Origin: Spirochaetota bacterium
GTDB lineage: Bacteria > Spirochaetota > UBA4802 > UBA5550
Assembly (NCBI GenBank): GCA_025457915.1
Contig: JALOTL010000002.1
Location: forward strand, 1-64,000
Reading direction: 5' to 3'
Length of the DNA stretch: 64,000 nt
Numbering within the stretch: position 1 is the first letter of the stretch; every line of letters begins with the position of its first letter. The notes under the pieces are model-generated. The model did no database searches, had not been told where the DNA came from, and saw nothing but the letters and a program-made list of their open reading frames with translations. A program made the position numbers and the translations under genes. Positions 1 through 64,000 of the stretch are shown here, piece by piece.

Positions 1-1
1 A

Positions 2-280
2 ACAGTTACGGATATAACCACCGCAGGTACATGGGGATCGCACGTTATGTTGAAAAACGAAAAAGAAACTATCGGTATTCATCTTGGCCCCGAATGGTTC
101 ATAAAAGATAAAATGAAGATTTTAAAGGGTGATTCCATAACTGTGGTCGGTTCTCGGATAAAGCAGGATGGGAAAGATGTTATTATTGCCAGATCAGTAC
201 AGAAGAATGAAACTACTCTCATACTGCGCGATGATAATGGATTTCCGAAATGGTCCGGGCAGGGAAAACGAGGAAGATAA
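2..280 (+). CDS. Small OB-fold-like protein, C-terminal part (cut by window edge)
   Basis: The reading frame is open from the first complete codon at position 2 to a TGA at 278-280, so the true start lies outside the window; an internal ATG at 47 is available but in-frame codons precede it. The visible 92 residues alternate short hydrophobic strands with charged turns (ITVVGSRI, VIIARSV, LILRDDNGFP), as in a small beta-barrel such as an OB fold. I do not recognise a named family with confidence and cannot say whether it has a signal peptide. It lies upstream of the thioredoxin and arsenic genes on the same strand, with a 170-bp gap to the permease remnant, so operon membership is uncertain. 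Confidence 0.6.
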   Translation, partial: TVTDITTAGTWGSHVMLKNEKETIGIHLGPEWFIKDKMKILKGDSITVVGSRIKQDGKDVIIARSVQKNETTLILRDDNGFPKWSGQGKRGR

Positions 281-452
281 TCTTGATGTATAAGGATTTG
301 GTTTATGCTGCAGGAAAAGTCGCGCCCGGTGGAGATAACCACCGGTTCTGGAAAAAGACTATTGTGTATGTTATCCGGGTTATCATCATGTCCACGAAAA
401 CGGGGATGATATTTGGCGCGATATTTTACAATAGGAGACGGTCCCAAGCGGT

Positions 453-728
453 ATGTTAGCGCTCTATATAATAACCGGCATCTGTCTTCTTGCTTCGCTA
501 ATTGTCGATAGGGGCAGAACGGCGGAGGCGCTGAAAATAGCGAGGAAGCGTTTTTCGGCGGTAGGCCCCTATCTTGTTGATATTACAGAGCTGGCATCGG
601 TGCTGATCTATTTTCTTCCTGCTGGTGATCTGGCAGGGCGGATTTCCCATAAGAAGTCGCTGGTCCTGGGATCGGCGCTGGCAATCGCGGCCGGCGCAAC
701 GGGATTGTTCAGGGATGATAGACCATGA
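453..728 (+). pseudogene. Remnant of an ArsP-like (DUF318-type) permease
   Basis: The 91-residue product starts with a transmembrane helix followed by a basic stretch (DRGRTAEALKIARKRF) and a second hydrophobic segment. That arrangement resembles the N-terminus of the two-domain permeases often found in arsenic clusters. The family protein is usually about 160 residues or longer, with several more helices and conserved glycine/proline motifs. Here the frame ends soon after a weakly similar segment, so I call it a truncated remnant. A possible Shine-Dalgarno (aggag, 433-437) is too far from the ATG to be convincing. It could instead be an unrelated small membrane protein. Confidence 0.4.
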
Positions 729-765
729 AGTTCACTATTACTGTAATTATAACGGAGGTATATCT

Positions 766-996
766 ATGAAACTCGAAATACTCGGCACCGGATGCCCCAA
801 GTGCATTAAACTGGAGGAACTCACCCGCCAGGCAGCTTCAGAGCTCGGCCTGGAGGCCGAAATAACAAAGGTGAAGGACATCAACCAGATCATGAATTAC
901 GGCGTGATGATGACGCCCGCCCTCGTGGTCGACGGCGTGGTGAAAGTCGTTGGCAAGGTGCCGTCGCTGGAAGATATAAAAAAATACATCAAGTGA
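766..996 (+). CDS. Mini-thioredoxin (redox-active disulfide protein 2 type)
   Basis: This 76-residue protein is the short archaeal/bacterial thioredoxin-like fold (TM0996/MTH895 type). The CPKC redox pair is at residues 10-13 in GTGCPKC, and the cis-proline strand MMTPALVVDG follows. It has no signal peptide, so it should act in the cytoplasm as a dithiol donor. The ATG at 766 is chosen because GGAGG lies 7 nt upstream; an earlier in-frame start at 625 has no such support. It heads the redox part of the arsenic cluster. Genes of this family commonly accompany ArsP-like permeases and Acr3, which fits a role in handling arsenic or another thiol-reactive oxyanion, although its substrate cannot be read from the sequence. 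Confidence 0.85.
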   Translation: MKLEILGTGCPKCIKLEELTRQAASELGLEAEITKVKDINQIMNYGVMMTPALVVDGVVKVVGKVPSLEDIKKYIK

Positions 997-1003
997 TTTG
1001 ATC

Positions 1004-1156
1004 ATGATGAATTTGAAGGATATAGTCGTCAGGCTCGATGTGAGCGATGTCCGGAGGATCCTCGCCATTGACATGGATGAGAACCGGGAGGACGCACTGA
1101 TATTTAAAAGGAATAATCTTCCAAAAAAAGTGAGAAAGGCGCTCGAGTCGCATTGA
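1004..1156 (+). CDS. Small acidic/basic protein of 50 residues
   Basis: The ATG at 1004 is 7 nt after the thioredoxin stop and the frame runs to TGA at 1154-1156. The product has the core ILAIDMDENREDALIFKRNNLP followed by a basic tail ending in ESH, split here as ILAIDMDENREDAL then IFKRNNLP. A disrupted frame at 1659-1819 encodes a similar core ending in DDALEFARELP, which supports this being a real small gene family rather than chance. It has no cysteine and no signal peptide. The function is unknown; its place between two thiol-redox genes suggests a helper of the cluster. Confidence 0.55.
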   Translation: MMNLKDIVVRLDVSDVRRILAIDMDENREDALIFKRNNLPKKVRKALESH

Positions 1157-1228
1157 ACGCCGGTATTCGAGGCCAGTTACAGGCCTCATCAAAAAGACAC
1201 GTTTATTAAATAACACAAGGAGAATATC

Positions 1229-1648
1229 ATGGCTAATGGTTGTTGCAGTGAAGGTGGAATAAAATTGCTGTACCCCTGCTCCGGTGCGGCCGATGTGGGC
1301 GAGCTTGCTGACCAGGCGGTGCGGAAACTATGGAAGGAAGGCTTCGCGACGAAGACCTGCCTGGCCGGCGTCGGGGCGGACCTGTCCGGGTTTGTCCAAT
1401 CGGCGAAGGGGGCCGACATAAACATAACCGTGGACGGATGTTCCATGGCGTGCGCTCGGAAATGCCTGGAGCGCATCGGCGTAAAGCCAGTTTCCATAAT
1501 GCTTGCCGACCTGGGATACAAGAAAGGCGAATCTCCGGTCACGGAGGAAAACATTGATAAAATTGCCAGCGCGATCAAAGAAGCATCCTCAATGCCTCTG
1601 AAAGGAAAAGCCGGCGACACAACCTCAGGGGGCGGGTGCTGTTCGTAA
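1229..1648 (+). CDS. DGC-domain putative zinc-binding protein
   Basis: This 139-residue protein matches the DGC family of putative zinc-binding proteins. It has an early YPCSGAADVGELAD segment, a central VDGCSMACARKCLE segment carrying the name-giving D-G-C, and extra cysteine pairs at both ends (GCCSEGG near residue 4 and GGGCCS at the C-terminus). AAGGAG lies 8 nt before the ATG. The family is known from structure and motif only, without a firm biochemical role, and is often found with mini-thioredoxins and Acr3-type transporters. The many cysteines suggest binding of a soft metal or metalloid such as zinc or arsenite; that is an inference. Confidence 0.8.
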   Translation: MANGCCSEGGIKLLYPCSGAADVGELADQAVRKLWKEGFATKTCLAGVGADLSGFVQSAKGADINITVDGCSMACARKCLERIGVKPVSIMLADLGYKKGESPVTEENIDKIASAIKEASSMPLKGKAGDTTSGGGCCS

Positions 1649-1658
1649 GGCGCCCGGC

Positions 1659-1819
1659 ATGGAAACAAAAGTTGTTACAATCAACTTTGACGATTAAATC
1701 CGCTCGAAGCGGATTTAATCGATCGTGATAAAGATGATGCTCTTGAATTCGCCAGGGAATTACCGGGGAGCATGTCAGCCTCAGCCAATAAGCGGATGAA
1801 AAATCATCTGGATCAATAA
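1659..1819 (+). pseudogene. Small protein gene interrupted by a hairpin
   Basis: From ATG 1659 the frame reads METKVVTINFDD and stops at TAA 1695-1697, inside a perfect palindrome. Past the palindrome, from codon 1724, another frame continues RDKDDALEFARELPGSM to TAA 1817-1819. Removing 29 nt (1695-1723) joins the two parts in one frame. The joined protein resembles the intact neighbour at 1004-1156: a hydrophobic VTINFDD/LAIDMDE strand, then a [DE]DAL-x-F motif, then LP. I infer a second copy broken by a hairpin insertion. A chance pair of short frames cannot be excluded. Confidence 0.4.
1691..1721. repeat. Perfect 14-bp palindrome, 3-nt loop
   Basis: The arms 1691-1704 and 1708-1721 are exact reverse complements around a CGA loop. 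No T-run follows on either strand, so it is not a typical intrinsic terminator. It sits exactly where the small gene 1659-1819 loses its frame. Confidence 0.85.
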
Positions 1820-1841
1820 TGAATAAAGGAGTAGAATCAGT

Positions 1842-2360
1842 ATGAAAAGAGCAATGAAATTAATTATTCCGGCTCTTATGGCCATTGCCGTGGCCGTCAC
1901 GGTACCATTTCTTCGTTCTACCGGGGGGTGTTCGTGCCATGCGCCGTTACTGGTATTCGGAAGCATGCTCGGATGCGGCGAGTCGAAGCAGCCGGAAAGT
2001 TCACCAACTTCAGGTAAGGCCGATAATAATGCTTCCATATCAGATACTGCTTCGAATAAAGTACCAGGAAAGGCCGAACACAAGGTCACCTTCGTGGAAA
2101 TCGGTTCGGTCAACTGCATCCCCTGCAAGATGATGCAGCCCATCATGCGTGAGATCGAGCGCGAGTATGCCGGCCAGGTCACAGTTGTCTTCCATGATGT
2201 GTGGACTGACGCGGGCAGGCCGCAGGCTAAGAAATACGGCATACAGGCCATACCGACGCAGGTGTTTCTTGACAGGGACGGGAAAGAATACTATCGGCAC
2301 GTGGGTTTTTTTCCCAGGGAAGAGCTCGTTAAAATCCTTAAAATGAAAGGGGTCAATTGA
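1842..2360 (+). CDS. Exported thioredoxin-like protein
   Basis: The protein (172 residues) has an N-terminal hydrophobic segment (about 6-24), a low-complexity Ser/Asn/Lys linker (about 50-78), and a thioredoxin domain with the redox motif CIPC at residues 92-95 and the cis-Pro motif AIPTQVFLD near 137-145. Extra cysteines follow the membrane segment (CSC at 30-32) and there is a possible lipobox (MLGC, Cys45), so it may be anchored on the outer face of the inner membrane. AAAGGAG precedes the ATG. Its stop overlaps the start of the CcdA-like gene (TGATG), so the two are translationally coupled. CcdA normally passes electrons to just such extracytoplasmic thioredoxins. Confidence 0.85.
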   Translation: MKRAMKLIIPALMAIAVAVTVPFLRSTGGCSCHAPLLVFGSMLGCGESKQPESSPTSGKADNNASISDTASNKVPGKAEHKVTFVEIGSVNCIPCKMMQPIMREIEREYAGQVTVVFHDVWTDAGRPQAKKYGIQAIPTQVFLDRDGKEYYRHVGFFPREELVKILKMKGVN

Positions 2361-3067
2361 TGATTCTCGAGATATTCACCTGGCTTTCAGGCACGCTCTC
2401 GTCATCGCCGGGGATCGCGCTGCTTGGCTCGTTCATCTGGGGGGTGCTCTCCATCGTGCTGTCCCCCTGCCATCTGGCGAGTATCCCTCTTATCGTCGGC
2501 TATATCGATGAGCAGGGAAAAATTACCACGCGAAGGGCGTTCTTTCTCGCTCTGCTCTTCGCCCTGGGGATTCTCATCACCATAGGCGTAATAGGCCTTA
2601 TCACCGGGCTCATGGGGCGCATGATGGGCGATATCGGCTCCTGGGGCAATTATTTCGTGGCGGTCATATTCTTTATCGTCGGTTTGCACCTTCTGGGTGT
2701 GATTCCCCTCCCCTTTCTCGAAAAAGGGGCCAACCCGAATTTTAAAAGAAAGGGCCTGGCTGCGGCCTTTATTCTCGGGCTGATATTCGGCGTGGCCCTG
2801 GGGCCCTGCACCTTCGCCTACATGGCACCCATGCTGGGTGTGGTGTTCAGCGTGGCGTCCACGAAAATCCTGTTCGCGGTGTCCCTTATACTTGCCTATG
2901 CCCTGGGACACTGTTCCGTCATCGTGCTGGCGGGGACCTTTACGGAGATTGTCCAGCGCTATCTCAACTGGAACGAAAACTCAAAAGGGGCTGTAATACT
3001 CAAAAAGGCCTGCGGCGTGCTGGTGATCCTGGGCGGAATATATTTAATAATTTCAAATTTGAGGTAA
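2360..3067 (+). CDS. CcdA-like membrane thiol electron transporter
   Basis: This 235-residue, about six-helix membrane protein belongs to the CcdA/DsbD transmembrane family. The paired redox cysteines are each followed by proline-rich helices: SPCHLASIPLIVG (Cys37) and GPCTFAYMAPML (near residue 153). The family carries reducing equivalents from cytoplasmic thioredoxin across the membrane to extracytoplasmic thiols. The ATG at 2360 overlaps the stop of the preceding thioredoxin gene; a TTG one codon earlier is possible. With the mini-thioredoxin in the cytoplasm, this transporter and the exported thioredoxin and ArsF-like protein outside, the cluster could form a complete thiol relay. Confidence 0.85.
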   Translation: MILEIFTWLSGTLSSSPGIALLGSFIWGVLSIVLSPCHLASIPLIVGYIDEQGKITTRRAFFLALLFALGILITIGVIGLITGLMGRMMGDIGSWGNYFVAVIFFIVGLHLLGVIPLPFLEKGANPNFKRKGLAAAFILGLIFGVALGPCTFAYMAPMLGVVFSVASTKILFAVSLILAYALGHCSVIVLAGTFTEIVQRYLNWNENSKGAVILKKACGVLVILGGIYLIISNLR

Positions 3068-3071
3068 AATA

Positions 3072-3497
3072 ATGAATTTTGAAAAAATAACATTTATATT
3101 TGTTTTTTCAGTTATTTTTTTAGCTGGGAATCTGTCATCGGCAATCAGTGCGCAGGCAGCGGCTGGCGATAAAAAGATCATCGTGTATTATTTTCATGGG
3201 GATTTCCGCTGTCAAACGTGTCTTCGGATAGAAGAACTCACGAAAAAAGCCGTGAACGACGGCTTTAAAAACGAGATGGTTTCATCTAAAATTGAACTGA
3301 AAATAATCAATATCGACAAGCCGGGAAATAATCATTTTGTTAATGATTATAATCTTAAAACGAAGTCAGTTATCATATCTGAATTCACAGGTTCGAAACA
3401 GGTGCGCTGGAAGAACCTTCCAGGGATATGGAATTACCACGACAACGAAAGCTCCTTCATCAGATATATCCGGGACGAAGTGAAGGGATATTTATAA
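3072..3497 (+). CDS. ArsF-family exported CxxC protein
   Basis: The 141-residue protein has a signal peptide (about residues 1-30, ending SAISAQAAA) and then a thioredoxin-like first strand VYYFHGDFRCQTC with the CQTC pair at 47-50. It matches the small exported family annotated as nitrophenyl compound nitroreductase subunit ArsF, which travels with Acr3 operons. GAGG lies 7 nt before the ATG, and the gene starts 4 nt after the CcdA-like gene. The enzymatic name of the family is inherited and doubtful; what the sequence shows is an extracytoplasmic dithiol protein. A natural partner is the CcdA-like transporter just upstream. Confidence 0.8.
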   Translation: MNFEKITFIFVFSVIFLAGNLSSAISAQAAAGDKKIIVYYFHGDFRCQTCLRIEELTKKAVNDGFKNEMVSSKIELKIINIDKPGNNHFVNDYNLKTKSVIISEFTGSKQVRWKNLPGIWNYHDNESSFIRYIRDEVKGYL

Positions 3498-3525
3498 AAT
3501 TGATAATCAATAACTGGAGGACATC

Positions 3526-4563
3526 ATGTCAGACGGCGCTTCAAAAAAATTAGCATTTCTCGACAGGTTTTTAACGTTATGGATTTTTATCGCCATGTTC
3601 ATCGGTGTGTTCTCGGGTTATTTTTTCCCGGGGATCGTCGGTTTCTGGAACCAGTTCCAGTCGGGAACGACGAACATCCCTATTGCTGTCGGACTGATAT
3701 TGATGATGTATCCGCCGCTCGCGAAGGTCAAATACGAAGAACTCGGAGATGTTTTTAAAAACTGGCGCGTACTCGCCCTTTCGCTCGTACAGAACTGGGT
3801 GATCGGACCGGTTCTCATGTTCGCGCTCGCGGTTCTTTTCTTGAGCGGCTATCCCGAATACATGGTCGGGCTCATAATGATAGGGCTCGCCCGCTGCATC
3901 GCAATGGTCATAGTGTGGAACGACCTGGCCGACGGCGATACAGAATACGCCGCGGGGCTCGTCGCTTTCAACAGCATTTTCCAGGTTTTGTTTTTCAGTG
4001 TTTACGCATGGTTTTTTATCACGGTCCTGCCGCCGCTTCTCGGACTCAAAGGCGGCATAGTCGATGTGACTATCGGTCAGATCGCCGAAAGCGTGTTCAT
4101 TTACCTCGGCATACCGTTCATCGCCGGCATTGTGACCCGCTTCGTATTGATTAAAATCAGGAACAAGGAGTGGTATCAGACGAAATTCATCCCTAAAATC
4201 AGCCCCATAACCCTCATCGCGCTGTTGTTCACCATCATAGTTATGTTCAGCCTCAAGGGGGAATACATCGTAAATTTACCCCTGGATGTCGTCCGCATTG
4301 CCGTCCCACTCCTTGTTTATTTTGTGGTCATGTTCCTGGTGAGCTTTTTCATGAGCAAAAAGATAGGCGCCGGCTACCCGGTGGCAACAACCCTGTCCTT
4401 CACCGCGGCGAGCAACAACTTCGAACTCGCGATCGCGGTGGCGGTTGCGGTATTCGGAATCGGGTCTGGCGTGGCCTTTGCCGCCGTCATCGGGCCGCTT
4501 ATCGAGGTGCCGGTGATGATTGGACTGGTGAATGTCGCTTTATACTTTAAGAAAAAGTATTAA
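3526..4563 (+). CDS. acr3: Acr3 arsenite efflux permease
   Basis: This 345-residue protein with about ten transmembrane helices is an Acr3-type (BASS superfamily) arsenite/H+ antiporter. The signature [18 protein letters not shown] includes the essential Cys124, and the late [19 protein letters not shown] motif is also intact. Length is normal for the family. Acr3 expels As(III) from the cytoplasm, driven by the proton gradient. A clear GGAGG precedes the ATG. No ArsR repressor or ArsC reductase is visible in the window, so regulation and arsenate reduction must be encoded elsewhere or before position 1. It is the strongest evidence that the whole cluster deals with arsenic. Confidence 0.95.
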
Positions 4564-4576
4564 CAGGGAAATGATA

Positions 4577-5032
4577 ATGAAAATTAATAAAATAAATTAT
4601 ATAAAGGACATAGTCCTTTTGTTTCTCTTTTCGATAATAAGCTCAATTGGGTTAATCATGCGATTCATACTTCCACCCGGTACTGGAAGATGGTCTGCAA
4701 AATCAAGATCGGAAATAATAACATATCTTGGGTTATCAAGACATGATTGGGGCTCCATTCATGCTTGGGTAAGTTATTTATTTATAATATTATTAACAGT
4801 TCATATCATTTTACATTGGAAATGGATTATCAGTACAACTCAAAGTATTATTAATAACTCAAAAAATAGTTTTAGAAAAAATTTAAAATCTTTAATGATG
4901 ATAATATTTATACTATCGATAGCTTTTATCTGGATATTACCTTTCATGTTTTCCGCCGGGACATCAAAAGTAAAGCAAACTCTCAAAAAAGTACCCATCG
5001 AAACAAACGATACGAATGAAGGAGGATTATAA
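4577..5032 (+). CDS. DUF4405 membrane protein, likely haem-binding
   Basis: The 151-residue protein has about four transmembrane segments with histidines placed as in DUF4405/cytochrome b-like small membrane proteins: SRHDWGSIHAW and TVHIILHW. Such spaced histidines commonly bind haem and would allow electron transfer in the membrane. I chose ATG 4577 because AGGGA lies 7 nt upstream; ATG 4571 is also possible. The coding sequence is much richer in A and T than its neighbours (many ATA, TTA and AAA codons), so it may have been acquired separately. It follows acr3 by 13 nt and could add a quinone or haem branch to the thiol relay; this is inferred. Confidence 0.7.
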   Translation: MKINKINYIKDIVLLFLFSIISSIGLIMRFILPPGTGRWSAKSRSEIITYLGLSRHDWGSIHAWVSYLFIILLTVHIILHWKWIISTTQSIINNSKNSFRKNLKSLMMIIFILSIAFIWILPFMFSAGTSKVKQTLKKVPIETNDTNEGGL

Positions 5033-5298
5033 GGGTATTTCCAAAATCGGACGAATTTGACAAAATGCGCAGCCTTTTGTATTTACAATGTCTTTCATAT
5101 GATATCGTTGTTCTAACCCCGTATTAAAAAACCCTGTAGTAGATGTGAATGCTTGTATTAAGGCTGGGTGTCCTCCTGGTAGAAATCATTCGTGATTGAT
5201 ATCGAATTGATTTCAAACCAAGATGGGTAGTACCTTGTGAGCCTCCGGATCCTTCAGGCTTGACGTTTTACGGATTTATCAGTAAAATAAAAACATAT

Positions 5299-5407
5299 GG
5301 GTGATCACAAAAACTACCGTTTTTGTGCCTACCATAGGGCGCTAGTATTGAAAAAACCAGTTTTTTTATTTGTTTTAAAATGAAAAAGCTGGTTTTTGTG
5401 ACCGCCC
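5299..5407 (-). repeat. MITE-like repeat, copy A
   Basis: This 109-bp noncoding element matches the element at 48085-48193 in inverted orientation along its whole length. The ends form imperfect inverted repeats of consensus GGGYGRTCACAAAAAC. ATAT stands directly on both sides (5295-5298 and 5408-5411), as a 4-bp target duplication would. Inside are two hairpins: a 9-bp CACAAAAAC stem with a 4-nt loop, and an AAAACCAG/CTGGTTTT stem around an A/T-rich loop. The rest of the 5033-5536 gap before clpB holds no convincing gene or sigma-32/CIRCE-like site that I can see. Confidence 0.75.
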
Positions 5408-5536
5408 ATATATAAAAAACCCCTTTCCGCTTCGCTTGATTTTCTGATTTCAGTTGATATTTTGTTTGTAAAACCGGCATTTATATGCAATGCCGGTGGA
5501 TTATATTTTCAGCGTAAACCCGAAGGGAGAGTTTCT

Positions 5537-8119
5537 ATGAGAATGGACAAATTGACGATCAAGGCGCAGGACGCGATGGCTGCGGCGCAGAATATGGCGA
5601 CCGAGAAGGGCCATTACGAGATCCAGCCGGAACACCTGCTCCTGGCCCTTGTGGACCAGGACGAGGGGATATTCGGTTCAATATCGCAGAAGATAGGCGC
5701 CTCAGCCGTCCAGGTAAAGGGCGACGCGGCGAAGGCCGTGGAGACGCTTCCGAAGCAGGTCGGGGCAGGCCCGGGCGGGGCGGCGATGTCCGCTTCGCTG
5801 AGGGACGTCCTGAACGAGGCCTGGAACTTCGCGGTGAACCTGAAGGACGATTACCTCAGCTCTGAGCACCTGATCCTGGCGCTTGCGGACAGGGGGACCG
5901 AGAGGGTTAAGAAAATCCTCGCGCAGAGCGGGTTCACCAGGGACAACATCCTGCGGGTGCTGATGGACATAAGGGGAGGCCACAGGGCGGACGGCGAGAA
6001 CGCGGAGGGCAAGTACAACGCGCTCGACAGGTTCAGCCGCGACCTCACGAAGCTGGCGCGGATGAACAAGCTCGACCCGGTCATCGGTAGGGACGAGGAG
6101 ATCAGGAGGGTGATGCAGGTCCTCACGAGGAGGACCAAAAACAACCCGGTCCTGATAGGCGAGCCCGGCGTCGGCAAGACCGCCATCGTGGACGGACTGG
6201 CCCAGAGGATAATCGCCGGCGACGTCCCCGAAAACCTGAAGAACAAGCGGATCGTGGCGCTGGACATGGGCGCTCTGATAGCGGGCGCCAAGTACAGGGG
6301 TGAATTCGAGGAGAGGCTGAAGGCCGTGATCCAGGAGATCGAGGAGGCGGCCGGCGAGATAATCCTGTTCATAGACGAGCTGCACACCCTCGTGGGCGCG
6401 GGTGCGGCCGAGGGATCCATGGACGCGTCCAACATGCTGAAGCCCGCCCTTGCGCGCGGCGAGCTCAGGACCATCGGCGCGACCACGCTTAACGAATACC
6501 AGAAATACATCGAAAAGGACAAGGCGCTGGAGAGGAGGTTTCAGCCTGTATACACCTCCGAGCCGACGGTCGAGGACACGATCGCGATCCTCCGCGGGCT
6601 GAAGGAAAGGTACGAGGTCCATCACGGCGTGCGCATCTCCGATTCCGCCGTCGTGGCCGCGGCAATGCTTTCCGACCGGTACATAACCGACAGGTTCCTC
6701 CCGGACAAGGCCATAGACCTTGTCGACGAGGCGGGGTCCCATATAAAGATGGAGATCGATTCCATGCCGATAGAGATCGATGAGATCGAGAGGAAGATCC
6801 GCCAGCTGGCGATTGAAAAGGAGGCCCTCAAGAAGGAAAAGGACAAGTCCTCGAAGGAGAGGCTGGACAGGATAGAGGAGGATCTGGCGAACCTGAACGA
6901 AAAAAAGAACGGGCTCGTCGCCAGGTGGAAGAATGAAAAGGGCGTCATAACGGATATCAGGGGTATAAAGGAAAGCATAGAGAACCTGAGGCTGGAGGAG
7001 CAGAAGGCTGAAAGGGAGGGGAACCTCAACCTGGTCGCCGAGATCAGGTACGGCAGGATCGCCGAGCTCGAGAAGAAGCTGACCGCTGCGAACGCAAGGC
7101 TCAAGGAGATGCAGAAGAACGGCACACTCCTGAAGGAAGAGGTGACCGAGCAGGAAATAGCCGCCGTAGTGTCCAGGTGGACCGGCATCCCCGTGACGAG
7201 AATGCTCGAGGGAGAGAAGGAGAAGCTCATAAGGATGGAATCCATTCTCGAGAAGAGGGTCGTGGGACAGAATCAGGCCATAATGGCCATATCGGACGCG
7301 GTCCGGCGGTCCCGGTCCGGGATCCAGGACCCGAACAGGCCGATCGGATCGTTTATTTTTCTCGGCCCGACCGGCGTCGGAAAAACCGAAACAGCAAAGG
7401 CCGTGGCCGAGTTCATGTTCAGCGATGAAAAGGCCGTGGTAAGGATAGACATGTCAGAGTACATGGAGAAGCACTCTGTCGCGAGGCTGATAGGCGCTCC
7501 TCCCGGGTATGTCGGCTACGATGAAGGAGGCCAGCTCACGGAGGCCGTAAGGAGGAGGCCGTATTCAGTCCTTCTTTTCGACGAGATCGAGAAGGCGCAC
7601 CAGGACGTTTTCAACATATTCCTCCAGATTCTCGATGAGGGCAGGCTCACGGATTCCAAGGGAAGGACGATAGACTTCAAAAACACCCTCATCATCATGA
7701 CCTCGAACATCGGGACCTCATATATAGCTGATGCCGCGATCCCGATGGACGAGAGAAGGAAAGGCGTGGAGAAGGAGCTCAAGATGAATTTCAAACCCGA
7801 GTTTTTGAACAGGGTGGATGAGATCATAATCTTCAACCCGCTGTCAAAGGACAACATCAAGGAGATAGTAAAGATACAGCTGACCGATCTGGCCCACAGG
7901 CTCAGGGAGAGAAACATCACGCTCGAACTCTCCAGGAAGGCGCTGGATTTCCTGGTGAATACCGGGTTTGATCCGCAATTCGGCGCAAGGCCGTTAAAGC
8001 GTGCGATACAGAAGCATATATTGAATCCGCTTTCAGTAAGGCTCCTCGGCTGGGACCTTTTGGATGAGCGTACGATAAAGGTCGACTCGGACGGTAAAGG
8101 GATAACGCTCGGAGGTTAG
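5537..8119 (+). CDS. clpB: ClpB protein disaggregase
   Basis: An 860-residue Hsp100 ATPase of normal ClpB length. In order: the N-terminal Clp_N repeat domain (about 3-145), AAA-1 with Walker A GEPGVGKT (about 209-216) and Walker B ILFIDELH, the long charged coiled-coil middle domain (about 400-525) that separates ClpB from ClpA/C, and AAA-2 with GPTGVGKT (about 611-618) and LLFDEIEKA. The C-terminal D2-small domain ends in an acidic/glycine tail. With DnaK it extracts and refolds proteins from aggregates. ATG 5537 is chosen for GGGAGA 6 nt upstream; an in-frame start at 5462 would add a non-homologous extension. Confidence 0.97.
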
Positions 8120-8208
8120 GTGTTTTGTTATGCGCGGGAACACGGAAGCGGGTGATTCAGTCATGCGCAGCTGATTGTTTTATTGCCGGCTGAAGATGCA
8201 TTCCCCCT

Positions 8209-8232
8209 GCCGGAACTCCGGCGACGTTTTTT
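8209..8232 (+). terminator. Probable terminator after clpB
   Basis: A GCCGG/CCGGC hairpin with a 4-nt loop is followed by GACG and six T. It lies 90 bp after the clpB stop. The remaining 8120-8459 gap is very A/T-rich and probably holds the promoter of the next gene, but no clear -35/-10 pair stands out. Confidence 0.5.
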
Positions 8233-8296
8233 GAGGATATGAGTTTGACGGTCAGGTTTGAAAAAGAATATACGGGCGACGCTAAAATTTATTCAG

Positions 8297-8321
8297 CGGA
8301 ATGAATTTTACATTCATTCCG
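8297..8321. repeat. 10-bp perfect inverted repeat
   Basis: CGGAATGAAT and ATTCATTCCG flank a 5-nt loop in the clpB/8460 intergenic region. No T-run follows on the + strand. It could be an mRNA end or a protein-binding site; no function can be assigned. Confidence 0.6.
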
Positions 8322-8459
8322 AAAAATGTTCAAAAATCTTTTATTTGTAGCATTAAAAAAATTTTTATATAAAAAAATTTAAAAAAAGATTGATTTTATC
8401 TTTTTTTATCGGATATTAAAAACATAACTTCCGTTTTATCATCCAATGGAGGGACCATC

Positions 8460-9509
8460 ATGAAAAAAAGAATCGCGCTGATATTGCTTTCGATTTTTAC
8501 CGCAGTTTCTTTTTACAGCGTTGACGCAAATGCCTGGCTTTACGTGCAGGCGCTAAATCCGCAGAACCCGGCGATTCAGGCCCAGATAGACGCGGCGATC
8601 AACCAGGCCTACCAGGACATCTATTCACAGACCATTCTTTATCAACGCCAGCCCAGGCTGGCCAAGGGCTTTGCCAACGCGAGCGCGTATTCCTCCAACG
8701 TCGCGACGCAGAGGGGCTACCAGGGATATGACCTGTTCGCCTTGACAGTCGGGGCAATGATTGGCGGACAGGCCCCGAGCAGGAGCCTGAGCTATTATAA
8801 TAACATCGACGAGAAGCTGCAGTACAGGGGAGACCTCTATGCGGGCGCGGCCTTCGTCCCATGGACCGCGCAGATCGGTCTTAACTGCGGCATATTCGGA
8901 GTTGAAGATCTCTATATGGCCGTGAAATTCGGCAAGAACAAGTTTCATTACAGCGGCTATGCGATTGATTTCATGAACATCGGCCTGCAAGTGAACTACC
9001 AGTTCATGGACCAGAGAAAGGCGCCGATAGGTATTTTTCTCTGGAGGGGTTTCTCCCTGGGATCCGGCCTTTATTATCAGTACAACAAGATGGACATGCA
9101 GCAGAACCTTTACAACGTCACGGAAAACGTGGGAGCTGCAATTGTTGTTGTCAGGCCGAAATTTCAATTTAAAATCCATACGTCTTCATATGTAGTTCCT
9201 CTCGAACTGACGACGGCGGTGAGGATTTTATGGATTCTCAACTTCTCGCTGGGCGGGGGCGCGGATTTTGCCATGGCGGAATCCGCAATCAAAATAAGGG
9301 GTTATTCCCCGATAATCGTTTTTCCAGCGGCATTCCCGGGCGCAGCATTCGCGAGGGGCGAACAGAAGGGCAAGCACTGCAACCCTGTCATGCCCAAGTT
9401 AATAGGCGGGGTCGGCGTGAATTTAGGCCCTGTTATTGTCGACGTGCCAATGACCTATTACTTCGTTAACGGCTTCAACCTCGGGCTTTCAGTGGGGTTC
9501 GTCTGGTAA
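8460..9509 (+). CDS. Putative outer-membrane beta-barrel protein
   Basis: The 349-residue protein starts with a clear signal peptide (charged KKR, hydrophobic core, cut near DANA-W at 25-26). An Asn/Gln/Ala-rich helical stretch follows (about 30-60). After that come repeated amphipathic strands with aromatic ends (GLYYQYNKMD, FSLGGGADFAM, LGLSVGFVW). The last residue is an aromatic after an alternating strand, as in outer-membrane barrels. GGAGGG is well placed before the ATG. I do not recognise the family. A strong terminator follows, so it is probably a single-gene transcript, often the case for abundant surface proteins. Confidence 0.7.
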   Translation: MKKRIALILLSIFTAVSFYSVDANAWLYVQALNPQNPAIQAQIDAAINQAYQDIYSQTILYQRQPRLAKGFANASAYSSNVATQRGYQGYDLFALTVGAMIGGQAPSRSLSYYNNIDEKLQYRGDLYAGAAFVPWTAQIGLNCGIFGVEDLYMAVKFGKNKFHYSGYAIDFMNIGLQVNYQFMDQRKAPIGIFLWRGFSLGSGLYYQYNKMDMQQNLYNVTENVGAAIVVVRPKFQFKIHTSSYVVPLELTTAVRILWILNFSLGGGADFAMAESAIKIRGYSPIIVFPAAFPGAAFARGEQKGKHCNPVMPKLIGGVGVNLGPVIVDVPMTYYFVNGFNLGLSVGFVW

Positions 9510-9526
9510 TAAAAAAGCCATCATGT

Positions 9527-9558
9527 AAAAAAAAGGGGGGTCCACCCCCTTTTTTTTA
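9527..9558. terminator. Bidirectional intrinsic terminator
   Basis: A run of A, then GGGGGG-TCCA-CCCCC, then eight T: a G/C stem flanked by A- and T-runs that can stop transcription from either side. It ends the 8460-9509 transcript. Confidence 0.9.
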
Positions 9559-9714
9559 TTATCCTGCGGTTTTTAAAAAAGCAAATAACCAAAAAAATTG
9601 CTTGTAATATTGGTTTTCAGGAATAGAATTCAGTTCCGGACATCGGATTTTCAACATTTGAACCTTAAAGGCAGTGGTTTCTTGTATTTGCCTTAAATTA
9701 TAAAGGGGGACCGT

Positions 9715-11148
9715 ATGGTTAAGAAGATATTAAAAATCGCCGGTATTGCGGTGGCTTCGATTGTCGCCATAATCGTAATTCTGAGCGTGGTAATCATGAT
9801 CGTCGTCGACAAGAAACTTGTCGCTGACCAGGTTAAAAAGGCGCTCAACAGGCAGGTGGTCATTGGTGACGTGTCTATCGGAATTTTCGCGATCATTTCC
9901 GGAATTCATGTCAAGGACGTCCAGATATCCAATTTCAAGACCGAGCAGCAGCTCAAGGCGCTTGAAGGAAAGCCGATCGCGAAGGGAGACCTTTTTGTAA
10001 GCGTAAAGGATATCGCGCTGAATTTTAAGTTCCTGCCATTGCTTCAGAAAAGGTTTGAACTGAAAAAATTCATCCTTCACGGTCCGACCATTAACATAGT
10101 CAGGAGCGACAAGGGTACGTTCAACTTCGACGATCTGCTCCAGCCGAAGAAGCTTACGCCGGAGGAGAAGGCTGAAGAGGAAAAGAAAAAGGCCGAGGAG
10201 GCAAAAGAAGGTAAAAAACCATTTACTGCCGATGACATTCCCATAGCGGTAACAGTGGGAGAGGCCGGGATTGACGGCGGAACGGTCACCTACACGGACC
10301 AGAAATTCGCCCAGACCTTCCAGGTATATAACCTTACAGCCAAGGTCCATTCAATCGAAATAGACCCGAAAGAGCTGGATAAGAAAAATAATGTAAAGAT
10401 ATACATCAACATGGGCATCAAAACCGTCGGCGCCATGAAGACCGGTACCGTCAACGCGTTTGACCTGGGATTCAAGGCCACCGGAAACGCAAAGCCGTTT
10501 GATCTCAAGACCAAGAAGATCGATCCCGAGGTTTCCATCGAGGTCAAGCTTCCTTACGGAAATTTTAACGGGTTAAAACTTTTTGAAAAACTCGCTTCCC
10601 TCGGCAAGCTCACCCAGCTTTTCGGCGGGCTTCCTTTCATGAAGGGGAACGTGCAGTGGAAGGATTCCCCGGCACATGTAGATGCCTGGTACAAGGCGGG
10701 ACTTGTCAAGCTGTCTAACGGCGATCTGAAGAACAGCGACTTTACGATGAACTTCAGCGGCGAGGCCAATACAAACGTCAAGACCATGAACATGAAGATA
10801 GACATGGTGCTTTCCGATAAGAGGTCCGGGGCCATTAAGAACGGGATAAAGAAGAACGTTGAAGCCGGCCTCAGAAAGCTCGGCGCTAAAAAATACGTGA
10901 AGGCGGACAAGGCCGCCGATAACGCAGTCAGGCCGCTCCTGAACAAGAACGGGAAGGTTTATTTTACAATCAGCGCGGTCGGACCTTTCAGCGATCCTAA
11001 TGTCAATATTGTCCAGCCCCAGATCGCTTCTCTTGACGAGATTATTAAAAGCGTCGCGGGAGACGTGGCGAAGGGTGCGGTGATGGATGCCGGCGGAAAA
11101 CTTTTGAAGGATGCCGGTAAGAAAATCAAGATACCGAAACTTTTCTAA
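9715..11148 (+). CDS. AsmA-family envelope protein
   Basis: The 477-residue protein has one N-terminal membrane anchor (about 5-31) and then an AsmA-type extracytoplasmic region: the family opening VKKALNRQVVIGDVSIGIFAIISGIHVKDV, given here as its two halves VKKALNRQVVIG and GIHVKDVQI, followed by IALNFKFLPLLQKRFELKK and ILHGPTINIVR. A Lys/Glu-rich charged insert lies at about 140-165. AsmA-like proteins are long beta-groove proteins linked to lipid movement and outer-membrane assembly; this one is short for the family. AAGGGGGA precedes the ATG and a strong hairpin follows the stop, so it appears monocistronic. Confidence 0.8.
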   Translation: MVKKILKIAGIAVASIVAIIVILSVVIMIVVDKKLVADQVKKALNRQVVIGDVSIGIFAIISGIHVKDVQISNFKTEQQLKALEGKPIAKGDLFVSVKDIALNFKFLPLLQKRFELKKFILHGPTINIVRSDKGTFNFDDLLQPKKLTPEEKAEEEKKKAEEAKEGKKPFTADDIPIAVTVGEAGIDGGTVTYTDQKFAQTFQVYNLTAKVHSIEIDPKELDKKNNVKIYINMGIKTVGAMKTGTVNAFDLGFKATGNAKPFDLKTKKIDPEVSIEVKLPYGNFNGLKLFEKLASLGKLTQLFGGLPFMKGNVQWKDSPAHVDAWYKAGLVKLSNGDLKNSDFTMNFSGEANTNVKTMNMKIDMVLSDKRSGAIKNGIKKNVEAGLRKLGAKKYVKADKAADNAVRPLLNKNGKVYFTISAVGPFSDPNVNIVQPQIASLDEIIKSVAGDVAKGAVMDAGGKLLKDAGKKIKIPKLF

Positions 11149-11169
11149 TTACAAAAATTTTAACCTGCC

Positions 11170-11201
11170 AGGGCCCGCCATAGCGCGGGCCCTTTGTTTT
11201 T
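11170..11201 (+). terminator. Terminator after the AsmA gene
   Basis: A 9-bp AGGGCCCGC/GCGGGCCCT stem with a 6-nt loop is followed by TTGTTTTT. It lies 20 bp after the stop at 11148. Confidence 0.9.
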
Positions 11202-11255
11202 CATGGAGCTTTTTCCCGGCAAGGAATACTGAGGATGCGCGGGGGGATTGCGCGG

Positions 11256-11675
11256 TCAGATCAGTCCTTTTGACAGGGCGAAGCTTATCGTGAATACCAC
11301 GCCTATGCTTATCCTTATGCCTGCGTCGAATAATATAATTTTTTTGATGCTGGACTTTTCTGAATCGGAAGACATCTCGGAGGACATCTCAAGAAAAACG
11401 TTTTTCACCTTTTCCGGATAGAAGAGTATAAAGGGGCCGATCAAAACCGGAACCAGGCCCATGAAGAAAATCAGCCCTGATAGCGCGCCGTTGTATACAG
11501 TCAGCGGGAACCCTCCGACTATTAGAATAAGTCCGTGCATGAAGAATTCCTTTCTTGAAACCCACTTGGTCCATATTTCAAATACCTTCAGGGGCGCGAT
11601 AATTTCCACTACGCCGAGTACGATGAGGAATATGCCCAGGGAAAGCACGTATATGTAAAGCGCTTCAGATACCAT
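11256..11675 (-). CDS. Small four-helix membrane protein
   Basis: The 139-residue protein has about four hydrophobic helices and a short polar serine/methionine-rich stretch (EMSSEMSSDSEKSS) before the last helix. I do not recognise it. I chose ATG 11675, which starts 4 nt after the stop of the upstream hydrolase; an in-frame ATG at 11696 would overlap that gene by 17 nt. Neither has a strong Shine-Dalgarno, so coupling to the hydrolase is likely. The function is unknown. Confidence 0.6.
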   Translation of the reverse strand: MVSEALYIYVLSLGIFLIVLGVVEIIAPLKVFEIWTKWVSRKEFFMHGLILIVGGFPLTVYNGALSGLIFFMGLVPVLIGPFILFYPEKVKNVFLEMSSEMSSDSEKSSIKKIILFDAGIRISIGVVFTISFALSKGLI

Positions 11676-11679
11676 GCAT

Positions 11680-12438
11680 TCACACCCGTCCTGCATATGT
11701 TTTCAGCCAGGAGGTTATTTCCCTGCTGAGAGACCTGATGTCTTCTTCCCTGGACAGATTGTGGTCGCCGTCGTCCACAATGAATTTTCTCGAGCCCCGT
11801 TTGAGGGTTTCTTCGAGTATTTCCGCGTTGCGCGCATTAACGACTGAATCGAGGGCGCCGTGAATTATGAGTACGGGGCAGTCAATCCGTGCGGCTGCCG
11901 CCTTCATGTCTATATTCATGATTTCCCTGAAGAATGCATTTTTCAGGCGGATGCCGTCTATGCAGGCCGTTCCTTCCGGCGGTAGAGATCCGGGGTCTTC
12001 AATTCCCGCCTCCCTGGAGATGCCGGCAAGGTCCATGGGGGCGGCTATGCTGATCAGCGATGATGGTCGGTAAGCGTATTCGGATGCATAAAGTATCGTG
12101 ACGGCGGCTCCCATGCTTGATCCCATGAGGTGTATATCATCCGCGCCAGCGTCCCTCATGAATGCGACTGCTGATTTAAGGTCGTCCACTTCCTGGCGGA
12201 TGGAGATATCGGCTATGTTATTTCCGGACTCCCCGGAAAATGAAAAATCGAACGCGAGGAGGAAAAATCCCTCCGAAACAATATCCCCGGCCAGCCTTGT
12301 AATCTTATACCCGTCCTTGGAAGAAAAAAGCCCGTGGCTGAATATGACGCATTTACCCTGTTCCGCTTCGGGAATGTAAAGCCGCCCGAAGAGTTCCTGG
12401 TTTTTTCCGTTTTTGAATATGATTTTTTCGGCCTTCAT
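11680..12438 (-). CDS. Alpha/beta hydrolase, acyl-esterase-like
   Basis: The 252-residue protein has the full alpha/beta-hydrolase catalytic set: nucleophile Ser108 in GSSMG, acid Asp197 in HGALDSVV, and His226 in DGDHNLS. The oxyanion region is FSHGLFSSKDG (about 33-43). The arrangement is typical of small cytoplasmic esterases or peptidases that act on acyl esters; no signal peptide is present. The substrate is unknown. It is the middle gene of a minus-strand trio with a lipoprotein upstream (4-nt gap) and the membrane protein downstream, which suggests joint transcription. Confidence 0.85.
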   Translation of the reverse strand: MKAEKIIFKNGKNQELFGRLYIPEAEQGKCVIFSHGLFSSKDGYKITRLAGDIVSEGFFLLAFDFSFSGESGNNIADISIRQEVDDLKSAVAFMRDAGADDIHLMGSSMGAAVTILYASEYAYRPSSLISIAAPMDLAGISREAGIEDPGSLPPEGTACIDGIRLKNAFFREIMNIDMKAAAARIDCPVLIIHGALDSVVNARNAEILEETLKRGSRKFIVDDGDHNLSREEDIRSLSREITSWLKTYAGRV

Positions 12439-12442
12439 GGGA

Positions 12443-13006
12443 TTAGCCGGACTTTCCGAGCTTGATTACTGGCTCGAAATAGCCGTCTGAATTGTTTCCG
12501 TCGATGATGATGAGCAGGGGCTTCAGTTGAAGAATCCTGGCGCCGGCCTTTTTCAGGGTTCCGGCCTTGAAGAGAAAGTAGGATGATTTCGCCTTAACAA
12601 ACCCCCGGTTCATGCTCGGTATCGCGCTGTCTTCCTGCTTCATTTCGAAGATATTGATCCTGAGGTTGCCGTTTTCAATCGTGTAAACGCCCTTGAATAC
12701 GATGCACTGTGTATTGAGGTTCAGAACCACTACTGATTTATAGTTCCTGTTGAATGTGAAATCATACCCGTAATTCTCCGAATACTTCAGCGTCCACCTT
12801 CCGGGAAGATCCGTGAATTTGATGGGGGCTGCCGGCTCGTAGACTTCCGGGACAGGAGAATCATTGGTGCTGACTGAAGACTGCCTGTCCTGTTTTTCCT
12901 GCTCATTGTCCCTGTTTCCGCCGCTGTCTTTGCAGCAGAAATAAGACAGGCAGGCCAAAAGAATCAGACCAAGCAGGCCTGTTTTTGTTTTTTTTGATAT
13001 AAACAT
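12443..13006 (-). CDS. Predicted lipoprotein, unknown function
   Basis: The 187-residue protein has a basic N-terminus, a hydrophobic core and cysteines at its end (FCCKDSGG, about residues 24-25) compatible with a spirochaete-type relaxed lipobox; an earlier LLAC is a second option. A Gln/Asp/Ser-rich linker follows (about 30-55). The folded part begins near FTDLPGRWTLKYSENYGYDF, given here as FTDLPGRWTLKY, which resembles the opening of small lipocalin-like lipoproteins. I do not recognise a family. It is first in a minus-strand trio, directly upstream of the tmRNA promoter on the other strand. Confidence 0.65.
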   Translation of the reverse strand: MFISKKTKTGLLGLILLACLSYFCCKDSGGNRDNEQEKQDRQSSVSTNDSPVPEVYEPAAPIKFTDLPGRWTLKYSENYGYDFTFNRNYKSVVVLNLNTQCIVFKGVYTIENGNLRINIFEMKQEDSAIPSMNRGFVKAKSSYFLFKAGTLKKAGARILQLKPLLIIIDGNNSDGYFEPVIKLGKSG

Positions 13007-13058
13007 GTCAAATTCGTGAAGTTAACAACAGGATTGAGGCCCAATTTACGTTCATGGC

Positions 13059-13087
13059 TTGACATTTACAATACTTTTTTATATTAT
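13059..13087 (+). promoter_or_regulatory. Sigma-70 promoter of the tmRNA gene
   Basis: TTGACA (13059-13064) and TATTAT (13082-13087) are separated by 17 bp, near-perfect housekeeping spacing. They lie about 11 bp before the mature tmRNA 5' end. Confidence 0.85.
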
Positions 13088-13097
13088 ATCACGGGGA

Positions 13098-13447
13098 GGG
13101 GACGATTTTGGTTTCGACTGCAAAGATGGTTTTACGGTTGCATGCCGAGCGTGCTGTCAGCTCGTTAATATGGCGGAAAAATATAACTGCAAACGATAAT
13201 TTTGCACTGGCAGCTTAATTGACTGTCACGTCTTTAAGTGATCCGCTCCTCTGGGACATTTAAAGGCGTAATATTCAGGGGATAGCCTGATTCCCTGTTC
13301 CGTGGATGAGGGCGAAAATTTTAGGAACCAGGCCTTTTGAACGGCGCCGCCCCCCGGCCGGAAGGCTTAAATGTAAAAGGGACGGATAAGCATGTAGAGG
13401 CCGTAGGGCTGTATTGTAGGACGCGGGTTCGACTCCCGCCGTCTCCA
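13098..13447 (+). ncRNA. ssrA: tmRNA (10Sa RNA), tag ANDNFALAA
   Basis: The 5' end GGGGACG pairs with CGTCTCC at the 3' end to make the tRNA-like acceptor stem, and the T-arm GCGGGTTCGACTCCCGC is intact. The typical GGTTTCGACTG follows the 5' stem. The tag frame starts at GCA 13189 and ends at TAA 13216-13218, giving ANDNFALAA with the usual ALAA degron end. CCA is not encoded (discriminator A at 13447, then ATA). With SmpB it rescues stalled ribosomes and marks the unfinished proteins for proteolysis. The tag is short and resembles Leptospira-type tags. Confidence 0.97.
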
Positions 13448-13511
13448 ATAAAATTCCTTCATCTGGAGAGAAATTCTGGTTTTCCTGATGCGGGTTATTA
13501 CGAATATAGAA

Positions 13512-14135
13512 TCAGCGGATGTAATTGAAATCGTCAAGGCATTCTATAAGCCTTCGGGAAACATCATCCACGAGTCTTCGTGATATGAGCTCTGGATCGA
13601 TTTCATTGACCTCGAAAGTATCCCTCTGCCTGTCAAGGTACATTACCTTGAAATTGGTGTCGGCGATGACCAGTATGCTGGAGAATGTTATATACTGCAT
13701 TTCGGTTGAATAATTGCTGTCAACCTCATATATAATCAGGCTGTCGAGCCCTTTCTTATCGATTATTTCCTTAAACTCCTTTTCGTTTTCCACGAGGAAT
13801 TGTTTTACGACCCCGAGGGCTTTATTTTTGTAGAAGTCACTTGTCTCCATCATCTGGTTGAAGCTGTCGAATGATGACGTAAAAAGGGTTATCTTGTCGC
13901 TTGCCTCTGTGATTATTTCAATGGCATTGTTCTTTCTGTAGCCGTCGAGCCAGTAGCTGAGGGTCGTATGATACTTCTTTTTATCAATAGGGGTTGAATC
14001 CGTGAAACGTATGAAAATGCCGCTTTTTTTGAATTTTTTTACATCAGAGTTTGTTATTTCCTTTCTGATGTTAAAGTCAGACAGGCAGGAAATCATAAAC
14101 AGGGCCAGGGCCGGGAGTATAAGTATTTTTTTCAT
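13512..14135 (-). CDS. Predicted lipoprotein, unknown function
   Basis: The 207-residue protein has a short signal peptide ending in MISC (Cys17), a plausible lipobox. The mature part is rich in Lys, Asp and Glu, with a strand-helix pattern (IFIRFTDSTPIDKKKYHT; LIIYEVDSNYS; ILVIADTNFKVMYLD), the kind seen in small periplasmic lipoproteins. AGAGG lies upstream of the ATG. I do not recognise a family. It starts about 830 bp downstream of the next upstream minus-strand start and is separated from gene 14160-14966 by 24 bp, so the two are probably co-transcribed. Confidence 0.65.
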   Translation of the reverse strand: MKKILILPALALFMISCLSDFNIRKEITNSDVKKFKKSGIFIRFTDSTPIDKKKYHTTLSYWLDGYRKNNAIEIITEASDKITLFTSSFDSFNQMMETSDFYKNKALGVVKQFLVENEKEFKEIIDKKGLDSLIIYEVDSNYSTEMQYITFSSILVIADTNFKVMYLDRQRDTFEVNEIDPELISRRLVDDVSRRLIECLDDFNYIR

Positions 14136-14159
14136 CTCATTACCTCTCGGGATTGAAAA

Positions 14160-14966
14160 TCAGCGGGAACGGCATGAAAGCATTTTCCTTCCGCATGCGG
14201 TGAGCTGGATGCTTACGGGCGATTTCGGGGTCGCGCTTGAGTATTTCAATAAACCGAAATGCTTCAGCCAGGTGAAAAAATAAAAATCCAGAAAAGAAAT
14301 CATGAAGAGATTGTTCCTGCTGCTGAAACCGGTGAGTTCGAAAAATTCGTTCGCTATTTCATTTATGCTGGAAGGGCCGGTCCTGTGTAGAATTATATCG
14401 GCAAGTATATTTCTGCTCTCCTTGAGATCATTTGCCGCGTCAGGATCTGAAGGAAAAATCACCGCCCAGTTTGAATCGTTCCAGAAAGACCTGAAGAGAA
14501 CCGGATACAGTGTTGATTCCGGCATCATCTGATCTATGAACGCATATCTGCCGGACCCGTTAACCAGGCCGCAGGCCATCAGCATGCAGAGGCATTGTTT
14601 TATGTATATCATCATGATTTCTTCATCATCTGAATCCGACAAATCCTCGGATTTAACCAGAGACAGGCATTTTTCGAAAAAGCTTTTTTGGAAAAGGCCG
14701 TTTTTGCTCAATTTAACCTTTTTACCGCTTATTTGCGATATTATGAGCCGAGCAAGCTTAACCGCGTAACATCTTTCGAGAGTCCGTGTGTAATCTTCCT
14801 GGATTTCAGAAATCATTGCCTTCATGCCGAACAGGTTTTTTATCGCCCTCGTGCTTTCAGCAATTGCTGATTCTCTGTCGATGTTGTTTGCCCTGATATT
14901 ATATGAAGGAATGGGAGTTCCCTTGTTACCGGCCGTCGTCTTTTTTTTAAAGCTTCCTTTATTCAT
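14160..14966 (-). CDS. Uncharacterised cytoplasmic protein
   Basis: The 268-residue protein has no signal peptide and no long membrane helix. It begins with a basic disordered tail (about 1-20) and is then mostly helical with scattered cysteines (KQCLCMLMACGLVNG). The C-terminal part (about 200-265) reads like a winged-helix end: helix FLDFYFFTWLKHFGLLKY, then a beta turn PVSIQLTACGRKML. I do not recognise a family and offer the winged-helix reading only as a hint. The start at 14966 has no clear Shine-Dalgarno; later in-frame ATGs would remove the basic tail. Confidence 0.55.
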   Translation of the reverse strand: MNKGSFKKKTTAGNKGTPIPSYNIRANNIDRESAIAESTRAIKNLFGMKAMISEIQEDYTRTLERCYAVKLARLIISQISGKKVKLSKNGLFQKSFFEKCLSLVKSEDLSDSDDEEIMMIYIKQCLCMLMACGLVNGSGRYAFIDQMMPESTLYPVLFRSFWNDSNWAVIFPSDPDAANDLKESRNILADIILHRTGPSSINEIANEFFELTGFSSRNNLFMISFLDFYFFTWLKHFGLLKYSSATPKSPVSIQLTACGRKMLSCRSR

Positions 14967-15017
14967 TTATGCGGTTCGTTTTATTTTGTTTATCGTTTTC
15001 TATTAATTATAAAAATG

Positions 15018-15044
15018 GCGATGTATTGTACATCGCGTTTTTTA
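15018..15044. terminator. Terminator-like hairpin in a gene-poor gap
   Basis: GCGATGTA-TTG-TACATCGC forms an 8-bp stem followed by GTTTTTTAT on the + strand; on the minus strand it is followed by CATTTTTAT. The 14967-15632 gap around it is A/T-rich and holds no open frame I can support. No + gene ends here, and the nearest minus gene ends 590 bp away, so it may end a small RNA or a long untranslated tail. Confidence 0.6.
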
Positions 15045-15632
15045 TAAAGCTTGTTGAATATCATATAATCCGGTAAGCAGGTGTATGAAACCCTGTTAAT
15101 GATTGGATGATCATTTATATCAAAATTAATATAAAGTCAAGATAAATCTATTTTTTTTAAAAAAAAATAAATGGAGCTGAACAATTATTAAATTAAAATT
15201 AATAACACGATCCGTGTTGATTGTCCACAATCATTCGGTTTGCCTGTTCGATTCATGTCCGGTGTAAAAAAAAATAATTCGATTTACCTTGTGAACAATA
15301 ATAAACGGCATTAAGAGTCCGTAATTGCCGGAAGGTTTTAAAAATGGAAACGAATCTGTATCAATTTGACATTATCCGGCTTTTTTTGTAGAATATTGAC
15401 CCTGGTAGATGTTTTTATAATTTGAAATTAATTATTATAACAGGCATCGGCCGATGAAATTGCTTCAATAAAGCCTCATAACGGTTTTTTCAATTGAGGA
15501 AAGAATTTATCAGGACCGTTTTAACCTGGAAGTTTTGAATAAATTAATTAAAAGCACGGGTTATTTTTATTTGCGTTGCAGCTGCAGACTGTTTTTAAGG
15601 CAATTAATCAACCGCGGATTATCATAAGAGTC

Positions 15633-16307
15633 TCATATTGATGCAATCCTTGACGCGTTTTCCCTGTTTATGTTGCCCTGGGCCGCAAGAGCTCCCGACG
15701 GGTTATCAGTAATGCGCGATTTTAAATCCTCAATCGCAGTCCCCGCGTCATTTATTTTCGCCGGAGCAAAATCAACGGAACCGATGATGGAATGGTTCAG
15801 GCTTTTTTCGGATTTTATCAGGGATTCAAATTTGCTTTTCAGGCCGTTTGATACCTTAGTGATTTCTTCAGCCGACGGCATATCGCCGGATCCGATTTTT
15901 GAGGAAATTCCCTTCAGTCCGTCCATTGAGTCTTTCAGGTCCGTGATGCCGTAAGGATTCCCGCTCTGAACCGGAATTGTAACCGCATGTCCGAAATCAC
16001 GTATTGATGAATTTATTTCGGATTGCATCCGGCTTACTTCGTTTTGATTGATTTTTCCCGTGTTAAGGGCCTGGGAGGCCATATTTTTAAGCTGTGAAGT
16101 GATGACAAGGGCCTTTTGTATTATGGATTGCGAAACCAGCACAAGGCTCAATGCGTCGCCAAGTCCCTTTTCAGCGCCCAGTCTTTCCCTGATGGAATTA
16201 TTCGCGGATTCAGCGTTTTTTTCATGATATGCCTGTATTTTCTGCGGATTGCTTTTTAACTGTGAAGGCCTGCTTGCAATATCGTTGACTTCCGTTCTGA
16301 TTTTCAT
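15633..16307 (-). CDS. Flagellin-like helical protein
   Basis: The start is taken at ATG 16307 because GGGAGGG lies 4-5 nt upstream; an earlier in-frame start at 16361 has none. The 224-residue product has no signal peptide and is nearly all heptad-like helix. One segment (QSIIQKALVITSQLKNMASQ, then ALNTGKINQNEVSRMQSEIN) follows the flagellin N-terminal D1 pattern of a long helix, an MASQA-like turn and another helix. The C-terminus (ALAAQGNINRENASRIASI) resembles a flagellin D0 end. It lacks the normal conserved flagellin ends and is short, so it may be a filament-associated or exported coiled-coil protein instead. Confidence 0.5.
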   Translation of the reverse strand: MKIRTEVNDIASRPSQLKSNPQKIQAYHEKNAESANNSIRERLGAEKGLGDALSLVLVSQSIIQKALVITSQLKNMASQALNTGKINQNEVSRMQSEINSSIRDFGHAVTIPVQSGNPYGITDLKDSMDGLKGISSKIGSGDMPSAEEITKVSNGLKSKFESLIKSEKSLNHSIIGSVDFAPAKINDAGTAIEDLKSRITDNPSGALAAQGNINRENASRIASI

Positions 16308-16379
16308 AATTCCCTCCCTGGCTGCAGATAATAAGTTATTCCTGTTTTGGAAAGATGTCAAACTTTTTTAGCGGGCGGT

Positions 16380-16952
16380 TCATAGTTTCGACTTGAGCTC
16401 GCCTATGAACTCGGCGGCCTCTTTTTCGGTGAGATCAAGGGTGGCCCTTCCGCCGCCCTGGTGGGCAAACGTCACGGCAATGCCGCCCGGCTTTTTTTCC
16501 ACGGAGAATTTTTTTCCGCCGGGCATGTTTACCGACGGATCCAGCCAGTCGGGGGGATTGAATTCAGCGATCTGGATCAGGACGCCGAAGGCGTCCCCGG
16601 GGTGGATGAACAGCTCTTTCCAGACGTTTCCGTACTCACGGAGGCCGAAAAACGGTATGCCGTTTTTTTCAAGAATCATGGCGGCTTTACTTATGTCGGC
16701 CGTCTGCATGGTTATATGATGCACCCCGCCGTCTTTTTTTTTCAGGAAATTGTCGAGAAAGCTGCCACTGCCGGTAGGGGTTAGGATTTCAAGCCTGCTG
16801 AGATCGCCGACTGACATGAGCTGCCATATGTATTTCATCCCCGGATCTTCATTTGAAGCGCCCAGTACGGCGCCGAACAGGTCCCTGAAAAAAACCAGGG
16901 CCTTTTCATAATCCCTGACGGCTATGGCAACATGGTCTATCCTCTTTATCAT
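16380..16952 (-). CDS. VOC-family protein, methylmalonyl-CoA epimerase-like
   Basis: The 190-residue protein opens with IKRIDHVAIAVRDYEKALVFF, given here as IDHVAIAVRD (metal ligand His7), and contains DGGVHHITMQT (His78/79) and GDAFGVLIQIAEF, the paired beta-alpha-beta-beta-beta units of the vicinal-oxygen-chelate fold. This pattern is closest to methylmalonyl-CoA epimerase or other glyoxalase-like isomerases. The C-terminal 50 residues, with a Gly-rich turn, extend beyond a minimal epimerase. It overlaps the upstream ankyrin gene by 4 nt (ATGA), implying translational coupling. No mutase gene is in the window, so the exact substrate stays open. Confidence 0.65.
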   Translation of the reverse strand: MIKRIDHVAIAVRDYEKALVFFRDLFGAVLGASNEDPGMKYIWQLMSVGDLSRLEILTPTGSGSFLDNFLKKKDGGVHHITMQTADISKAAMILEKNGIPFFGLREYGNVWKELFIHPGDAFGVLIQIAEFNPPDWLDPSVNMPGGKKFSVEKKPGGIAVTFAHQGGGRATLDLTEKEAAEFIGELKSKL

Positions 16953-17866
16953 TTTGCCCCCGCGTTTTTTAAAAGCATCACGATGAACCTGTATCCCCTT
17001 GACTCCGCCTCCTGAAGTGCGCTCCTGCCAACCATGTCCCTGAAATTGAGTTCCGCTCCCCTGTTGATGAGAATCCTGATTATGTCGAAATACCCCCTGG
17101 CGGAAGCATACATTATCGCGGAGCGTCCGTACCTGTCCCTTGTGTTGATCAGGGCCCCTTTGTTGATCAGATAATTGACGATTTCCGCGTGTCCGGAATA
17201 GGATGCCCCGATAAGCGGCGTTGAATCAAAGATGTTCCTGTCGTTTATATTGGCCCCGGAAGACAGCAGCATTTTTACAATTTCCAGATGGCCCTTGCCT
17301 GATGCCAGTATGATTGCTGAATTTCCGTAATTGTCCTTGGTGTTCGGATCCGCCTTTGCCCTTAAAAGCATCATGACGCCGGCCGTATTTCCTTTGTATG
17401 AGGATAATATGAGGGCGGTGAATCCGTTTTTTTCCCTGATGTTGGGATTTGCCCCGGATTCCACGAGGATCTGAATGCCCTGCAGATTGCTGTCGTTGGA
17501 GTTCTGTATCAGGGGGGTGAATCCCCTTGAATCAGCGTCATTTATCCTTGCGCCCGAGCTTGCCAGGAGCCTCATGACCGGTCCCCTCGAGAAAAAAAGC
17601 GCGTTTTTACCCTGCTTGTCCCTGGCGTTTACATCCGAACCCCTTTCTATGAGGAATTTGCACATGTTCAGGTCGTTTTTCATCGATGAAAGGATGAGGG
17701 GCGTGCGTCCGTTCTCATCACGCATGTTAATGCCGGAACCCGCCTGTATCGCATTCAAAGCGTCCTGGATGCTGCCTGCCTCCACTGCGTTGAAAATCTG
17801 CCTGTCTAGCGAATAAGCCGGAACGACGAGTAAAAGCATTATTATTAAATGAATCCGGAATTTCAT
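16949..17866 (-). CDS. Exported ankyrin-repeat protein
   Basis: The 305-residue protein has a signal peptide (about 1-19, ending VVPAYS) and then about eight or nine ankyrin repeats. The repeats carry the usual G-x-TPLI/A-x-S and LL-x-x-GA-x-x-N signatures (DENGRTPLILSS, DNYGNSAIILASGKG, DRYGRSAIMYASARG). Ankyrin repeats make protein-binding surfaces; here the export signal puts them in the periplasm or at the cell surface. The partner is unknown. The gene starts a two-gene operon with the VOC protein. Confidence 0.9.
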   Translation of the reverse strand: MKFRIHLIIMLLLVVPAYSLDRQIFNAVEAGSIQDALNAIQAGSGINMRDENGRTPLILSSMKNDLNMCKFLIERGSDVNARDKQGKNALFFSRGPVMRLLASSGARINDADSRGFTPLIQNSNDSNLQGIQILVESGANPNIREKNGFTALILSSYKGNTAGVMMLLRAKADPNTKDNYGNSAIILASGKGHLEIVKMLLSSGANINDRNIFDSTPLIGASYSGHAEIVNYLINKGALINTRDRYGRSAIMYASARGYFDIIRILINRGAELNFRDMVGRSALQEAESRGYRFIVMLLKNAGAK

Positions 17867-18072
17867 TTGCTGCCGGCTGTCCTTTGTCTAAAAATTAATT
17901 AATTTTAAAAGAGCCGGCCCGACGGTAAAAAATCAAGTTATTTTCTTGTAAAAAAACATTTCATATTAAGAGGGGGGCTTTTTTTCAAAATGACATGAAT
18001 AAATAATTGATTATTTTCCGATGTGATGACATTTGATATAATAATCATAAAAAATGGGGGTGGAGCCTGCTG

Positions 18073-18282
18073 ATGAAAGCTGCTTTAAGACTGGGTCTGG
18101 TTTTTATGTCACTGCTTCTTGTCTTCGGGTGCAAGAAGAAAAATGAGCCGAACAGGGTGGACATGGACCAGATTGACATTGATCGGTCCACCAACTACAG
18201 GCATGTCTTCAAGGACATGATAGAAGATGATGAAAGAAATCAGAAAAAATACAAAAGGGACACATTCAAAAGGACGGAGTGA
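18073..18282 (+). CDS. Small lipoprotein next to the HtrA-like protease
   Basis: The 69-residue protein has a signal peptide and lipobox (VFGC, Cys20). The mature part is short, charged and probably unstructured (KKKNEPNR, DDERNQKKYKRD). GGTGGAG precedes the ATG. It ends 5 nt before the protease gene, so both are on one transcript. It could be a regulator or substrate adaptor of the protease, but no motif shows that. Confidence 0.7.
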   Translation: MKAALRLGLVFMSLLLVFGCKKKNEPNRVDMDQIDIDRSTNYRHVFKDMIEDDERNQKKYKRDTFKRTE

Positions 18283-18287
18283 AGTAA

Positions 18288-19430
18288 ATGCTCGCAAAAA
18301 ACAGGAAAAAAATCATTCTCGCCGCGCCTGTAATCATGGCGGCCGCCCTGCTGGTCTTGAATTATTTTTCATGCTCCAGGGATGACAGTTCTTCACTGTT
18401 CGGCAACATGCAGCAGTCCCCGCTAAAATCATCATCGGATTCGTCGAAGGCGCTCGAGATACAGGACGCCTTCAGGAAAATATACGACATGTACAAGGAC
18501 ACGGTCGTTTTCATAACAACAGAGCAGACCGTCAGGGTCCAGCCGCATCCGTTTTTCGACGACCCATTCCTCAGGGAATTTTTCGGAAGCGAAGCAAGGC
18601 CAATGGTGGAAAAAAGGGTGGGGCTGGGTTCCGGGTTCATTATTTCCGAGGACGGATACATCTGCACCAATTATCACCTGATAGGCGGAGTTTCGAAGGT
18701 GACCGTCAAGGTAAACGAAAAGGAATACAAGGCCTCGGTTGTCGGTTATGACAAGAAAACAGACGTGGCACTGCTTAAGATTAATCCCTTCGGCAAGCTC
18801 AAGCCTGCATATTTCGGCGACTCCGACAAGGTAAGGGTCGGCGACTGGGCGATCGCGATAGGAAACCCCTTCGGCCTGGACAAGACCTTCACGGTCGGCG
18901 TGATCAGCGCGATCGGCAGAAGGGACACGGAAGGGGGCTCTCACATCCAGACAGACGCGTCGATCAACCCCGGCAATTCCGGCGGACCGCTGATAAACAT
19001 CTACGGCGAGGTAATCGGAATCAACCGGATGATCTATTCCCAGAGCGGGGGATATATGGGGATAGGCTTCGCCATCCCGTTCAATACCGCCAGGGCCATA
19101 CTGGACCAGTTGAAAAAACACAAGAAGATCACCAGGGGGTATATCGGCGTATCTATCGTGCCGATCCCGGAGGATTATGCCAGGGAACTGGGGCTTAAAG
19201 CCGCCAATGGCGCCTTTATCGGAGAGGTTTTTCCGGGAAGCCCCGCCCTCAATTCCGGGATCAGGGTCGGCGATGTCATTTTAAAGGTTAACGACAGGGA
19301 GGTAAAGGATCATAACGACCTGATTTCCCTTGTGGGACAGGCGCAGGTCGGAAACACGCTGAAGCTGTCCGTCTGGAGAAACAGGAAGGTTATAAATATT
19401 TTTGTAAAGGTCGATGAGAGGCCTGAGTAA
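18288..19430 (+). CDS. HtrA/Deg serine protease, single PDZ
   Basis: The 380-residue protein has an N-terminal membrane segment (about 8-27) with a cysteine just after it (NYFSC), so it is a membrane-anchored or lipid-anchored extracytoplasmic protease. The catalytic triad is complete: His130 in TNYHLIGG, Asp159 in KKTDVALLK and Ser231 in NPGNSGGPL. One PDZ domain follows (about 275-375: RGYIGVSIV, GSPALNSGIRVGDVILKVN). The layout resembles DegS-type or short HtrA proteins that sense unfolded envelope proteins. The usual Asn/Val next to the catalytic His is Tyr/Leu here, a small deviation. It is co-transcribed with a small lipoprotein. Confidence 0.93.
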   Translation: MLAKNRKKIILAAPVIMAAALLVLNYFSCSRDDSSSLFGNMQQSPLKSSSDSSKALEIQDAFRKIYDMYKDTVVFITTEQTVRVQPHPFFDDPFLREFFGSEARPMVEKRVGLGSGFIISEDGYICTNYHLIGGVSKVTVKVNEKEYKASVVGYDKKTDVALLKINPFGKLKPAYFGDSDKVRVGDWAIAIGNPFGLDKTFTVGVISAIGRRDTEGGSHIQTDASINPGNSGGPLINIYGEVIGINRMIYSQSGGYMGIGFAIPFNTARAILDQLKKHKKITRGYIGVSIVPIPEDYARELGLKAANGAFIGEVFPGSPALNSGIRVGDVILKVNDREVKDHNDLISLVGQAQVGNTLKLSVWRNRKVINIFVKVDERPE

Positions 19431-19436
19431 TTCCGT

Positions 19437-21086
19437 TCATTTCCCCTCCCGGGTGAAATGTCTTTTTTTCGAAATTTTAAATACCGTTTCAGCGCGGACT
19501 GATTTTAATGCCGGCGCCTCGTCCGGCGGGACCATGTTCCACGAATAAAGCTCCTGACCGGTAATTTCGAGGAATCTATCCATGCCGAGCCATCTTTGAT
19601 AACTCAGGTCAATTGCGTCATCGGAAATTTTTATATCCAGAAAACCCCAGGAAAGCTCACCATAGAGATGGTATTTAAATGCATATTCATCATTGAAAAA
19701 AAGTCCATTAGGCGAATTCCTGTCGTGCCGCCAGTCCAGCCATCTGTTTTTTTTCCTTTTCATGATATAATCGTCCAGGGATGATCCTCCTGTACCGGCC
19801 ACGAGATAGAAGGTCCCTCCCCAGGGCGTTTCCCCGTCTACCTGGAACGCGTCGAAGTTGTGGTCGTGTCCGGAAAGGACCAGGTCGACCCTGTGCTTCC
19901 TGAAAAGCTCCAGGTACTGGGCGGTCAGGATTTCGTTCGTTCCGTAATCTCCCGTGCTCAGCACGGGCGTGTGCATGCATACAATGATCCATTTTTTTCC
20001 TGATTTTTTTTCCAGCTCGCGCTTTATGAAATCGTACTGCCTCCTCCCGGTCGAAAGTACCGGTCCGTCCGGGCTGGTCCCGGGCCCGTCATAAGCGTTC
20101 GCGATTATGAAATGCGCGCACCCGTAGTCGAAGGAGTAAAACATGGGGATGGAGAAGAAGTACCTGAAATTTCCGGCATAATCCTCAAGGAATTCATGAT
20201 TTCCCGGGACAGGGACAAGCGGAAGGCCGGGATGGCGTTCCAGCACGGAAAAAAATTCCATCCATGAACGGAGATCGGATCCGGTTTTCACCATATCGCC
20301 GAGGTGCAGCAGGAAATCCGGTTCGGCTCCGGCGGCGCGGTACCAGTCCCGGGCGGCGGACATCACCTCTCCGAAATATGAATAATACCCTTCGTTTCGT
20401 TTCGTGTTTCCCGTGTCTCCCATGCACAAAACCCTGAACGGTCCCTTCTCCGGCGGGGGGGTCCGGAATGCAAAGGTATCCTTTTTTAATCCCGGGATCT
20501 GATAAACGTATCCTGTCCATTGAGAGATACCGCCGGGAATGAATTCGTGCCTTGCGCCGCCCCGGGATTCTTCCGCGGTACTTATCATCCCGGACGGGTC
20601 CGGGCCCCTTCCGTAAAGGATCCGGTACTTTTTGCTTTCGCTTCCCGGTTCGTAAAACCAGATTTTGATCCGCCCGCCGTCGCCGATGACAGTGAATGGA
20701 CCGATACCGGACTGGAACGAAAGCTCAGCTGAAGGATTTCTTCCGGTTTCGGCCAGGGATGACCCGGCTGTAATGAAGCACGCGAAGGCCGCGGAGACCG
20801 CGATCACGAGGACCGATGAAGCAGCATAAAATGTCCGATACGGGGTCAGAGCCCCGTTTTTTACCGCTGCAAGTTGCCTGATTGAAATCAAGGCAAGAAC
20901 CGCAGATACTATCAGAATGATTGAAGTTACCGACACAATCCGGACCAGCAGGGAGGTTTTTAAAAAAATTATTACAATTTCCCAGCCGTAAACCAGCAAA
21001 AAATAAACCACGGTTGAAATAACGGCAGCCGATGCGGCAAATTCCAGTACGGGCGGCATTAGAGGATTAATTTTTTTATCATGCAT
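19437..21086 (-). CDS. Membrane-anchored metallophosphoesterase
   Basis: The protein (549 residues from ATG 21086; a TTG 18 nt earlier is possible) has about three N-terminal transmembrane helices (to about 110), a beta-sandwich-like region, and a calcineurin-type phosphoesterase domain. The metal motifs are in order: CMGDTGNTKR, LHLGDMV, VPGNHEF, VCMHTP and LSGHDHNF. The layout resembles the purple-acid-phosphatase family with an Fn3-like N-terminal domain (ISQWTGYVYQIPGL). The catalytic part probably faces outside the cytoplasm. The substrate is unknown. It converges with the HtrA-like gene, 6 nt apart. A terminator-like hairpin lies inside its coding sequence. Confidence 0.88.
   Translation of the reverse strand: MHDKKINPLMPPVLEFAASAAVISTVVYFLLVYGWEIVIIFLKTSLLVRIVSVTSIILIVSAVLALISIRQLAAVKNGALTPYRTFYAASSVLVIAVSAAFACFITAGSSLAETGRNPSAELSFQSGIGPFTVIGDGGRIKIWFYEPGSESKKYRILYGRGPDPSGMISTAEESRGGARHEFIPGGISQWTGYVYQIPGLKKDTFAFRTPPPEKGPFRVLCMGDTGNTKRNEGYYSYFGEVMSAARDWYRAAGAEPDFLLHLGDMVKTGSDLRSWMEFFSVLERHPGLPLVPVPGNHEFLEDYAGNFRYFFSIPMFYSFDYGCAHFIIANAYDGPGTSPDGPVLSTGRRQYDFIKRELEKKSGKKWIIVCMHTPVLSTGDYGTNEILTAQYLELFRKHRVDLVLSGHDHNFDAFQVDGETPWGGTFYLVAGTGGSSLDDYIMKRKKNRWLDWRHDRNSPNGLFFNDEYAFKYHLYGELSWGFLDIKISDDAIDLSYQRWLGMDRFLEITGQELYSWNMVPPDEAPALKSVRAETVFKISKKRHFTREGK
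20841..20862 (+). repeat. CGGGGTC-type hairpin with T-run inside a coding region
   Basis: CGGGG-TCAGAG-CCCCG followed by six T lies antisense inside the metallophosphoesterase gene (its membrane-helix part). A related core, CCGGG-GTCTGA-CCCGG, is at 24730-24745. Either it is an intragenic antisense terminator, or a REP-like palindrome, or chance from a G/C-rich helix-coding stretch. Confidence 0.4.
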
Positions 21087-21358
21087 TTTTTTATTCCGCA
21101 CCAATATGAAAATCCGATAATTCCCTTTTTACGCTGATGGTTCATTAAAGAAATACTGTGTCTGTAAGAAACATGATTTCAGACAAACCTGTTGTTTTTA
21201 AAGGAAGTTTTAAAAAATTATTGTTATTTAACGCTTTTAATTGAAATATGTCCAAATAAATCTTTTTATTTTCATTATAATGTGATTGTTTTATTTATTA
21301 GGGAGAATTCCTCTATAATTTTAGACATTATTATAATTTTGTATAAAAATAAATCAAA

Positions 21359-21565
21359 ATGGACTATTACGCTAGGAAATTTTTTTTCTATCTCGGAATT
21401 ATTGCGGCAATCTATATAACGATTGCCCATATCCTTCCGTTTATATTTGAACTCATCGGCGGGTTGTTGAAGATTTTATTGATCGGCGTTTTCTGGATAG
21501 TAATTATTGCAGTCGTAATATTCGTGATCGCCCATATCATCCAGAGGTCGAAAAATTATTATTGA
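21359..21565 (+). CDS. Small two-helix membrane protein
   Basis: The 68-residue product is mostly two hydrophobic helices, with a short polar start (MDYYARK) and a basic tail (IIQRSKNYY). No Shine-Dalgarno is visible before the ATG and the upstream 250 bp are A/T-rich, so it could be leaderless or not translated. It lies 180 bp upstream of the PBP1A gene. I do not recognise a family. Confidence 0.45.
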   Translation: MDYYARKFFFYLGIIAAIYITIAHILPFIFELIGGLLKILLIGVFWIVIIAVVIFVIAHIIQRSKNYY

Positions 21566-21744
21566 TTTTCGTTTTAGAATTTTGTAAAATATTTATTAAT
21601 TTATGCCGTGTATTTTTTCCCGTAAATTATACAAAATTCACTTGGTATATGAAAAGTGCGCAAAGGGCTGAATGAGCAAAGATAGTTCATCCTGATACCG
21701 CAAAGCTTTATAATCGTTCAAACAAGTACAGGCGGTTTTTTTTA

Positions 21745-24099
21745 ATGAAAGGCATGGAAAACCACGAGGGAAAGATCAGGAAAATTGAAGAAATCGCCCT
21801 TTCCCTTTTCGCCACCTTCACCGTTTTAGGCGGGGTAATCTTCGGTTATATCACCTCTGAAATAAAGAATTATTCCGGCATAGAGAACCTTAAAAGGTTC
21901 CAGCCAAGCATGCCGACAAGGCTGTATGATGTTAACGGCGAGCTGATCGCCGAGCTCTTCCAGGAGAAGAGGGAACTCATCACCTTCGATGAAATGCCTG
22001 TCAGCCTTATCAATTCCTTCCTCGCTGCCGAGGACAGGGCCTTTTATGACCATTTCGGCCTGAACCCCATGGCGATAGTAAGGGCCATGGGCAAAAACGT
22101 CATCGCATCGCTGATGAACTTTAAGCCTACCGTCGTACAGGGTGGATCGACCATAACCCAGCAGCTTGCAAAAAGGCTTTTCACCACCGGGGAAAGGACG
22201 GTCATGAGAAAAGCCCTTGAGGCCGTGCTAGCATTCCAGATAGAAAAAAAGTTCTCCAAGGAGGAGATCCTTGAGATGTATTTCAACCAGATATACCTGG
22301 GACACGGATGCCACGGGATATCGACGGCGGCTAAATTTTATTTCGACAAGGACGTCAGGTTCCTGAACGTGGTGGAGAGTTCGGTGCTGGCCGCGCTTCC
22401 CTCCAAGCCGTTCGGATTTTCGCCACTCAAGTATCCCAAGAGGGCCTACTTAAAGAACAGGGACACCCTGAACAGGATGGTCGACGCCGGTTTCATGACG
22501 GAAAAAAGGTCCAATGAATTATACAGGGACTTCTGGCCCGCTTATATCGATTCCATAATAGACGAGTATCCGACCAAGACGGCCATATCCAAAAATGTGG
22601 ACAATGCGCCTTATTTTACCGATTACGTGAGACAGATACTGCTTGCAAGGTTCGGAAAGGACGCGGTCTACAATGAAGGACTCAGCGTATATACGACGCT
22701 CAATCTCAAAAGACAGAGCATAGCCCAGAAACTGGTGAAGGACGGGGTGGAGGAGCAGGACAAGGTATCGTCGAAGGCCAATGAATACTACAACATGGCG
22801 GTTGACAGGGGCCTGATCGGCGCGTATGGGACCCTCAGGATGATATTCCCGCTGTCCGGCGTTCTTGTTAAAAATGATATAGAAACCATGTTCAAAAAAG
22901 AGATGGTGGACGAGGACCTGGATTCCCTCGATATCCTTACTCTTCTCGTGGATTCGCCGAGGTGCAACAAGTCGCTTGAGATTTTCAGGACCCTTGTATC
23001 CGGCATATCCACATCGATGAAGGTCCAGGGGGCCATGATAGCCATAGAACCGAAAACCGGCTACATATCAACCATGATCGGCGGAGCGGAATTCGAGGTT
23101 TCGAACCAGTACAACAGGGCGGTGCAGGCCAGGAGACAGCCCGGATCGGCCTTCAAACCTTTCGTTTACGGGGCCGCGGTTGAAAACAAGAGAATAACCA
23201 CAACGACCGAGCTCCCGGACGCGCCGATAGTCGACATAGACGCCCAGGGCGACACCTGGTCGCCCGGAAACTACGAAGGCGATTACAGCGGCATGGTGCC
23301 TATTAACAGGGCCCTCGCGTCGTCAATCAACATCATTTCGGTGAGGATATACGATCTTGTCGGGGCTGACAGGATCATCGAATACGCGTCAAAGATGCTG
23401 AAGGTCCCGGAATCGAGATTCACTCCCAACCCGACCCTTGCACTGGGCACAACGGAACTCACCCCGTTTGAAATGGCCACGGCCTATGCCGTTTACGCGA
23501 ACAGGGGCAGGGACGTCATACCTTTCGCCGTAAGATATGTCCTGGACAGGGACGGCAACGAAATGGCGAACATCGAGGGGGAGGTCGGCGGAATAATCGC
23601 CGCCAAGCAGCTGGACGGATCGATACAGATCATATCCGAGGATGTCGCCTGGATAATGACGAGCCTCATGCAGGGCGTTATAGACCACGGTACGGCGTCC
23701 GAGTCGATAAGGGGCAAATGCAACTTCATGAAGCAGGCGGCCGGAAAGACCGGGACGACCACGAACTGGACTGACGCCTGGTTCTGCGGGTTCACTTCCG
23801 ACCTTGCTGCCGCGGTCTGGATCGGTTATGACAGGCAGTTCATGTCGCTGGGCAAACATCAGGCCGGCGCGGGCGTTGCCGCTCCCATATGGGCCAGGTA
23901 CATGAAGGAAGTCTACAACGGCATGCCTGATCCGGCGTTCCCGCCCAGGCCCGAGGGCGTGCAGCAGATCGGCGCAGGCTGGGGACTCAAGGGCGCGACG
24001 GCGCAGTATTACAATTCAATGGACCAGGACAATAAGAGGATAAAGATGGAATCAGTTCTTGAAAGATACATGGAAAAAGAGGGACTGAAGGTAGAGTGA
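21745..24099 (+). CDS. mrcA: Bifunctional penicillin-binding protein 1A
   Basis: The 784-residue class A PBP has a short cytoplasmic start and one membrane anchor (about 18-40). The GT51 glycosyltransferase domain follows, with catalytic Glu96 in AAEDRAFYDHFG and the motif QGGSTITQQLAKRLF at 132-146. The transpeptidase domain has active-site Ser468 (PGSAFKPF), the SIN motif (ASSINIISVR) and Lys668 in KTGTT. It polymerises and cross-links peptidoglycan at the outer face of the inner membrane. Both catalytic domains are complete. The ATG at 21745 has only a weak upstream Shine-Dalgarno; MEN at residue 4 is an alternative. Confidence 0.96.
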   Translation: MKGMENHEGKIRKIEEIALSLFATFTVLGGVIFGYITSEIKNYSGIENLKRFQPSMPTRLYDVNGELIAELFQEKRELITFDEMPVSLINSFLAAEDRAFYDHFGLNPMAIVRAMGKNVIASLMNFKPTVVQGGSTITQQLAKRLFTTGERTVMRKALEAVLAFQIEKKFSKEEILEMYFNQIYLGHGCHGISTAAKFYFDKDVRFLNVVESSVLAALPSKPFGFSPLKYPKRAYLKNRDTLNRMVDAGFMTEKRSNELYRDFWPAYIDSIIDEYPTKTAISKNVDNAPYFTDYVRQILLARFGKDAVYNEGLSVYTTLNLKRQSIAQKLVKDGVEEQDKVSSKANEYYNMAVDRGLIGAYGTLRMIFPLSGVLVKNDIETMFKKEMVDEDLDSLDILTLLVDSPRCNKSLEIFRTLVSGISTSMKVQGAMIAIEPKTGYISTMIGGAEFEVSNQYNRAVQARRQPGSAFKPFVYGAAVENKRITTTTELPDAPIVDIDAQGDTWSPGNYEGDYSGMVPINRALASSINIISVRIYDLVGADRIIEYASKMLKVPESRFTPNPTLALGTTELTPFEMATAYAVYANRGRDVIPFAVRYVLDRDGNEMANIEGEVGGIIAAKQLDGSIQIISEDVAWIMTSLMQGVIDHGTASESIRGKCNFMKQAAGKTGTTTNWTDAWFCGFTSDLAAAVWIGYDRQFMSLGKHQAGAGVAAPIWARYMKEVYNGMPDPAFPPRPEGVQQIGAGWGLKGATAQYYNSMDQDNKRIKMESVLERYMEKEGLKVE

Positions 24100-24184
24100 T
24101 ATACCGTCAATAAATTTTGAGCAGGGGGTCTTTCGGCATTATAGGGTTTTTCAGGTTTTGAGAGGTTAAATTCAGGAGCATTAT

Positions 24185-24676
24185 ATGTTTAAGGTGGGTG
24201 ATAATGTGGTCTATCCAATGCATGGCGTCGGCAGGATAGATGCGATTGAAAAAAAAGTCGTCCTCGGTAAAAAGGCTGAATATTATATCATCACCATCCA
24301 GTCCAGCGGGATGAAGGTCATGATACCGGTCAAGAACGCGGAAAATATCGGATTGAGAAGCATAATCTCCAAAAAGGAGATTAAAAAGATCATCAACGTC
24401 CTTGCACAAGAAGAGACTACCACGATGGATGATTGGAAGGAAAGGTATCAGACCAATATCGACAAAGTTAAAAGCGGATCGGTTTACGAGGTGTCTGAAG
24501 TGGCCCGCGACCTGTACAGAAGGGGCTGTGAAAAGGAATTATCAATAATGGAAAGAAAGCTTTACGAAAACGCTTACCAGCTTGTTACCCACGAGATCGC
24601 CCTGGCAAAGGAAATCGATATTGAAGAAGCCGGACATATTGTCTCGGAAGCCCTCTCGACCCATACAAAAGGATAA
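24185..24676 (+). CDS. CarD/CdnL-family transcription factor
   Basis: The 163-residue protein opens with FKVGDNVVYPMHGVGRIDAIE, given here as VGDNVVYPMHGVGRI, the RNA-polymerase-interacting domain of CarD/CdnL, and ends in a helical DNA-binding domain (about 75-155: KERYQTNIDKVKSGSVYEVS, LYRRGCEKELSIMERKLYENA). CarD proteins bind the RNA polymerase beta lobe and stabilise open complexes, in many bacteria at rRNA and other growth promoters. Length is standard. AGGAG lies just before the ATG. It stands between mrcA and the PIN-TRAM gene, a neighbourhood seen in spirochaetes and clostridia. Confidence 0.93.
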   Translation: MFKVGDNVVYPMHGVGRIDAIEKKVVLGKKAEYYIITIQSSGMKVMIPVKNAENIGLRSIISKKEIKKIINVLAQEETTTMDDWKERYQTNIDKVKSGSVYEVSEVARDLYRRGCEKELSIMERKLYENAYQLVTHEIALAKEIDIEEAGHIVSEALSTHTKG

Positions 24677-24729
24677 ACCCTTCCCCAGGATCCAATTACG
24701 CGCATGTTTTGATCTTGCATAGATCGAGG

Positions 24730-24745
24730 CCGGGGTCTGACCCGG
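24730..24745 (+). terminator. Weak hairpin after carD
   Basis: CCGGG-GTCTGA-CCCGG followed by ACCGTTTATATATTTT lies between carD and the PIN-TRAM gene. It could be a weak terminator or a copy of the GGGGTC(A/T)GA palindrome also seen at 20841. Confidence 0.35.
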
Positions 24746-24775
24746 ACCGTTTATATATTTTACCGGAGTTTTGAA

Positions 24776-25777
24776 ATGATTATTGTAATGAGGGTTTTAT
24801 TCATAGGCACCACGATGCTTTTTTCGGTGCTTTATTTCGTCAACATCTCACTCAAGGCGGCCCTGATCTCCGCCGGTATTTCCGCCGTGCTCGGACTCGG
24901 GATGGTAATTGTAATAGAGTATGTTTCCCATACCTTTTCCGCCAGGATGTGCCTCTCGGCGATCATAGGACTGCTTATCGGCCTCACTCTTGCGCACCTG
25001 GTGAGCCTGGCCATTTCGACGCTGACCTTTGAGCTGTTCACGGAATACATCCAGATAATCAAGGCGCTGATTTATCATGTCATCGGCTTCGCGGTGATGA
25101 TGTTTTTCATCATCAATTACGAGGAGATAAAGATCCTGGACAAGATAATCCCGCTGAAGATAGACGACGGGGACAAGTATGTCTACTACAAGATACTGGA
25201 CACGAGCGTGATCATCGACGGCCGCATCTCCGACATCTGCGACACGGGTTTCCTCGAAGGCATCTTGGTGATACCGAATTTCGTCCTTAACGAACTTCAA
25301 ATGATCGCGGACTCGGCCGATTCGATCAAGAGGAATAGGGGCAGGAGGGGGCTGGACATCCTGAACAAGATGCAGAAGGACCAGTCCATAATGGTGAAGA
25401 TATCCGACATGGACTTCCCGGACATACACGAGGTGGACGCCAAGCTCGTGCGGCTGGCGAAGGTAATGAAGGCCAAGATCATAACGAATGATTTCAACCT
25501 GAACAAGGTCGCGGAATTCCACGGGGTCCCGGTCCTGAATATCAATCTTCTCTCAAACGCGCTGAAGCCGGTCGTGCTCCCGGGCGAGGAGATGAAGGTC
25601 AATCTCATCAAGGAAGGGAAGGACCAGAACCAGGCCATAGGATACCTCGATGACGGTACGATGGTCGTTGTGGAAAACGGACGCAGGAGGATGAACGAGG
25701 AGGTCCCCGTCATAGTCACCTCGGTCCTGCAGACCACCGCCGGGAGGATGATCTTCACCAGGCTTAAAGAAGATTGA
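24776..25777 (+). CDS. PIN-TRAM membrane protein (YacL-like)
   Basis: The 333-residue protein has about four N-terminal membrane helices (to about 120), then a PIN nuclease-like domain (about 140-265) with acidic residues in [18 protein letters not shown] and [11 protein letters not shown], and a C-terminal TRAM-like barrel (about 275-333: [29 protein letters not shown]). This matches the YacL family, whose PIN fold implies metal-dependent RNase activity at the membrane. GGAG lies 9 nt before the ATG. Neighbouring CarD and the flavoprotein (1-nt gap) suggest a shared transcript. RNA target and role remain unproven for the family. Confidence 0.88.
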
Positions 25778-25778
25778 A

Positions 25779-26357
25779 GTGAAAATATTTTCCATATACG
25801 GAAGTCCCAGGGACGACGGTTTTTCATCAGCGCTTCACGATGTTTTCCTGGATTCCCTGGATCCGGGTTTTTTCATAGAAAAAACATCCGTTTACAGTCT
25901 TGCAGTTTCTCCGTGCACCGGCTGCGGTTTCTGCAGGGACAATCCTTCATGCCCCATCGATGACTTGATGAGGCCCGTTTACGGCGGTCTCAGGGACTCC
26001 GACGCGGTCGTCATATCATCGCCGGTTTATTTTTCCTCTGTCCCCGGTCAGCTTAAAAATGTTATTGACCGGTGCCAGGTTTTATGGGAGGAACATATAA
26101 GGCGCGGCGTGCCTTACAGGAAAAAAGCGGGTTTCATCATACTTGCTTCCGGGTCGGATTACGGGAGCGTTTTTAAACCGTCTGTAACCGTGCTCGGTCA
26201 TTTTTTTAAAAGCATAAACTGCGTCCTCGGTCAGTATGACATGATGCTGGTCCCGGGGACGGACGGCATGACCGGCGTCGGCCCGGAATTGATCGGGGAG
26301 GTCCGGTCCCGCGCGGCTGATTTTTCAGGAAGGCTCGCCGCATCAGATAAAAATTGA
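25779..26357 (+). CDS. Iron-sulfur flavoprotein (Isf-like NAD(P)H/FMN reductase)
   Basis: The 192-residue protein starts with GTG 1 nt after the preceding stop. It has a flavodoxin-like FMN-binding fold: IYGSPRDDGFSS (phosphate loop), VVISSPVYFSSVPGQLKNVIDR and LASGSDYGS. The compact cluster motif CX2CX2CX5C at Cys46, 49, 52 and 58 (SPCTGCGFCRDNPSCPID) is the iron-sulfur flavoprotein signature, so it probably holds one [4Fe-4S] cluster plus FMN and shuttles electrons. The donor and acceptor are unknown. It is sandwiched between PIN-TRAM and the malic-enzyme-like gene (12-nt gap), in one operon. Confidence 0.85.
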   Translation: MKIFSIYGSPRDDGFSSALHDVFLDSLDPGFFIEKTSVYSLAVSPCTGCGFCRDNPSCPIDDLMRPVYGGLRDSDAVVISSPVYFSSVPGQLKNVIDRCQVLWEEHIRRGVPYRKKAGFIILASGSDYGSVFKPSVTVLGHFFKSINCVLGQYDMMLVPGTDGMTGVGPELIGEVRSRAADFSGRLAASDKN

Positions 26358-26369
26358 ACCGGTGGCGCA

Positions 26370-27641
26370 ATGAGGCTAATCTTCGAAATCAACATATCGG
26401 TCAAAAAGGGAAGCCTCCCCGACCTCATCCATAAGCTTACCCGCGGCGGCTGCGAGATCCAGAGGCTCGGCCTTACGGAGATGGCCGGCGGTGAAGAAGC
26501 CTATACCATCGAGGCCGTATACCATAAAAGCGAAGGCTTCAACGAATTCATATCCGAAATATCCGCTTCCGACGAAAGGTTCAGGACCATATCCGTAAGG
26601 AACTCCCTGCAGGACAAGATATCCGGCGGCCTGCTGTCTTTTTCATCAAGGCTTCCCCTGGAGAACATGAGCGACTACCTTACCGGATTGATAGGCGGGC
26701 ACGACCTCATCCAGGAAAAGATCAGTGAGGGAAAGGGATCGGAATTCGCCGGGGTCGCGAGAAGCGTGGGGCTCGTGTCCGGGGTAAGGTCCGGCGATGA
26801 ATCGAAGATCAAGGAGATCCTCAGCAGGTATTCCTCGGCCGAAAAGGACTCCGTCCTCATCAACCGCTTCACCGGGCTGAACGCCTTCCCTGTCGTCATC
26901 AGGTGCGACCAGCCGGAGGATTTTCTCAAGCACCTGAAGTCCATTGAAAGCAATTTTTCCGCCGTAAGAATTTTCGACGTCGACGGCGCCGACATGATGA
27001 TGTACGGCCAGATAATGTCCGGGATCAATATCCCGGTGCTCTCGAGGATGCTCGACGACATACCGGTATATCTTCTGGCGCTTGCCGGCAGGGTCGTTTC
27101 AAAGAACAGGCTGATATGGAAGGAACTCACGGCCGGTGTTGTGGGGATCGACGTATCCACGATAAGGACCTCGGTGCTGCTCGCCAAGATGGGGTGCAGG
27201 AGGGTGCTGGGATACGAAAACAACGAAAAATACATGCTCTCCTTCGAAAATTTCGGGGGCCTCGCCACAACGGCTGTGAACATCTTCGAGAACGCCGACA
27301 TAATTTTCCTTTTAAAAAGGAACTTCGACAGGAGCGAGCTTGCGAACCTCAGGCCGGGTCAGTACCTGATAAGCATGTTCGAGCTTGACGACTCCGAATT
27401 GAAGATCATCAAGGACAGGGGAATAAGGGAGGTCATAAGGGGCGACATCGAATCGCTTTCAATGATTTTTCCGGGCGTGCTCATGGGGCTCGTTAAATCC
27501 GGGAAGAGCTCCTTCAATGATTCCATGGTGCTGGGTCTTTCGAAAAAAATAGAGGGGATGCTGGGCGGCCAGTACAGGCTTCCGGACGTTTTCAGCGGCA
27601 TCCATGACGAGATAGCGGAGGCCGTTTCATCTGAAATCTGA
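26370..27641 (+). CDS. Malic-enzyme-like protein, probably catalytically degenerate
   Basis: The 423-residue protein begins with an ACT-like domain (about 1-80: RLIFEINISVKKGSLPDLIHKL). The rest follows the malic-enzyme layout: NRFTGLNAFPVVIRCDQPEDFLKHLKSI resembles the FKEFAGIDAFPI...DPDEIV stretch (given in short pieces NAFPVVIRCDQPEDFL and KHLKSI), SAVRIFDVDGADMMMYGQIM resembles GGINLEDI...CFEIE, and GINIPVLSRMLDDI stands where IPVFHDDQHG is normal. The metal-binding aspartates/glutamates and the glycine-rich NAD(P) loop (normally GAGAAG) are replaced (VVGIDVSTIRTSVLLAKMG). I infer a non-catalytic paralogue, perhaps regulatory through the ACT domain. It overlaps the next gene tail-to-tail by 15 nt. 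Confidence 0.55.
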   Translation: MRLIFEINISVKKGSLPDLIHKLTRGGCEIQRLGLTEMAGGEEAYTIEAVYHKSEGFNEFISEISASDERFRTISVRNSLQDKISGGLLSFSSRLPLENMSDYLTGLIGGHDLIQEKISEGKGSEFAGVARSVGLVSGVRSGDESKIKEILSRYSSAEKDSVLINRFTGLNAFPVVIRCDQPEDFLKHLKSIESNFSAVRIFDVDGADMMMYGQIMSGINIPVLSRMLDDIPVYLLALAGRVVSKNRLIWKELTAGVVGIDVSTIRTSVLLAKMGCRRVLGYENNEKYMLSFENFGGLATTAVNIFENADIIFLLKRNFDRSELANLRPGQYLISMFELDDSELKIIKDRGIREVIRGDIESLSMIFPGVLMGLVKSGKSSFNDSMVLGLSKKIEGMLGGQYRLPDVFSGIHDEIAEAVSSEI

Positions 27642-28424
27642 CGGGCCGAATTTTTCCGTGACTATTATCCACTCCAGGTTCCTGTGCCTGAACAGGCTGT
27701 AGGCCGTTTCGGCCCCGGCATTGTCAAGAAAATACATCACGCCGCTCTCGCCGAGGCCCTTGATGTTCATGCGGCCGAACTGCCCGTATTCCGACTGTAT
27801 CGAGGCGCTGTCCGCCGTGATTTTATACTTTTTATCGAGGCCGATGGCCTCTGATTTTTCCCCCACCGTTTCCCTGAGCCTGGCCATTCCGATCTGGAGC
27901 ACGAAGATCCCGGACGATGCCCCGTTTTCCAGCCGCGAAGAAATAAAGAGGGAATACCCGTCCTCCCTGTCGACCTTCAGAACGTCGCTGTAATAGGCGT
28001 CCCTTCCTGATTCGGTATAGCATTTATAAAGGCCGGAATTCTTGAGCTGCGTCGCCGCGTTTTTTCCGAAGACCCTGTCGTTTTTCATGGTATAGATCAC
28101 CGTGCCGGAGGAGTTCATCAGGATGTAGTCGCAGTACAATCCCCTCGTAACCGAATTTATAAGCCGGGTTATGGCCTCCCTTTCAAGAAGGTAGTATTTT
28201 CTTCCGCCTGAATCCATGCGGTGCAGGTGGGAAAGGTTCTTCACGAGGCCGTGCGAAATTATCACTTTCCCGGCCCTGGCCATGTCGGCCTCGCAGACGG
28301 AGAAAAGCCTTTTAAGCGAGATGGATGCCGGGTCTGCCGATCCGGGCGCCTGTCCGGTCGACATGATATCCGGTCCGGAAGTGCAGGAAATGATCAGTAT
28401 GGATAATAATATGGCTTTCTTCAT
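27627..28424 (-). CDS. Lipoprotein with Cache-like sensor domain
   Basis: The 265-residue protein has a signal peptide with lipobox IISC (Cys14). The mature part has a long helix (SISLKRLFSVCEADMARAG), then PAS/Cache-like beta strands: LYCDYILMNSSGTVIYTM, DRVFGKN, GYSLFISSRLENGASSGIFVLQIG, given here as separate short pieces DYILMNSSGTVIYT and GIFVLQIGMARL. This is the membrane-distal half of many small-molecule sensors, here detached from any signalling domain and anchored as a lipoprotein. The ligand is unknown. GGAG precedes the ATG by 8 nt. Its 3' end overlaps the convergent malic-enzyme-like gene by 15 nt. Confidence 0.65.
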   Translation of the reverse strand: MKKAILLSILIISCTSGPDIMSTGQAPGSADPASISLKRLFSVCEADMARAGKVIISHGLVKNLSHLHRMDSGGRKYYLLEREAITRLINSVTRGLYCDYILMNSSGTVIYTMKNDRVFGKNAATQLKNSGLYKCYTESGRDAYYSDVLKVDREDGYSLFISSRLENGASSGIFVLQIGMARLRETVGEKSEAIGLDKKYKITADSASIQSEYGQFGRMNIKGLGESGVMYFLDNAGAETAYSLFRHRNLEWIIVTEKFGPSDFR

Positions 28425-28648
28425 GTTAATCTCCGGGTTTTCTCTGGTTATATGATCGATAAATTAATAGCGGCGCATTAGAAAATTAGCCGGGGGACGG
28501 CTCCAGATAAAGAGAACCGTAATTATGCTTCAGGATTTTTATGAAAATTATTTCCGGTTTCATTGAAAATATTTGCATTGATTGATTCAGCCGGGGTATA
28601 TATGATATCGATCGATAATAAATTAGAACTAATCAAAGGTTATGTGAA

Positions 28649-29398
28649 ATGAAAAAAGTTATTTTTATAATGTTGTTTTTCGTTTTGACGGTTTTTGAAT
28701 TATCATCATTCGCTATAGGTTTCGGGGGATACGTAAACGGCGGACTGGGCCAGACCATGTGGGGAACAAGCAGGACTTCATCTGAAAAACATATCGGTTT
28801 CGGAGGCATCTTCGACACCAACGTCGGCAGTGATTCATTGTTCAATTACAGATTTTCTTTTTCCGCTGACAAATATGTATCGAAGATCAACCGTAGTGGT
28901 AAAAGAGTGAATTTTCCATTTGAACCGCCGGTTATAATCGTAGAAAATACTTTGAATTCAGGCAGGCTTAAGTTTTACAGGTACGGCATTGAGAATATTT
29001 TTGGGTTTGGTCTGATAAGGACCGATAAAATTCGTTTCTGGGTGGGCCCGGGCCTCGGAATAAATTATTCAGAGATAGAAAGGACGAGAATATTTTCATA
29101 TCAGACCATGCCGAGCGCTTTATATACCTATACCTGGCAGGCTATCCCGGTGCATAAAAGATTTAAAAGTATTACCGTAAATTTTGAATTGGCAATCGGA
29201 TTAAACGTGAATCTGACTGAAATGCTTTCCATATTCTTGCAGACAGGTGCAAGGTACTGTATGATGAATGGAGAAAAGGCTACAAAAATACATCAGCCCT
29301 ATTCCGGCTTCGGCCATGGATACGACTGTTACGCCAGGGCGGGTGTGATTTTCAGGTTCCTTGAGAACAAGAGCGGAAATGAACCTGTCAGTGAATAA
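28649..29398 (+). CDS. Outer-membrane barrel-like protein, family member 1
   Basis: The 249-residue protein has a signal peptide (about 1-22) and amphipathic strands rich in Gly and aromatics. Shared blocks with 31963-32676 and the fragment at 29710-29934 show one paralogous family: GFGGYVNGGLGQ, GGIFDTNVG...FNYRFSFSADKY, NIFGFGLIRTDKIRFWVGPGLGI (given as IFGFGLIRTDKIRFW) and IGLNVNLTEMLSIFLQTGA. Function unknown; a small surface-exposed barrel is likely. A terminator follows at 29457. It reads away from the minus-strand lipoprotein gene upstream. Confidence 0.7.
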   Translation: MKKVIFIMLFFVLTVFELSSFAIGFGGYVNGGLGQTMWGTSRTSSEKHIGFGGIFDTNVGSDSLFNYRFSFSADKYVSKINRSGKRVNFPFEPPVIIVENTLNSGRLKFYRYGIENIFGFGLIRTDKIRFWVGPGLGINYSEIERTRIFSYQTMPSALYTYTWQAIPVHKRFKSITVNFELAIGLNVNLTEMLSIFLQTGARYCMMNGEKATKIHQPYSGFGHGYDCYARAGVIFRFLENKSGNEPVSE

Positions 29399-29456
29399 AA
29401 GAAAGTGGAAACTGAAGATTAAAAAAATTTTTATGATCGACGGAAACGTCCCGATG

Positions 29457-29487
29457 AAAAAACCCCGGCGCAGACCGGGGTTTTTTT
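29457..29487. terminator. Bidirectional intrinsic terminator
   Basis: AAAAAACCCCGG-CGCAGA-CCGGGGTTTTTTT: a 12-bp arm with A- and T-runs. It ends the 28649-29398 transcript, and on the minus strand it lies immediately after the duplicated pcrA tail, where a pcrA terminator would be expected. Confidence 0.92.
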
Positions 29488-29676
29488 ACGGCATTTTTTC
29501 AAGGGGCGTGTATTTTTCGAGGAATGTCTTTTTCCCGCTCGTAAAAGCGATAGTCAGCTTGATGTTGTCGCCCTCGCCCTCTATCCTTTCGATCCTTCCC
29601 GGCCCGTATTTCGGGTGCATCACCCTTTCCTTTACGCTGAACATCGACCCGGTGTCCCTGGGCGCGTCGCCGGACC
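29477..29676 (-). repeat. Direct repeat, copy 1 (pcrA 3' end)
   Basis: About 200 bp nearly identical to 32945-33143 in the same orientation; comparing by eye I find four substitutions and one T-run length change. It covers the last 63 codons and the stop of pcrA plus the edge of its terminator. Confidence 0.95.
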
Positions 29677-29709
29677 GGAATTCCAGGTCCTCCTGTTCCC
29701 GTCCTGCCC
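29486..29709 (-). pseudogene. pcrA: Detached C-terminal fragment of pcrA
   Basis: Read on the minus strand this encodes the same C-terminus as the full pcrA (MFSVKERVMHPKYGPGR ... EKYTPLEKMP) with its stop codon at 29486-29488. The match continues past 29676 for about 16 nt after a 17-nt insertion that breaks the frame, and ends at about 29709, where the sequence switches to a barrel-gene fragment. There is no start codon or ATPase domain, so it is non-functional. Unlike the full gene, this copy is followed directly by a complete terminator. Confidence 0.92.
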
Positions 29710-29934
29710 GTCGGATTGAATTATCACATCTCCGAAACCATGACGCTTCTGTTCCAGTCTGGAGGAATGGTTTTTCTCTCTAAGGGCCCTGCGCACAACA
29801 GCTCGTGCTACGAGGGCGTAAGCGTGGGATATGAATACTACGGCAGGATGGGGATCATGTTCAGGTTCAATGAGACCTGGAGCGATGCGGCGCCTGTAAA
29901 GGACGTGAAAAAAGCCGAAGATGAAGGTGTCTGA
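29710..29934 (+). pseudogene. 3' fragment of a barrel-family gene
   Basis: The frame from 29710 reads VGLNYHISETMTLLFQSGG and continues to ...YYGRMGIMFRFNETW with a charged tail, stopping at 29932-29934. The beginning matches VIGLNYHLTESVSLSFEAA of the barrel protein at 31963-32676 and IGLNVNLTEMLSIFLQTGA of the one at 28649-29398. The first two thirds of the gene and its signal peptide are missing; the breakpoint abuts the duplicated pcrA tail. I call it a truncated third family member. Confidence 0.85.
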
Positions 29935-29982
29935 TGATTGGCCGGCGCATACAGATGATAAAGCCCTGCGTTTGGATTTTCA

Positions 29983-30606
29983 TCATTTTCTCTTGGTCAG
30001 CTCGTCTATTATCGATCTTCTGACCTGTATCATTGTTTTCAGTTCGGCTTCAGTGAATTTAACGAACTGAGGATCAAGTCCCTTCCTGTCTTCTGTAGCA
30101 ATAGTGTTGACCCTTTCGATATTGGCGGCCAGGCCGAGCCGCATGAATTCAAGAAGATCTGTCGGATATTCTTTGAGTTTTTCCTTTTTTTCCGCAAGGC
30201 CCTGCGTTAAATATTTTTCGGCGGGAATGCCCACGGTCTGATACGCGTTGAAATATGAATCGCTGAGTTTCTTCAAGTAATCCTTATATTCCGGACCGGA
30301 AGAGGATTTGACCTCTCTCAATCTCGTCTTAACATCGCTCATCGCCCCGCTTTCTTTCAAGGATGGTTTGTATTCTGGCTTCGTTTCGTTTTGAGGCAAA
30401 AGGCACGGACACCCCCTGTCTATATTATTATAAAAATCCTCCATTTCCATGGCCACGGCCTGTTTTTGTGCCGGCGTGAGCCCCTGTGAGACTGCAAGCC
30501 CGGACAATATATTTTTTGTCCGGCCCGTTGAAGATGCTTCTTCAGAACAACCGGCCGTCAGCAGGAAGGCAACGCCAATAACAACATATAAAACTTTAAA
30601 ACACAT
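29983..30606 (-). CDS. Lipoprotein of the surface operon
   Basis: The 207-residue protein has a signal peptide and a good lipobox (LTAGC, Cys20). The mature part is helical and charged, with a CPC pair (DRGCPCLLPQ, about 75-77) and an amphipathic stretch (YLTQGLAEKKEKLKEYPTD). AGGAGG precedes the ATG. It is the last gene of a minus-strand operon after the barrel protein and the SGNH hydrolase (15-nt gap). The helical tail may assist the secreted hydrolase; no family is recognised. Confidence 0.7.
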   Translation of the reverse strand: MCFKVLYVVIGVAFLLTAGCSEEASSTGRTKNILSGLAVSQGLTPAQKQAVAMEMEDFYNNIDRGCPCLLPQNETKPEYKPSLKESGAMSDVKTRLREVKSSSGPEYKDYLKKLSDSYFNAYQTVGIPAEKYLTQGLAEKKEKLKEYPTDLLEFMRLGLAANIERVNTIATEDRKGLDPQFVKFTEAELKTMIQVRRSIIDELTKRK

Positions 30607-30621
30607 ATAATACCTCCTGTT

Positions 30622-31944
30622 TCAAATCGGAGTGAATGTATAATAGGTGGTATTGATCACGAAAACCCAGTGAAACGGTTCCGCATAGAAAAACGCGTCA
30701 AGGACCGTATTGTATTTTAAAAGATAGCTTCTTTCATTCTCGCAGGTATCAACTGCCGTGACCTTGACTTCGCATGAAGGGACCATGGGGTCCATATTGA
30801 TTTTATAAAGGCCTTCGGTCATCTTTTCCGCGTTCGTCACGTCGAGGATATTGTTCTGGTCAGACACGCTGAAGATGTACGGTATAGGCGGAAGATAGAA
30901 ACCGCATAGCCCCACCCTGGTGATGCTGCCCGATGCCGGTCCTGAAACAGCCGGGGGATTCAATTCCGGCGTTCTGCAAAGGGCCGGGTTTTTCGGAAGC
31001 CATTTCAATGCCCCCAGCTTTTTCGCGATCATCTCCCCCCAGAGGGCGTTGCCGATCGGGGAGAAATGAACTCCATCGCCCGGTATGTAATCAATAGGCT
31101 GACAATTTATATTAAAAATCAACCTGCTAAAATACGTATCATGAGTATGTAAAAGTTCGACTCTGTTTTCAAAAGATGGATTCTTCTTCAATGAAGGAAT
31201 TAGAACGGAACTATATTTTGCATTATAGATAAGGACCATCATTTCAGCGATAAAATTCATCTGTACGTCCCAGTTCCAGTCTTTTTTATCTTTATCTTTA
31301 TATGATAATGCAACAGGTGCAATATCACTTAAAAGAACCTTATTTTGATTGTGACTGTTCAGAATTTTTGGTATGATGAAACTGAGGTTGCCGACCGCCC
31401 AGTCGGACGTGACATGCCCCCAGCAGGAAACGAAACAGAGGGAAACGAGAATGTCGCTCGCGCTTCCGAAAAGCTTGTCCCGCAGTGAGCTGTTCAAAAA
31501 TTTTTTCAAAGCATCAAGTATTCCTGGCATTTTATGTTTACCATTACTATTATCATCTTTATTCATCATGATAGGTAAATATAGATCATTCCCCCCGAGT
31601 GATATAAATGCCACATATGGCTCAACAGGTTCATTTAAAGGAGGATTTATTCTCATATTGTGATAAGTATTAACGAAAGTATCAATGCCTGTAAATGGTG
31701 GCAGAAACATAGGATCCATTCTCCACATGATAGTCGACCAGAACGGCCTGCCTTCATTGAATATTGCTTTCGGAGGGTTGGAAGTGTCTAAAACCGGTAC
31801 TGAAGTAGAAGAATATAAAGCATTTGTTATATATGGACTCTTTAGAAAAAAAGCTCGGCTGTCGCCCATGATAATCAGCGGATCACTTGCATTGGCAATA
31901 TTGTTCGAAATGAATATTATAAACATGAGTAATAATTTTTTCAT
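30622..31944 (-). CDS. Secreted SGNH-type hydrolase
   Basis: The 440-residue protein has a signal peptide (about 1-19, NIANA-S). The SGNH hydrolase blocks are in order: block I IIMGDSRAF with catalytic Ser29, block III ISLGGNDLYLP with the oxyanion Asn, and block V PGDGVHFSPIGN with the Asp-x-x-His pair near 290. A proline-rich linker (PELNPPAVSGPASGS) leads to a cysteine-containing C-terminal domain of about 110 residues. Such enzymes de-esterify or acylate glycans and lipids outside the cell. The gene is A/T-rich compared with the core genes. It lies 18 nt after the barrel gene, which supports joint export or surface display. Confidence 0.8.
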   Translation of the reverse strand: MKKLLLMFIIFISNNIANASDPLIIMGDSRAFFLKSPYITNALYSSTSVPVLDTSNPPKAIFNEGRPFWSTIMWRMDPMFLPPFTGIDTFVNTYHNMRINPPLNEPVEPYVAFISLGGNDLYLPIMMNKDDNSNGKHKMPGILDALKKFLNSSLRDKLFGSASDILVSLCFVSCWGHVTSDWAVGNLSFIIPKILNSHNQNKVLLSDIAPVALSYKDKDKKDWNWDVQMNFIAEMMVLIYNAKYSSVLIPSLKKNPSFENRVELLHTHDTYFSRLIFNINCQPIDYIPGDGVHFSPIGNALWGEMIAKKLGALKWLPKNPALCRTPELNPPAVSGPASGSITRVGLCGFYLPPIPYIFSVSDQNNILDVTNAEKMTEGLYKINMDPMVPSCEVKVTAVDTCENERSYLLKYNTVLDAFFYAEPFHWVFVINTTYYTFTPI

Positions 31945-31962
31945 AACTATCCTCTACAAATA

Positions 31963-32676
31963 TTACGATCCGAGTTTATATATGAAGGAGAAACTTATTT
32001 GACCCGTGTACCCGGCATTATGGATCATTTGTTTTCCTGATAATGGCGCAATATTGAAATAGTAAAAGAAAAAAGGAACTGGATATCCATCCAATATAGC
32101 AAGTCCACCCATCTGACTGAAACCCGTTAAATCGAATTCATAATGCATTATTTTTCTCATAAGATATGATACATCGAAAGCCGCTTCAAAAGACAAACTT
32201 ACCGACTCCGTCAAGTGATAGTTCAATCCGATAACCGGACCAGCCGAGATTGAAAAATAATTGAAGCCCTCTCTGAAACCGGCGGCTATCGCCAACTGGG
32301 GCCCAAACCAAAGCCTGACCGTGTCTGATGAATAAAGTCCGAACCCGAAATTATTATTGGCCTTAATATTATAAGTCGTTAAAAAGTGTTTTTTATTGAT
32401 TACAGATACTCCGCTTGAATAACTAGTATTATCAAACAACCTCTCCCAATATCTATCAACCCCAAGATTCAGCCTGTAATTGAATCCTTCCTTATCGACA
32501 TTGGTATCGTAAAGAAAACCCCCTCCCATCATAGATATGGATGGAAAACCGCCGTAATACTTGTTTGATATGCCGCCTCCTCCAGTGACATACCCGCCTA
32601 AACCGGAAGCGGCCATGCAGTTTATTGCCGTGAAAAACACGAAACCAGCAATCAGAATGACTGTTTCCTTTCTCAT
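31963..32676 (-). CDS. Outer-membrane barrel-like protein, family member 2
   Basis: The 237-residue protein has a signal peptide (about 1-23) and glycine/aromatic-rich strands. It shares GLGGYVTGGGG, GGGFLYDTNV, FNYRLNLGVDRYWE, NNFGFGLYSSDTVRLWFGP and IGLNYHLTESVSLSFEAA with the family member at 28649-29398. AAGGAG precedes the ATG. It heads the minus-strand operon with the SGNH hydrolase and a lipoprotein. Base composition is A/T-rich, unlike pcrA next to it. Confidence 0.72.
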   Translation of the reverse strand: MRKETVILIAGFVFFTAINCMAASGLGGYVTGGGGISNKYYGGFPSISMMGGGFLYDTNVDKEGFNYRLNLGVDRYWERLFDNTSYSSGVSVINKKHFLTTYNIKANNNFGFGLYSSDTVRLWFGPQLAIAAGFREGFNYFSISAGPVIGLNYHLTESVSLSFEAAFDVSYLMRKIMHYEFDLTGFSQMGGLAILDGYPVPFFFYYFNIAPLSGKQMIHNAGYTGQISFSFIYKLGS

Positions 32677-32944
32677 TTGATCTCCTTATTACTTAAGCGT
32701 TGATTTTATTCAAAAAATGACAAAAAATTTATGACATTATAACAGAGTCATCAATATTTGTCAATCGGGCGAATTGACTATGAAAAACCTAATCCTTTTA
32801 GGAAGCGAAACATCAGGGTTTTTGCTGATATCTATAATTGGGGAATTTGTATACATTAGATTATTGATAACCTTTTGTCTGTTGAATATCAGATAAATCA
32901 GGAGCTATGAATTAAATAGCAATGAAAGTATTCGTCGTTGACGC

Positions 32945-33143
32945 GGGGTTTTTTACGGCATTTTTTCGAGCGGCGTGTATTTTTCGAGGAAGGTCTTTTT
33001 CCCGCTCGTAAAAGCGATAGTCAGCTTGATGTTGTCGCCCTCTCCCTCTATCCTTTCGATCCTTCCCGGCCCGTATTTCGGGTGCATCACCCTTTCCTTT
33101 ACGCTGAACATCGACCCGGTGTCCCTGGGCGCGTCGCCGGACC
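32945..33143 (-). repeat. Direct repeat, copy 2 (inside pcrA)
   Basis: The pcrA-resident copy of the direct repeat, about 98% identical to 29477-29676. Here the GGGG and T-run lack the pairing CCCC arm, so no terminator forms after the stop. The 32677-32952 gap has no gene. Confidence 0.95.
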
Positions 33144-35127
33144 TGCTCCCGTCCTGCCCTGAAAAACCGTTTCCGCTGAAGTCGTTCGATGCGTGGAACA
33201 CGGACTCCATGATATTTTCCGGTATCTCCGATATGAACCTCGAAGGCTGCTTGTAGAAAACCCCGGCGTATGACCTCCTGATATCGGCGCTTACCAGGTA
33301 GACCCTCTCCATCGCCCTCGTTATCCCGACGTAGCAGAGCCTCCTCTCCTCCTCGATCCCCTCCTCGGTGTCCACCGACAGCCTGTGCGGGAAGGTGTCT
33401 TCCTCCATGCCGGTCAGGAATACCACCGGGAATTCCAGTCCCTTCGCGTTGTGGACGGTCATCAGGGTCACGCAGTTGTCCCTGTTCTCCGGATCGGTCT
33501 CCGGGTTCTCTTCCGTCGTAAGGAGGGATATGTCCTGTAAAAACTGTTCGAGGGTGGCGTCCCTGTTCGAGTTCTCGTAGTCGTACGCGCCGTTCACCAG
33601 CTCCTCCAGGTTCTCCAGCCTTGATTCGCTCTCGGTCGTGTTTTCGCCCTCGAGCATGGCCCTGTACCCGCTTTCGTTTATCACGTCGTTTACGAACGCG
33701 GAGAGCTTGATTTCCGGTATTTTCCTCGATATCTCCATCGACCTGGAGATTACCTTTACGAACTCATCGATCCCCTTGGGCGGTTTGTCCAGGCTGCCTT
33801 CTGAAATCAGCAGCCATTCCGGCATGTTTTTTTCAGCGGCCGCGGCCCTTATCCTGTCAAGGGTTGTCCTGCCTATCCCCCTTGCCGGAACGTTTATGAT
33901 CCTGAGGAAAGAAACGATGTCCAGCGGGTTCGCTATGAATCGGAGATAGGCTATGATGTCCTTTATTTCCTTCCTGTCGTAGAACTTGAGCCCTCCGACG
34001 ACCCTGTACGGTAAGTTTTCCTTCCGCAAATGGTCCTCGAAGACCCTCGACTGGGCGTTTGTCCTGTAGAACACGGAGAAGTCCCTGTTTTTGAAGCCGT
34101 CGCTCCGCTTCAGTCCGGTTATCGTGTTCACGACATATTCCGCCTCGCCGTATTCATTGTTGGCCCTGCACCATACCACGGGTTCGCCGTCGCCCTTTAC
34201 CGACCTTAGCTCTTTCGGCTTCCTCTTCCCGTTGTTTTTTATCACCGAGGATGCGGCCGTCAGTATTGGTTCTGTGGACCTGTAATTTTCCTCGAGGGTT
34301 ATCACACCGGCATCGGGATAATCGCGCTCGAAATCGAGTATGTTCTTTATATCGGCGCCGCGCCAGGAATATATGGACTGGTCGTCGTCGCCCACCACGC
34401 ATATGTTCCTGCTTCTTTCCGCGAGGAGCTTTGCAATGAGGTACTGCGCGTGGTTCGTGTCCTGGTACTCGTCAATCATGAAATGCGACCACATCCTCTG
34501 CATGGTCTCCCTGGCCCTGGAGTCCGTTTTCAGGAGCTGTACCGCCTTGATCAGAAGGTCGTTGAAGTCCAGCGCGTTGAGCGATGCCATCCTTGAATGG
34601 TATTCCCTGTATACCTCCGGGAAATTGAAGGAGAAATAATCAGGGAGGAGCCTGGCCGGGTCCCCGCCGTCTATGAGCTCCGCCCTGTCCTTGATTTCTG
34701 AAATTTTGGATGCGATCATCGACAGACTTATCTTTTTCGGGTCGAGCCTCATGGAGAGCAGCACCTCCTTGATGACGGTCTGCTGGTCGGTGTCGTCATA
34801 AATGGAAAAATACCTCGGTATGCCTATGCCCTGGCCGAAATTCCTCAACATGTAAACTGAAGCGGCGTGGAACGTCTTGATGAAAACGCTGTTCCCCTCC
34901 GGCCCTACAAGGTCGATCACCCGTTTTTTCATTTCTCCCGCGGCCTTGTTCGTAAAGGTCACCGCGAAGATGCTGAAGGGCGGCACTTTTTTTTCCCCGA
35001 TAAGATAGGCCGTCCTGTACGTGATGACCCTCGTCTTTCCCGAGCCCGCGCCGGCGAAAACGAGGAGCGGCCCGTCCGTGGCGAGCACCGCTTTTTTCTG
35101 GTTTTCGTTTAATTTATTGAAATCCAT
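32953..35127 (-). CDS. pcrA: PcrA/UvrD-type DNA helicase
   Basis: The 724-residue superfamily 1A helicase has Walker A GAGSGKT near residue 27, the TFTNKAAGEMKKR motif Ia, DEYQDTN with VVGDDDQSIYSWRGAD (motifs II/III), ENYRSTEPIL (IV), and VTLMTVHNAKGLEFPVVF with ERRLCYVGITRAME (V/VI). The C-terminal domain ends in a Tudor-like barrel (KERVMHPKYGPGRIERIEG, given as VMHPKYGPGRI) typical of PcrA that binds RNA polymerase. It moves 3' to 5' on DNA in repair and conflict resolution. ATG 35127 is chosen because homology begins at MDFNKLNENQ; an upstream in-frame start at 35175 would add 16 unrelated residues. Its last 63 codons are duplicated at 29.5 kb. Confidence 0.95.
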   Translation of the reverse strand: MDFNKLNENQKKAVLATDGPLLVFAGAGSGKTRVITYRTAYLIGEKKVPPFSIFAVTFTNKAAGEMKKRVIDLVGPEGNSVFIKTFHAASVYMLRNFGQGIGIPRYFSIYDDTDQQTVIKEVLLSMRLDPKKISLSMIASKISEIKDRAELIDGGDPARLLPDYFSFNFPEVYREYHSRMASLNALDFNDLLIKAVQLLKTDSRARETMQRMWSHFMIDEYQDTNHAQYLIAKLLAERSRNICVVGDDDQSIYSWRGADIKNILDFERDYPDAGVITLEENYRSTEPILTAASSVIKNNGKRKPKELRSVKGDGEPVVWCRANNEYGEAEYVVNTITGLKRSDGFKNRDFSVFYRTNAQSRVFEDHLRKENLPYRVVGGLKFYDRKEIKDIIAYLRFIANPLDIVSFLRIINVPARGIGRTTLDRIRAAAAEKNMPEWLLISEGSLDKPPKGIDEFVKVISRSMEISRKIPEIKLSAFVNDVINESGYRAMLEGENTTESESRLENLEELVNGAYDYENSNRDATLEQFLQDISLLTTEENPETDPENRDNCVTLMTVHNAKGLEFPVVFLTGMEEDTFPHRLSVDTEEGIEEERRLCYVGITRAMERVYLVSADIRRSYAGVFYKQPSRFISEIPENIMESVFHASNDFSGNGFSGQDGSRSGDAPRDTGSMFSVKERVMHPKYGPGRIERIEGEGDNIKLTIAFTSGKKTFLEKYTPLEKMP

Positions 35128-35343
35128 TTTTAGTTCTCGATGAAAAAGTGTAGCTGAAAAGATCCATTTGGGCAAGATTCATTCATAGCGTCCCATATGG
35201 CAAACAAAAAAGTGCCGGGTAGACCAGAGCCTGCCATTAAAAACCCGACTCTACAGTTTTACCGGATTTTTTTTGGAAGTTCAAAACAGATCGAAAAAAG
35301 GTTAAAACCGGGTGACAACAGATCAGGAATGATGCATTGACTC

Positions 35344-35913
35344 TCAGGGGCTGATCGTATGGATATTTTTCTCGCCCCTGTTCCTGAAATAAAGGAGCAG
35401 AAAAATTTGGAGCTTTCTGAATCCGTAAAGGATATAGCCGAGAACGATGTATTCACCTAGCCGCAGGAGGGCGATTTTGTAATTTTCCACGCGGTAAACA
35501 GGCTTCTGATTTCCATCGTAGCAGGTGAAATCCTGGATAAAATCCGTCCTTCCGGGGAGCGGATGGAGGGTCTGTACATTCCTCTCGAGGGAGGTGCTTT
35601 CGGGGCACATCAGGTTAACTGGCATGTTGTATACAAAGTTTCCGGTCTGGTCGATCGCTGCGCCCATCAGCGAATAAAAAATGATCGCACCGGCCAGGAT
35701 GATGTTTTTTCTTTTGCCGACCGAGCGGGCGGCCGCGCCGAAAGCGAAGTAACCGATTACAAGAAAAATAATGCTGGCGAAGCCCTCTATGTGCGAGAAG
35801 GCCCAGATAAGTCCGATGAACCCCCCGATGACAAGCGCTATCCCCCCGAAACCGACCAGTACCCAGGACCAGGACGGCAGCTTTTCGGTAATTTTAAAAA
35901 AAGTCTCCAGCAT
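35344..35913 (-). CDS. Polytopic membrane protein, unknown
   Basis: The 189-residue protein from ATG 35913 has about four helices (SWVLVGFGGIALVIGGFIGL region, FASIIFLVIGYFAFG, NIILAGAIIFYSLMGAAI, LGEYIVLGYILYGF). An extracytoplasmic loop with two cysteines lies between helices 3 and 4 (about 105-150: LMCPESTSLERN, DFTCYDGNQK). An in-frame extension to 36213 overlaps a terminator and is rejected. No family recognised. The 35128-35343 gap before pcrA holds no gene. Confidence 0.6.
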   Translation of the reverse strand: MLETFFKITEKLPSWSWVLVGFGGIALVIGGFIGLIWAFSHIEGFASIIFLVIGYFAFGAAARSVGKRKNIILAGAIIFYSLMGAAIDQTGNFVYNMPVNLMCPESTSLERNVQTLHPLPGRTDFIQDFTCYDGNQKPVYRVENYKIALLRLGEYIVLGYILYGFRKLQIFLLLYFRNRGEKNIHTISP

Positions 35914-36087
35914 AATAGAGTATTTTTTTTTAATATCCCGCCTGTCAATGATAATTACCGGGTATACTGAATCCCTGAAAAAGTCGACGGGGATGCACTT
36001 GCCGGCCAATAAAAAAAGCTTGAAAAAAATACGCGTCTGTAACATATTGCCACTTGGTTCAAGGTTTGCAATTTTTATGTTTCTGCA

Positions 36088-36119
36088 TAAAAAGAGAGTG
36101 GTCACCCCACTCTCTTTTT
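36088..36119. terminator. Bidirectional intrinsic terminator before the rimP operon
   Basis: A 13-bp AAAAAGAGAGTGG/CCACTCTCTTTTT stem with a 5-nt loop; the A- and T-runs serve both strands. It separates the minus-strand gene from the + strand rimP-nusA operon. Confidence 0.93.
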
Positions 36120-36137
36120 GCCATATGGAGCGGCTAA

Positions 36138-36578
36138 TTGGTCTTGAAGGACAGGATAATGGGGGTGATTGAGGAGACCTCCAGGGATCTGGGCTACTGG
36201 ATTTACGAGGCATCGGTCCTCGTCAGGGGTGAGGATTCGAGGATCGCGGTCAAGCTCGACAGCCTGGCCGGAATATCCCACAATGACTGCGAAAGGTTTA
36301 GCAGGGAACTGTCCGGGCGGCTTGACGATAAGGAACTGCTTCCGAATTACTCAGTAGAGGTTTCCTCGCCCGGATTTAACAGAAAATTGAAGGGTCTAGA
36401 TGATTTCGTCAGGTTCAAGGGGGCCCCGGTCAAGGTGGTTTACAGCGAAGGTGACGTGAACAGGGTGTTCAAGGGGACGATCGAGGACGTCAGGGACGGC
36501 ATCATTGACCTTCGGTCAGGTGAAGAGAGTCTGAGCCTGTCCATTGATATAATACAGAATTCAAATTTAGATTACTGA
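36138..36578 (+). CDS. rimP: Ribosome maturation factor RimP
   Basis: The 146-residue protein has the two RimP domains: an N-terminal alpha/beta part (SRDLGYWIYEASVLVRGEDS, then VEVSSPGFNRKLKGLDDF) and a C-terminal SH3-like barrel (PVKVVYSEGDVNRVFKGTIED). It helps mature the 30S subunit. TTG 36138 is chosen because GGAG lies 7 nt upstream; ATG 36159 is the next option. It opens the conserved operon with nusA 12 nt downstream. Confidence 0.88.
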   Translation: MVLKDRIMGVIEETSRDLGYWIYEASVLVRGEDSRIAVKLDSLAGISHNDCERFSRELSGRLDDKELLPNYSVEVSSPGFNRKLKGLDDFVRFKGAPVKVVYSEGDVNRVFKGTIEDVRDGIIDLRSGEESLSLSIDIIQNSNLDY

Positions 36579-36590
36579 AAGGTTGAGAAC

Positions 36591-37919
36591 ATGAGCAGCA
36601 ATTTCTTTGAAGCTTTGCACCAGATCGCCACGGACAAGGGCATACCCAGGGAAGAAATCGAACAGATAGTCGAATCGGCCATGCTTTCCGCGTTCAAGAA
36701 GCAGTACGGGTCGATCGAAAACGTGAGGGTGAGCTTCGACAGGGACAACAACAATGTCAAGGTGATCTCAAAGAAAATGGTGGTGAAGACCGTCAGGAAC
36801 AGGTCCGAGGAAATATCCCTGGGAGAGGCCCAGCAGATAAAGAAGGACGTAAGCCTGGGGGACGACATCACGGTCGAGGAAAACCCGCTTGAGTCCTTCG
36901 GAAGGATCGCGGCACAGACGGCCAAGCAGGTAATCATACAGAAAATAAAAGAGGCCGAGAAGAATATAATCTTCAACGAGTTCACCGGCAAGGAGGGGGA
37001 GCTCATAAACGGGTTCTGCCAGAGAAAGACAAGGGACGCAATATACGTCGACCTCGGAAGGACCGAGGGAATTCTCCCGGCCAGGGAGCAGTCGCCGCTC
37101 GAACACTACAAGACCGGCGACAGGATAAAGGCCCTGATACTGGCGGTTCAGAAAAATTCCAAGGGCCCGAGCGTCATCCTTTCCAGGACGCACCCGAAGT
37201 TCATCGAGAAGCTTTTCGAGATGGAGATACCGGAGATCTACGACGGCGTCGTGATTATAGAGAACGTGGTCCGCGAACCGGGGATGAGGACAAAGGTCGC
37301 GGTCACCAGCGAGAGGGACGACGTGGATTCCGTCGGCGCCTGCGTGGGCATGAAAGGGGTGAGGATACAGTCCATCGTCCGGGAGCTCGAGGGCGAGAAG
37401 ATCGACGTTGTGGAATACGTGGACGAAATGAAGATCATGGCGGCGAACGCGCTCACGCCCGCCAAGGTCATCGAGATCGTCCTTAAGTCCGACGGCGGCG
37501 TGATCGCGGTTGTGGACAACGACCAGAAGCACCTTGCCCTGGGCAAGGGCGGGCACAACGTGAGGCTGGCATCCAGGATATGCGGCTTCGACATCGACAT
37601 CAAGACCGAAGACCAGTACAGGGAATTCCTGAGCTCGAGCGATTCAAGGGCCATCGTGGAAAAGCTTTTCCGAAAGGACGACGACGAAACCCCGCTCGGC
37701 GAGCTGCCCGGCCTCGACCCGAGGACGATAAAGCTTCTCGAGACAGGCGGCATATTCTCGGTTGAAGACCTGGTCGAAAAGACCCATGAAGACCTGATGA
37801 AGATAGAGGGTATAGGGGAAAAGACCGCGAGAAAAATAATGGATATCATAGCGGAAAGCGTGGACTTTGAGGAAGACGATTACGAGGAAGGATCAGAGGA
37901 AGAGGGAGATGGGGAGTGA
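36591..37919 (+). CDS. nusA: Transcription factor NusA
   Basis: The 442-residue protein has the NusA N-terminal RNA-polymerase domain (about 1-125), an S1 domain (about 130-200: GFCQRKTRDAIYVDLGR), two KH domains (VGACVGMKGVRIQSIVREL and LALGKGGHNVRLASRICG) and a C-terminal helix-hairpin-helix unit (IEGIGEKTARKIMDII). It ends in a strongly acidic tail (EEDDYEEGSEEEGDGE). It controls pausing, termination and antitermination. Arg is mostly AGG here. It is co-transcribed with rimP and infB. Confidence 0.97.
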   Translation: MSSNFFEALHQIATDKGIPREEIEQIVESAMLSAFKKQYGSIENVRVSFDRDNNNVKVISKKMVVKTVRNRSEEISLGEAQQIKKDVSLGDDITVEENPLESFGRIAAQTAKQVIIQKIKEAEKNIIFNEFTGKEGELINGFCQRKTRDAIYVDLGRTEGILPAREQSPLEHYKTGDRIKALILAVQKNSKGPSVILSRTHPKFIEKLFEMEIPEIYDGVVIIENVVREPGMRTKVAVTSERDDVDSVGACVGMKGVRIQSIVRELEGEKIDVVEYVDEMKIMAANALTPAKVIEIVLKSDGGVIAVVDNDQKHLALGKGGHNVRLASRICGFDIDIKTEDQYREFLSSSDSRAIVEKLFRKDDDETPLGELPGLDPRTIKLLETGGIFSVEDLVEKTHEDLMKIEGIGEKTARKIMDIIAESVDFEEDDYEEGSEEEGDGE

Positions 37920-37963
37920 TCCGGCGTAAATGGGAAACACATTCTTTAATCAATAGGTGTTAA

Positions 37964-40315
37964 ATGAAGGCTATCGACATCGCAACCAGGAATCATATCA
38001 CTATCGAGGATATGATGGAAATATGCAAAAACCTCGAGATAAAATGCGAGAGCGGGGAAGCGGAGCTTGCGGAAAAGGACATCTTTCTTATCGAAAAAAA
38101 GATAGAGGTGATAAAAATCAAACTCGCCCAGAAGGCGGAGGCTGATAAAAAAGGAAAAAAAATAAAGCTGAAGCGGAAGGTTCATCTATCCAAAGAGATC
38201 AAGGACATGCATACGGACTCAGATGCGGCCAAGCCAGTAAATCAGGAGTCCGCGGAGGCAAAGAAGGGGGTCCATGATAAGAAGGAGAGGCCGCTTAGGG
38301 ATGCCCAGAAGGCCAGGACCGACCAGAGGCCCAGGCCGGCGCTTGCCGGCAGACCGGGCGACAGGCCGAAAAAACCCGAAACCCCGGTTTCCGGCGCCAA
38401 GCCCGATAAACCGGTAATTGAATCGGTGGACGCTTCAAAAAAGAAAAAGAAGGAAAAAGACAAGGAAAAGGACAAGAAAAAATATAAAAAGGAGATCGAG
38501 GAAAAGGAGATCCTTTTAAAGAAAAAACGCGCCGAGGACGAGAGGAAGAAAGAAACTTCCATCCCCAACGAGATAAACATCACCGAAAACATATCCGTCG
38601 GCGATCTCTCGAGAAAATTGAACATAAAGGCTAACGAGGTCATAGCGAAGCTTATGAAGCTGGGGGTCATGGCGACCATAAACCAGGTTATAGACGCTGA
38701 AACCGCCGAGATACTGTCTTCCGAATACGGGACGAAGGTGAAGGTCGTTTCCCTTTTCGACGAGACGGTCATCAAGCAGAAGGAGGAGGACAGGGAGGAG
38801 GACTACATCTTCAGGCCGCCGGTCGTTACGATAATGGGACATGTCGACCACGGTAAAACCCGTCTCCTTGATACCATCAGAAAGACGAACGTCATAGACC
38901 AGGAATTCGGCGGAATCACGCAGCATATAGGCGCCTACCAGGTAAACGTAAGGGGGAAGACCATAACTTTCCTCGATACGCCGGGCCACGCGGCATTTAC
39001 AACCATGAGGGCCAGGGGTGCGAAGATCACAGACATAGTCGTCCTCGTGGTGGCGGCGAATGACGGCGTGATGCCGCAGACCATAGAGGCAATGAACCAC
39101 GCGAAGGCCGCAGGCGTGCCCATTATTGTCGCGATCAACAAGATTGACCTGCCCGAGGCCAACGTCGCCAAGGTGAAGCAGGAGCTTGCAAACTACGAGC
39201 TCATTCCGGAGGAATGGGGCGGCACCACCCTTTATGCCGAGATCAGCGCGAAGATGGGGACGAACATAGACGAGCTGCTGGAGCTGATAGTGATCCAGGC
39301 GGAGGTACTGGAGCTCAAGTCGAACCCGAAGATAATGGCGAAGGGTACGGTAATCGAGGCCAAGCTGGATCCGGGAAGGGGTTCGGTTTCCACGATCCTC
39401 ATACAGAACGGCACGCTTTCGGTCGGCGACCCGTTCGTCGTGGGCATTTATTCCGGGAAGGTAAGGGCCCTTTTCGACTATCAGAGCAAATCGCTCCAGC
39501 AGGCGCCGCCGTCCACGCCGGTAGAGGTGATAGGAATATCAGGCGTCCCGGGGGCCGGCGATCCGTTCGAGGTCGTCGAATCGGAGAGGTTTGCAAAGCA
39601 GATATCCCAGAAGAGGCTCGAGTACAGGCGCGTTGAATTCGCCAAGAAGATAAAGAAGGTTACCCTGGAGTCCCTCAACGACATGATCAAGGAGGGAGCG
39701 ATAAAAGAGCTCAGGATAATAGTCAAGGCGGACGTGGACGGTTCCGCCCAGGCCCTGCACGAGTCGCTTGAAAATCTGTCGACCGGCGAGGTCAGGGTCA
39801 AGGTAATCCATGTCGGAACGGGAGGAATAAACGAGTCGGACGTCATGCTTGCCTCGGCGTCGAACGCCATAATCATCGGTTATCACGTTAGGCCCACGGG
39901 CAGGGTGGCGGAGATAGCGGAAAAGGAATTCGTATCCATCAAGTTCTACAACATCATTTTCGAGGCCACGGACGATATCAAGGCGGCGATGCAGGGAATG
40001 CTTTCGCCTGAAATAAAAGAGGAGATCTCCGGTTCAGGGGAGATACGGCAGGTATTCAAAATTTCCAAGGTCGGGACAATTGCGGGGGCCGTGCTCCTGA
40101 GCGGAAAAGTGGACAGGCAGTGCAGGATGAGGCTCATAAGGGACGGGGTCGTGGTCTACGACGGAAAGCTGAAGTCCCTGAAGAGATTCAAGGACGACGT
40201 GTCGGAGGTCCAGGCCGGGCAGGAATTCGGTTTCAGTTTCGAGGATTACAACGACCTCAAGGAAACCGATATATTTGAATCATACAAACTGATCGAAATC
40301 GCGAAGACCCTGTAA
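37964..40315 (+). CDS. infB: Translation initiation factor IF-2
   Basis: The 783-residue GTPase has a charged Lys/Glu-rich N-terminal region (about 1-200), an IF2_N helical domain ([20 protein letters not shown], about 205-260), the G domain with G1 GHVDHGKT (292-299), DTPGHAAF and NKID, and the C-terminal domains that bind fMet-tRNA (ending [20 protein letters not shown], here EIAKTL). It places initiator tRNA on the 30S subunit and drives subunit joining. The long low-complexity lysine stretch is typical of infB in low-A/T spirochaetes and its sequence is repetitive. Confidence 0.97.
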
Positions 40316-40335
40316 GGCAGGTACGCTGGGAGAAA

Positions 40336-40725
40336 ATGGCCTACAGGAAGGAGAAAATTGAAGAGCTCATAAAGAGGATAGTCGCCGAGCTTCTGATAAA
40401 GGATATCAAGGACCCCAGGATCGGTTTCGCTTCCATTACCGGGGTCAAGCTGTCCGGCGATAAGACACTGGCCAGGATCGGCATTTCGGTTATGGGCGAC
40501 CCCAGGGACCTGCGGAAGACCATGGAGGGAATCAAATCGGCGCAGGGATATATCCAGCACAGGGTGGGGAAGGAATTGAGAATGAGGATCATGCCGAGGA
40601 TTGAATTTTTCATGGATTCATCCGTGGCCGACGCGGTCGAGATGGTTGATCTTCTAAACAGGCTGGAAAAGAGCGAGTGCCAGACCGAAGGAAATACGGA
40701 CGACAAGAATGGCGGCGGGGATTAA
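40336..40725 (+). CDS. rbfA: Ribosome-binding factor A
   Basis: The 129-residue KH-fold protein has the RbfA pattern: KEKIEELIKRIVAELLIKDI, DPRIGFASITGVKLSGDK, ARIGISVMGD and LRMRIMPRIEFFMDSS. It binds 16S rRNA helix 1 during 30S maturation and cold adaptation. GGAGAAA precedes the ATG. It overlaps truB by 17 nt in another frame, indicating coupled translation. Confidence 0.94.
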   Translation: MAYRKEKIEELIKRIVAELLIKDIKDPRIGFASITGVKLSGDKTLARIGISVMGDPRDLRKTMEGIKSAQGYIQHRVGKELRMRIMPRIEFFMDSSVADAVEMVDLLNRLEKSECQTEGNTDDKNGGGD

Positions 40726-41650
40726 AACGACCGCCTGCCTTGATAACGCCGTCATCCTGTTTGATAAACCGACGGGCATCACCTCAAACGACGCCCTGAA
40801 CAGCATCAAAAGGCTGACAGGGGTGAAGAAGATGGGTCATTCCGGGACCCTCGACAGGTTCGCATCAGGCCTGCTGGTCATATGTACCGGATGTTATACC
40901 AGGCTCGCGAGATATTTCCTGGACGGCGACAAGAGTTATGAGGGCGTGATCAGGCTTGGAATATCGACCGATACGGACGATATCGATGGCAGGGTAATAG
41001 AGGAGAAAAGAGACGCGTTTGCGGATGAAGAAGACATCCTGAAGACGGCCGGCAGTTTCAGGGGCAATATCTTCCAGGTGCCGCCGGTTTATTCGGCCCT
41101 GAAATTCAACGGGGTACGGGCATCCGACCTGGCCAGAAAAGGAAGGGAGGTAATCCCTGAAGGCAGGATGGTGAACATCTCCCTGTTCGAGGTTGCGGGA
41201 ATCGACCGTAACGCAGGAACGGTTTCAATCAGGGTGACCTGTTCAAAGGGCACCTATATCAGGTCCATCGCAAGGGACATGGGCAGGATGCTGGGAACCG
41301 GGGGCTGCCTGGCGGGCCTCAGGAGAACCGGATCCGGATGCTTCAGTGTGGAGGATGCGGCTACCATGAGGGATTTGACCGGTTTACAGGAGGGGAATTC
41401 CCCGAAGAAAAAATTCATAATCGGTCCCGGCGAAGCGATGTCGCAGTACGGTTCAATTATCGTGAAACACTCCGCCAGGGAAAAGGTCCTGAACGGCGCG
41501 CGTTTCGAAAGGGAGGATGTAGCGGAAATAACAGGGGGCGGTGAAAAAATCCATGCCGTCCTGGACCAGGAAAAAAATCTAATTGCAATAGCGGAAGCGG
41601 ATATTGAAAAATGGGAAATCAGCTATCAGTGCGTTTTCAACCAGCGCTGA
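40709..41650 (+). CDS. truB: tRNA pseudouridine-55 synthase
   Basis: The 313-residue enzyme has ILFDKPTGITSNDALNSIK (motif I, here in part), the catalytic motif GHSGTLDRFASGLLVICTG with Asp49, and SCSKGTYIRSIARDMGR near 190, the family's late motif (read here CSKGTYIRSIARDMG). It makes pseudouridine 55 in the T-loop of tRNAs. ATG 40709 overlaps rbfA by 17 nt. Downstream (41651-41779) a short 15-mer (41683-41697) recurs at 48237-48251. Confidence 0.95.
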   Translation: MAAGIKTTACLDNAVILFDKPTGITSNDALNSIKRLTGVKKMGHSGTLDRFASGLLVICTGCYTRLARYFLDGDKSYEGVIRLGISTDTDDIDGRVIEEKRDAFADEEDILKTAGSFRGNIFQVPPVYSALKFNGVRASDLARKGREVIPEGRMVNISLFEVAGIDRNAGTVSIRVTCSKGTYIRSIARDMGRMLGTGGCLAGLRRTGSGCFSVEDAATMRDLTGLQEGNSPKKKFIIGPGEAMSQYGSIIVKHSAREKVLNGARFEREDVAEITGGGEKIHAVLDQEKNLIAIAEADIEKWEISYQCVFNQR

Positions 41651-41779
41651 TATACGGGAGTCGCATAATACAGCTGATTTTCAGAGGTGCCCATAAATAA
41701 TTTGCGATGAATTGGACGGCCCCCGGGTTTCGGTGACGTCCATAAATTATAGAAAAACAAATTCAGGAGATTTTAAAAT

Positions 41780-42037
41780 ATGAACGAGAAGAAAGAGGTA
41801 ATCGAAAAGTTCAAACTTCATTCCAGCGACACCGGATCTCCGGAGGTTCAGGTCGCAATTCTGACCGAGAGAATAAACCATCTTACCGAGCATTTCAAAG
41901 TCCACAAGAAGGACTTCCATTCACGAAGGGGACTTTTAAAGATGGTCGGACAGAGAAGGAGGCTTCTTGATTATCTTAAGAAAAAAGATCTGGAGAGATA
42001 CAGGGGCCTTATAACTTCCCTCGGATTGAGAAGGTAG
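41780..42037 (+). CDS. rpsO: Ribosomal protein S15
   Basis: The 85-residue protein has the S15 motif [20 protein letters not shown], here written [13 protein letters not shown], and the late [22 protein letters not shown]. It binds 16S rRNA helices 20-22 and is a first assembly protein. AGGAG precedes the ATG. It stands before pnp as in many bacteria. Confidence 0.97.
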
Positions 42038-42042
42038 TTGAT

Positions 42043-42116
42043 AATAAAAACAGATCCGGAACGCCTGTCGCAGGCAGGATCATTGCCGCACGGCGTTTTT
42101 TGAATTCTGTTTTTAT
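42043..42116 (+). promoter_or_regulatory. Long hairpin between rpsO and pnp
   Basis: An exact 11-bp outer stem (ATAAAAACAGA 42043-42053 with TCTGTTTTTAT 42106-42116) encloses an inner AACGCC/GGCGTT stem and a T-run. In E. coli the same intergenic space has an attenuator and an RNase III site that lets PNPase limit its own mRNA. A similar role is plausible here. Confidence 0.6.
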
Positions 42117-42210
42117 GCCGGTCAGGACAGGTTTGCCCCCGTTGGCGGTTTTTGCTTGAGTGCATTCGATGTAACGACCGGGGTCATTTATTAAAAAAAG
42201 GAGTTAAGTC

Positions 42211-44283
42211 ATGAGTGTGGATTACAGCGTGGAAGTAGGTCGTGAAAAGATGATTTTCAATACAGGGTACCTTGCCAGGCAGGCGGATGGAGCCATTGCG
42301 TTATCCTACGGCGAGGTAATTGTTTTCACTTCCGCCGTGGCATCCAAGGAAAAGGTCGAGGGACAGGATTTTTTTCCGCTTACAGTGGATTACAGGGAAA
42401 AATCATACGCCGCCGGGAAGATACCCGGGGGCTTTATCAAAAGGGAATCAAGGCCCAGCGACAAGGAGGTCCTGGTCAGCAGGCTTACCGACAGGCCACT
42501 GAGGCCGCTTTTTCCGGATGATTTTGTGAACGAGGTGCAGATAATTCTGTACGTCCTTTCGGCGGACCAGACAAACCCGCAGGACGTGATAGCGATAAAC
42601 GCGGCATCGGCCGCACTCGTAATATCCGGCATGCCGTTCAGGGGGCCGGTAGGAGCGGTCAGGATGGGCAGGGTCGGCGGTAACTGGATCGTCAATCCGA
42701 CCTTCGCCGAAATGGCGAAGAGCGATATAGACCTGGTGGTGGCCGGAACCAAGAACGGCGTTACAATGATAGAGGGTTCCGCTAAAAACATCGGCGAGAG
42801 CGACATCATATCCGCCGTGGAGATCGCGCACCAGAACATTAAAAGGATCTGCGAGGCCCAGGAGGAACTTGCAAAAAAAGCGGGCAAGCCCACGATGCAG
42901 TACTATCCGTTTAAAGCGGACGAGAACCTTAAAAACGAGGCCAGGAAAAGGTATTATTCAGAGCTGGAACAGCTCAAGGACCACAAGATTAAAAAGGCAA
43001 GAGAGGCCGTGCTGGGTTCCATCATTGAAAAAGCCGAGAAGGAGCTTTCAGAACAGTTCCCGGACACGGTTTCACAGGTAAGGGGAATCATTGACGCCCT
43101 TGACGGCGAGGTTATAAGAAAGAGGATCCTGGAAGAGGGACTCAGGGCCGACGGCAGGGGACTGAGGGACATAAGGCCCATCGACATAATGGTGGGGATC
43201 CTTCCCAGGACCCACGGGTCGGCCGTGTTCACCAGGGGCGAGACCCAGAGCCTCGGTGTCACCACACTCGGCACGGTTTCGGACGTGCAGAGGATGGACA
43301 ACATAGACGGCCAGGGGGACAAGAGGTTCATGCTCCATTATCATTTTCCGCCGTTCTCCGTCGGCGAGGTCGGCAGACACGGCGGAGTGGGCAGGAGGGA
43401 GATCGGCCATGGAATGCTTGCGGAGAGGGCAATGGAATACGTTCTTCCCGCGGAAAACGATTTCCCTTACACCATACGACAGGTATCGGAAATTTTCGAA
43501 TCGAACGGTTCGTCGTCGATGGCAACCGTGTGCTCGGCTTCGCTTTCCATGTTTAATGCAGGCGTGCCGCTCAAGGCCGCGGTGGCCGGAATTGCAATGG
43601 GCCTCGTGAAGGAAGGCGACAGGTTCGCCATCCTAAGCGACATCATAGGGCTCGAAGACCACCTCGGAGACATGGACTTCAAGGTCGCGGGGACAACGGA
43701 GGGTATAACCGCCTTCCAGATGGACATAAAAATCGAAGGCATTACCCCGGAGATAATGAGGGCCGCTCTTGAGCAGGCAAAGGAAGGGAGGCTGCACATA
43801 CTCGATAAGATGAATAAAATCATCTCGCTGCCCGAAAAGAGCCTTTCGCCTTATGCGCCGAAGATCAAGGTGATAATGATTGATCCCTCCAGGATAGGAG
43901 AGGTTATAGGACCGGGAGGAAAAATCATCAGGAAGATTATCGAGGAGTCCGGCGCGGACGTCAATATAGAGGACGACGGCTCGGTCACCATATCGGCGGT
44001 CTCACAGGAGTCCATAAATCTCGCGGAGGAGTTCGTCCGCGGGATCGTGGATGACGCGGAGATCGACAAGATATACAACGGCACGGTGAAGAGGATAATG
44101 GACTTCGGGGCATTCGTAGAGATCATGCCCGGGAAGGAAGGTCTTGTCCATATATCCAAGCTTGACATTAAAAGGGTGCAGAACGTTACCGACATAGTCA
44201 AGGTCGGCGACAAGGTAAAGGTGAAGGTCATCAAGATCGATGAAAAGGGCAGAATAGACCTCAGCAGAAAAGACGCCCTCTGA
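42211..44283 (+). CDS. pnp: Polynucleotide phosphorylase
   Basis: The 690-residue enzyme has two RNase-PH-like domains joined by a helical linker (about 215-300), followed by KH (PSRIGEVIGPGGKIIRKIIEE, here IGEVIGPGGKIIRKI) and S1 domains (YNGTVKRIMDFGAFVEIMPG). The FFPLTVDYREKSYAAGKIPGG block (given in part) and the second-domain TRGETQSLGVTTLG block are intact. It degrades RNA 3' to 5' with phosphate. AAAGGAG precedes the ATG. It ends 7 nt before the M16 peptidase gene. Confidence 0.97.
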   Translation: MSVDYSVEVGREKMIFNTGYLARQADGAIALSYGEVIVFTSAVASKEKVEGQDFFPLTVDYREKSYAAGKIPGGFIKRESRPSDKEVLVSRLTDRPLRPLFPDDFVNEVQIILYVLSADQTNPQDVIAINAASAALVISGMPFRGPVGAVRMGRVGGNWIVNPTFAEMAKSDIDLVVAGTKNGVTMIEGSAKNIGESDIISAVEIAHQNIKRICEAQEELAKKAGKPTMQYYPFKADENLKNEARKRYYSELEQLKDHKIKKAREAVLGSIIEKAEKELSEQFPDTVSQVRGIIDALDGEVIRKRILEEGLRADGRGLRDIRPIDIMVGILPRTHGSAVFTRGETQSLGVTTLGTVSDVQRMDNIDGQGDKRFMLHYHFPPFSVGEVGRHGGVGRREIGHGMLAERAMEYVLPAENDFPYTIRQVSEIFESNGSSSMATVCSASLSMFNAGVPLKAAVAGIAMGLVKEGDRFAILSDIIGLEDHLGDMDFKVAGTTEGITAFQMDIKIEGITPEIMRAALEQAKEGRLHILDKMNKIISLPEKSLSPYAPKIKVIMIDPSRIGEVIGPGGKIIRKIIEESGADVNIEDDGSVTISAVSQESINLAEEFVRGIVDDAEIDKIYNGTVKRIMDFGAFVEIMPGKEGLVHISKLDIKRVQNVTDIVKVGDKVKVKVIKIDEKGRIDLSRKDAL

Positions 44284-44290
44284 TCCCGAA

Positions 44291-45547
44291 ATGGTCATTA
44301 AATACAGACAGGATAACGGTCTGCTTGTTCTTCTTGAGCCCATAGCCGGCGTGGTTTCGCTTTCCGCCGGTCTATGGCTGAAGACCGGTTCAAGAGACGA
44401 AAGGGAAAACGAGCACGGTTTCGCCCATTTCGTGGAACACATGCTTTTCAAAGGCACGGCCGCGAGATCAGCAAGGGAGCTGGCCAGGATGGTCGACAGG
44501 GTAGGCGGCCAGCACAACGCGGCGACGAACAGGGAATACACCTGTTATTACATCGACGTGGTTTCCGAGCACGCAGAGCTGGCGGTCGATGTCCTTTCGG
44601 ACATGTACTACAATTCACTCTTCGATCAGTCGGATTTTGAAAAAGAAAAAAACGTAATCTCCGAGGAGATCAGGATGTACGAGGACACGCCGGATGAATA
44701 CATCCATGATCTGTTCATGGAATGCATGCTAAGCGGCCATTCTCTCGGGCATACCATACTCGGCTCGGAAAACGGGATCAAGGCCGCTTCGAGGAGCGAC
44801 CTGCTTTCATTTTTCAACGAAAATTACCGCAACGATAACGCCATCTTCGTGGTGACGGGAAGGTTTGAAGAGAAGGATATCCGTATCCTCATAGACAGGT
44901 ATTTTTCCACGTCAAGGGGAGGCGGCCCGGCCGTACGCATCGAACCCGGAACTCCCGGGAGAATTTTCAGGAAACACGTGGAGAGGGACCTCGAGCAGGT
45001 TCACTTCTGCATAGGCGCCGACGGGATAAAAAGAAACGATGACGATAGATGGGCCCTTTACACGATGAGCACAATTCTTGGCGGGAACATGTCCTCCAGG
45101 CTCTTCCAGAATATACGTGAAAAGGAGGGGATAAGCTATTCCATATATTCCTTCCATTCCTCGTTCAGCGACCTTGGAATTTTCGGAATATACTGCGCCA
45201 CATCGCCGGACACATACCTGAAGGCTTTCGAATTGATCATGAAGGAATGCAGGGATATTTTTCGCGACGGCATAACCGGCGAGGAACTGGACGACGCAAA
45301 GACCTACATGAAAGGCAATCTCGCCCTGAGCATGGAAAGCGTCGAGGTGCGGATGGGGCAGCTTGCCAAGAACGAAATTTCCTACGGGAGACATTTTGAG
45401 TTTTCGGAAATGGTATCGCAGATAGATGCCCTCGGGAGAGACGATCTGATGAGGATATGCGACAGAATCTTCGGGGGAAGCAGGCTTTCTCTGATATCCG
45501 TGGGCGGGGTAAAGGAACCCATAAAAGACAGCGATCTCAAACTATAA
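44291..45547 (+). CDS. M16 family zinc peptidase (processing peptidase-like)
   Basis: The 418-residue protein has the inverted zinc motif HFVEH (His46, Glu49, His50) and the downstream glutamate in SEEIRMYEDTPDEY. The C-terminal half has the second M16 domain with GGNMSSRLFQNIREKEGISYSIYS, here GGNMSSRLFQNIREKEG, and the family RxxxY-like stretch. No signal peptide, so it is cytoplasmic. Family members cut signal or transit peptides and small exported peptides. The position directly after pnp is widely conserved, in spirochaetes and firmicutes, but the substrate is unknown. Confidence 0.92.
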   Translation: MVIKYRQDNGLLVLLEPIAGVVSLSAGLWLKTGSRDERENEHGFAHFVEHMLFKGTAARSARELARMVDRVGGQHNAATNREYTCYYIDVVSEHAELAVDVLSDMYYNSLFDQSDFEKEKNVISEEIRMYEDTPDEYIHDLFMECMLSGHSLGHTILGSENGIKAASRSDLLSFFNENYRNDNAIFVVTGRFEEKDIRILIDRYFSTSRGGGPAVRIEPGTPGRIFRKHVERDLEQVHFCIGADGIKRNDDDRWALYTMSTILGGNMSSRLFQNIREKEGISYSIYSFHSSFSDLGIFGIYCATSPDTYLKAFELIMKECRDIFRDGITGEELDDAKTYMKGNLALSMESVEVRMGQLAKNEISYGRHFEFSEMVSQIDALGRDDLMRICDRIFGGSRLSLISVGGVKEPIKDSDLKL

Positions 45548-45683
45548 ACGGCATTTGAATTCAGAAAAATAAAGGTTATATCAAATTTATCGATCCGGTT
45601 TAATTTTTGCTTTACTTTGTTAAAGCCCGGGGATTAATTTGAACCTTTGAAAGGTTCATCCATAAATATCACGGAGTGGGAAT

Positions 45684-46097
45684 ATGGCCAGCAAAAGCGA
45701 TCTCATAAACAGCACCATAGGCGAAGGTTCAGTATTTGAAGGCAAATTCTATATAAGCGGTTCCCTCAGGATCGACGGAAAATTCGAAGGGGAAATCAAG
45801 ACAGATGAAGAGCTTGTGGTGGGAGAGACGGGCAAGGTTAAAACCGACATCGTCGCTAAATCCGTGGTAGTGGCAGGGACGGTAATCGGGAACATAACCG
45901 CCTTCGGCGAGATCAGGCTTCTTGAGACCGGCAAGGTGCTGGGCGACATGACCGCTCCTTCAATAGCTATCCAGAGGGGCGTGGTGGCCCTCGGCACGAT
46001 AAATGTGACCGGCGGGCAGAAAAAAGACATCAAGAAGCTGATAGAAGATTCCTACAACATAGGCCCTTCCTCCGCGCAGGGAGAGGGGCAGAGATAA
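45684..46097 (+). CDS. Bactofilin
   Basis: The 137-residue protein is a bactofilin: a short disordered start, the right-handed beta-helix core of repeating five- or six-residue strands (SVFEGKFYISGSLRIDGKFEG; VVGETGKVKTDIVAKSVVVAG; given in part as SGSLRIDGKFEG and KSVVVAGTVIG), and a disordered tail. Bactofilins polymerise without nucleotides into membrane-associated scaffolds that position cell-wall enzymes. The next gene is an M23 peptidase with LysM domains, the usual partner. Confidence 0.95.
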   Translation: MASKSDLINSTIGEGSVFEGKFYISGSLRIDGKFEGEIKTDEELVVGETGKVKTDIVAKSVVVAGTVIGNITAFGEIRLLETGKVLGDMTAPSIAIQRGVVALGTINVTGGQKKDIKKLIEDSYNIGPSSAQGEGQR

Positions 46098-46175
46098 TTT
46101 TTAAAGTGATATAACATCGATTGCCGATAATTTATAAAAGAATCCGTCAATTTTACATTAAACCGAAAAATAAGA

Positions 46176-47192
46176 ATGCGGGACTCATTTTCAAGTACAT
46201 ATAAGATAGGAAGGCTTACCCTGTCCTTTTTTCACAACGAGATAGTTGTAATCTATCTCGGGAAAAAGGGCGTCTATATCAAGAACATAAAGAGGCTTGA
46301 ACATGACATGCGTAAAAGGATGATCATAAGCCTCTCTTCAATAGCCGTCGTTGCGGCAGTCTCTTTTTTCATTCCATCGGGCGAAAGCTTCGACCAGAGC
46401 GAGGACGACGTCAGGAAGAACCAGATCCTGGAATCATCAAAGACCGATTATAAGACCCCAGTTACGCACCAGAACCTGGTCATAAAAAAACACGTAGTAA
46501 AAAAAGGGGAAAGCCTCAACAGGATAGCCAAGGACTACGGCGTTTCGCTCGATACCATTTGCGGCAGCAATAACCTCAAATCATACGAATTCATTTCCGA
46601 GGGAACCGAACTGAAGATACCCAACAAGGACGGTATAATTTACAAGATGCCGTCCGGAAGCAGGATAGTAGCCGTTGCCAGGACCTATAACGTTTCCCTT
46701 GAAAAAATAATCGCGGAAAACAACATCAAGAACGCGGATTTCATAGCAAAGGACACCGTCCTTTTCATTCCTGACGCAAAACCACGGAACATTTTTCAGG
46801 GCTTTCTCTGGCCCACGGCAAGCAGGTTTATAACCTGCGGGTACGGATGGAGAAGGGATCCCTTCAACATGGGGTCAAGGGAGTTCCACCAGGGACTTGA
46901 CATCAGGTGCGATTATGATTGGGTCAAGGCCTCCAAGTACGGCCAGGTAACCTATATCGGCTGGCTCGGGGGCTACGGCAACACGGTGGTAATAGCCCAT
47001 CCCGGCGGCTGGAAGACGCTTTACGCGCACCTGTCGAGAATAATCGTCAATGTTGGTCAGTACGTAAAACAGGGACAGTTTATAGCCAAGAGCGGCAACA
47101 CCGGCCGATCAACAGGGGCGCATCTTCATTTTGAGGTTCTCAGAGAGGGCGCTCATAAAAACCCGTACAGCTACCTCGCAAAAAAAAGATAA
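46176..47192 (+). CDS. LysM-M23 peptidoglycan endopeptidase
   Basis: The 338-residue protein has a cytoplasmic N-terminal region of about 48 residues, one membrane helix (about 49-65), two LysM repeats (HVVKKGESLNRIAKDYGVSL; SGSRIVAVARTYNVSLEKII) and a C-terminal M23 (LytM) domain. The zinc ligands are visible as HQGLDIRC and HLHFEVLREG. It cuts peptide cross-links in peptidoglycan. The cytoplasmic tail could bind the bactofilin encoded 78 bp upstream, as in Helicobacter and Leptospira-type shape modules. The domain set is complete. Confidence 0.94.
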   Translation: MRDSFSSTYKIGRLTLSFFHNEIVVIYLGKKGVYIKNIKRLEHDMRKRMIISLSSIAVVAAVSFFIPSGESFDQSEDDVRKNQILESSKTDYKTPVTHQNLVIKKHVVKKGESLNRIAKDYGVSLDTICGSNNLKSYEFISEGTELKIPNKDGIIYKMPSGSRIVAVARTYNVSLEKIIAENNIKNADFIAKDTVLFIPDAKPRNIFQGFLWPTASRFITCGYGWRRDPFNMGSREFHQGLDIRCDYDWVKASKYGQVTYIGWLGGYGNTVVIAHPGGWKTLYAHLSRIIVNVGQYVKQGQFIAKSGNTGRSTGAHLHFEVLREGAHKNPYSYLAKKR

Positions 47193-47296
47193 AAGCTTTC
47201 CTTCGTCTTTAATTATCGTTTTTATTCCGGTCCCTGACAAGTTTCAGCATGCCTGCCCCGGACCTGCCTGAAAGAAAATCCCTTAAAGCCGGAAAT

Positions 47297-47917
47297 TTAC
47301 TTGAGGTCTTTTTTCAGTTCAAACAGGTTGAAAGACTGGTTTTCAAGAAACGTATATCTTTTAATCCTCGTGTAGCCTGAATCGGCCATTACCTTCAATA
47401 TCTTTTCTTCCGGCACGTTGTGAAATGCCGTTGCGATGAACCCGGGTTTATAGTCTATTATGGCCAGCCTTCCGCCTTTCCTCAGCCTGCCCGCCAGCTT
47501 CCTGAAGTATTCAGGATTCCCGATATCATGGAAGACGTTTCTGATAAAAATGAGGTCCACGCCGCGGTCAGGCAGGCCGGAATCGCCTGGCGTTGCTGCA
47601 ACGGCAATAACATTGTGCAGGTTTTTTTTCTTCGAGTCCCTTGTTACGATTTCAAGAAGATCCCTGTCGATATCCACCGCGTAGATCCTTCCGGCAGGCC
47701 CGGTTTCCTCGGCCAGCCTTATCGTAAAATATCCTCCGCCCGAGCCAAGGTCGGCGATCGCTGAACCTTTTTTTATTTCAAGGCTTTGTATTATCTGTTC
47801 GGCCTTTGAACCTGGATCTGATGCGATGCTGTTGAAGTGTTCAGCCGTCCTTTCCGCCGAACAGCATGATGCGGCAAGAATCGGAATCAACAGGATTTTT
47901 TTCGCCCATTTTTTCAT
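47297..47917 (-). CDS. SAM methyltransferase with lipoprotein-like signal
   Basis: From ATG 47917 (AGGGAG upstream) the 206-residue protein begins KKWAKKILLIPILAASCCSAE, given here as KILLIPILAASCC, a signal peptide with a lipobox LAASC (Cys17). A class I methyltransferase domain follows: IADLGSGGGYFTIRLAEE (SAM loop), IYAVDIDRDLLEIV, GVDLIFIRNVFHDI. Methyltransferases with export signals exist but SAM is not expected outside the cytoplasm. An alternative start at 47974 would place 19 residues before the signal and keep it internal. Confidence 0.75.
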   Translation of the reverse strand: MKKWAKKILLIPILAASCCSAERTAEHFNSIASDPGSKAEQIIQSLEIKKGSAIADLGSGGGYFTIRLAEETGPAGRIYAVDIDRDLLEIVTRDSKKKNLHNVIAVAATPGDSGLPDRGVDLIFIRNVFHDIGNPEYFRKLAGRLRKGGRLAIIDYKPGFIATAFHNVPEEKILKVMADSGYTRIKRYTFLENQSFNLFELKKDLK

Positions 47918-48084
47918 GAAGGGACTCCCTGCCGGGTAAGGCAATTGACAGATTTTCATTAACTTTTCTATCATATCAGCGGATTTGAAAAAAACCAGTC
48001 ATTTTTATTCATTGAATGCAATAAGCGAACCTCTAATGATCAAATCAGGATGTTCCCTTGCGGGCACTTTCAATGTTTAAATTA

Positions 48085-48193
48085 CGGCGGTCACAAAAAC
48101 CAGTTTTTCATTTTTAAAACAAATAAATAAACTGGTTTTTTCAATACAAGCGCCCTATGGCAGGCACAAAAACGATAGTTTTTGTGATCAGCC
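48085..48193 (+). repeat. MITE-like repeat, copy B
   Basis: The 109-bp partner of 5299-5407, in the opposite orientation, with the same two hairpins. ATTA stands on both sides (48081-48084 and 48194-48197). The right ATTA also begins a separate hairpin (48194-48232), so its reading as a target duplication is weaker here. The rest of 47975-48461 before glyS holds no convincing gene. Confidence 0.75.
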
Positions 48194-48461
48194 ATTAGAT
48201 TTTTTCAGCGGTTTGATAATGAAAAATCTAATTTATAGAGGTGCCCATAAACGACCGGTTAAAAGACTGGAGGAATGTGTCGTTTGAAATATCATCCGGC
48301 TTCAGTGCGATTTAATATCCGGGCTTTCCGGATGATGAGCCGGTTCCCGCATGCGGTGCGAAAAAATTTAATTGACTCTCCAAACTCCATGATTGTTATT
48401 AAACCAGAGCCGGGCGGCGAGAATGCCGTCCCTGCAACATCAATCCGTAATGGAGCCTTAT

Positions 48462-50540
48462 ATGAAAGAAGCGAACTTCCTCTGTGAAATCGGCACGGAA
48501 GAGATACCGGCGGGATATGTTCCGGTCGCAATAGACGCCATAGGCCGGATATTCAACGACAGGCTGAACGGCAGCAGGATAGGCTTCGGGAAGATCGAGG
48601 TCTGCGCCACGCCCAGACGGTTCGCTGTCATGGTCTCCGGACTTGAAGAGCGCCAGAAGGAGGAGGAGGTCGAGGTCAAGGGACCTTCTGTCGCGTCCGC
48701 TTACGGAAGCGACGGGAAACCTTCCAGGGCCCTGCAGGGATTCCTTGCTGGTAACAATATCAGGCAGGACGATGTCTTCAGAAAGAAGACCGATAAGGGG
48801 GAATACATATACGCCAGGAAGAGGCTCGAAGCCAGAAATACCGCTGAAATCATACCGGAAATCATCAGGGACGTCGTAAACGGCATCCCGTTTCCCAAGC
48901 GCATGAGATGGTCCGCAAAAAACGAGATCACCTTCGCCAGGCCGATACCTTATTTCCTGATCCTGTTCAACGGATCAGTCATACCCTTTGAAATGGACGG
49001 CGTAAAATCCTCAGATAAAACCAGGGGGCATTTCATCCAGCACGACAGGATGATCGGGATTAAGAACGTTTCGGAATACCGGTCGGTGCTGGCGAAAAAC
49101 GGGGTGATGGTCGACCAGAACGAAAGGAAGTCATTGATCATGAAAGGACTGGAAGAGGCCGCGGCGAAGGCCGGCGGCCGGCTCAACGATGACGAGGAAC
49201 TCCTGGACCTGGTGACCTACCTCGTGGAAGACCCCCACATAGTCACCTGCGAGTTCGACAGGGGATACCTCAGAATTCCGGAAATCGTTCTCATCGCCGA
49301 GATGAGGGAGCACCAGAAATATTTTTCAGTCACGGGCGGCGACGGCAGGCTTACGAATAAATTCCTGGTCGTGTCGAACAATCCGGAGACCCCCTTCGTG
49401 AAGGCGGGAAACGTCCGGGTGATTTCCGCCAGGTTCAATGACGCCGGGTTTTTTTACGACGAGGACAGGAAGAAAAAGCTGGCCGACCGCGTTGACCAGC
49501 TTAAAAGCGTCCTTTTTCACAAGGAGCTCGGTTCCATATACGACAAGGTTATAAGGATGACGAAGGTCTCCGAGGAATTCGCGTCATTGACCGGGCTGGA
49601 TGAGGCCGTTAGGGAAAAGATAAAAAGGGCGATACTCCTTTGCAAGGCCGACCTCAATACGGCCATCGTTTTCGAGTTCCCTTCGCTCCAGGGGAAGATA
49701 GGAAAGATCTACGCCGTTTCAGACGGCGAGGACAGCGAGGTCGCGGACGCGATTGACGAGCACTACAGGCCGAGGTCCCAGAACGACACCCCGCCCTCGG
49801 GCTTGGTGAGCGTAGCTGTATCCGTCTCTGAGAAGATCGACAACCTTTTCGGGTCCTTTTCCGTGGGCAACATACCAAAGGGATCTGCGGACCCTTACGC
49901 CCTCAGAAGGCAGGCAAACGCGCTGGTCGACATGCTGATCAGGAACGGCATAAACATGGACCTGAGGGCGCTCCTGGACCGTGTTTCCGGAAACTACAGG
50001 GGCGGCGCAGGGCTTGTTGAAAAGATACACGAATTCATATCCGCCAGGGCCAGGACGATTTTCGCTGACAGCGGCTTCAGCCACGACGAGATCGACGCCT
50101 GCCTGTCGACTGAAAGGAGCGATTTCCTCGAGCTTTGGAGGCTGGCAAAGAGCGTCAACGAGTTCAGGAAAAACGAGAAATTCACCGAGCTGCTCCTGGG
50201 ATTCAAGAGGATGAAGAACATAGTGGCCTCCTTCAGGAAGGATAACCCGGATTACGCTCTCAGGTTCGATCCGGCGAGAATGGAGGACGATGCGGAGAGG
50301 GAGCTTTACGATTTCTTCAATTCGAAATCCGGACTCATCGGGAGCCTGATCTCGGAAAGCAAATACATCGAGCTCTTCGAGCTCATTATACAGGGAAAAG
50401 CCGCGATCGACAGGTTTTTCGACAAGGTTCTGGTCATGGACAAGCGGACCGAGGTCCGGGACAACAGGCTTTTCATCCTCGAGTACATTTTGAAGAATTT
50501 CTCCGGTCTGCTTGATTTTTCAAAAATCGCGGACCGGTAG
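48462..50540 (+). CDS. glyS: Glycyl-tRNA synthetase beta subunit
   Basis: The 692-residue protein is the beta subunit of the tetrameric bacterial GlyRS. It opens with NFLCEIGTEEIPAGYVPVAI, here CEIGTEEIPAGYVP, and contains the HD-like core and the C-terminal anticodon-binding DALR region (ELLLGFKRMKNIVASFRKDN). ATG 48462 is chosen for TGGAG 6 nt upstream; the in-frame ATG at 48393 has no support. The alpha subunit gene glyQ is not adjacent, as it usually is, so it must be elsewhere. Confidence 0.95.
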   Translation: MKEANFLCEIGTEEIPAGYVPVAIDAIGRIFNDRLNGSRIGFGKIEVCATPRRFAVMVSGLEERQKEEEVEVKGPSVASAYGSDGKPSRALQGFLAGNNIRQDDVFRKKTDKGEYIYARKRLEARNTAEIIPEIIRDVVNGIPFPKRMRWSAKNEITFARPIPYFLILFNGSVIPFEMDGVKSSDKTRGHFIQHDRMIGIKNVSEYRSVLAKNGVMVDQNERKSLIMKGLEEAAAKAGGRLNDDEELLDLVTYLVEDPHIVTCEFDRGYLRIPEIVLIAEMREHQKYFSVTGGDGRLTNKFLVVSNNPETPFVKAGNVRVISARFNDAGFFYDEDRKKKLADRVDQLKSVLFHKELGSIYDKVIRMTKVSEEFASLTGLDEAVREKIKRAILLCKADLNTAIVFEFPSLQGKIGKIYAVSDGEDSEVADAIDEHYRPRSQNDTPPSGLVSVAVSVSEKIDNLFGSFSVGNIPKGSADPYALRRQANALVDMLIRNGINMDLRALLDRVSGNYRGGAGLVEKIHEFISARARTIFADSGFSHDEIDACLSTERSDFLELWRLAKSVNEFRKNEKFTELLLGFKRMKNIVASFRKDNPDYALRFDPARMEDDAERELYDFFNSKSGLIGSLISESKYIELFELIIQGKAAIDRFFDKVLVMDKRTEVRDNRLFILEYILKNFSGLLDFSKIADR

Positions 50541-50551
50541 GGCTTCGTGAA

Positions 50552-51202
50552 ATGTTCGACCCGGATGCAAAATCATCTGTTTTTAAAAGGCTTTTTTTCC
50601 TGGTAAGGACAGGGCTACATTACCATCTTTCATTTAAAGGGAAATTCGAAAGAATAGACGGGATGCCCTCCGTCTGGGGAATCTGGAACGTCGTGGTTTA
50701 CGGGAAGAACATCACCCTGGGGAAAAATGTCGTGATAGTCGCGGCCGACGGATACAGGACGAACCTGTCGACCATCAGGCATTCCGCTGGTGAGGGCAGG
50801 ATAACGATAGGGGACAACGTGCTGGTGATGAACGGGGTCAGGCTGAGCAGCGCGTCAGGCATCACAGTGGGAAACGACTGCATGCTGGCGAATTTTTGCT
50901 ACCTTACGGATTCCGACTGGCACGACATATACGACCGCACAAGCACCCCTGGAGGAACTGCGCCGATCGTGCTGGAGGACGGGTCCTGGATAGGGGATTC
51001 CGCGATTGTATGCAAGGGGGTCCGCGTCGGAAGGAACTCGATCATCGGCGCCGGATCGGTCGTAACCAGGGACATCCCGCCGAACGTAATAGCGGCGGGA
51101 AACCCGGCGCGGATAGTGAAGAAGCTTGATCCGGAAAAAATAAAAACCATGAAGGATTTGTACGAAAGGGCCGGGTCCGGGGGGCGGAGGAAAAAGGGGT
51201 GA
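50552..51202 (+). CDS. Left-handed beta-helix acyl/acetyltransferase
   Basis: The 216-residue protein carries hexapeptide repeats of the left-handed beta-helix (ITLGKNVVIVA; ITIGDNVLVMNGVRLSS; ITVGNDCMLANFC; WIGDSAIVCKGVRVGRNSIIGAGSVVT) and the typical IPPNVIAAGNPARIVKKL end. The His in TDSDWHDIY is the probable catalytic base. Such enzymes O- or N-acylate sugars. It overlaps the glycosyltransferase start by 4 nt (GTGA), so both likely act on one glycan. Confidence 0.9.
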   Translation: MFDPDAKSSVFKRLFFLVRTGLHYHLSFKGKFERIDGMPSVWGIWNVVVYGKNITLGKNVVIVAADGYRTNLSTIRHSAGEGRITIGDNVLVMNGVRLSSASGITVGNDCMLANFCYLTDSDWHDIYDRTSTPGGTAPIVLEDGSWIGDSAIVCKGVRVGRNSIIGAGSVVTRDIPPNVIAAGNPARIVKKLDPEKIKTMKDLYERAGSGGRRKKG

Positions 51203-52419
51203 AGATATGCCTTCTCTGCTACAGGGGAAACCCCTATTCCGGCGGCCAGGGAATCTATCTTAAATACATAGCCGAGGAGATGGTGAGACAGGGCCACGAG
51301 GTGCACGCGATCGTAGGTCCGCCCTATCCCCTTCCGATGAAGGGCGTCGTCCTTCACAAAATCCCAAACAACCAGTACTACGTGAAAAAGGGCGCTGAGG
51401 TGATCAACCCCTCGTCCCCGTTCGATGTTTTTACCCCGATAAATTTTTACGAATACCTGCACTCCAGGCTCGGCGCCTTTCCGGAGATAAGTTCTTTCGG
51501 GTACAGGGCGTACCTCATGCTGCGGAAACTCGCGCCCAGGCACGGCTTCGATATAATACACGACAACCAGTCCCTCGGGTACGGCCTGCTCATGATGAAA
51601 TCGCTCGGGATACCGGTCGTTGCGACCATCCATCATCCCCTGACGATCGACCTTGAGAACGTGCTGGAAAGGACGGCCGCATTCAAAAAGAAGTTCAAGT
51701 CGGTCATGTTTTATCCGACCCTCATGCAGAAAATCGTGTCCCGGAGACTGGACCGCATAATAGCCGTTTCGCACGATTCGAAATCAAGGATCGGCACGGA
51801 CTTCGGCGTCCCGCCGGATAAAATTTCAGTTGTGCACAACGGCCTGGACACCGGCATATTCAGGCCGCTTCCCGGGGTGAAGAAGAAAAGGGGCAAGATA
51901 CTGTTCGTGGGAAACGTGGAGGACGGGAAGAAGGGGTTCGTCTACCTTCTCAAGGCGCTGTCGCTCGTGAAAGCCGGGGTCGTCCTGACCGCCGTGGACG
52001 GCGGCTCCCCGCACAGGAACATAACCGGGCCGCTGATAGAGAAGCTCGGTCTGGCGGGCAGGGTCGAATTCACCGGGAAGATAGGAAACGAGGAGCTGGT
52101 CAGGCATTACGGCGAGTCCGAAATTGCCGTCGTGCCGTCGGTCTATGAGGGTTTCGGGTTCCCGGCTGCCGAGGCCATGGCCTGCGGCGTTCCCGTCATA
52201 TCCAGCGACGGTGGCGCGCTGCCGGAGGTGGTGGGGGATTCAGGGCTTGTCGTTCCGGCAAGGGACGAAAGGGCTCTCGCGAACGCGATAGACGACCTGG
52301 CTTCCGACAGGGCGAGGATGAGGGCCATGTCCGGCGCTGGAATTGAAAGGGTCAGGACACACTTCAACTGGGAAAGGGCGGTGGAGCGGATGCTGGAGAT
52401 CTACAGGATGTTCAAATGA
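51199..52419 (+). CDS. GT4-family glycosyltransferase
   Basis: The 406-residue GT-B fold enzyme has an N-terminal GGQGIYLKYIAEEM acceptor loop and a C-terminal EGFGFPAAEAMACGVPVISSDGGALPEVVG block with the EX7E glutamates (short pieces GFGFPAAEAMACGVPV and GALPEVVG), the family signature. It transfers a sugar from a nucleotide donor to a glycan or glycolipid. It starts with GTG overlapping the acyltransferase stop. Its 3' end overlaps the convergent SDR gene by 19 nt. Confidence 0.93.
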   Translation: MKICLLCYRGNPYSGGQGIYLKYIAEEMVRQGHEVHAIVGPPYPLPMKGVVLHKIPNNQYYVKKGAEVINPSSPFDVFTPINFYEYLHSRLGAFPEISSFGYRAYLMLRKLAPRHGFDIIHDNQSLGYGLLMMKSLGIPVVATIHHPLTIDLENVLERTAAFKKKFKSVMFYPTLMQKIVSRRLDRIIAVSHDSKSRIGTDFGVPPDKISVVHNGLDTGIFRPLPGVKKKRGKILFVGNVEDGKKGFVYLLKALSLVKAGVVLTAVDGGSPHRNITGPLIEKLGLAGRVEFTGKIGNEELVRHYGESEIAVVPSVYEGFGFPAAEAMACGVPVISSDGGALPEVVGDSGLVVPARDERALANAIDDLASDRARMRAMSGAGIERVRTHFNWERAVERMLEIYRMFK

Positions 52420-53447
52420 TCCGCCGGGACGGCCGGTTTTTTTCTTTTGATCCTCCCGTTTTCAAGCAGCCAGCGATACGATTTTCTGAATGACGCCTCC
52501 GCGTCTGTCTTTTTATATCCCAGCTCAGTTTCCGCTTTTTTCGACGAATAGAATTCCTGCCTGCAGACGAGAAGCACCCTGTGCGAACTGACCGTAAATG
52601 TTGCATTGAATTTTTTCTCGAAAAATCCCATCACCGCCGCCGTAATCCTCATAAGAGTTTCGGGGATGGGGATGATAGGCCTCGGGCAGCCCGTGATGCC
52701 GTGCAGGATCATGTATATTTCCCTGTATGACATGTTTACGCCGCCGAGCAGGTACCTCTCGCCGCTTTTTCCGGAAACGGCCGCGTCAGCGACGCAGTCA
52801 GCCACGTTTTCAACGTCGGATATCGTTATGCCGCCCCTCGGATAAAACAGGCTCGCGCCGTTTCCGGTGACCCTGAACAGGTTGGTTATGGCCGATGCCC
52901 TGATGTCGTACGGGCCGGTGAGAAGGCCCGGGGAAAGAACAATCACATCCAGTCCCCTGCCGGTATAGGAGAGGGCCAGCCGGTCGGATGCTATCTTGCT
53001 TTTTGTGTACGGGTCACGGACCTCTTCCTGGTCGGCCGGGCCGGTTTCGGAGCCGGGTTTTTCGCGGGTCCCGGATTTTACGGTCTGTATGGTCGATATC
53101 TGGATGAATCTCCTGACGCCGTTTTCAATGCATGCATCGAGCAGGTTGCCGACGCCCCTGATGTTGGTATCCATTTGCTCCTTCTCGCCCTCCCTGCGGA
53201 GGCCGACTACTGCCGCGGCGTTTATTACGCAATCAGCCCCCCCGGTTCCGTTCACGAGGGACGGGAGGTCCGACAGATCTGTTTTGACGATTGTGATGCC
53301 TGACGGATCGGAAATATATTTTTCGATGAGAGACGCGGCGAATTCCGAATCCCTGACGCCGGCGGTCACTTCATGTCCCCGTTCAATGAGTTTGATGAGA
53401 ATATTGAACCCGAGGTGGCCGGTCATGCCTGTCAGGAAAATTTTCAC
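52401..53447 (-). CDS. Extended SDR sugar/lipid dehydrogenase (HpnA/DFR-like)
   Basis: The 348-residue protein has the Rossmann motif GMTGHLG (7-13), the NAAAVVG block and the catalytic pair Tyr147 and Lys151 (YTKSK). It resembles NAD-dependent epimerases and dihydroflavonol-reductase-like proteins such as HpnA. A basic tail (RIKRKKPAVP) ends the protein. It faces the glycosyltransferase and overlaps it by 19 nt. The substrate is unknown. Confidence 0.88.
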   Translation of the reverse strand: MKIFLTGMTGHLGFNILIKLIERGHEVTAGVRDSEFAASLIEKYISDPSGITIVKTDLSDLPSLVNGTGGADCVINAAAVVGLRREGEKEQMDTNIRGVGNLLDACIENGVRRFIQISTIQTVKSGTREKPGSETGPADQEEVRDPYTKSKIASDRLALSYTGRGLDVIVLSPGLLTGPYDIRASAITNLFRVTGNGASLFYPRGGITISDVENVADCVADAAVSGKSGERYLLGGVNMSYREIYMILHGITGCPRPIIPIPETLMRITAAVMGFFEKKFNATFTVSSHRVLLVCRQEFYSSKKAETELGYKKTDAEASFRKSYRWLLENGRIKRKKPAVPADHLNIL

Positions 53448-53501
53448 GGATCGCTCCTTGCCGGATGGATTGTTTCAATGATCAATCTGCAGTCCTTTTT
53501 T

Positions 53502-54272
53502 TCAATCCGGAATTTTAACCCGGGTATTTTTTTTTATTCCGGTGCAGCTTTTTATGAAGCCGAAATTAAGGTTTCTTCCCTCATCGCCGGCCCTGTATGA
53601 ATGGAATTCACCGTTATTTTTAAGGGTGCAGATGCCGGAGCAGTAGATATTATCCGGATCAAGTCCTTCATCGACCAGCGAACGATTGATATTTTTCCAC
53701 AGGTCTAGGTATATCCGCCCTTCATGGATCAGGGTGTCCTGTTTGAACTGGACCGCGACGTCTTCATTTACGCTGTATGATTCACCGCTTATCGAAGGCA
53801 GCAGGAAGGCGCGGATGCCGGAGGGGTCAGAGCCCATTGAAATCAGCATCGAAGCCGCCTTGCCGGTTATGTTCAGCCTGGTGCTCCTCCATCCGGAATG
53901 GACCGCGGCGAGGATTTTTTTCACCGGGTCGTACAGGAATACCGGCACGCAATCGGCTGTCCTGATTACCAGGCAGAGATCCGGCAGGGCGGTTATCAGG
54001 CCGTCAGCCTCACCGGCCGTCATCGAATCGATTTCCGGATAGGATCCGAGAGTGATTATTCCGTCGCCGTGCATCTGGCTGAGAAACACGATGTTCCTGC
54101 GTTCTATTCCTGTGGTCCTGTTTATCAACGACTTCTCGTCATCCCTGACCTGCTCACGCGGGGCCGAGTAATCGATGCTGACGGTTTTTTTCCCCGCGGT
54201 CTGTATCACGAGTTCTTTAAACGGGGAATCCAGCACAAAAAAACCGTTACTGTCTTTCATGAACCGGGTCAT
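53502..54272 (-). CDS. pgeF: Laccase-domain purine nucleoside/peptidoglycan-editing factor PgeF
   Basis: The 256-residue protein has the YfiH/PgeF motifs: SQMHGDGI, RTADCVPVFLYD and AAVHSGWR with the zinc His-Cys-His set, and the late EFHSYRAG. The usual GPSI loop is LLPSIS. The family cleans up peptidoglycan with wrong amino acids and can act on purine nucleosides. ATG 54272 overlaps the PHP phosphatase stop (ATGA); ATG 54260 is the alternative. Confidence 0.9.
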   Translation of the reverse strand: MTRFMKDSNGFFVLDSPFKELVIQTAGKKTVSIDYSAPREQVRDDEKSLINRTTGIERRNIVFLSQMHGDGIITLGSYPEIDSMTAGEADGLITALPDLCLVIRTADCVPVFLYDPVKKILAAVHSGWRSTRLNITGKAASMLISMGSDPSGIRAFLLPSISGESYSVNEDVAVQFKQDTLIHEGRIYLDLWKNINRSLVDEGLDPDNIYCSGICTLKNNGEFHSYRAGDEGRNLNFGFIKSCTGIKKNTRVKIPD

Positions 54273-55063
54273 AGGGCTATGTCGTATCTCTTGCGCGACG
54301 AGTAGCCGGAGACCTTGACGTATCCGGCTTTCTTTATCATCCTTACCGCGTCCTGGAGGCCGTAATCGACCAGCTCCGGGGAATGGCAGTCGGTACCGAG
54401 GGTGATCGGAACGTTGTTTTCAAAAAAAATTTTAAATATATCATGCGAAGGGTACATCTCGCCGACCGGCTTAAGCAGGCCGGAGGTGTTGATTTCGACG
54501 GACATGTTTTTCCTGGAGATTTTTTTTACGATTCTTTCGACCGCGGCCCCGTGGTCTTTCTTCGGGCGGTGTCCGAATTTTTTCACCAGGTCGAAGTGCC
54601 CGACGATATCGAAGAGACCGGAATCGACGAGAGTCTCCAGTATCGAATAATAATCACTGTAAACCTCGTCGATGTCCCTTTTGTCGAATTCATTGACGAA
54701 TGCGGGATGGTCGAAAGGCCACTCGTCGATGAAATGGCAGGATCCGATGAGGTAATCTATCCTCCGGTCCTCGAAGTAGCCTTCATCGAATTCGCCCCAC
54801 AGCGGATAATCGACCTCGAAGCCCAGCCTGATCTGCAGCCTGCCTGAATACTCGCCCTTTTTTTCCGTAATCAGCCCGATGTAATGCTCGACAGTTCCCG
54901 GGTCCATCGTTATCCCCTCCCTGAATGGAAGGGGTATGGGCGCATGGTCGGAAAAGCCGAGCTCAGATATCCCTGATTTTATCGCGGTAAGAATATAATC
55001 GTCCACGGTCCCGGTGGCGTGGCCGCACAGGTGTGTATGGCAGTGATAGTTTTCGGGAAGCAT
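54269..55063 (-). CDS. PHP-family histidinol-phosphatase-like enzyme
   Basis: The 264-residue TIM-barrel metalloenzyme has the PHP motifs: YHCHTHLCGHATGTVDDY (metal site 1), LGFSDHAP, IGSCHFIDEWPFD, VGHFDLVKKFG and LGTDCHSPE. It is close to HisK-type histidinol phosphatase, but other PHP phosphoesterase roles are possible as no his operon is nearby. ATG 55063 overlaps the upstream stop (TGATG). It is coupled to pgeF and the 222-residue gene. Confidence 0.88.
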   Translation of the reverse strand: MLPENYHCHTHLCGHATGTVDDYILTAIKSGISELGFSDHAPIPLPFREGITMDPGTVEHYIGLITEKKGEYSGRLQIRLGFEVDYPLWGEFDEGYFEDRRIDYLIGSCHFIDEWPFDHPAFVNEFDKRDIDEVYSDYYSILETLVDSGLFDIVGHFDLVKKFGHRPKKDHGAAVERIVKKISRKNMSVEINTSGLLKPVGEMYPSHDIFKIFFENNVPITLGTDCHSPELVDYGLQDAVRMIKKAGYVKVSGYSSRKRYDIAL

Positions 55064-55731
55064 CAATACCCGTGCCGGGCATAGTAGAATGATATATCGG
55101 AAAGAATCTCGTAGATTTTGTCCCTCGGGCTGTTCTTTTTTATGAAGAATTTTTCAATTCTTTCGTCATTGCCCGCGGAAACCATGGATATCATGTACCA
55201 CAGCGGATGAATGAAAATTTCATTGCTTTCGCCGGGTTTCTTGATGGTGTCATCGAGCAGGTGTCCCCCCGATATCCTGTCGAGTTCCATCGATTTGAAG
55301 CCGTAAAATCCGTCAATCCGGGACGCGTCGATCATATAGAAATGGGGGCTGAAAAGATACATGACGAGTATCTTTTTTTTCCTGAGGTAGAGCCCGACCA
55401 TTTCCACTTCTCCGACCTCTATCAGCTTCGGCCTTATGACGATTTTATCTATTTTGGCGAAGTCGCCGGTCCTCGGGTAGAACGACAGAAGGTTCCTTAC
55501 CTTGTCCGGGCCGTATAGTATCGGGGGACTGCCGGGATAACCGAGGTGGGGGTGTATTATTTCTATGGAACCGGATTCATGCTTAAACATGTCCTTGAGA
55601 TAAAGACGGTCGAATCTTGAATTGAGAATGGAATCTATGTCCCTGCTAATGTCTTCATCGATATTTTCTATCCTGTGGTTCAACTCGGATTCATAATAAT
55701 AGTTGTTGCAGTATTCTTTGATATCGAACAT
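55063..55731 (-). CDS. Uncharacterised protein of the pgeF operon
   Basis: The 222-residue protein is soluble, without signal or membrane helices, and rich in Ile, Asp and Lys. Possible strand-helix motifs are IEIIHPHLGYPGSPP and IVIRPKLIEVGEVEMVGLYL (given in part: KLIEVGEVEMVGLYL). The C-terminal half has FIHPLWYMISMVSAG. I do not recognise a family. It is the first gene of a three-gene overlapping operon with the PHP enzyme and pgeF. Confidence 0.6.
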   Translation of the reverse strand: MFDIKEYCNNYYYESELNHRIENIDEDISRDIDSILNSRFDRLYLKDMFKHESGSIEIIHPHLGYPGSPPILYGPDKVRNLLSFYPRTGDFAKIDKIVIRPKLIEVGEVEMVGLYLRKKKILVMYLFSPHFYMIDASRIDGFYGFKSMELDRISGGHLLDDTIKKPGESNEIFIHPLWYMISMVSAGNDERIEKFFIKKNSPRDKIYEILSDISFYYARHGY

Positions 55732-55938
55732 AAAAATGACCCTTCTTGATAGTTTTAATAATATAACAAGCCGGCGGGTGTTTTGTCAAATATTAATGGC
55801 CCCGCGGTTAATGCGCTTTTATAACGGCTCCGGTACGATTATTAATTGCTCGGTTTGCAGACCTGTGTCCGATAAATGTAACAGTACTGTAAACGGCACC
55901 CTTTGCAATGCGGCCCCTGAGCGTTGAATTTAAAGGAA

Positions 55939-56216
55939 ATGAAGAAAAATGACTCGTTGAAGGAGCTGATGGGCGTCTCTGTTGTCGGCAGGTCGATTTC
56001 GAAGGATCTTTTTGAAATCGGCATTTAAACCGTTTCCGGTCTGAAGGGAAAGGACCCGGAAAGGCTTTATGAAATGATTAACGAATCGAAGGGCGGCCGG
56101 CAGGACAGGTGCCTTCTGTATGTGATCAGGTGCGCGGTATATTTCGTTTCAGAAGGGAGCTTCTCAAATGGTGGAACTGGAAAGATAAAAATCCGCATAC
56201 GGGGAAAAAATGCTAA
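55939..56216 (+). pseudogene. Cdd1 (pathogenicity locus) family pseudogene, two lesions
   Basis: The frame from ATG 55939 (GGAAA upstream) reads a helix-hairpin-helix protein: MKKNDSLKELMGVSVVGRSI and SKDLFEIGI, then a stop TAA at 56026-56028, then in frame TVSGLKGKDPERLYEM, DRCLLYVIRCAVYFVSEG. A second lesion follows: one G appears lost in GGG 56155-56157, and in the shifted frame the normal end ELLKWWNWKDKNPH then appears to TAA 56214-56216. The two halves make a nearly full Cdd1/DUF4332-type protein (about 90 residues). Confidence 0.85.
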
Positions 56217-56295
56217 AGAAAATCCCGCGGATTGCCGATATTTAGACTGGCCATAGTGTCCTCTCAAGGAGGAGGGGACGTATCGGGAGGTTGTT

Positions 56296-56460
56296 ATGAA
56301 GGATCTCATGAAAAAGGAGGATCGTGAGATAAAGGACGAGGGCGCGTCTGTAGACCCGGACAAGATAAGGGAATTCAAGGAAAAGATCAAGGACAAGAAT
56401 TACCTTGATCACGCCATAAACAGAATAGCCACGGATTTATCTCATTATCTGACCAGATGA
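56296..56460 (+). CDS. FlgM-like anti-sigma-28 small protein
   Basis: The 54-residue protein starts with ATG 56296 after a strong GGGAGG. Its C-terminal half VDPDKIREFKEKIKDKNYLD (short form VDPDKIREFKEKI) and INRIATDLSHYL matches the FlgM sigma-28-binding pattern (V-D-x-x-K-I/V-x-x-L/F-K-x-x-I, then IA-x-x-L). In other bacteria FlgM blocks FliA until the hook is made and is then exported. It is too short for the first pass of most gene finders. It lies 19 nt before the AI-2E family gene. Confidence 0.65.
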   Translation: MKDLMKKEDREIKDEGASVDPDKIREFKEKIKDKNYLDHAINRIATDLSHYLTR

Positions 56461-56479
56461 AGAACACTCGAGTTTATTG

Positions 56480-57562
56480 ATGATTGAAAAAGATTCATAT
56501 CAGATTTTGATTGAAAAGAAGGGACTCAGGTACCTTTTCTTTTTCATATTCGGCGCGGTAATTCTGGGTCTCGCTTACATATTCCAGATTTATTTCTGGC
56601 CGTTTCTCGTTGCAGTCATACTGTACCTTGCGATCAAACCCTTCTACGACAGGATCGCGATGCATGTAAAGAGCAAGTCCCTGAGCTCCGCGATTATTAT
56701 TCTGCTCCTCTTCGTGCTGTTTTTTGTCCCGTTATTTTTTCTTCTTTTATCCATAGCCGACCAGGCATACCAGCTTTATGTTTATATCGAGCACAAGTTT
56801 GCGGCAGGGCTTTACATGGATTTCATAACCAGTCCTAACGTTGAACACCTGCTCAATGTTCTGAATCTCAATGAAAAGGAAATTGCTTCAAAGATAACCG
56901 AATTTCTCCAGAAGATGTCGGGTTTCATATTTTCCAGTCTGACTGCCGTTGTGTCCTTTCCGTTGAATTTTATAATGAACTTCATTTTCATGCTGATGAT
57001 GCTCTTTGTGCTTCTCAAGGAGGGCCACAGATTTGCCGATGCCTTTTATAAAATTTCACCATTTCCCGACGACATGGAAAAGACCATTGTCGACAGGCTC
57101 AAGCATGTAATAAGGGTCCTTCTTGCCGGTAACATTTTTATAATGATGTCGCAGGGTTTTCTACTGGGACTGGGGCTGTTCATAGCCGGCAGCAAGGTCT
57201 CTGTTTTACTCGGCAGTCTTGGGGCGATCTGTTCGCTGATTCCCGTGGTCGGAACCGCCCTGATATGGGTTCCGTTCGCTGTTTACCTTGCCGCAACTGG
57301 CATGTATATCTGGGCCATTTTCATTTCCATATGGTCACTGGTGTGCTATCTACTCCTTGAAAACTTTCTCAAGCCTAAAATTTTCGGTAGCAAGCTCAAC
57401 TTCCACCCCATGGTTTTTTTCTTTCTTCTGCTGGGCAGCATCCAGTCCTTCGGAATGCCTGGCATCATACTGGGTCCGATTCTTCTGACTATATTCCATT
57501 CATTTTGGGAGATATATAAACTCCTGAAGGGCCTCGATTTTTCCGCGGGCGGCGGGGAATAA
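56480..57562 (+). CDS. AI-2E family transporter (YdiK/PerM-like)
   Basis: The 360-residue membrane protein has eight or so helices with the AI-2E/UPF0118 pattern: an N-terminal pair of helices, the amphipathic loop after about residue 110, FPLNFIMNFIFMLMMLFVLL, and the late LLENFLKPKIFGSKLNFHPM and LILGPILLTIF-like motif (here IILGPILLTIF). Family members move diverse small molecules or Na+/H+ and the exact substrate is unclear. ATG 56480 follows a TTG one codon earlier; no strong Shine-Dalgarno is seen. Confidence 0.88.
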   Translation: MIEKDSYQILIEKKGLRYLFFFIFGAVILGLAYIFQIYFWPFLVAVILYLAIKPFYDRIAMHVKSKSLSSAIIILLLFVLFFVPLFFLLLSIADQAYQLYVYIEHKFAAGLYMDFITSPNVEHLLNVLNLNEKEIASKITEFLQKMSGFIFSSLTAVVSFPLNFIMNFIFMLMMLFVLLKEGHRFADAFYKISPFPDDMEKTIVDRLKHVIRVLLAGNIFIMMSQGFLLGLGLFIAGSKVSVLLGSLGAICSLIPVVGTALIWVPFAVYLAATGMYIWAIFISIWSLVCYLLLENFLKPKIFGSKLNFHPMVFFFLLLGSIQSFGMPGIILGPILLTIFHSFWEIYKLLKGLDFSAGGGE

Positions 57563-57738
57563 TCCGTAAATCCCTGCCGGTCATGATCAATGCGGCTTTT
57601 TTGATAATTCAGCCTTTCCCTTGTTCCGATAATGAGATTGGACTGTGTCGGATTTTTTCTTGACGCTGTCCCGATGAGTTAATAAATTAATTTAACTATG
57701 CTGCGGACCGGCTTTCCGGGCATGGTAAAGGCGGAATA

Positions 57739-58968
57739 ATGAAGAAGTGGTCAATAACAGGAGTCAGCGTACTCACGCCGGAAAAATCTATAGGCAGGGC
57801 CAGCGTCGTGATAAACGGCGAAAGGATAGAAGGCGTAGTAAAGGGTAAATCAAGCCAGCCGGTTTCGGTAAGCCTGGAAAATACCGTGCTTCTACCGGGA
57901 TTGATCAATGGACACGACCACCTTCTTGGGACCTATTATCCTAAAATCGGGAACGGCCCTTACGAGAACTGGCTCCCCTGGGACAATGATCTTAAAAGCG
58001 CCCCCCTCTACCAGGAAAGGCAGCAGATAGAGAACAGGGACCTCTATATACTCGGAGCTTACAGAAACCTCGTATCAGGAGTCGCTACCGTATCGGACCA
58101 CATTCCGCATTTCGTGGCCGAGCCGTACTACGACCTCCTTCCAATGAAGGCTATCAGGAACTATTCGCTGGCCCATTCCATAACTTCATTCGCCCTCAAG
58201 TGGGGAGAGGAAATTGACAAGGAATACAAAAAGGCGCTCGACGGGGACATGCCGTTCGTGACGCATTGCTCCGAGGGATTCGACGAGGAGACAGCCAGGG
58301 ACGTTATCACGCTTGATAGAAAGGGCGGGTTGGGCGATCATTCCGTCCTGGTTCACGGCCTGGCCTTTTCCGAGTCCGACATGAAGCTGATAAAGCAGAG
58401 GGGCGCCTCCGTCGTCTGGTGCGCCGACTCGAACATGTACATGTACAATGAGACGGCCGACGTAAAAATGCTGCTCGACATGGGAATCAACGTCTGCATA
58501 GGGACCGATTCCCCTGCTTCCGGGGGCCTGAACCTTCTTTATGAATTGAAATACGACAAGGCCCTGTACGAGGAGATTTACGGCGAAGAACTGCCGGACA
58601 GTACAATTGTAAAAATGGTGACCGTGAATCCGGCGAAGGCCTTCAGGCTGAAGAAGGCCGGCCAGATTGCCGAGGGTTACAGGGCTGATTTAATAGCCGT
58701 AACCGACAGGGGCGGGAGTCCCTATTCATCGGTTGTAAATGCCGAAATGAAGGACATTAGGCTGGTGGTTATAGACGGAAGGCCGGTATACGCCGACGCG
58801 GAGTATTCATTTGTTTTCGATTCGTTAAAAGTGGATTACCAGAGGATCAGGCTGGGCGGGACCGACAAGGTCATCATTGGCGATCCGGTAGGGCTGCTCA
58901 GAAGGATAAGCAGAGCGGTAGGATTTAAAAAGGAATTCCCTTTTTTACCGGTCTCGTTCGATGTTTGA
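57739..58968 (+). CDS. Metal-dependent amidohydrolase/deaminase
   Basis: The 409-residue protein has the amidohydrolase (Atz/Trz, cytosine-deaminase-like) metal ligands: His59 and His61 in NGHDHLLG, His176 in THCSEG, His206 in LVHGLAF, Asp257 in GTDSPAS. The N- and C-terminal strands form the side beta-sandwich. It hydrolyses an amide or amine in a heterocycle or related substrate; no operon context identifies which. The start has a moderate Shine-Dalgarno (AAGGCGG). Confidence 0.88.
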   Translation: MKKWSITGVSVLTPEKSIGRASVVINGERIEGVVKGKSSQPVSVSLENTVLLPGLINGHDHLLGTYYPKIGNGPYENWLPWDNDLKSAPLYQERQQIENRDLYILGAYRNLVSGVATVSDHIPHFVAEPYYDLLPMKAIRNYSLAHSITSFALKWGEEIDKEYKKALDGDMPFVTHCSEGFDEETARDVITLDRKGGLGDHSVLVHGLAFSESDMKLIKQRGASVVWCADSNMYMYNETADVKMLLDMGINVCIGTDSPASGGLNLLYELKYDKALYEEIYGEELPDSTIVKMVTVNPAKAFRLKKAGQIAEGYRADLIAVTDRGGSPYSSVVNAEMKDIRLVVIDGRPVYADAEYSFVFDSLKVDYQRIRLGGTDKVIIGDPVGLLRRISRAVGFKKEFPFLPVSFDV

Positions 58969-59312
58969 GTACTGACGGGATGCGGATGTAATAATGGCGT
59001 TTTTGGCGGATTATATCGCGGATTGCCTTGATTACATCTGCAATTATAAAGATTATTGTCGTTTTAATAAAATTTTACACTTGCCTTTTTAGGGATTATC
59101 ATTATCATAAGCAGGGTGAAGTCCCGGCTGTTTCAATTTATCCGGGATAGCGGTTCTGTGTATAATACAGGGATGCTTTCAAGTTTTTTATTTTAAAGTA
59201 TCCTTGCGGGCTCGTCTGATGAAAGGGTCGGTAAGAGGTTTATTATCTGGTCCCCGATTATTCGGGCGGGCTGTTATAAATTTTAAAATGTATAAAAGCT
59301 GGGGGATATGAA
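58969..59312. other. Intergenic region, possible promoter and hairpin
   Basis: No gene is seen. A loose inverted repeat (GCGGATGTAAT at 58982 region and ATTACATCTGC at about 59031) encloses about 40 nt. TATAAT at 59161-59166 is a possible -10 for the next gene, but no good -35 is 17 bp upstream. Confidence 0.35.
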
Positions 59313-60530
59313 ATGGCCAGCGGAACCTCCGCAGATACGGGCATCATATCAAGAAATTACAAATCCGGATCTATCATCTATTTCGAGGGAGACAAGAGCG
59401 AGTATATTTATATACTCAAGGGCGGAAGGGTGATTCTTACCTCCGTGAAGCTGGATACCGGCGAGGAGATCAAGGAGGAGGTCCGGCAGGGTGAATTCTT
59501 CGGCGTCAAGTCCGCTCTGGGCAAATATCCCAGGGAGGAAACGGCACAGACGATAGGGGATACCATCGTACTGGTGCTCAACCTGGCTGATTTCGAGAAG
59601 CTGGTCCTTCGAAACGTCAACGTCGTCAGGAAGATGCTCCGTGTTTTCAGCAACCAGTTGAGACGCATCGGGAAAATGCAGAGATCCATCCTCGGAGGCA
59701 CCGAGGAAATAAATCCGGACGTCGAGCTTTTCAAGGTCGGCGAATATTATTATAAAAACGGTTCCGTCCAGCACGCGCAGTACGCCTATAAAAAATACAT
59801 GGAGTACTATCCGGACGCGCAGTACGCAAAGCTCGCAATGGAAAGGATAAAGGCCATAGCCGCCGGGCAGCCCTATCCTGATGCAAGCCCCGGACCAAGC
59901 GCGCCGCCTCCCAGACGGCCAGTCGAGGATGAGGATGATGATTCGGGTTTCGACGACGATTCAGGCTCCAGGCGCGGCGATGATGATTTTGATTCTTTCG
60001 ACGACGAGAAAGGGGGTTCGTCATCGGCACTTGTCGACGAGATGGACGACTTTGTTTCAGGAGATAAAAAATCCGACCTACAGGATTTCACGTTTGACGA
60101 CTCCGACCTCGTAGAGAGCCTGGACGAATCGGAAGGCGGCTTATCAGTAAAATTCAGCAAGGCCGCCGCCCTTGCCGCCACTTCAAAATTCGGTGATGCC
60201 CTGAAGCTTTACCAGGATATTATGGCGGCCGGAAACGTCAAGGCCCCCCAGGAAAAAAAGCTCCAGGAGGAGGCGCAAATTGAGGCCGGGATATGCCAGT
60301 CGAAGATGGGGAAAATGAGGGAGGCGCTTGAAACCCTTTCGGGATTTATCAAAAAATTTCCGCAATCTGAAAACGTCAAGAAGGCCATATACTACATCGC
60401 TGAAATATTCGATAACGCCAAGCAGAGCGACAAGGCGATATCTTATTACAACAGGGTCCTGAACATGACGCCCAAGGATGATTTCAGCAAGAAGGCCATG
60501 AACAGAATCAAACAGCTTCAAAACGGGTGA
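59313..60530 (+). CDS. Cyclic-nucleotide-binding protein with TPR tail
   Basis: The 405-residue protein has an N-terminal cNMP-binding barrel (about 10-125: GSIIYFEGDKSEYIYILKGG, GEFFGVKSALGKYPREETA). A TPR pair (about 135-180: YYYKNGSVQHAQYAYKKYME), a long acidic Asp/Ser-rich linker (about 195-270) and three more TPR-like helical repeats follow. No DNA-binding domain is seen. It probably tethers partners when cAMP or cGMP binds. It is 5 nt before another cNMP-binding gene. Confidence 0.85.
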   Translation: MASGTSADTGIISRNYKSGSIIYFEGDKSEYIYILKGGRVILTSVKLDTGEEIKEEVRQGEFFGVKSALGKYPREETAQTIGDTIVLVLNLADFEKLVLRNVNVVRKMLRVFSNQLRRIGKMQRSILGGTEEINPDVELFKVGEYYYKNGSVQHAQYAYKKYMEYYPDAQYAKLAMERIKAIAAGQPYPDASPGPSAPPPRRPVEDEDDDSGFDDDSGSRRGDDDFDSFDDEKGGSSSALVDEMDDFVSGDKKSDLQDFTFDDSDLVESLDESEGGLSVKFSKAAALAATSKFGDALKLYQDIMAAGNVKAPQEKKLQEEAQIEAGICQSKMGKMREALETLSGFIKKFPQSENVKKAIYYIAEIFDNAKQSDKAISYYNRVLNMTPKDDFSKKAMNRIKQLQNG

Positions 60531-60535
60531 TTCAA

Positions 60536-61186
60536 ATGGCTATGATTTTAGACGACAGGTTTTTCGACAAGTTCGGAGTTGAATATTCCCCGAACGAGAT
60601 TATTTTCTGCGAGTTCGAACCGGGCAACGAATTTTATTTCGTGCAGTCGGGCAAGATACAGCTCGTCAAACTGATCAACAACAGGGAAAAGACGATAGAC
60701 GTGCTCGGCGACGGTGACGTTCTCGGAGAAATGTCCATTCTTGAAGAGCAGCCCCGGTCGGCCACGGCGATAGCCGTGGATCACGTCAAATTGCTGAAGT
60801 TCCACAGGGACAATTTTGATGCCCTGATGCAGGGGAACCCGCAGATGGCCTATAAGCTCCTGATCATTTTTTCCAAGAGGATTTATGACGCTAAAAGAAG
60901 GCTCATGATACTGCTCCTGGAGGAGCCGCAGCTGAAGGTCATGGATGTTCTGTGCATGCTGGCGGAAGAGGACCCGCACCTTGACCTGCAGAACGAGTTA
61001 AGCCTCCAGGTAACCCCGCAGCAGGTCGCCAGCTGGGCCGGCATGGCGGAGGTTGACGCTCAAAAAGAATTGACACATTTAAGCCGCCTTGACAAAATTG
61101 AACTCTACTCCGACAAGATAGTCGTGAGGAAAATCAGGGAGTTTCAGAGGCTGGTCTCATCCAGGCGAAAAAAGATGTTTTCCTGA
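60536..61186 (+). CDS. Crp/Fnr-like cyclic-nucleotide-binding protein
   Basis: The 216-residue protein has a cNMP-binding domain (about 10-120: NEIIFCEFEPGNEFYFVQSG, DVLGEMSILEEQPRSATAIA) and a C-terminal region resembling a Crp helix-turn-helix (VTPQQVASWAGMAEVDAQKE ... LDKIELYSDKIVVR) that may bind DNA. GTG 60527 and ATG 60536 are both possible; I chose ATG 60536. No cyclase gene is in the window. It pairs with the TPR protein just upstream. Confidence 0.82.
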   Translation: MAMILDDRFFDKFGVEYSPNEIIFCEFEPGNEFYFVQSGKIQLVKLINNREKTIDVLGDGDVLGEMSILEEQPRSATAIAVDHVKLLKFHRDNFDALMQGNPQMAYKLLIIFSKRIYDAKRRLMILLLEEPQLKVMDVLCMLAEEDPHLDLQNELSLQVTPQQVASWAGMAEVDAQKELTHLSRLDKIELYSDKIVVRKIREFQRLVSSRRKKMFS

Positions 61187-61200
61187 TTAAATAATGGAAT

Positions 61201-61274
61201 GCTCCCGTAGCTCAGGCGGATAGAGCAGTAGTTTCCTAAACTATTGGCCAGAGGTTCGAGTCCTCTCGGGAGCG
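61201..61274 (+). tRNA. tRNA-Arg(CCU)
   Basis: The acceptor arms GCTCCCG and CGGGAGC pair, the D-arm (TAGCTCAG...GA...GAGC) and T-arm (GAGGTTCGAGTCCTC) are normal, and the anticodon loop TTCCTAA gives anticodon CCU, which reads AGG. CCA is not encoded. The heavy use of AGG for Arg in the neighbouring genes makes this isoacceptor important. Confidence 0.97.
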
Positions 61275-61324
61275 AATGAGAAAGAGCGGTATTACAGCCG
61301 CTATTTTTTTTTGGGGATGATCCA

Positions 61325-62395
61325 ATGCTGGAAAAGTTGAATGAAATAAAGGAAAAGTACGGCGATATAGAAAGGGAGATGGCCCGGCCGGACGTCGTGT
61401 CCGACCAGAACCGCTTCAAGAATCTGAACAAGGAATATTCCAGGCTTCAACCCGTTGTTTACAAGTACGATGATTACCTGAAGATGAAGAAGGAGCTTGA
61501 CGAAGCGGGTATTCTCATCAAGGAGGAAAAGGACCCGGAGATGAGAGCCATGCTCCAGGCGGAGATCGAAAAGCTGGAAACGTCCATAAAAAAAAGCGAA
61601 GAGGAGCTTCTCGTGCTCCTTCTCCCGAAAGATCCCAATTCTGGCAAGGACATTATCATGGAAATAAGGGCAGGCACCGGGGGGGATGAGGCAGCGCTGT
61701 TCGCCGCGGACCTGTTCAGAATGTATTCAAGGTACATCGATTCCATGGGCTGGGTTATGGAACCCCTGGAGATCGCGAGCACCGGCATCGGCGGCTACAA
61801 GGAGATCATATTCTCGGTCAAGAGCGGGGACGCATACGACTATTTGAAGTATGAGTCCGGGGTCCACAGGGTGCAAAGGATTCCCGTGACCGAGGCGGGA
61901 GGAAGGATCCACACTTCCGCGGTCACGGTTGCCGTTATGGTCGAGGCCGAGGAAAGCGACGTCAAGATAAGCCCGGAGGACGTCAGGATAGACGTATACA
62001 GGTCATCCGGACACGGGGGCCAGTCCGTAAACACCACGGACTCCGCGGTCCGCATCACCCACATACCGACCGGAATAGTGGTTACCTGCCAGGATGAGAA
62101 ATCCCAGCACAAGAACAAGGCGAAGGCTCTGCGCGTTCTGAGGTCAAGGCTCCTTGAAAAAATGAACAGGGAAAGACAGGACAAGGAGGCCGAGCTGAGA
62201 AAATCCCAGGTCGGTTCAGGCGACCGCAGCGAAAGAATAAGGACTTATAATTTTCCCCAATCGAGGGTCACCGACCACAGGATTGGCATGACGATGTATT
62301 CGCTCGAGAGCTTCATCTCGGGTGAAATTAAAGACATGATCGAGGCCCTCAAGAAAAACGAAATCAGCCAGATACTGGCCGTCATTAATAAGTGA
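61325..62395 (+). CDS. prfA: Peptide chain release factor 1
   Basis: The 356-residue protein has the RF1 codon-recognition loop with the PxT-type motif in RIPVTEAGGRIHTSAVTV, the peptidyl-hydrolase GGQ at residues 231-233 (SGHGGQSVN), and the helical N-terminal domain. It ends translation at UAA and UAG. ATG 61325 lies after a weak GGGGATG region. The GGQ glutamine is the target of PrmC, encoded 6 nt downstream. Confidence 0.96.
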   Translation: MLEKLNEIKEKYGDIEREMARPDVVSDQNRFKNLNKEYSRLQPVVYKYDDYLKMKKELDEAGILIKEEKDPEMRAMLQAEIEKLETSIKKSEEELLVLLLPKDPNSGKDIIMEIRAGTGGDEAALFAADLFRMYSRYIDSMGWVMEPLEIASTGIGGYKEIIFSVKSGDAYDYLKYESGVHRVQRIPVTEAGGRIHTSAVTVAVMVEAEESDVKISPEDVRIDVYRSSGHGGQSVNTTDSAVRITHIPTGIVVTCQDEKSQHKNKAKALRVLRSRLLEKMNRERQDKEAELRKSQVGSGDRSERIRTYNFPQSRVTDHRIGMTMYSLESFISGEIKDMIEALKKNEISQILAVINK

Positions 62396-62401
62396 GGCAG
62401 G

Positions 62402-63241
62402 ATGATGCGGCTTTCTGAAATCCTGGCGGCCGGGGCGGACCGCCTCAGGAACTCCGGAATACCGAGCCCGGTCCTTGATGCCGAACTGCTCGCCGCACAC
62501 GCCATGGGAAAAGACAGATTTCAACTCGTAATGGACGGGGACATTGAACTGCCGCCCGGTGACGTGTCCAGGATAAACGGTTTGCTGAAAAGAAGGGAAT
62601 CCTTCGAGCCGGTGGCCTATATCACCGGAAGAAAGGAATTTTATTCCATTGATTTCATGGTGGACAGCAGGGTCCTCATCCCGCGGCCCGAAACGGAACT
62701 CCTGGTCGACATGGCGGTTTATTATGCGGGGCTTAAGCGCAGCGTTCTGGATCTCGGGACCGGTTCCGGCGCGATAGCGGTGTCCGTTAAAAAACAAAGG
62801 CCGGACCTTCACGTGACCGCCTCGGATATTTCTCCAGAAGCGATTGAAGTTGCGAGAAAAAATTCGGAAGAGATACTGGGGGAAGGAGAAATTGATTTTT
62901 ACTGCGGCGATCTGTTCGCTCCGCTCGAAGGCAGGGTGTTCGACGTCATGGCTTCGAATCCGCCGTACATCGGGCTGGATAAAAAGGAAGGGCTTCAGAA
63001 AGACCTGGAATACGAACCCGGGATCGCGCTTTTTTGCGGCGACGGCGGAAGGGAAGCCGTGCGCAGGATTATCAATGAAGCCGGAGATCACATCACCGCT
63101 GACGGAATACTTCTCATGGAAATTTCTTTCGACATGGAAGATTTCATCGTTCAGTCCGCTTCAGGATCGGGATTCGGGGTTTCTATTCTCAAGGATTATT
63201 CCGGACTGCCGCGCGTGGCAGTGATGAAAAGAAAAAATTAA
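62402..63241 (+). CDS. prmC: Release factor glutamine methyltransferase PrmC
   Basis: The 279-residue enzyme has an N-terminal helical domain (about 1-80), the SAM loop VLDLGTGSGAIAVS and the catalytic NPPY at 186-189 (ASNPPYIG). It methylates the GGQ glutamine of release factors. ATG 62402 and 62405 (MMRLSEIL) are both possible; GGCAG precedes both. The pair prfA-prmC is widely conserved. Confidence 0.95.
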   Translation: MMRLSEILAAGADRLRNSGIPSPVLDAELLAAHAMGKDRFQLVMDGDIELPPGDVSRINGLLKRRESFEPVAYITGRKEFYSIDFMVDSRVLIPRPETELLVDMAVYYAGLKRSVLDLGTGSGAIAVSVKKQRPDLHVTASDISPEAIEVARKNSEEILGEGEIDFYCGDLFAPLEGRVFDVMASNPPYIGLDKKEGLQKDLEYEPGIALFCGDGGREAVRRIINEAGDHITADGILLMEISFDMEDFIVQSASGSGFGVSILKDYSGLPRVAVMKRKN

Positions 63242-63257
63242 TACAGGCCTTAAGAAA

Positions 63258-64000
63258 ATGACTGCAGTAAACGAAGTGCTTGACGTTTTTAAAAAGCTCA
63301 AAACCTTTTTCGCGATACTGTTTTTTCTTTTAATCGTTTACATCGTTTTCAATCTGAAATTTCAATGGGAAGGCGTATATATAATAGTCAATGTATATCT
63401 TTATGTCTTTTCATTTTACATGATCTTTAATTTTTCTTCGATCGAGCTTTCCCATTTCAAGGAAGAGTATCAAAGAAAGTACGGGAAAAAGGGGGTTTAT
63501 TACCTTTTCCTGCTGTTCAGGGTCGTCCCGTTTTCAATAATATATATAATAACCGTGATTTTCACCCTGATAAGCTACCTTGACAAGTCTGATTGGCCGT
63601 CGATGCCGATAATGGACCTCCTCGACGGTAAATATTCAAACATACTTTTTTACTCTTTGATACTTCTTGTGATACTCAAGCTTAAAAAAAAGCCGCAGAT
63701 AACAATCCCGTTTTTTTTCGGACTTTCGGTCATATATTTCACGATTTACAGGATAGTAATCACCTTCTCTGATTCTACAACCGGTCCCTCGATATCTTTT
63801 TTAAAGCTGTTCCAGGTCGTTATCGCCCTTTTTTTCCTTATAAATGAGTTTTTCTTCGACAAGAAGAACATTGTTAAATCAATAATCGCTTCGCTGCTGG
63901 CCAGCCTGATAATGTACTCGTCCCTTGTTCTGCTCCTTCACGGCATTTTCAGGCTGTCGGGATTTACTTCTTACAGCCAGACCAAGTCCGCGGTAATTTT
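63258..64000 (+). CDS. Polytopic membrane protein (cut by window edge)
   Basis: The frame from ATG 63258 stays open to the end of the window (about 247 codons). It encodes about seven hydrophobic segments (FFAILFFLLIVYIVFNL; VYIIVNVYLYVFSFYMIF; YLFLLFRVVPFSIIYIITV; later IPFFFGLSVIYFTIYRI and IIASLLASLIMYSSLV, all given in part). Loops carry basic and Asp/Glu residues (ELSHFKEEYQRKYG). No family is recognised. The gene follows prmC by 16 nt, so it may share its transcript. Confidence 0.75.
   Translation, partial: MTAVNEVLDVFKKLKTFFAILFFLLIVYIVFNLKFQWEGVYIIVNVYLYVFSFYMIFNFSSIELSHFKEEYQRKYGKKGVYYLFLLFRVVPFSIIYIITVIFTLISYLDKSDWPSMPIMDLLDGKYSNILFYSLILLVILKLKKKPQITIPFFFGLSVIYFTIYRIVITFSDSTTGPSISFLKLFQVVIALFFLINEFFFDKKNIVKSIIASLLASLIMYSSLVLLLHGIFRLSGFTSYSQTKSAVI

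Follow-up and report, generated by a model that had tools for sequence, protein, structure and literature searches.

Three described systems come closest to the locus reported here. Homology-facilitated illegitimate recombination (HFIR) was described in S. pneumoniae, A. baylyi, P. stutzeri and E. coli; one end of the incoming DNA is homologous and the other illegitimate, and foreign DNA is trapped beside a resident gene (PMC3240628). In the T6SS clusters of V. cholerae, new modules for surface or secreted proteins are anchored in a conserved gene and leave displaced 3′ ends downstream, for which the authors give the same kind of explanation as is proposed below (PMC5361080). At the icd gene, prophage e14 is bordered by the intact gene at one edge and by the displaced 3′ end, a duplicated icd′ fragment of 163 bp, at the other (PMC6379469).

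The window, that is, the whole stretch of 64,000 nucleotides analysed, was found to contain a comparable arrangement at the pcrA gene of an uncultured spirochaete. The 3′ end of pcrA was doubled at both edges of a block of 3.3 kb and the gene itself was intact, as in e14 at icd; e14 is a prophage, whereas the block was found to contain neither integrase nor phage genes. Unlike the T6SS clusters, the anchor is a housekeeping helicase gene and the modules are barrel-SGNH-lipoprotein operons in place of effector-immunity pairs. The process is read here from its scar, whereas HFIR has been observed, and the resident sequence was kept as a repeat, whereas the classic HFIR product contains a deletion (PMC3240628). 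The features of the locus are collected in Table 1.

Table 1. Features found in and around the interval downstream of pcrA (positions of the window; a dot marks a feature read on both strands)
Feature	Position	Strand	Basis or remark
Conserved lipoprotein gene, in the ancestral order next to pcrA on its downstream side	27627..28424	-	orthologue directly after pcrA in 8/16 family genomes; no Pfam family
barrelA, outer-membrane barrel-like gene, apparently a lineage-specific insertion between lipoprotein gene and pcrA	28649..29398	+	homologous to other full-length barrels of its own genome
Bidirectional intrinsic terminator, most probably pcrA's old one	29455..29488	.	14-pair stem; -23.5 kcal/mol, z -3.4
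Relic pcrA 3′ end	29477..29709	-	last 64 codons protein-identical, then 17 bp extra and linker; 97.5% to 32945-33143
Headless barrel gene, coding for the C-terminal portion of a barrelA-type protein	29704..29934	+	tblastn to barrelA residues 181-248, 33%; profile match E 4e-5
Operon lipoprotein	29983..30606	-	CPCL motif conserved, AELKxxIQxRxxIIDE at the C-terminus; alignment of window copy and 3 paralogues
Putative secreted SGNH/GDSL-like hydrolase, Ig-like C-terminus	30622..31944	-	5 paralogues agree fully in the GDSRA, SLGGND and DGxHF blocks
barrelC, first operon gene	31963..32676	-	54% to C19 paralogue
Predicted operon promoter, TTGACA-17-TATAAT (12/12), flanking inverted repeat TGACAAA/TTTGTCA	32719..32791	-	common to three other operons
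Right copy, 3′ end of intact pcrA, without terminator arm	32945..33160	-	extended alignment and folding
pcrA (UvrD/PcrA helicase), intact, 724 aa	32953..35127	-	Pfam UvrD-helicase, UvrD_C, PcrA_UvrD_tudor

The repeated pcrA tail, its terminator and the block

The two copies of the pcrA tail were found at 29477-29676 and 32945-33143 in the same orientation (97.5% identity over 199 bp, E 2e-92, self-blastn of the window, in which the left copy began at 29478). The near-identical repeat of about 200 bp claimed in the preliminary description was thus recovered, and its edges could be extended, since local gapped alignment carried the homology to 29709 and 33160, respectively. A 17-bp block (29676-29692) was present in the left copy only, followed by the presence of 18 bp more homology up to these ends. 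The block is part of an imperfect palindrome (GGACCGGAATTCCAGGTCC), and its length is not a multiple of three. The pair was the sole direct repeat of such size found in the window by self-blastn, and a search of the 3.66-Mb genome with the pcrA-tail sequence returned these two sites only, together with an unrelated match of 27 bp.

On the low side the homology was found to stop 8-12 bp 3′ of the pcrA stop codon, within the terminator. The high-side edge of the left copy was an abrupt junction at about 29704-29710, where both pcrA and a barrel gene were cut and the pcrA linker abuts the middle of the barrel gene, two unrelated stretches that share hardly any homology. The right-hand side of the block continued smoothly into the intact pcrA. 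The copies differed at 4 of the 189 aligned coding nucleotides; all four differences were third-position and synonymous, and the encoded protein was the same. For drift in the relic alone, this all-synonymous pattern had a probability of 0.003-0.006; for change in both copies following a duplication it was 0.016-0.037, depending on the transition bias. These low values, with all differences synonymous, suggest that the two copies diverged as two functional pcrA alleles, although four substitutions are few.

The left copy was found to contain a perfect terminator on the pcrA strand (29455-29488, -23.5 kcal/mol, z -3.4), whereas the equivalent place at the right copy contained no such fold (-5.5 kcal/mol, z -0.1). 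Folding therefore agrees with the earlier statement that a full terminator stands at the 29.5-kb copy and that its pairing arm is absent at the intact pcrA, and most probably pcrA of this lineage formerly ended at the left copy with its terminator, as had been suggested. The terminator closes barrelA on the plus strand today. The barrel-SGNH-lipoprotein operon on the minus strand probably inherits it and ends there, because it is the next strong terminator on the operon strand.

The block contained the two components that had been ascribed to it, a truncated barrel gene (29704-29934) and the barrel-SGNH-lipoprotein operon (29983-32676). The headless barrel gene was fused in frame behind the antisense of the pcrA tail and was without a signal peptide; it shares the orientation of barrelA, and sits at the far-left end of the operon-bearing cassette. 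barrelA itself matched OMP_b-brl below the Pfam cut-off. The ORFs of the block were the barrel fragment, the lipoprotein, the SGNH gene and the barrel, with no integrase among them, as had been noted, and the ORF list contained no phage or plasmid gene; no transposase was found in the block and no tRNA near it. The block had also been called A/T-rich, which holds in part only: G+C was 0.34-0.42 at 28.5-29.5 kb and at 31-33 kb but 0.53 over 29.5-30.0 kb.

The interval downstream of pcrA in related genomes

The downstream side of pcrA was read in 16 genomes of the family, none of them of the same genus, for which a search found no other genome. In 8 of the 16, the orthologue of the lipoprotein gene at 27627-28424 directly follows pcrA on the same strand with a gap of 0-249 bp; nearly all of these eight contained the gene at 26370 next, and most then those at 25779, 24776, 24185 and 21745, so that the order of the window was kept. 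In four others, 1.05, 3.6, 6.7 and 10 kb of other, unrelated genes were found between pcrA and the lipoprotein gene, one genome had lost the lipoprotein gene, and three were without a located neighbour. The pcrA-lipoprotein interval thus appears to be a variable site across the family. The inserts 3′ of pcrA at L071, L078, L082 and L084 were found to contain a barrel-like gene; GGDEF-like and other genes; acyl-CoA-dehydrogenase-like genes; and ankyrin-repeat and other surface-type genes. The barrel-like gene that genome G002 has at this site was considered as a counterpart of barrelA and set aside, as it had no detectable homology to barrelA.

barrelA was absent from the pcrA-lipoprotein site in relatives, and no second pcrA tail was found in 19 relatives (the 16 and three more of the same order). 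Since relatives have pcrA directly followed by the lipoprotein gene, without barrelA, the whole interval 28425-32952, barrelA included, appears to be a lineage-specific addition, of which the 3.3-kb block would be the later part only. In the short-gap relatives no comparable terminator was found, by eye, between pcrA and its neighbour; the terminator therefore arrived with the barrelA step or after it.

These comparisons bear on the preliminary description, which proposed insertion of the 3.3-kb block and looked to relatives for a shared arrangement or a simpler form. The doubled pcrA tail was shared by none of the 19 relatives, and a simpler order was found in 8 of the 16. The proposal is right in that DNA was inserted which relatives lack, but the addition it described was too small and its mechanism incomplete. 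The simpler form it expected, pcrA next to the terminator, was not the one found in relatives, where pcrA instead lies beside the lipoprotein gene and both barrelA and a strong terminator are missing.

The origin of the doubled gene end

From the anatomy, the ancestral order and the substitution pattern we infer, as a moderately probable reading, that two allelic haplotypes were joined once, by illegitimate recombination on one side and homologous recombination in or beyond pcrA on the other. Haplotype one would have contained the lipoprotein gene, barrelA, the terminator and pcrA, and haplotype two a barrelA-type gene followed by the lipoprotein-SGNH-barrel operon and pcrA. On the right, homologous recombination in pcrA or beyond it would have brought in DNA of haplotype two, whose barrel gene would, on the left, have become fused with the resident pcrA tail near 29704-29710 by an illegitimate join. 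The last 216-233 bp of the resident pcrA would have stayed behind with the terminator, and the incoming pcrA, without a terminator of its own, would have become the intact gene of today.

One join of these haplotypes yields exactly the present gene order. Such a join would be a case of HFIR (PMC3240628), and the displaced 3′ ends kept in V. cholerae effector arrays (PMC5361080) are a further precedent for the mechanism. The low edge of the repeat would fall at the gene end because alleles with different downstream DNA lose homology there, and an abrupt high edge inside both pcrA and the barrel gene is what an illegitimate join is expected to leave. The headless barrel fits an allele of barrelA, since it has the same orientation and occupies the place expected of barrelA in the alternative haplotype. 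Recombination among the sister operons, seen in their shared promoter and leader (below), also counts for this hybrid of homologous and illegitimate recombination. Against it stands the 17-bp indel, whose length cannot be divided by three; the left allele would have needed a second change to be functional, unless the indel post-dates the event. Neither parental haplotype was found among the genomes in collections. The site makes a neat instance of a type of event already described, not of a new type of element.

Direct repeats would also flank the block if, in a single cell, staggered-break repair or template switching had inserted the 3.3 kb and thereby duplicated some 200 bp of target, the copies drifting afterwards; the extra 17 bp on the left form a partial palindrome (GGACC-GGAATTCC-A-GGTCC), a trait that errors of template switching may show. 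All-synonymous differences are, however, improbable for a drifting dead copy, a repeat that ends right at the gene end needs a coincidence, and both boundaries lie where a swap of alleles puts them, so that simple insertion with target duplication, as first supposed, fits poorly and is unlikely. Composite or IS transposition would have left a short target duplication and a transposase or IS at the edges, whereas the repeat is about 200 bp long and no transposase was found in the block. The topology would be the same if the block were what remains of an integrative element with the pcrA 3′ end as its attachment site and a copy of that end of its own, as e14 has at icd, the integrase part having been lost later: element-borne codons would complete the gene, whose former 3′ end would come to lie at the far edge, and synonymous differences between the copies would likewise be expected. 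Such a relic is nevertheless improbable: the block has no recombinase, phage or plasmid genes and meets the repeat with a truncated barrel gene of host type, searches of phage, plasmid and viral collections returned no relative of the SGNH gene, and at the three sister operons no flanking direct repeats were found.

The structure might, further, have been made by an assembler that merged the haplotypes of two strains from a mixed population. With its 50 contigs, the genome is an assembly of metagenome type, and joining two strain paths would give just such a structure; but the contig is continuous over 249 kb, the overlap at the junction is about 7-15 bp, below usual assembly k-mers, and no leftover contig with alternative alleles was found, which makes a chimera doubtful. 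Hybrid recombination between two haplotypes explains the locus better than target-site duplication or an integrase-made island because of the synonymous differences, the repeat end at the stop codon and the double-cut junction.

Recombination between the two pcrA tails would delete 3467 bp, leave the PcrA protein unchanged and regain the native terminator, as checked on the sequence, and the block would therefore be losable in one step. If the locus arose by hybrid recombination, it shows how surface-protein operons can enter beside a housekeeping gene without an integrase, the gene remaining unbroken and a readable scar being left.

The operon and its sister operons

The barrelC-SGNH-lipoprotein operon, on the same strand as the intact pcrA, is presumably driven by its own promoter, for which a perfect TTGACA-17-TATAAT was predicted at 32764-32736 on the minus strand. 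The genome was found to contain four such operons, that of the window (contig C44) and those at C19:4-7 kb, C19:37-39.6 kb and C35:3-6 kb, together with a divergent SGNH-lipoprotein pair at C19:193-195 kb. A promoter pattern of 44 bp had exactly four occurrences in the genome, one per operon, which suggests a common regulator or a homogenised leader. The pattern, of sigma-70 type and flanked by TGACAAA/TTTGTCA, was located at 32719-32762 on the minus strand of the window and at G000 C19:6952-6995, C19:36801-36844 and C35:3198-3240.

Promoter and leader together (354 bp, 32438-32791) were 90% identical to G000 C19:6671-7024, whereas flanks and bodies were mostly about 35-60% identical. Between the operons of C44 and C19:4-7 kb, 22 of 25 four-fold sites were identical in the leader and 35 of 99 elsewhere (P 2e-6). 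The block looks like the product of gene conversion, and the four-fold sites point to recombination among operons and not to selection on the leader alone.

The SGNH family was found in 5 of the 46 genomes of the order, that of the window included, and is thus nearly private; in G020 and G012 it again adjoins the lipoprotein family, as read from the sequences. The wider barrel family is common in several genera. The product of 30622-31944 is a putative SGNH hydrolase on account of its GDS, GxND (GGND) and DGxHF (DxxH) blocks, invariant in five paralogues; Pfam and fold evidence was weak, with GDSL_2 matched only below the cut-off and for two SGNH paralogues, and a protein model of pLDDT 56 whose best SGNH fold match (2hsj, probability 0.72, E 0.27) was too poor for a fold call.

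The operon family, apparently undescribed and nearly genus-private, with a promoter and leader that seem shared and recombined, is a candidate for surface variation in uncultured spirochaetes. It might even be imagined, with little confidence, that strains exchange surface-protein operons at the interval, which would act as a cassette site with the pcrA tail as homology anchor, that recombination between the repeats removes the operon and restores pcrA with its own terminator, and that sister operons exchange promoter and leader, the whole forming a surface-variation system in this family.

Two smaller observations were made. The lipoprotein gene of the operon at C19:37-39.6 kb was split by a frameshift (L091:5390-6093). 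The window was also found to contain an inverted pair of 119-bp elements at 5289-5406 and 48086-48203, 92% identical and with terminal inverted repeats (GATCACAAAAAC...GTTTTTGTGACC), which look like a small non-coding mobile element.
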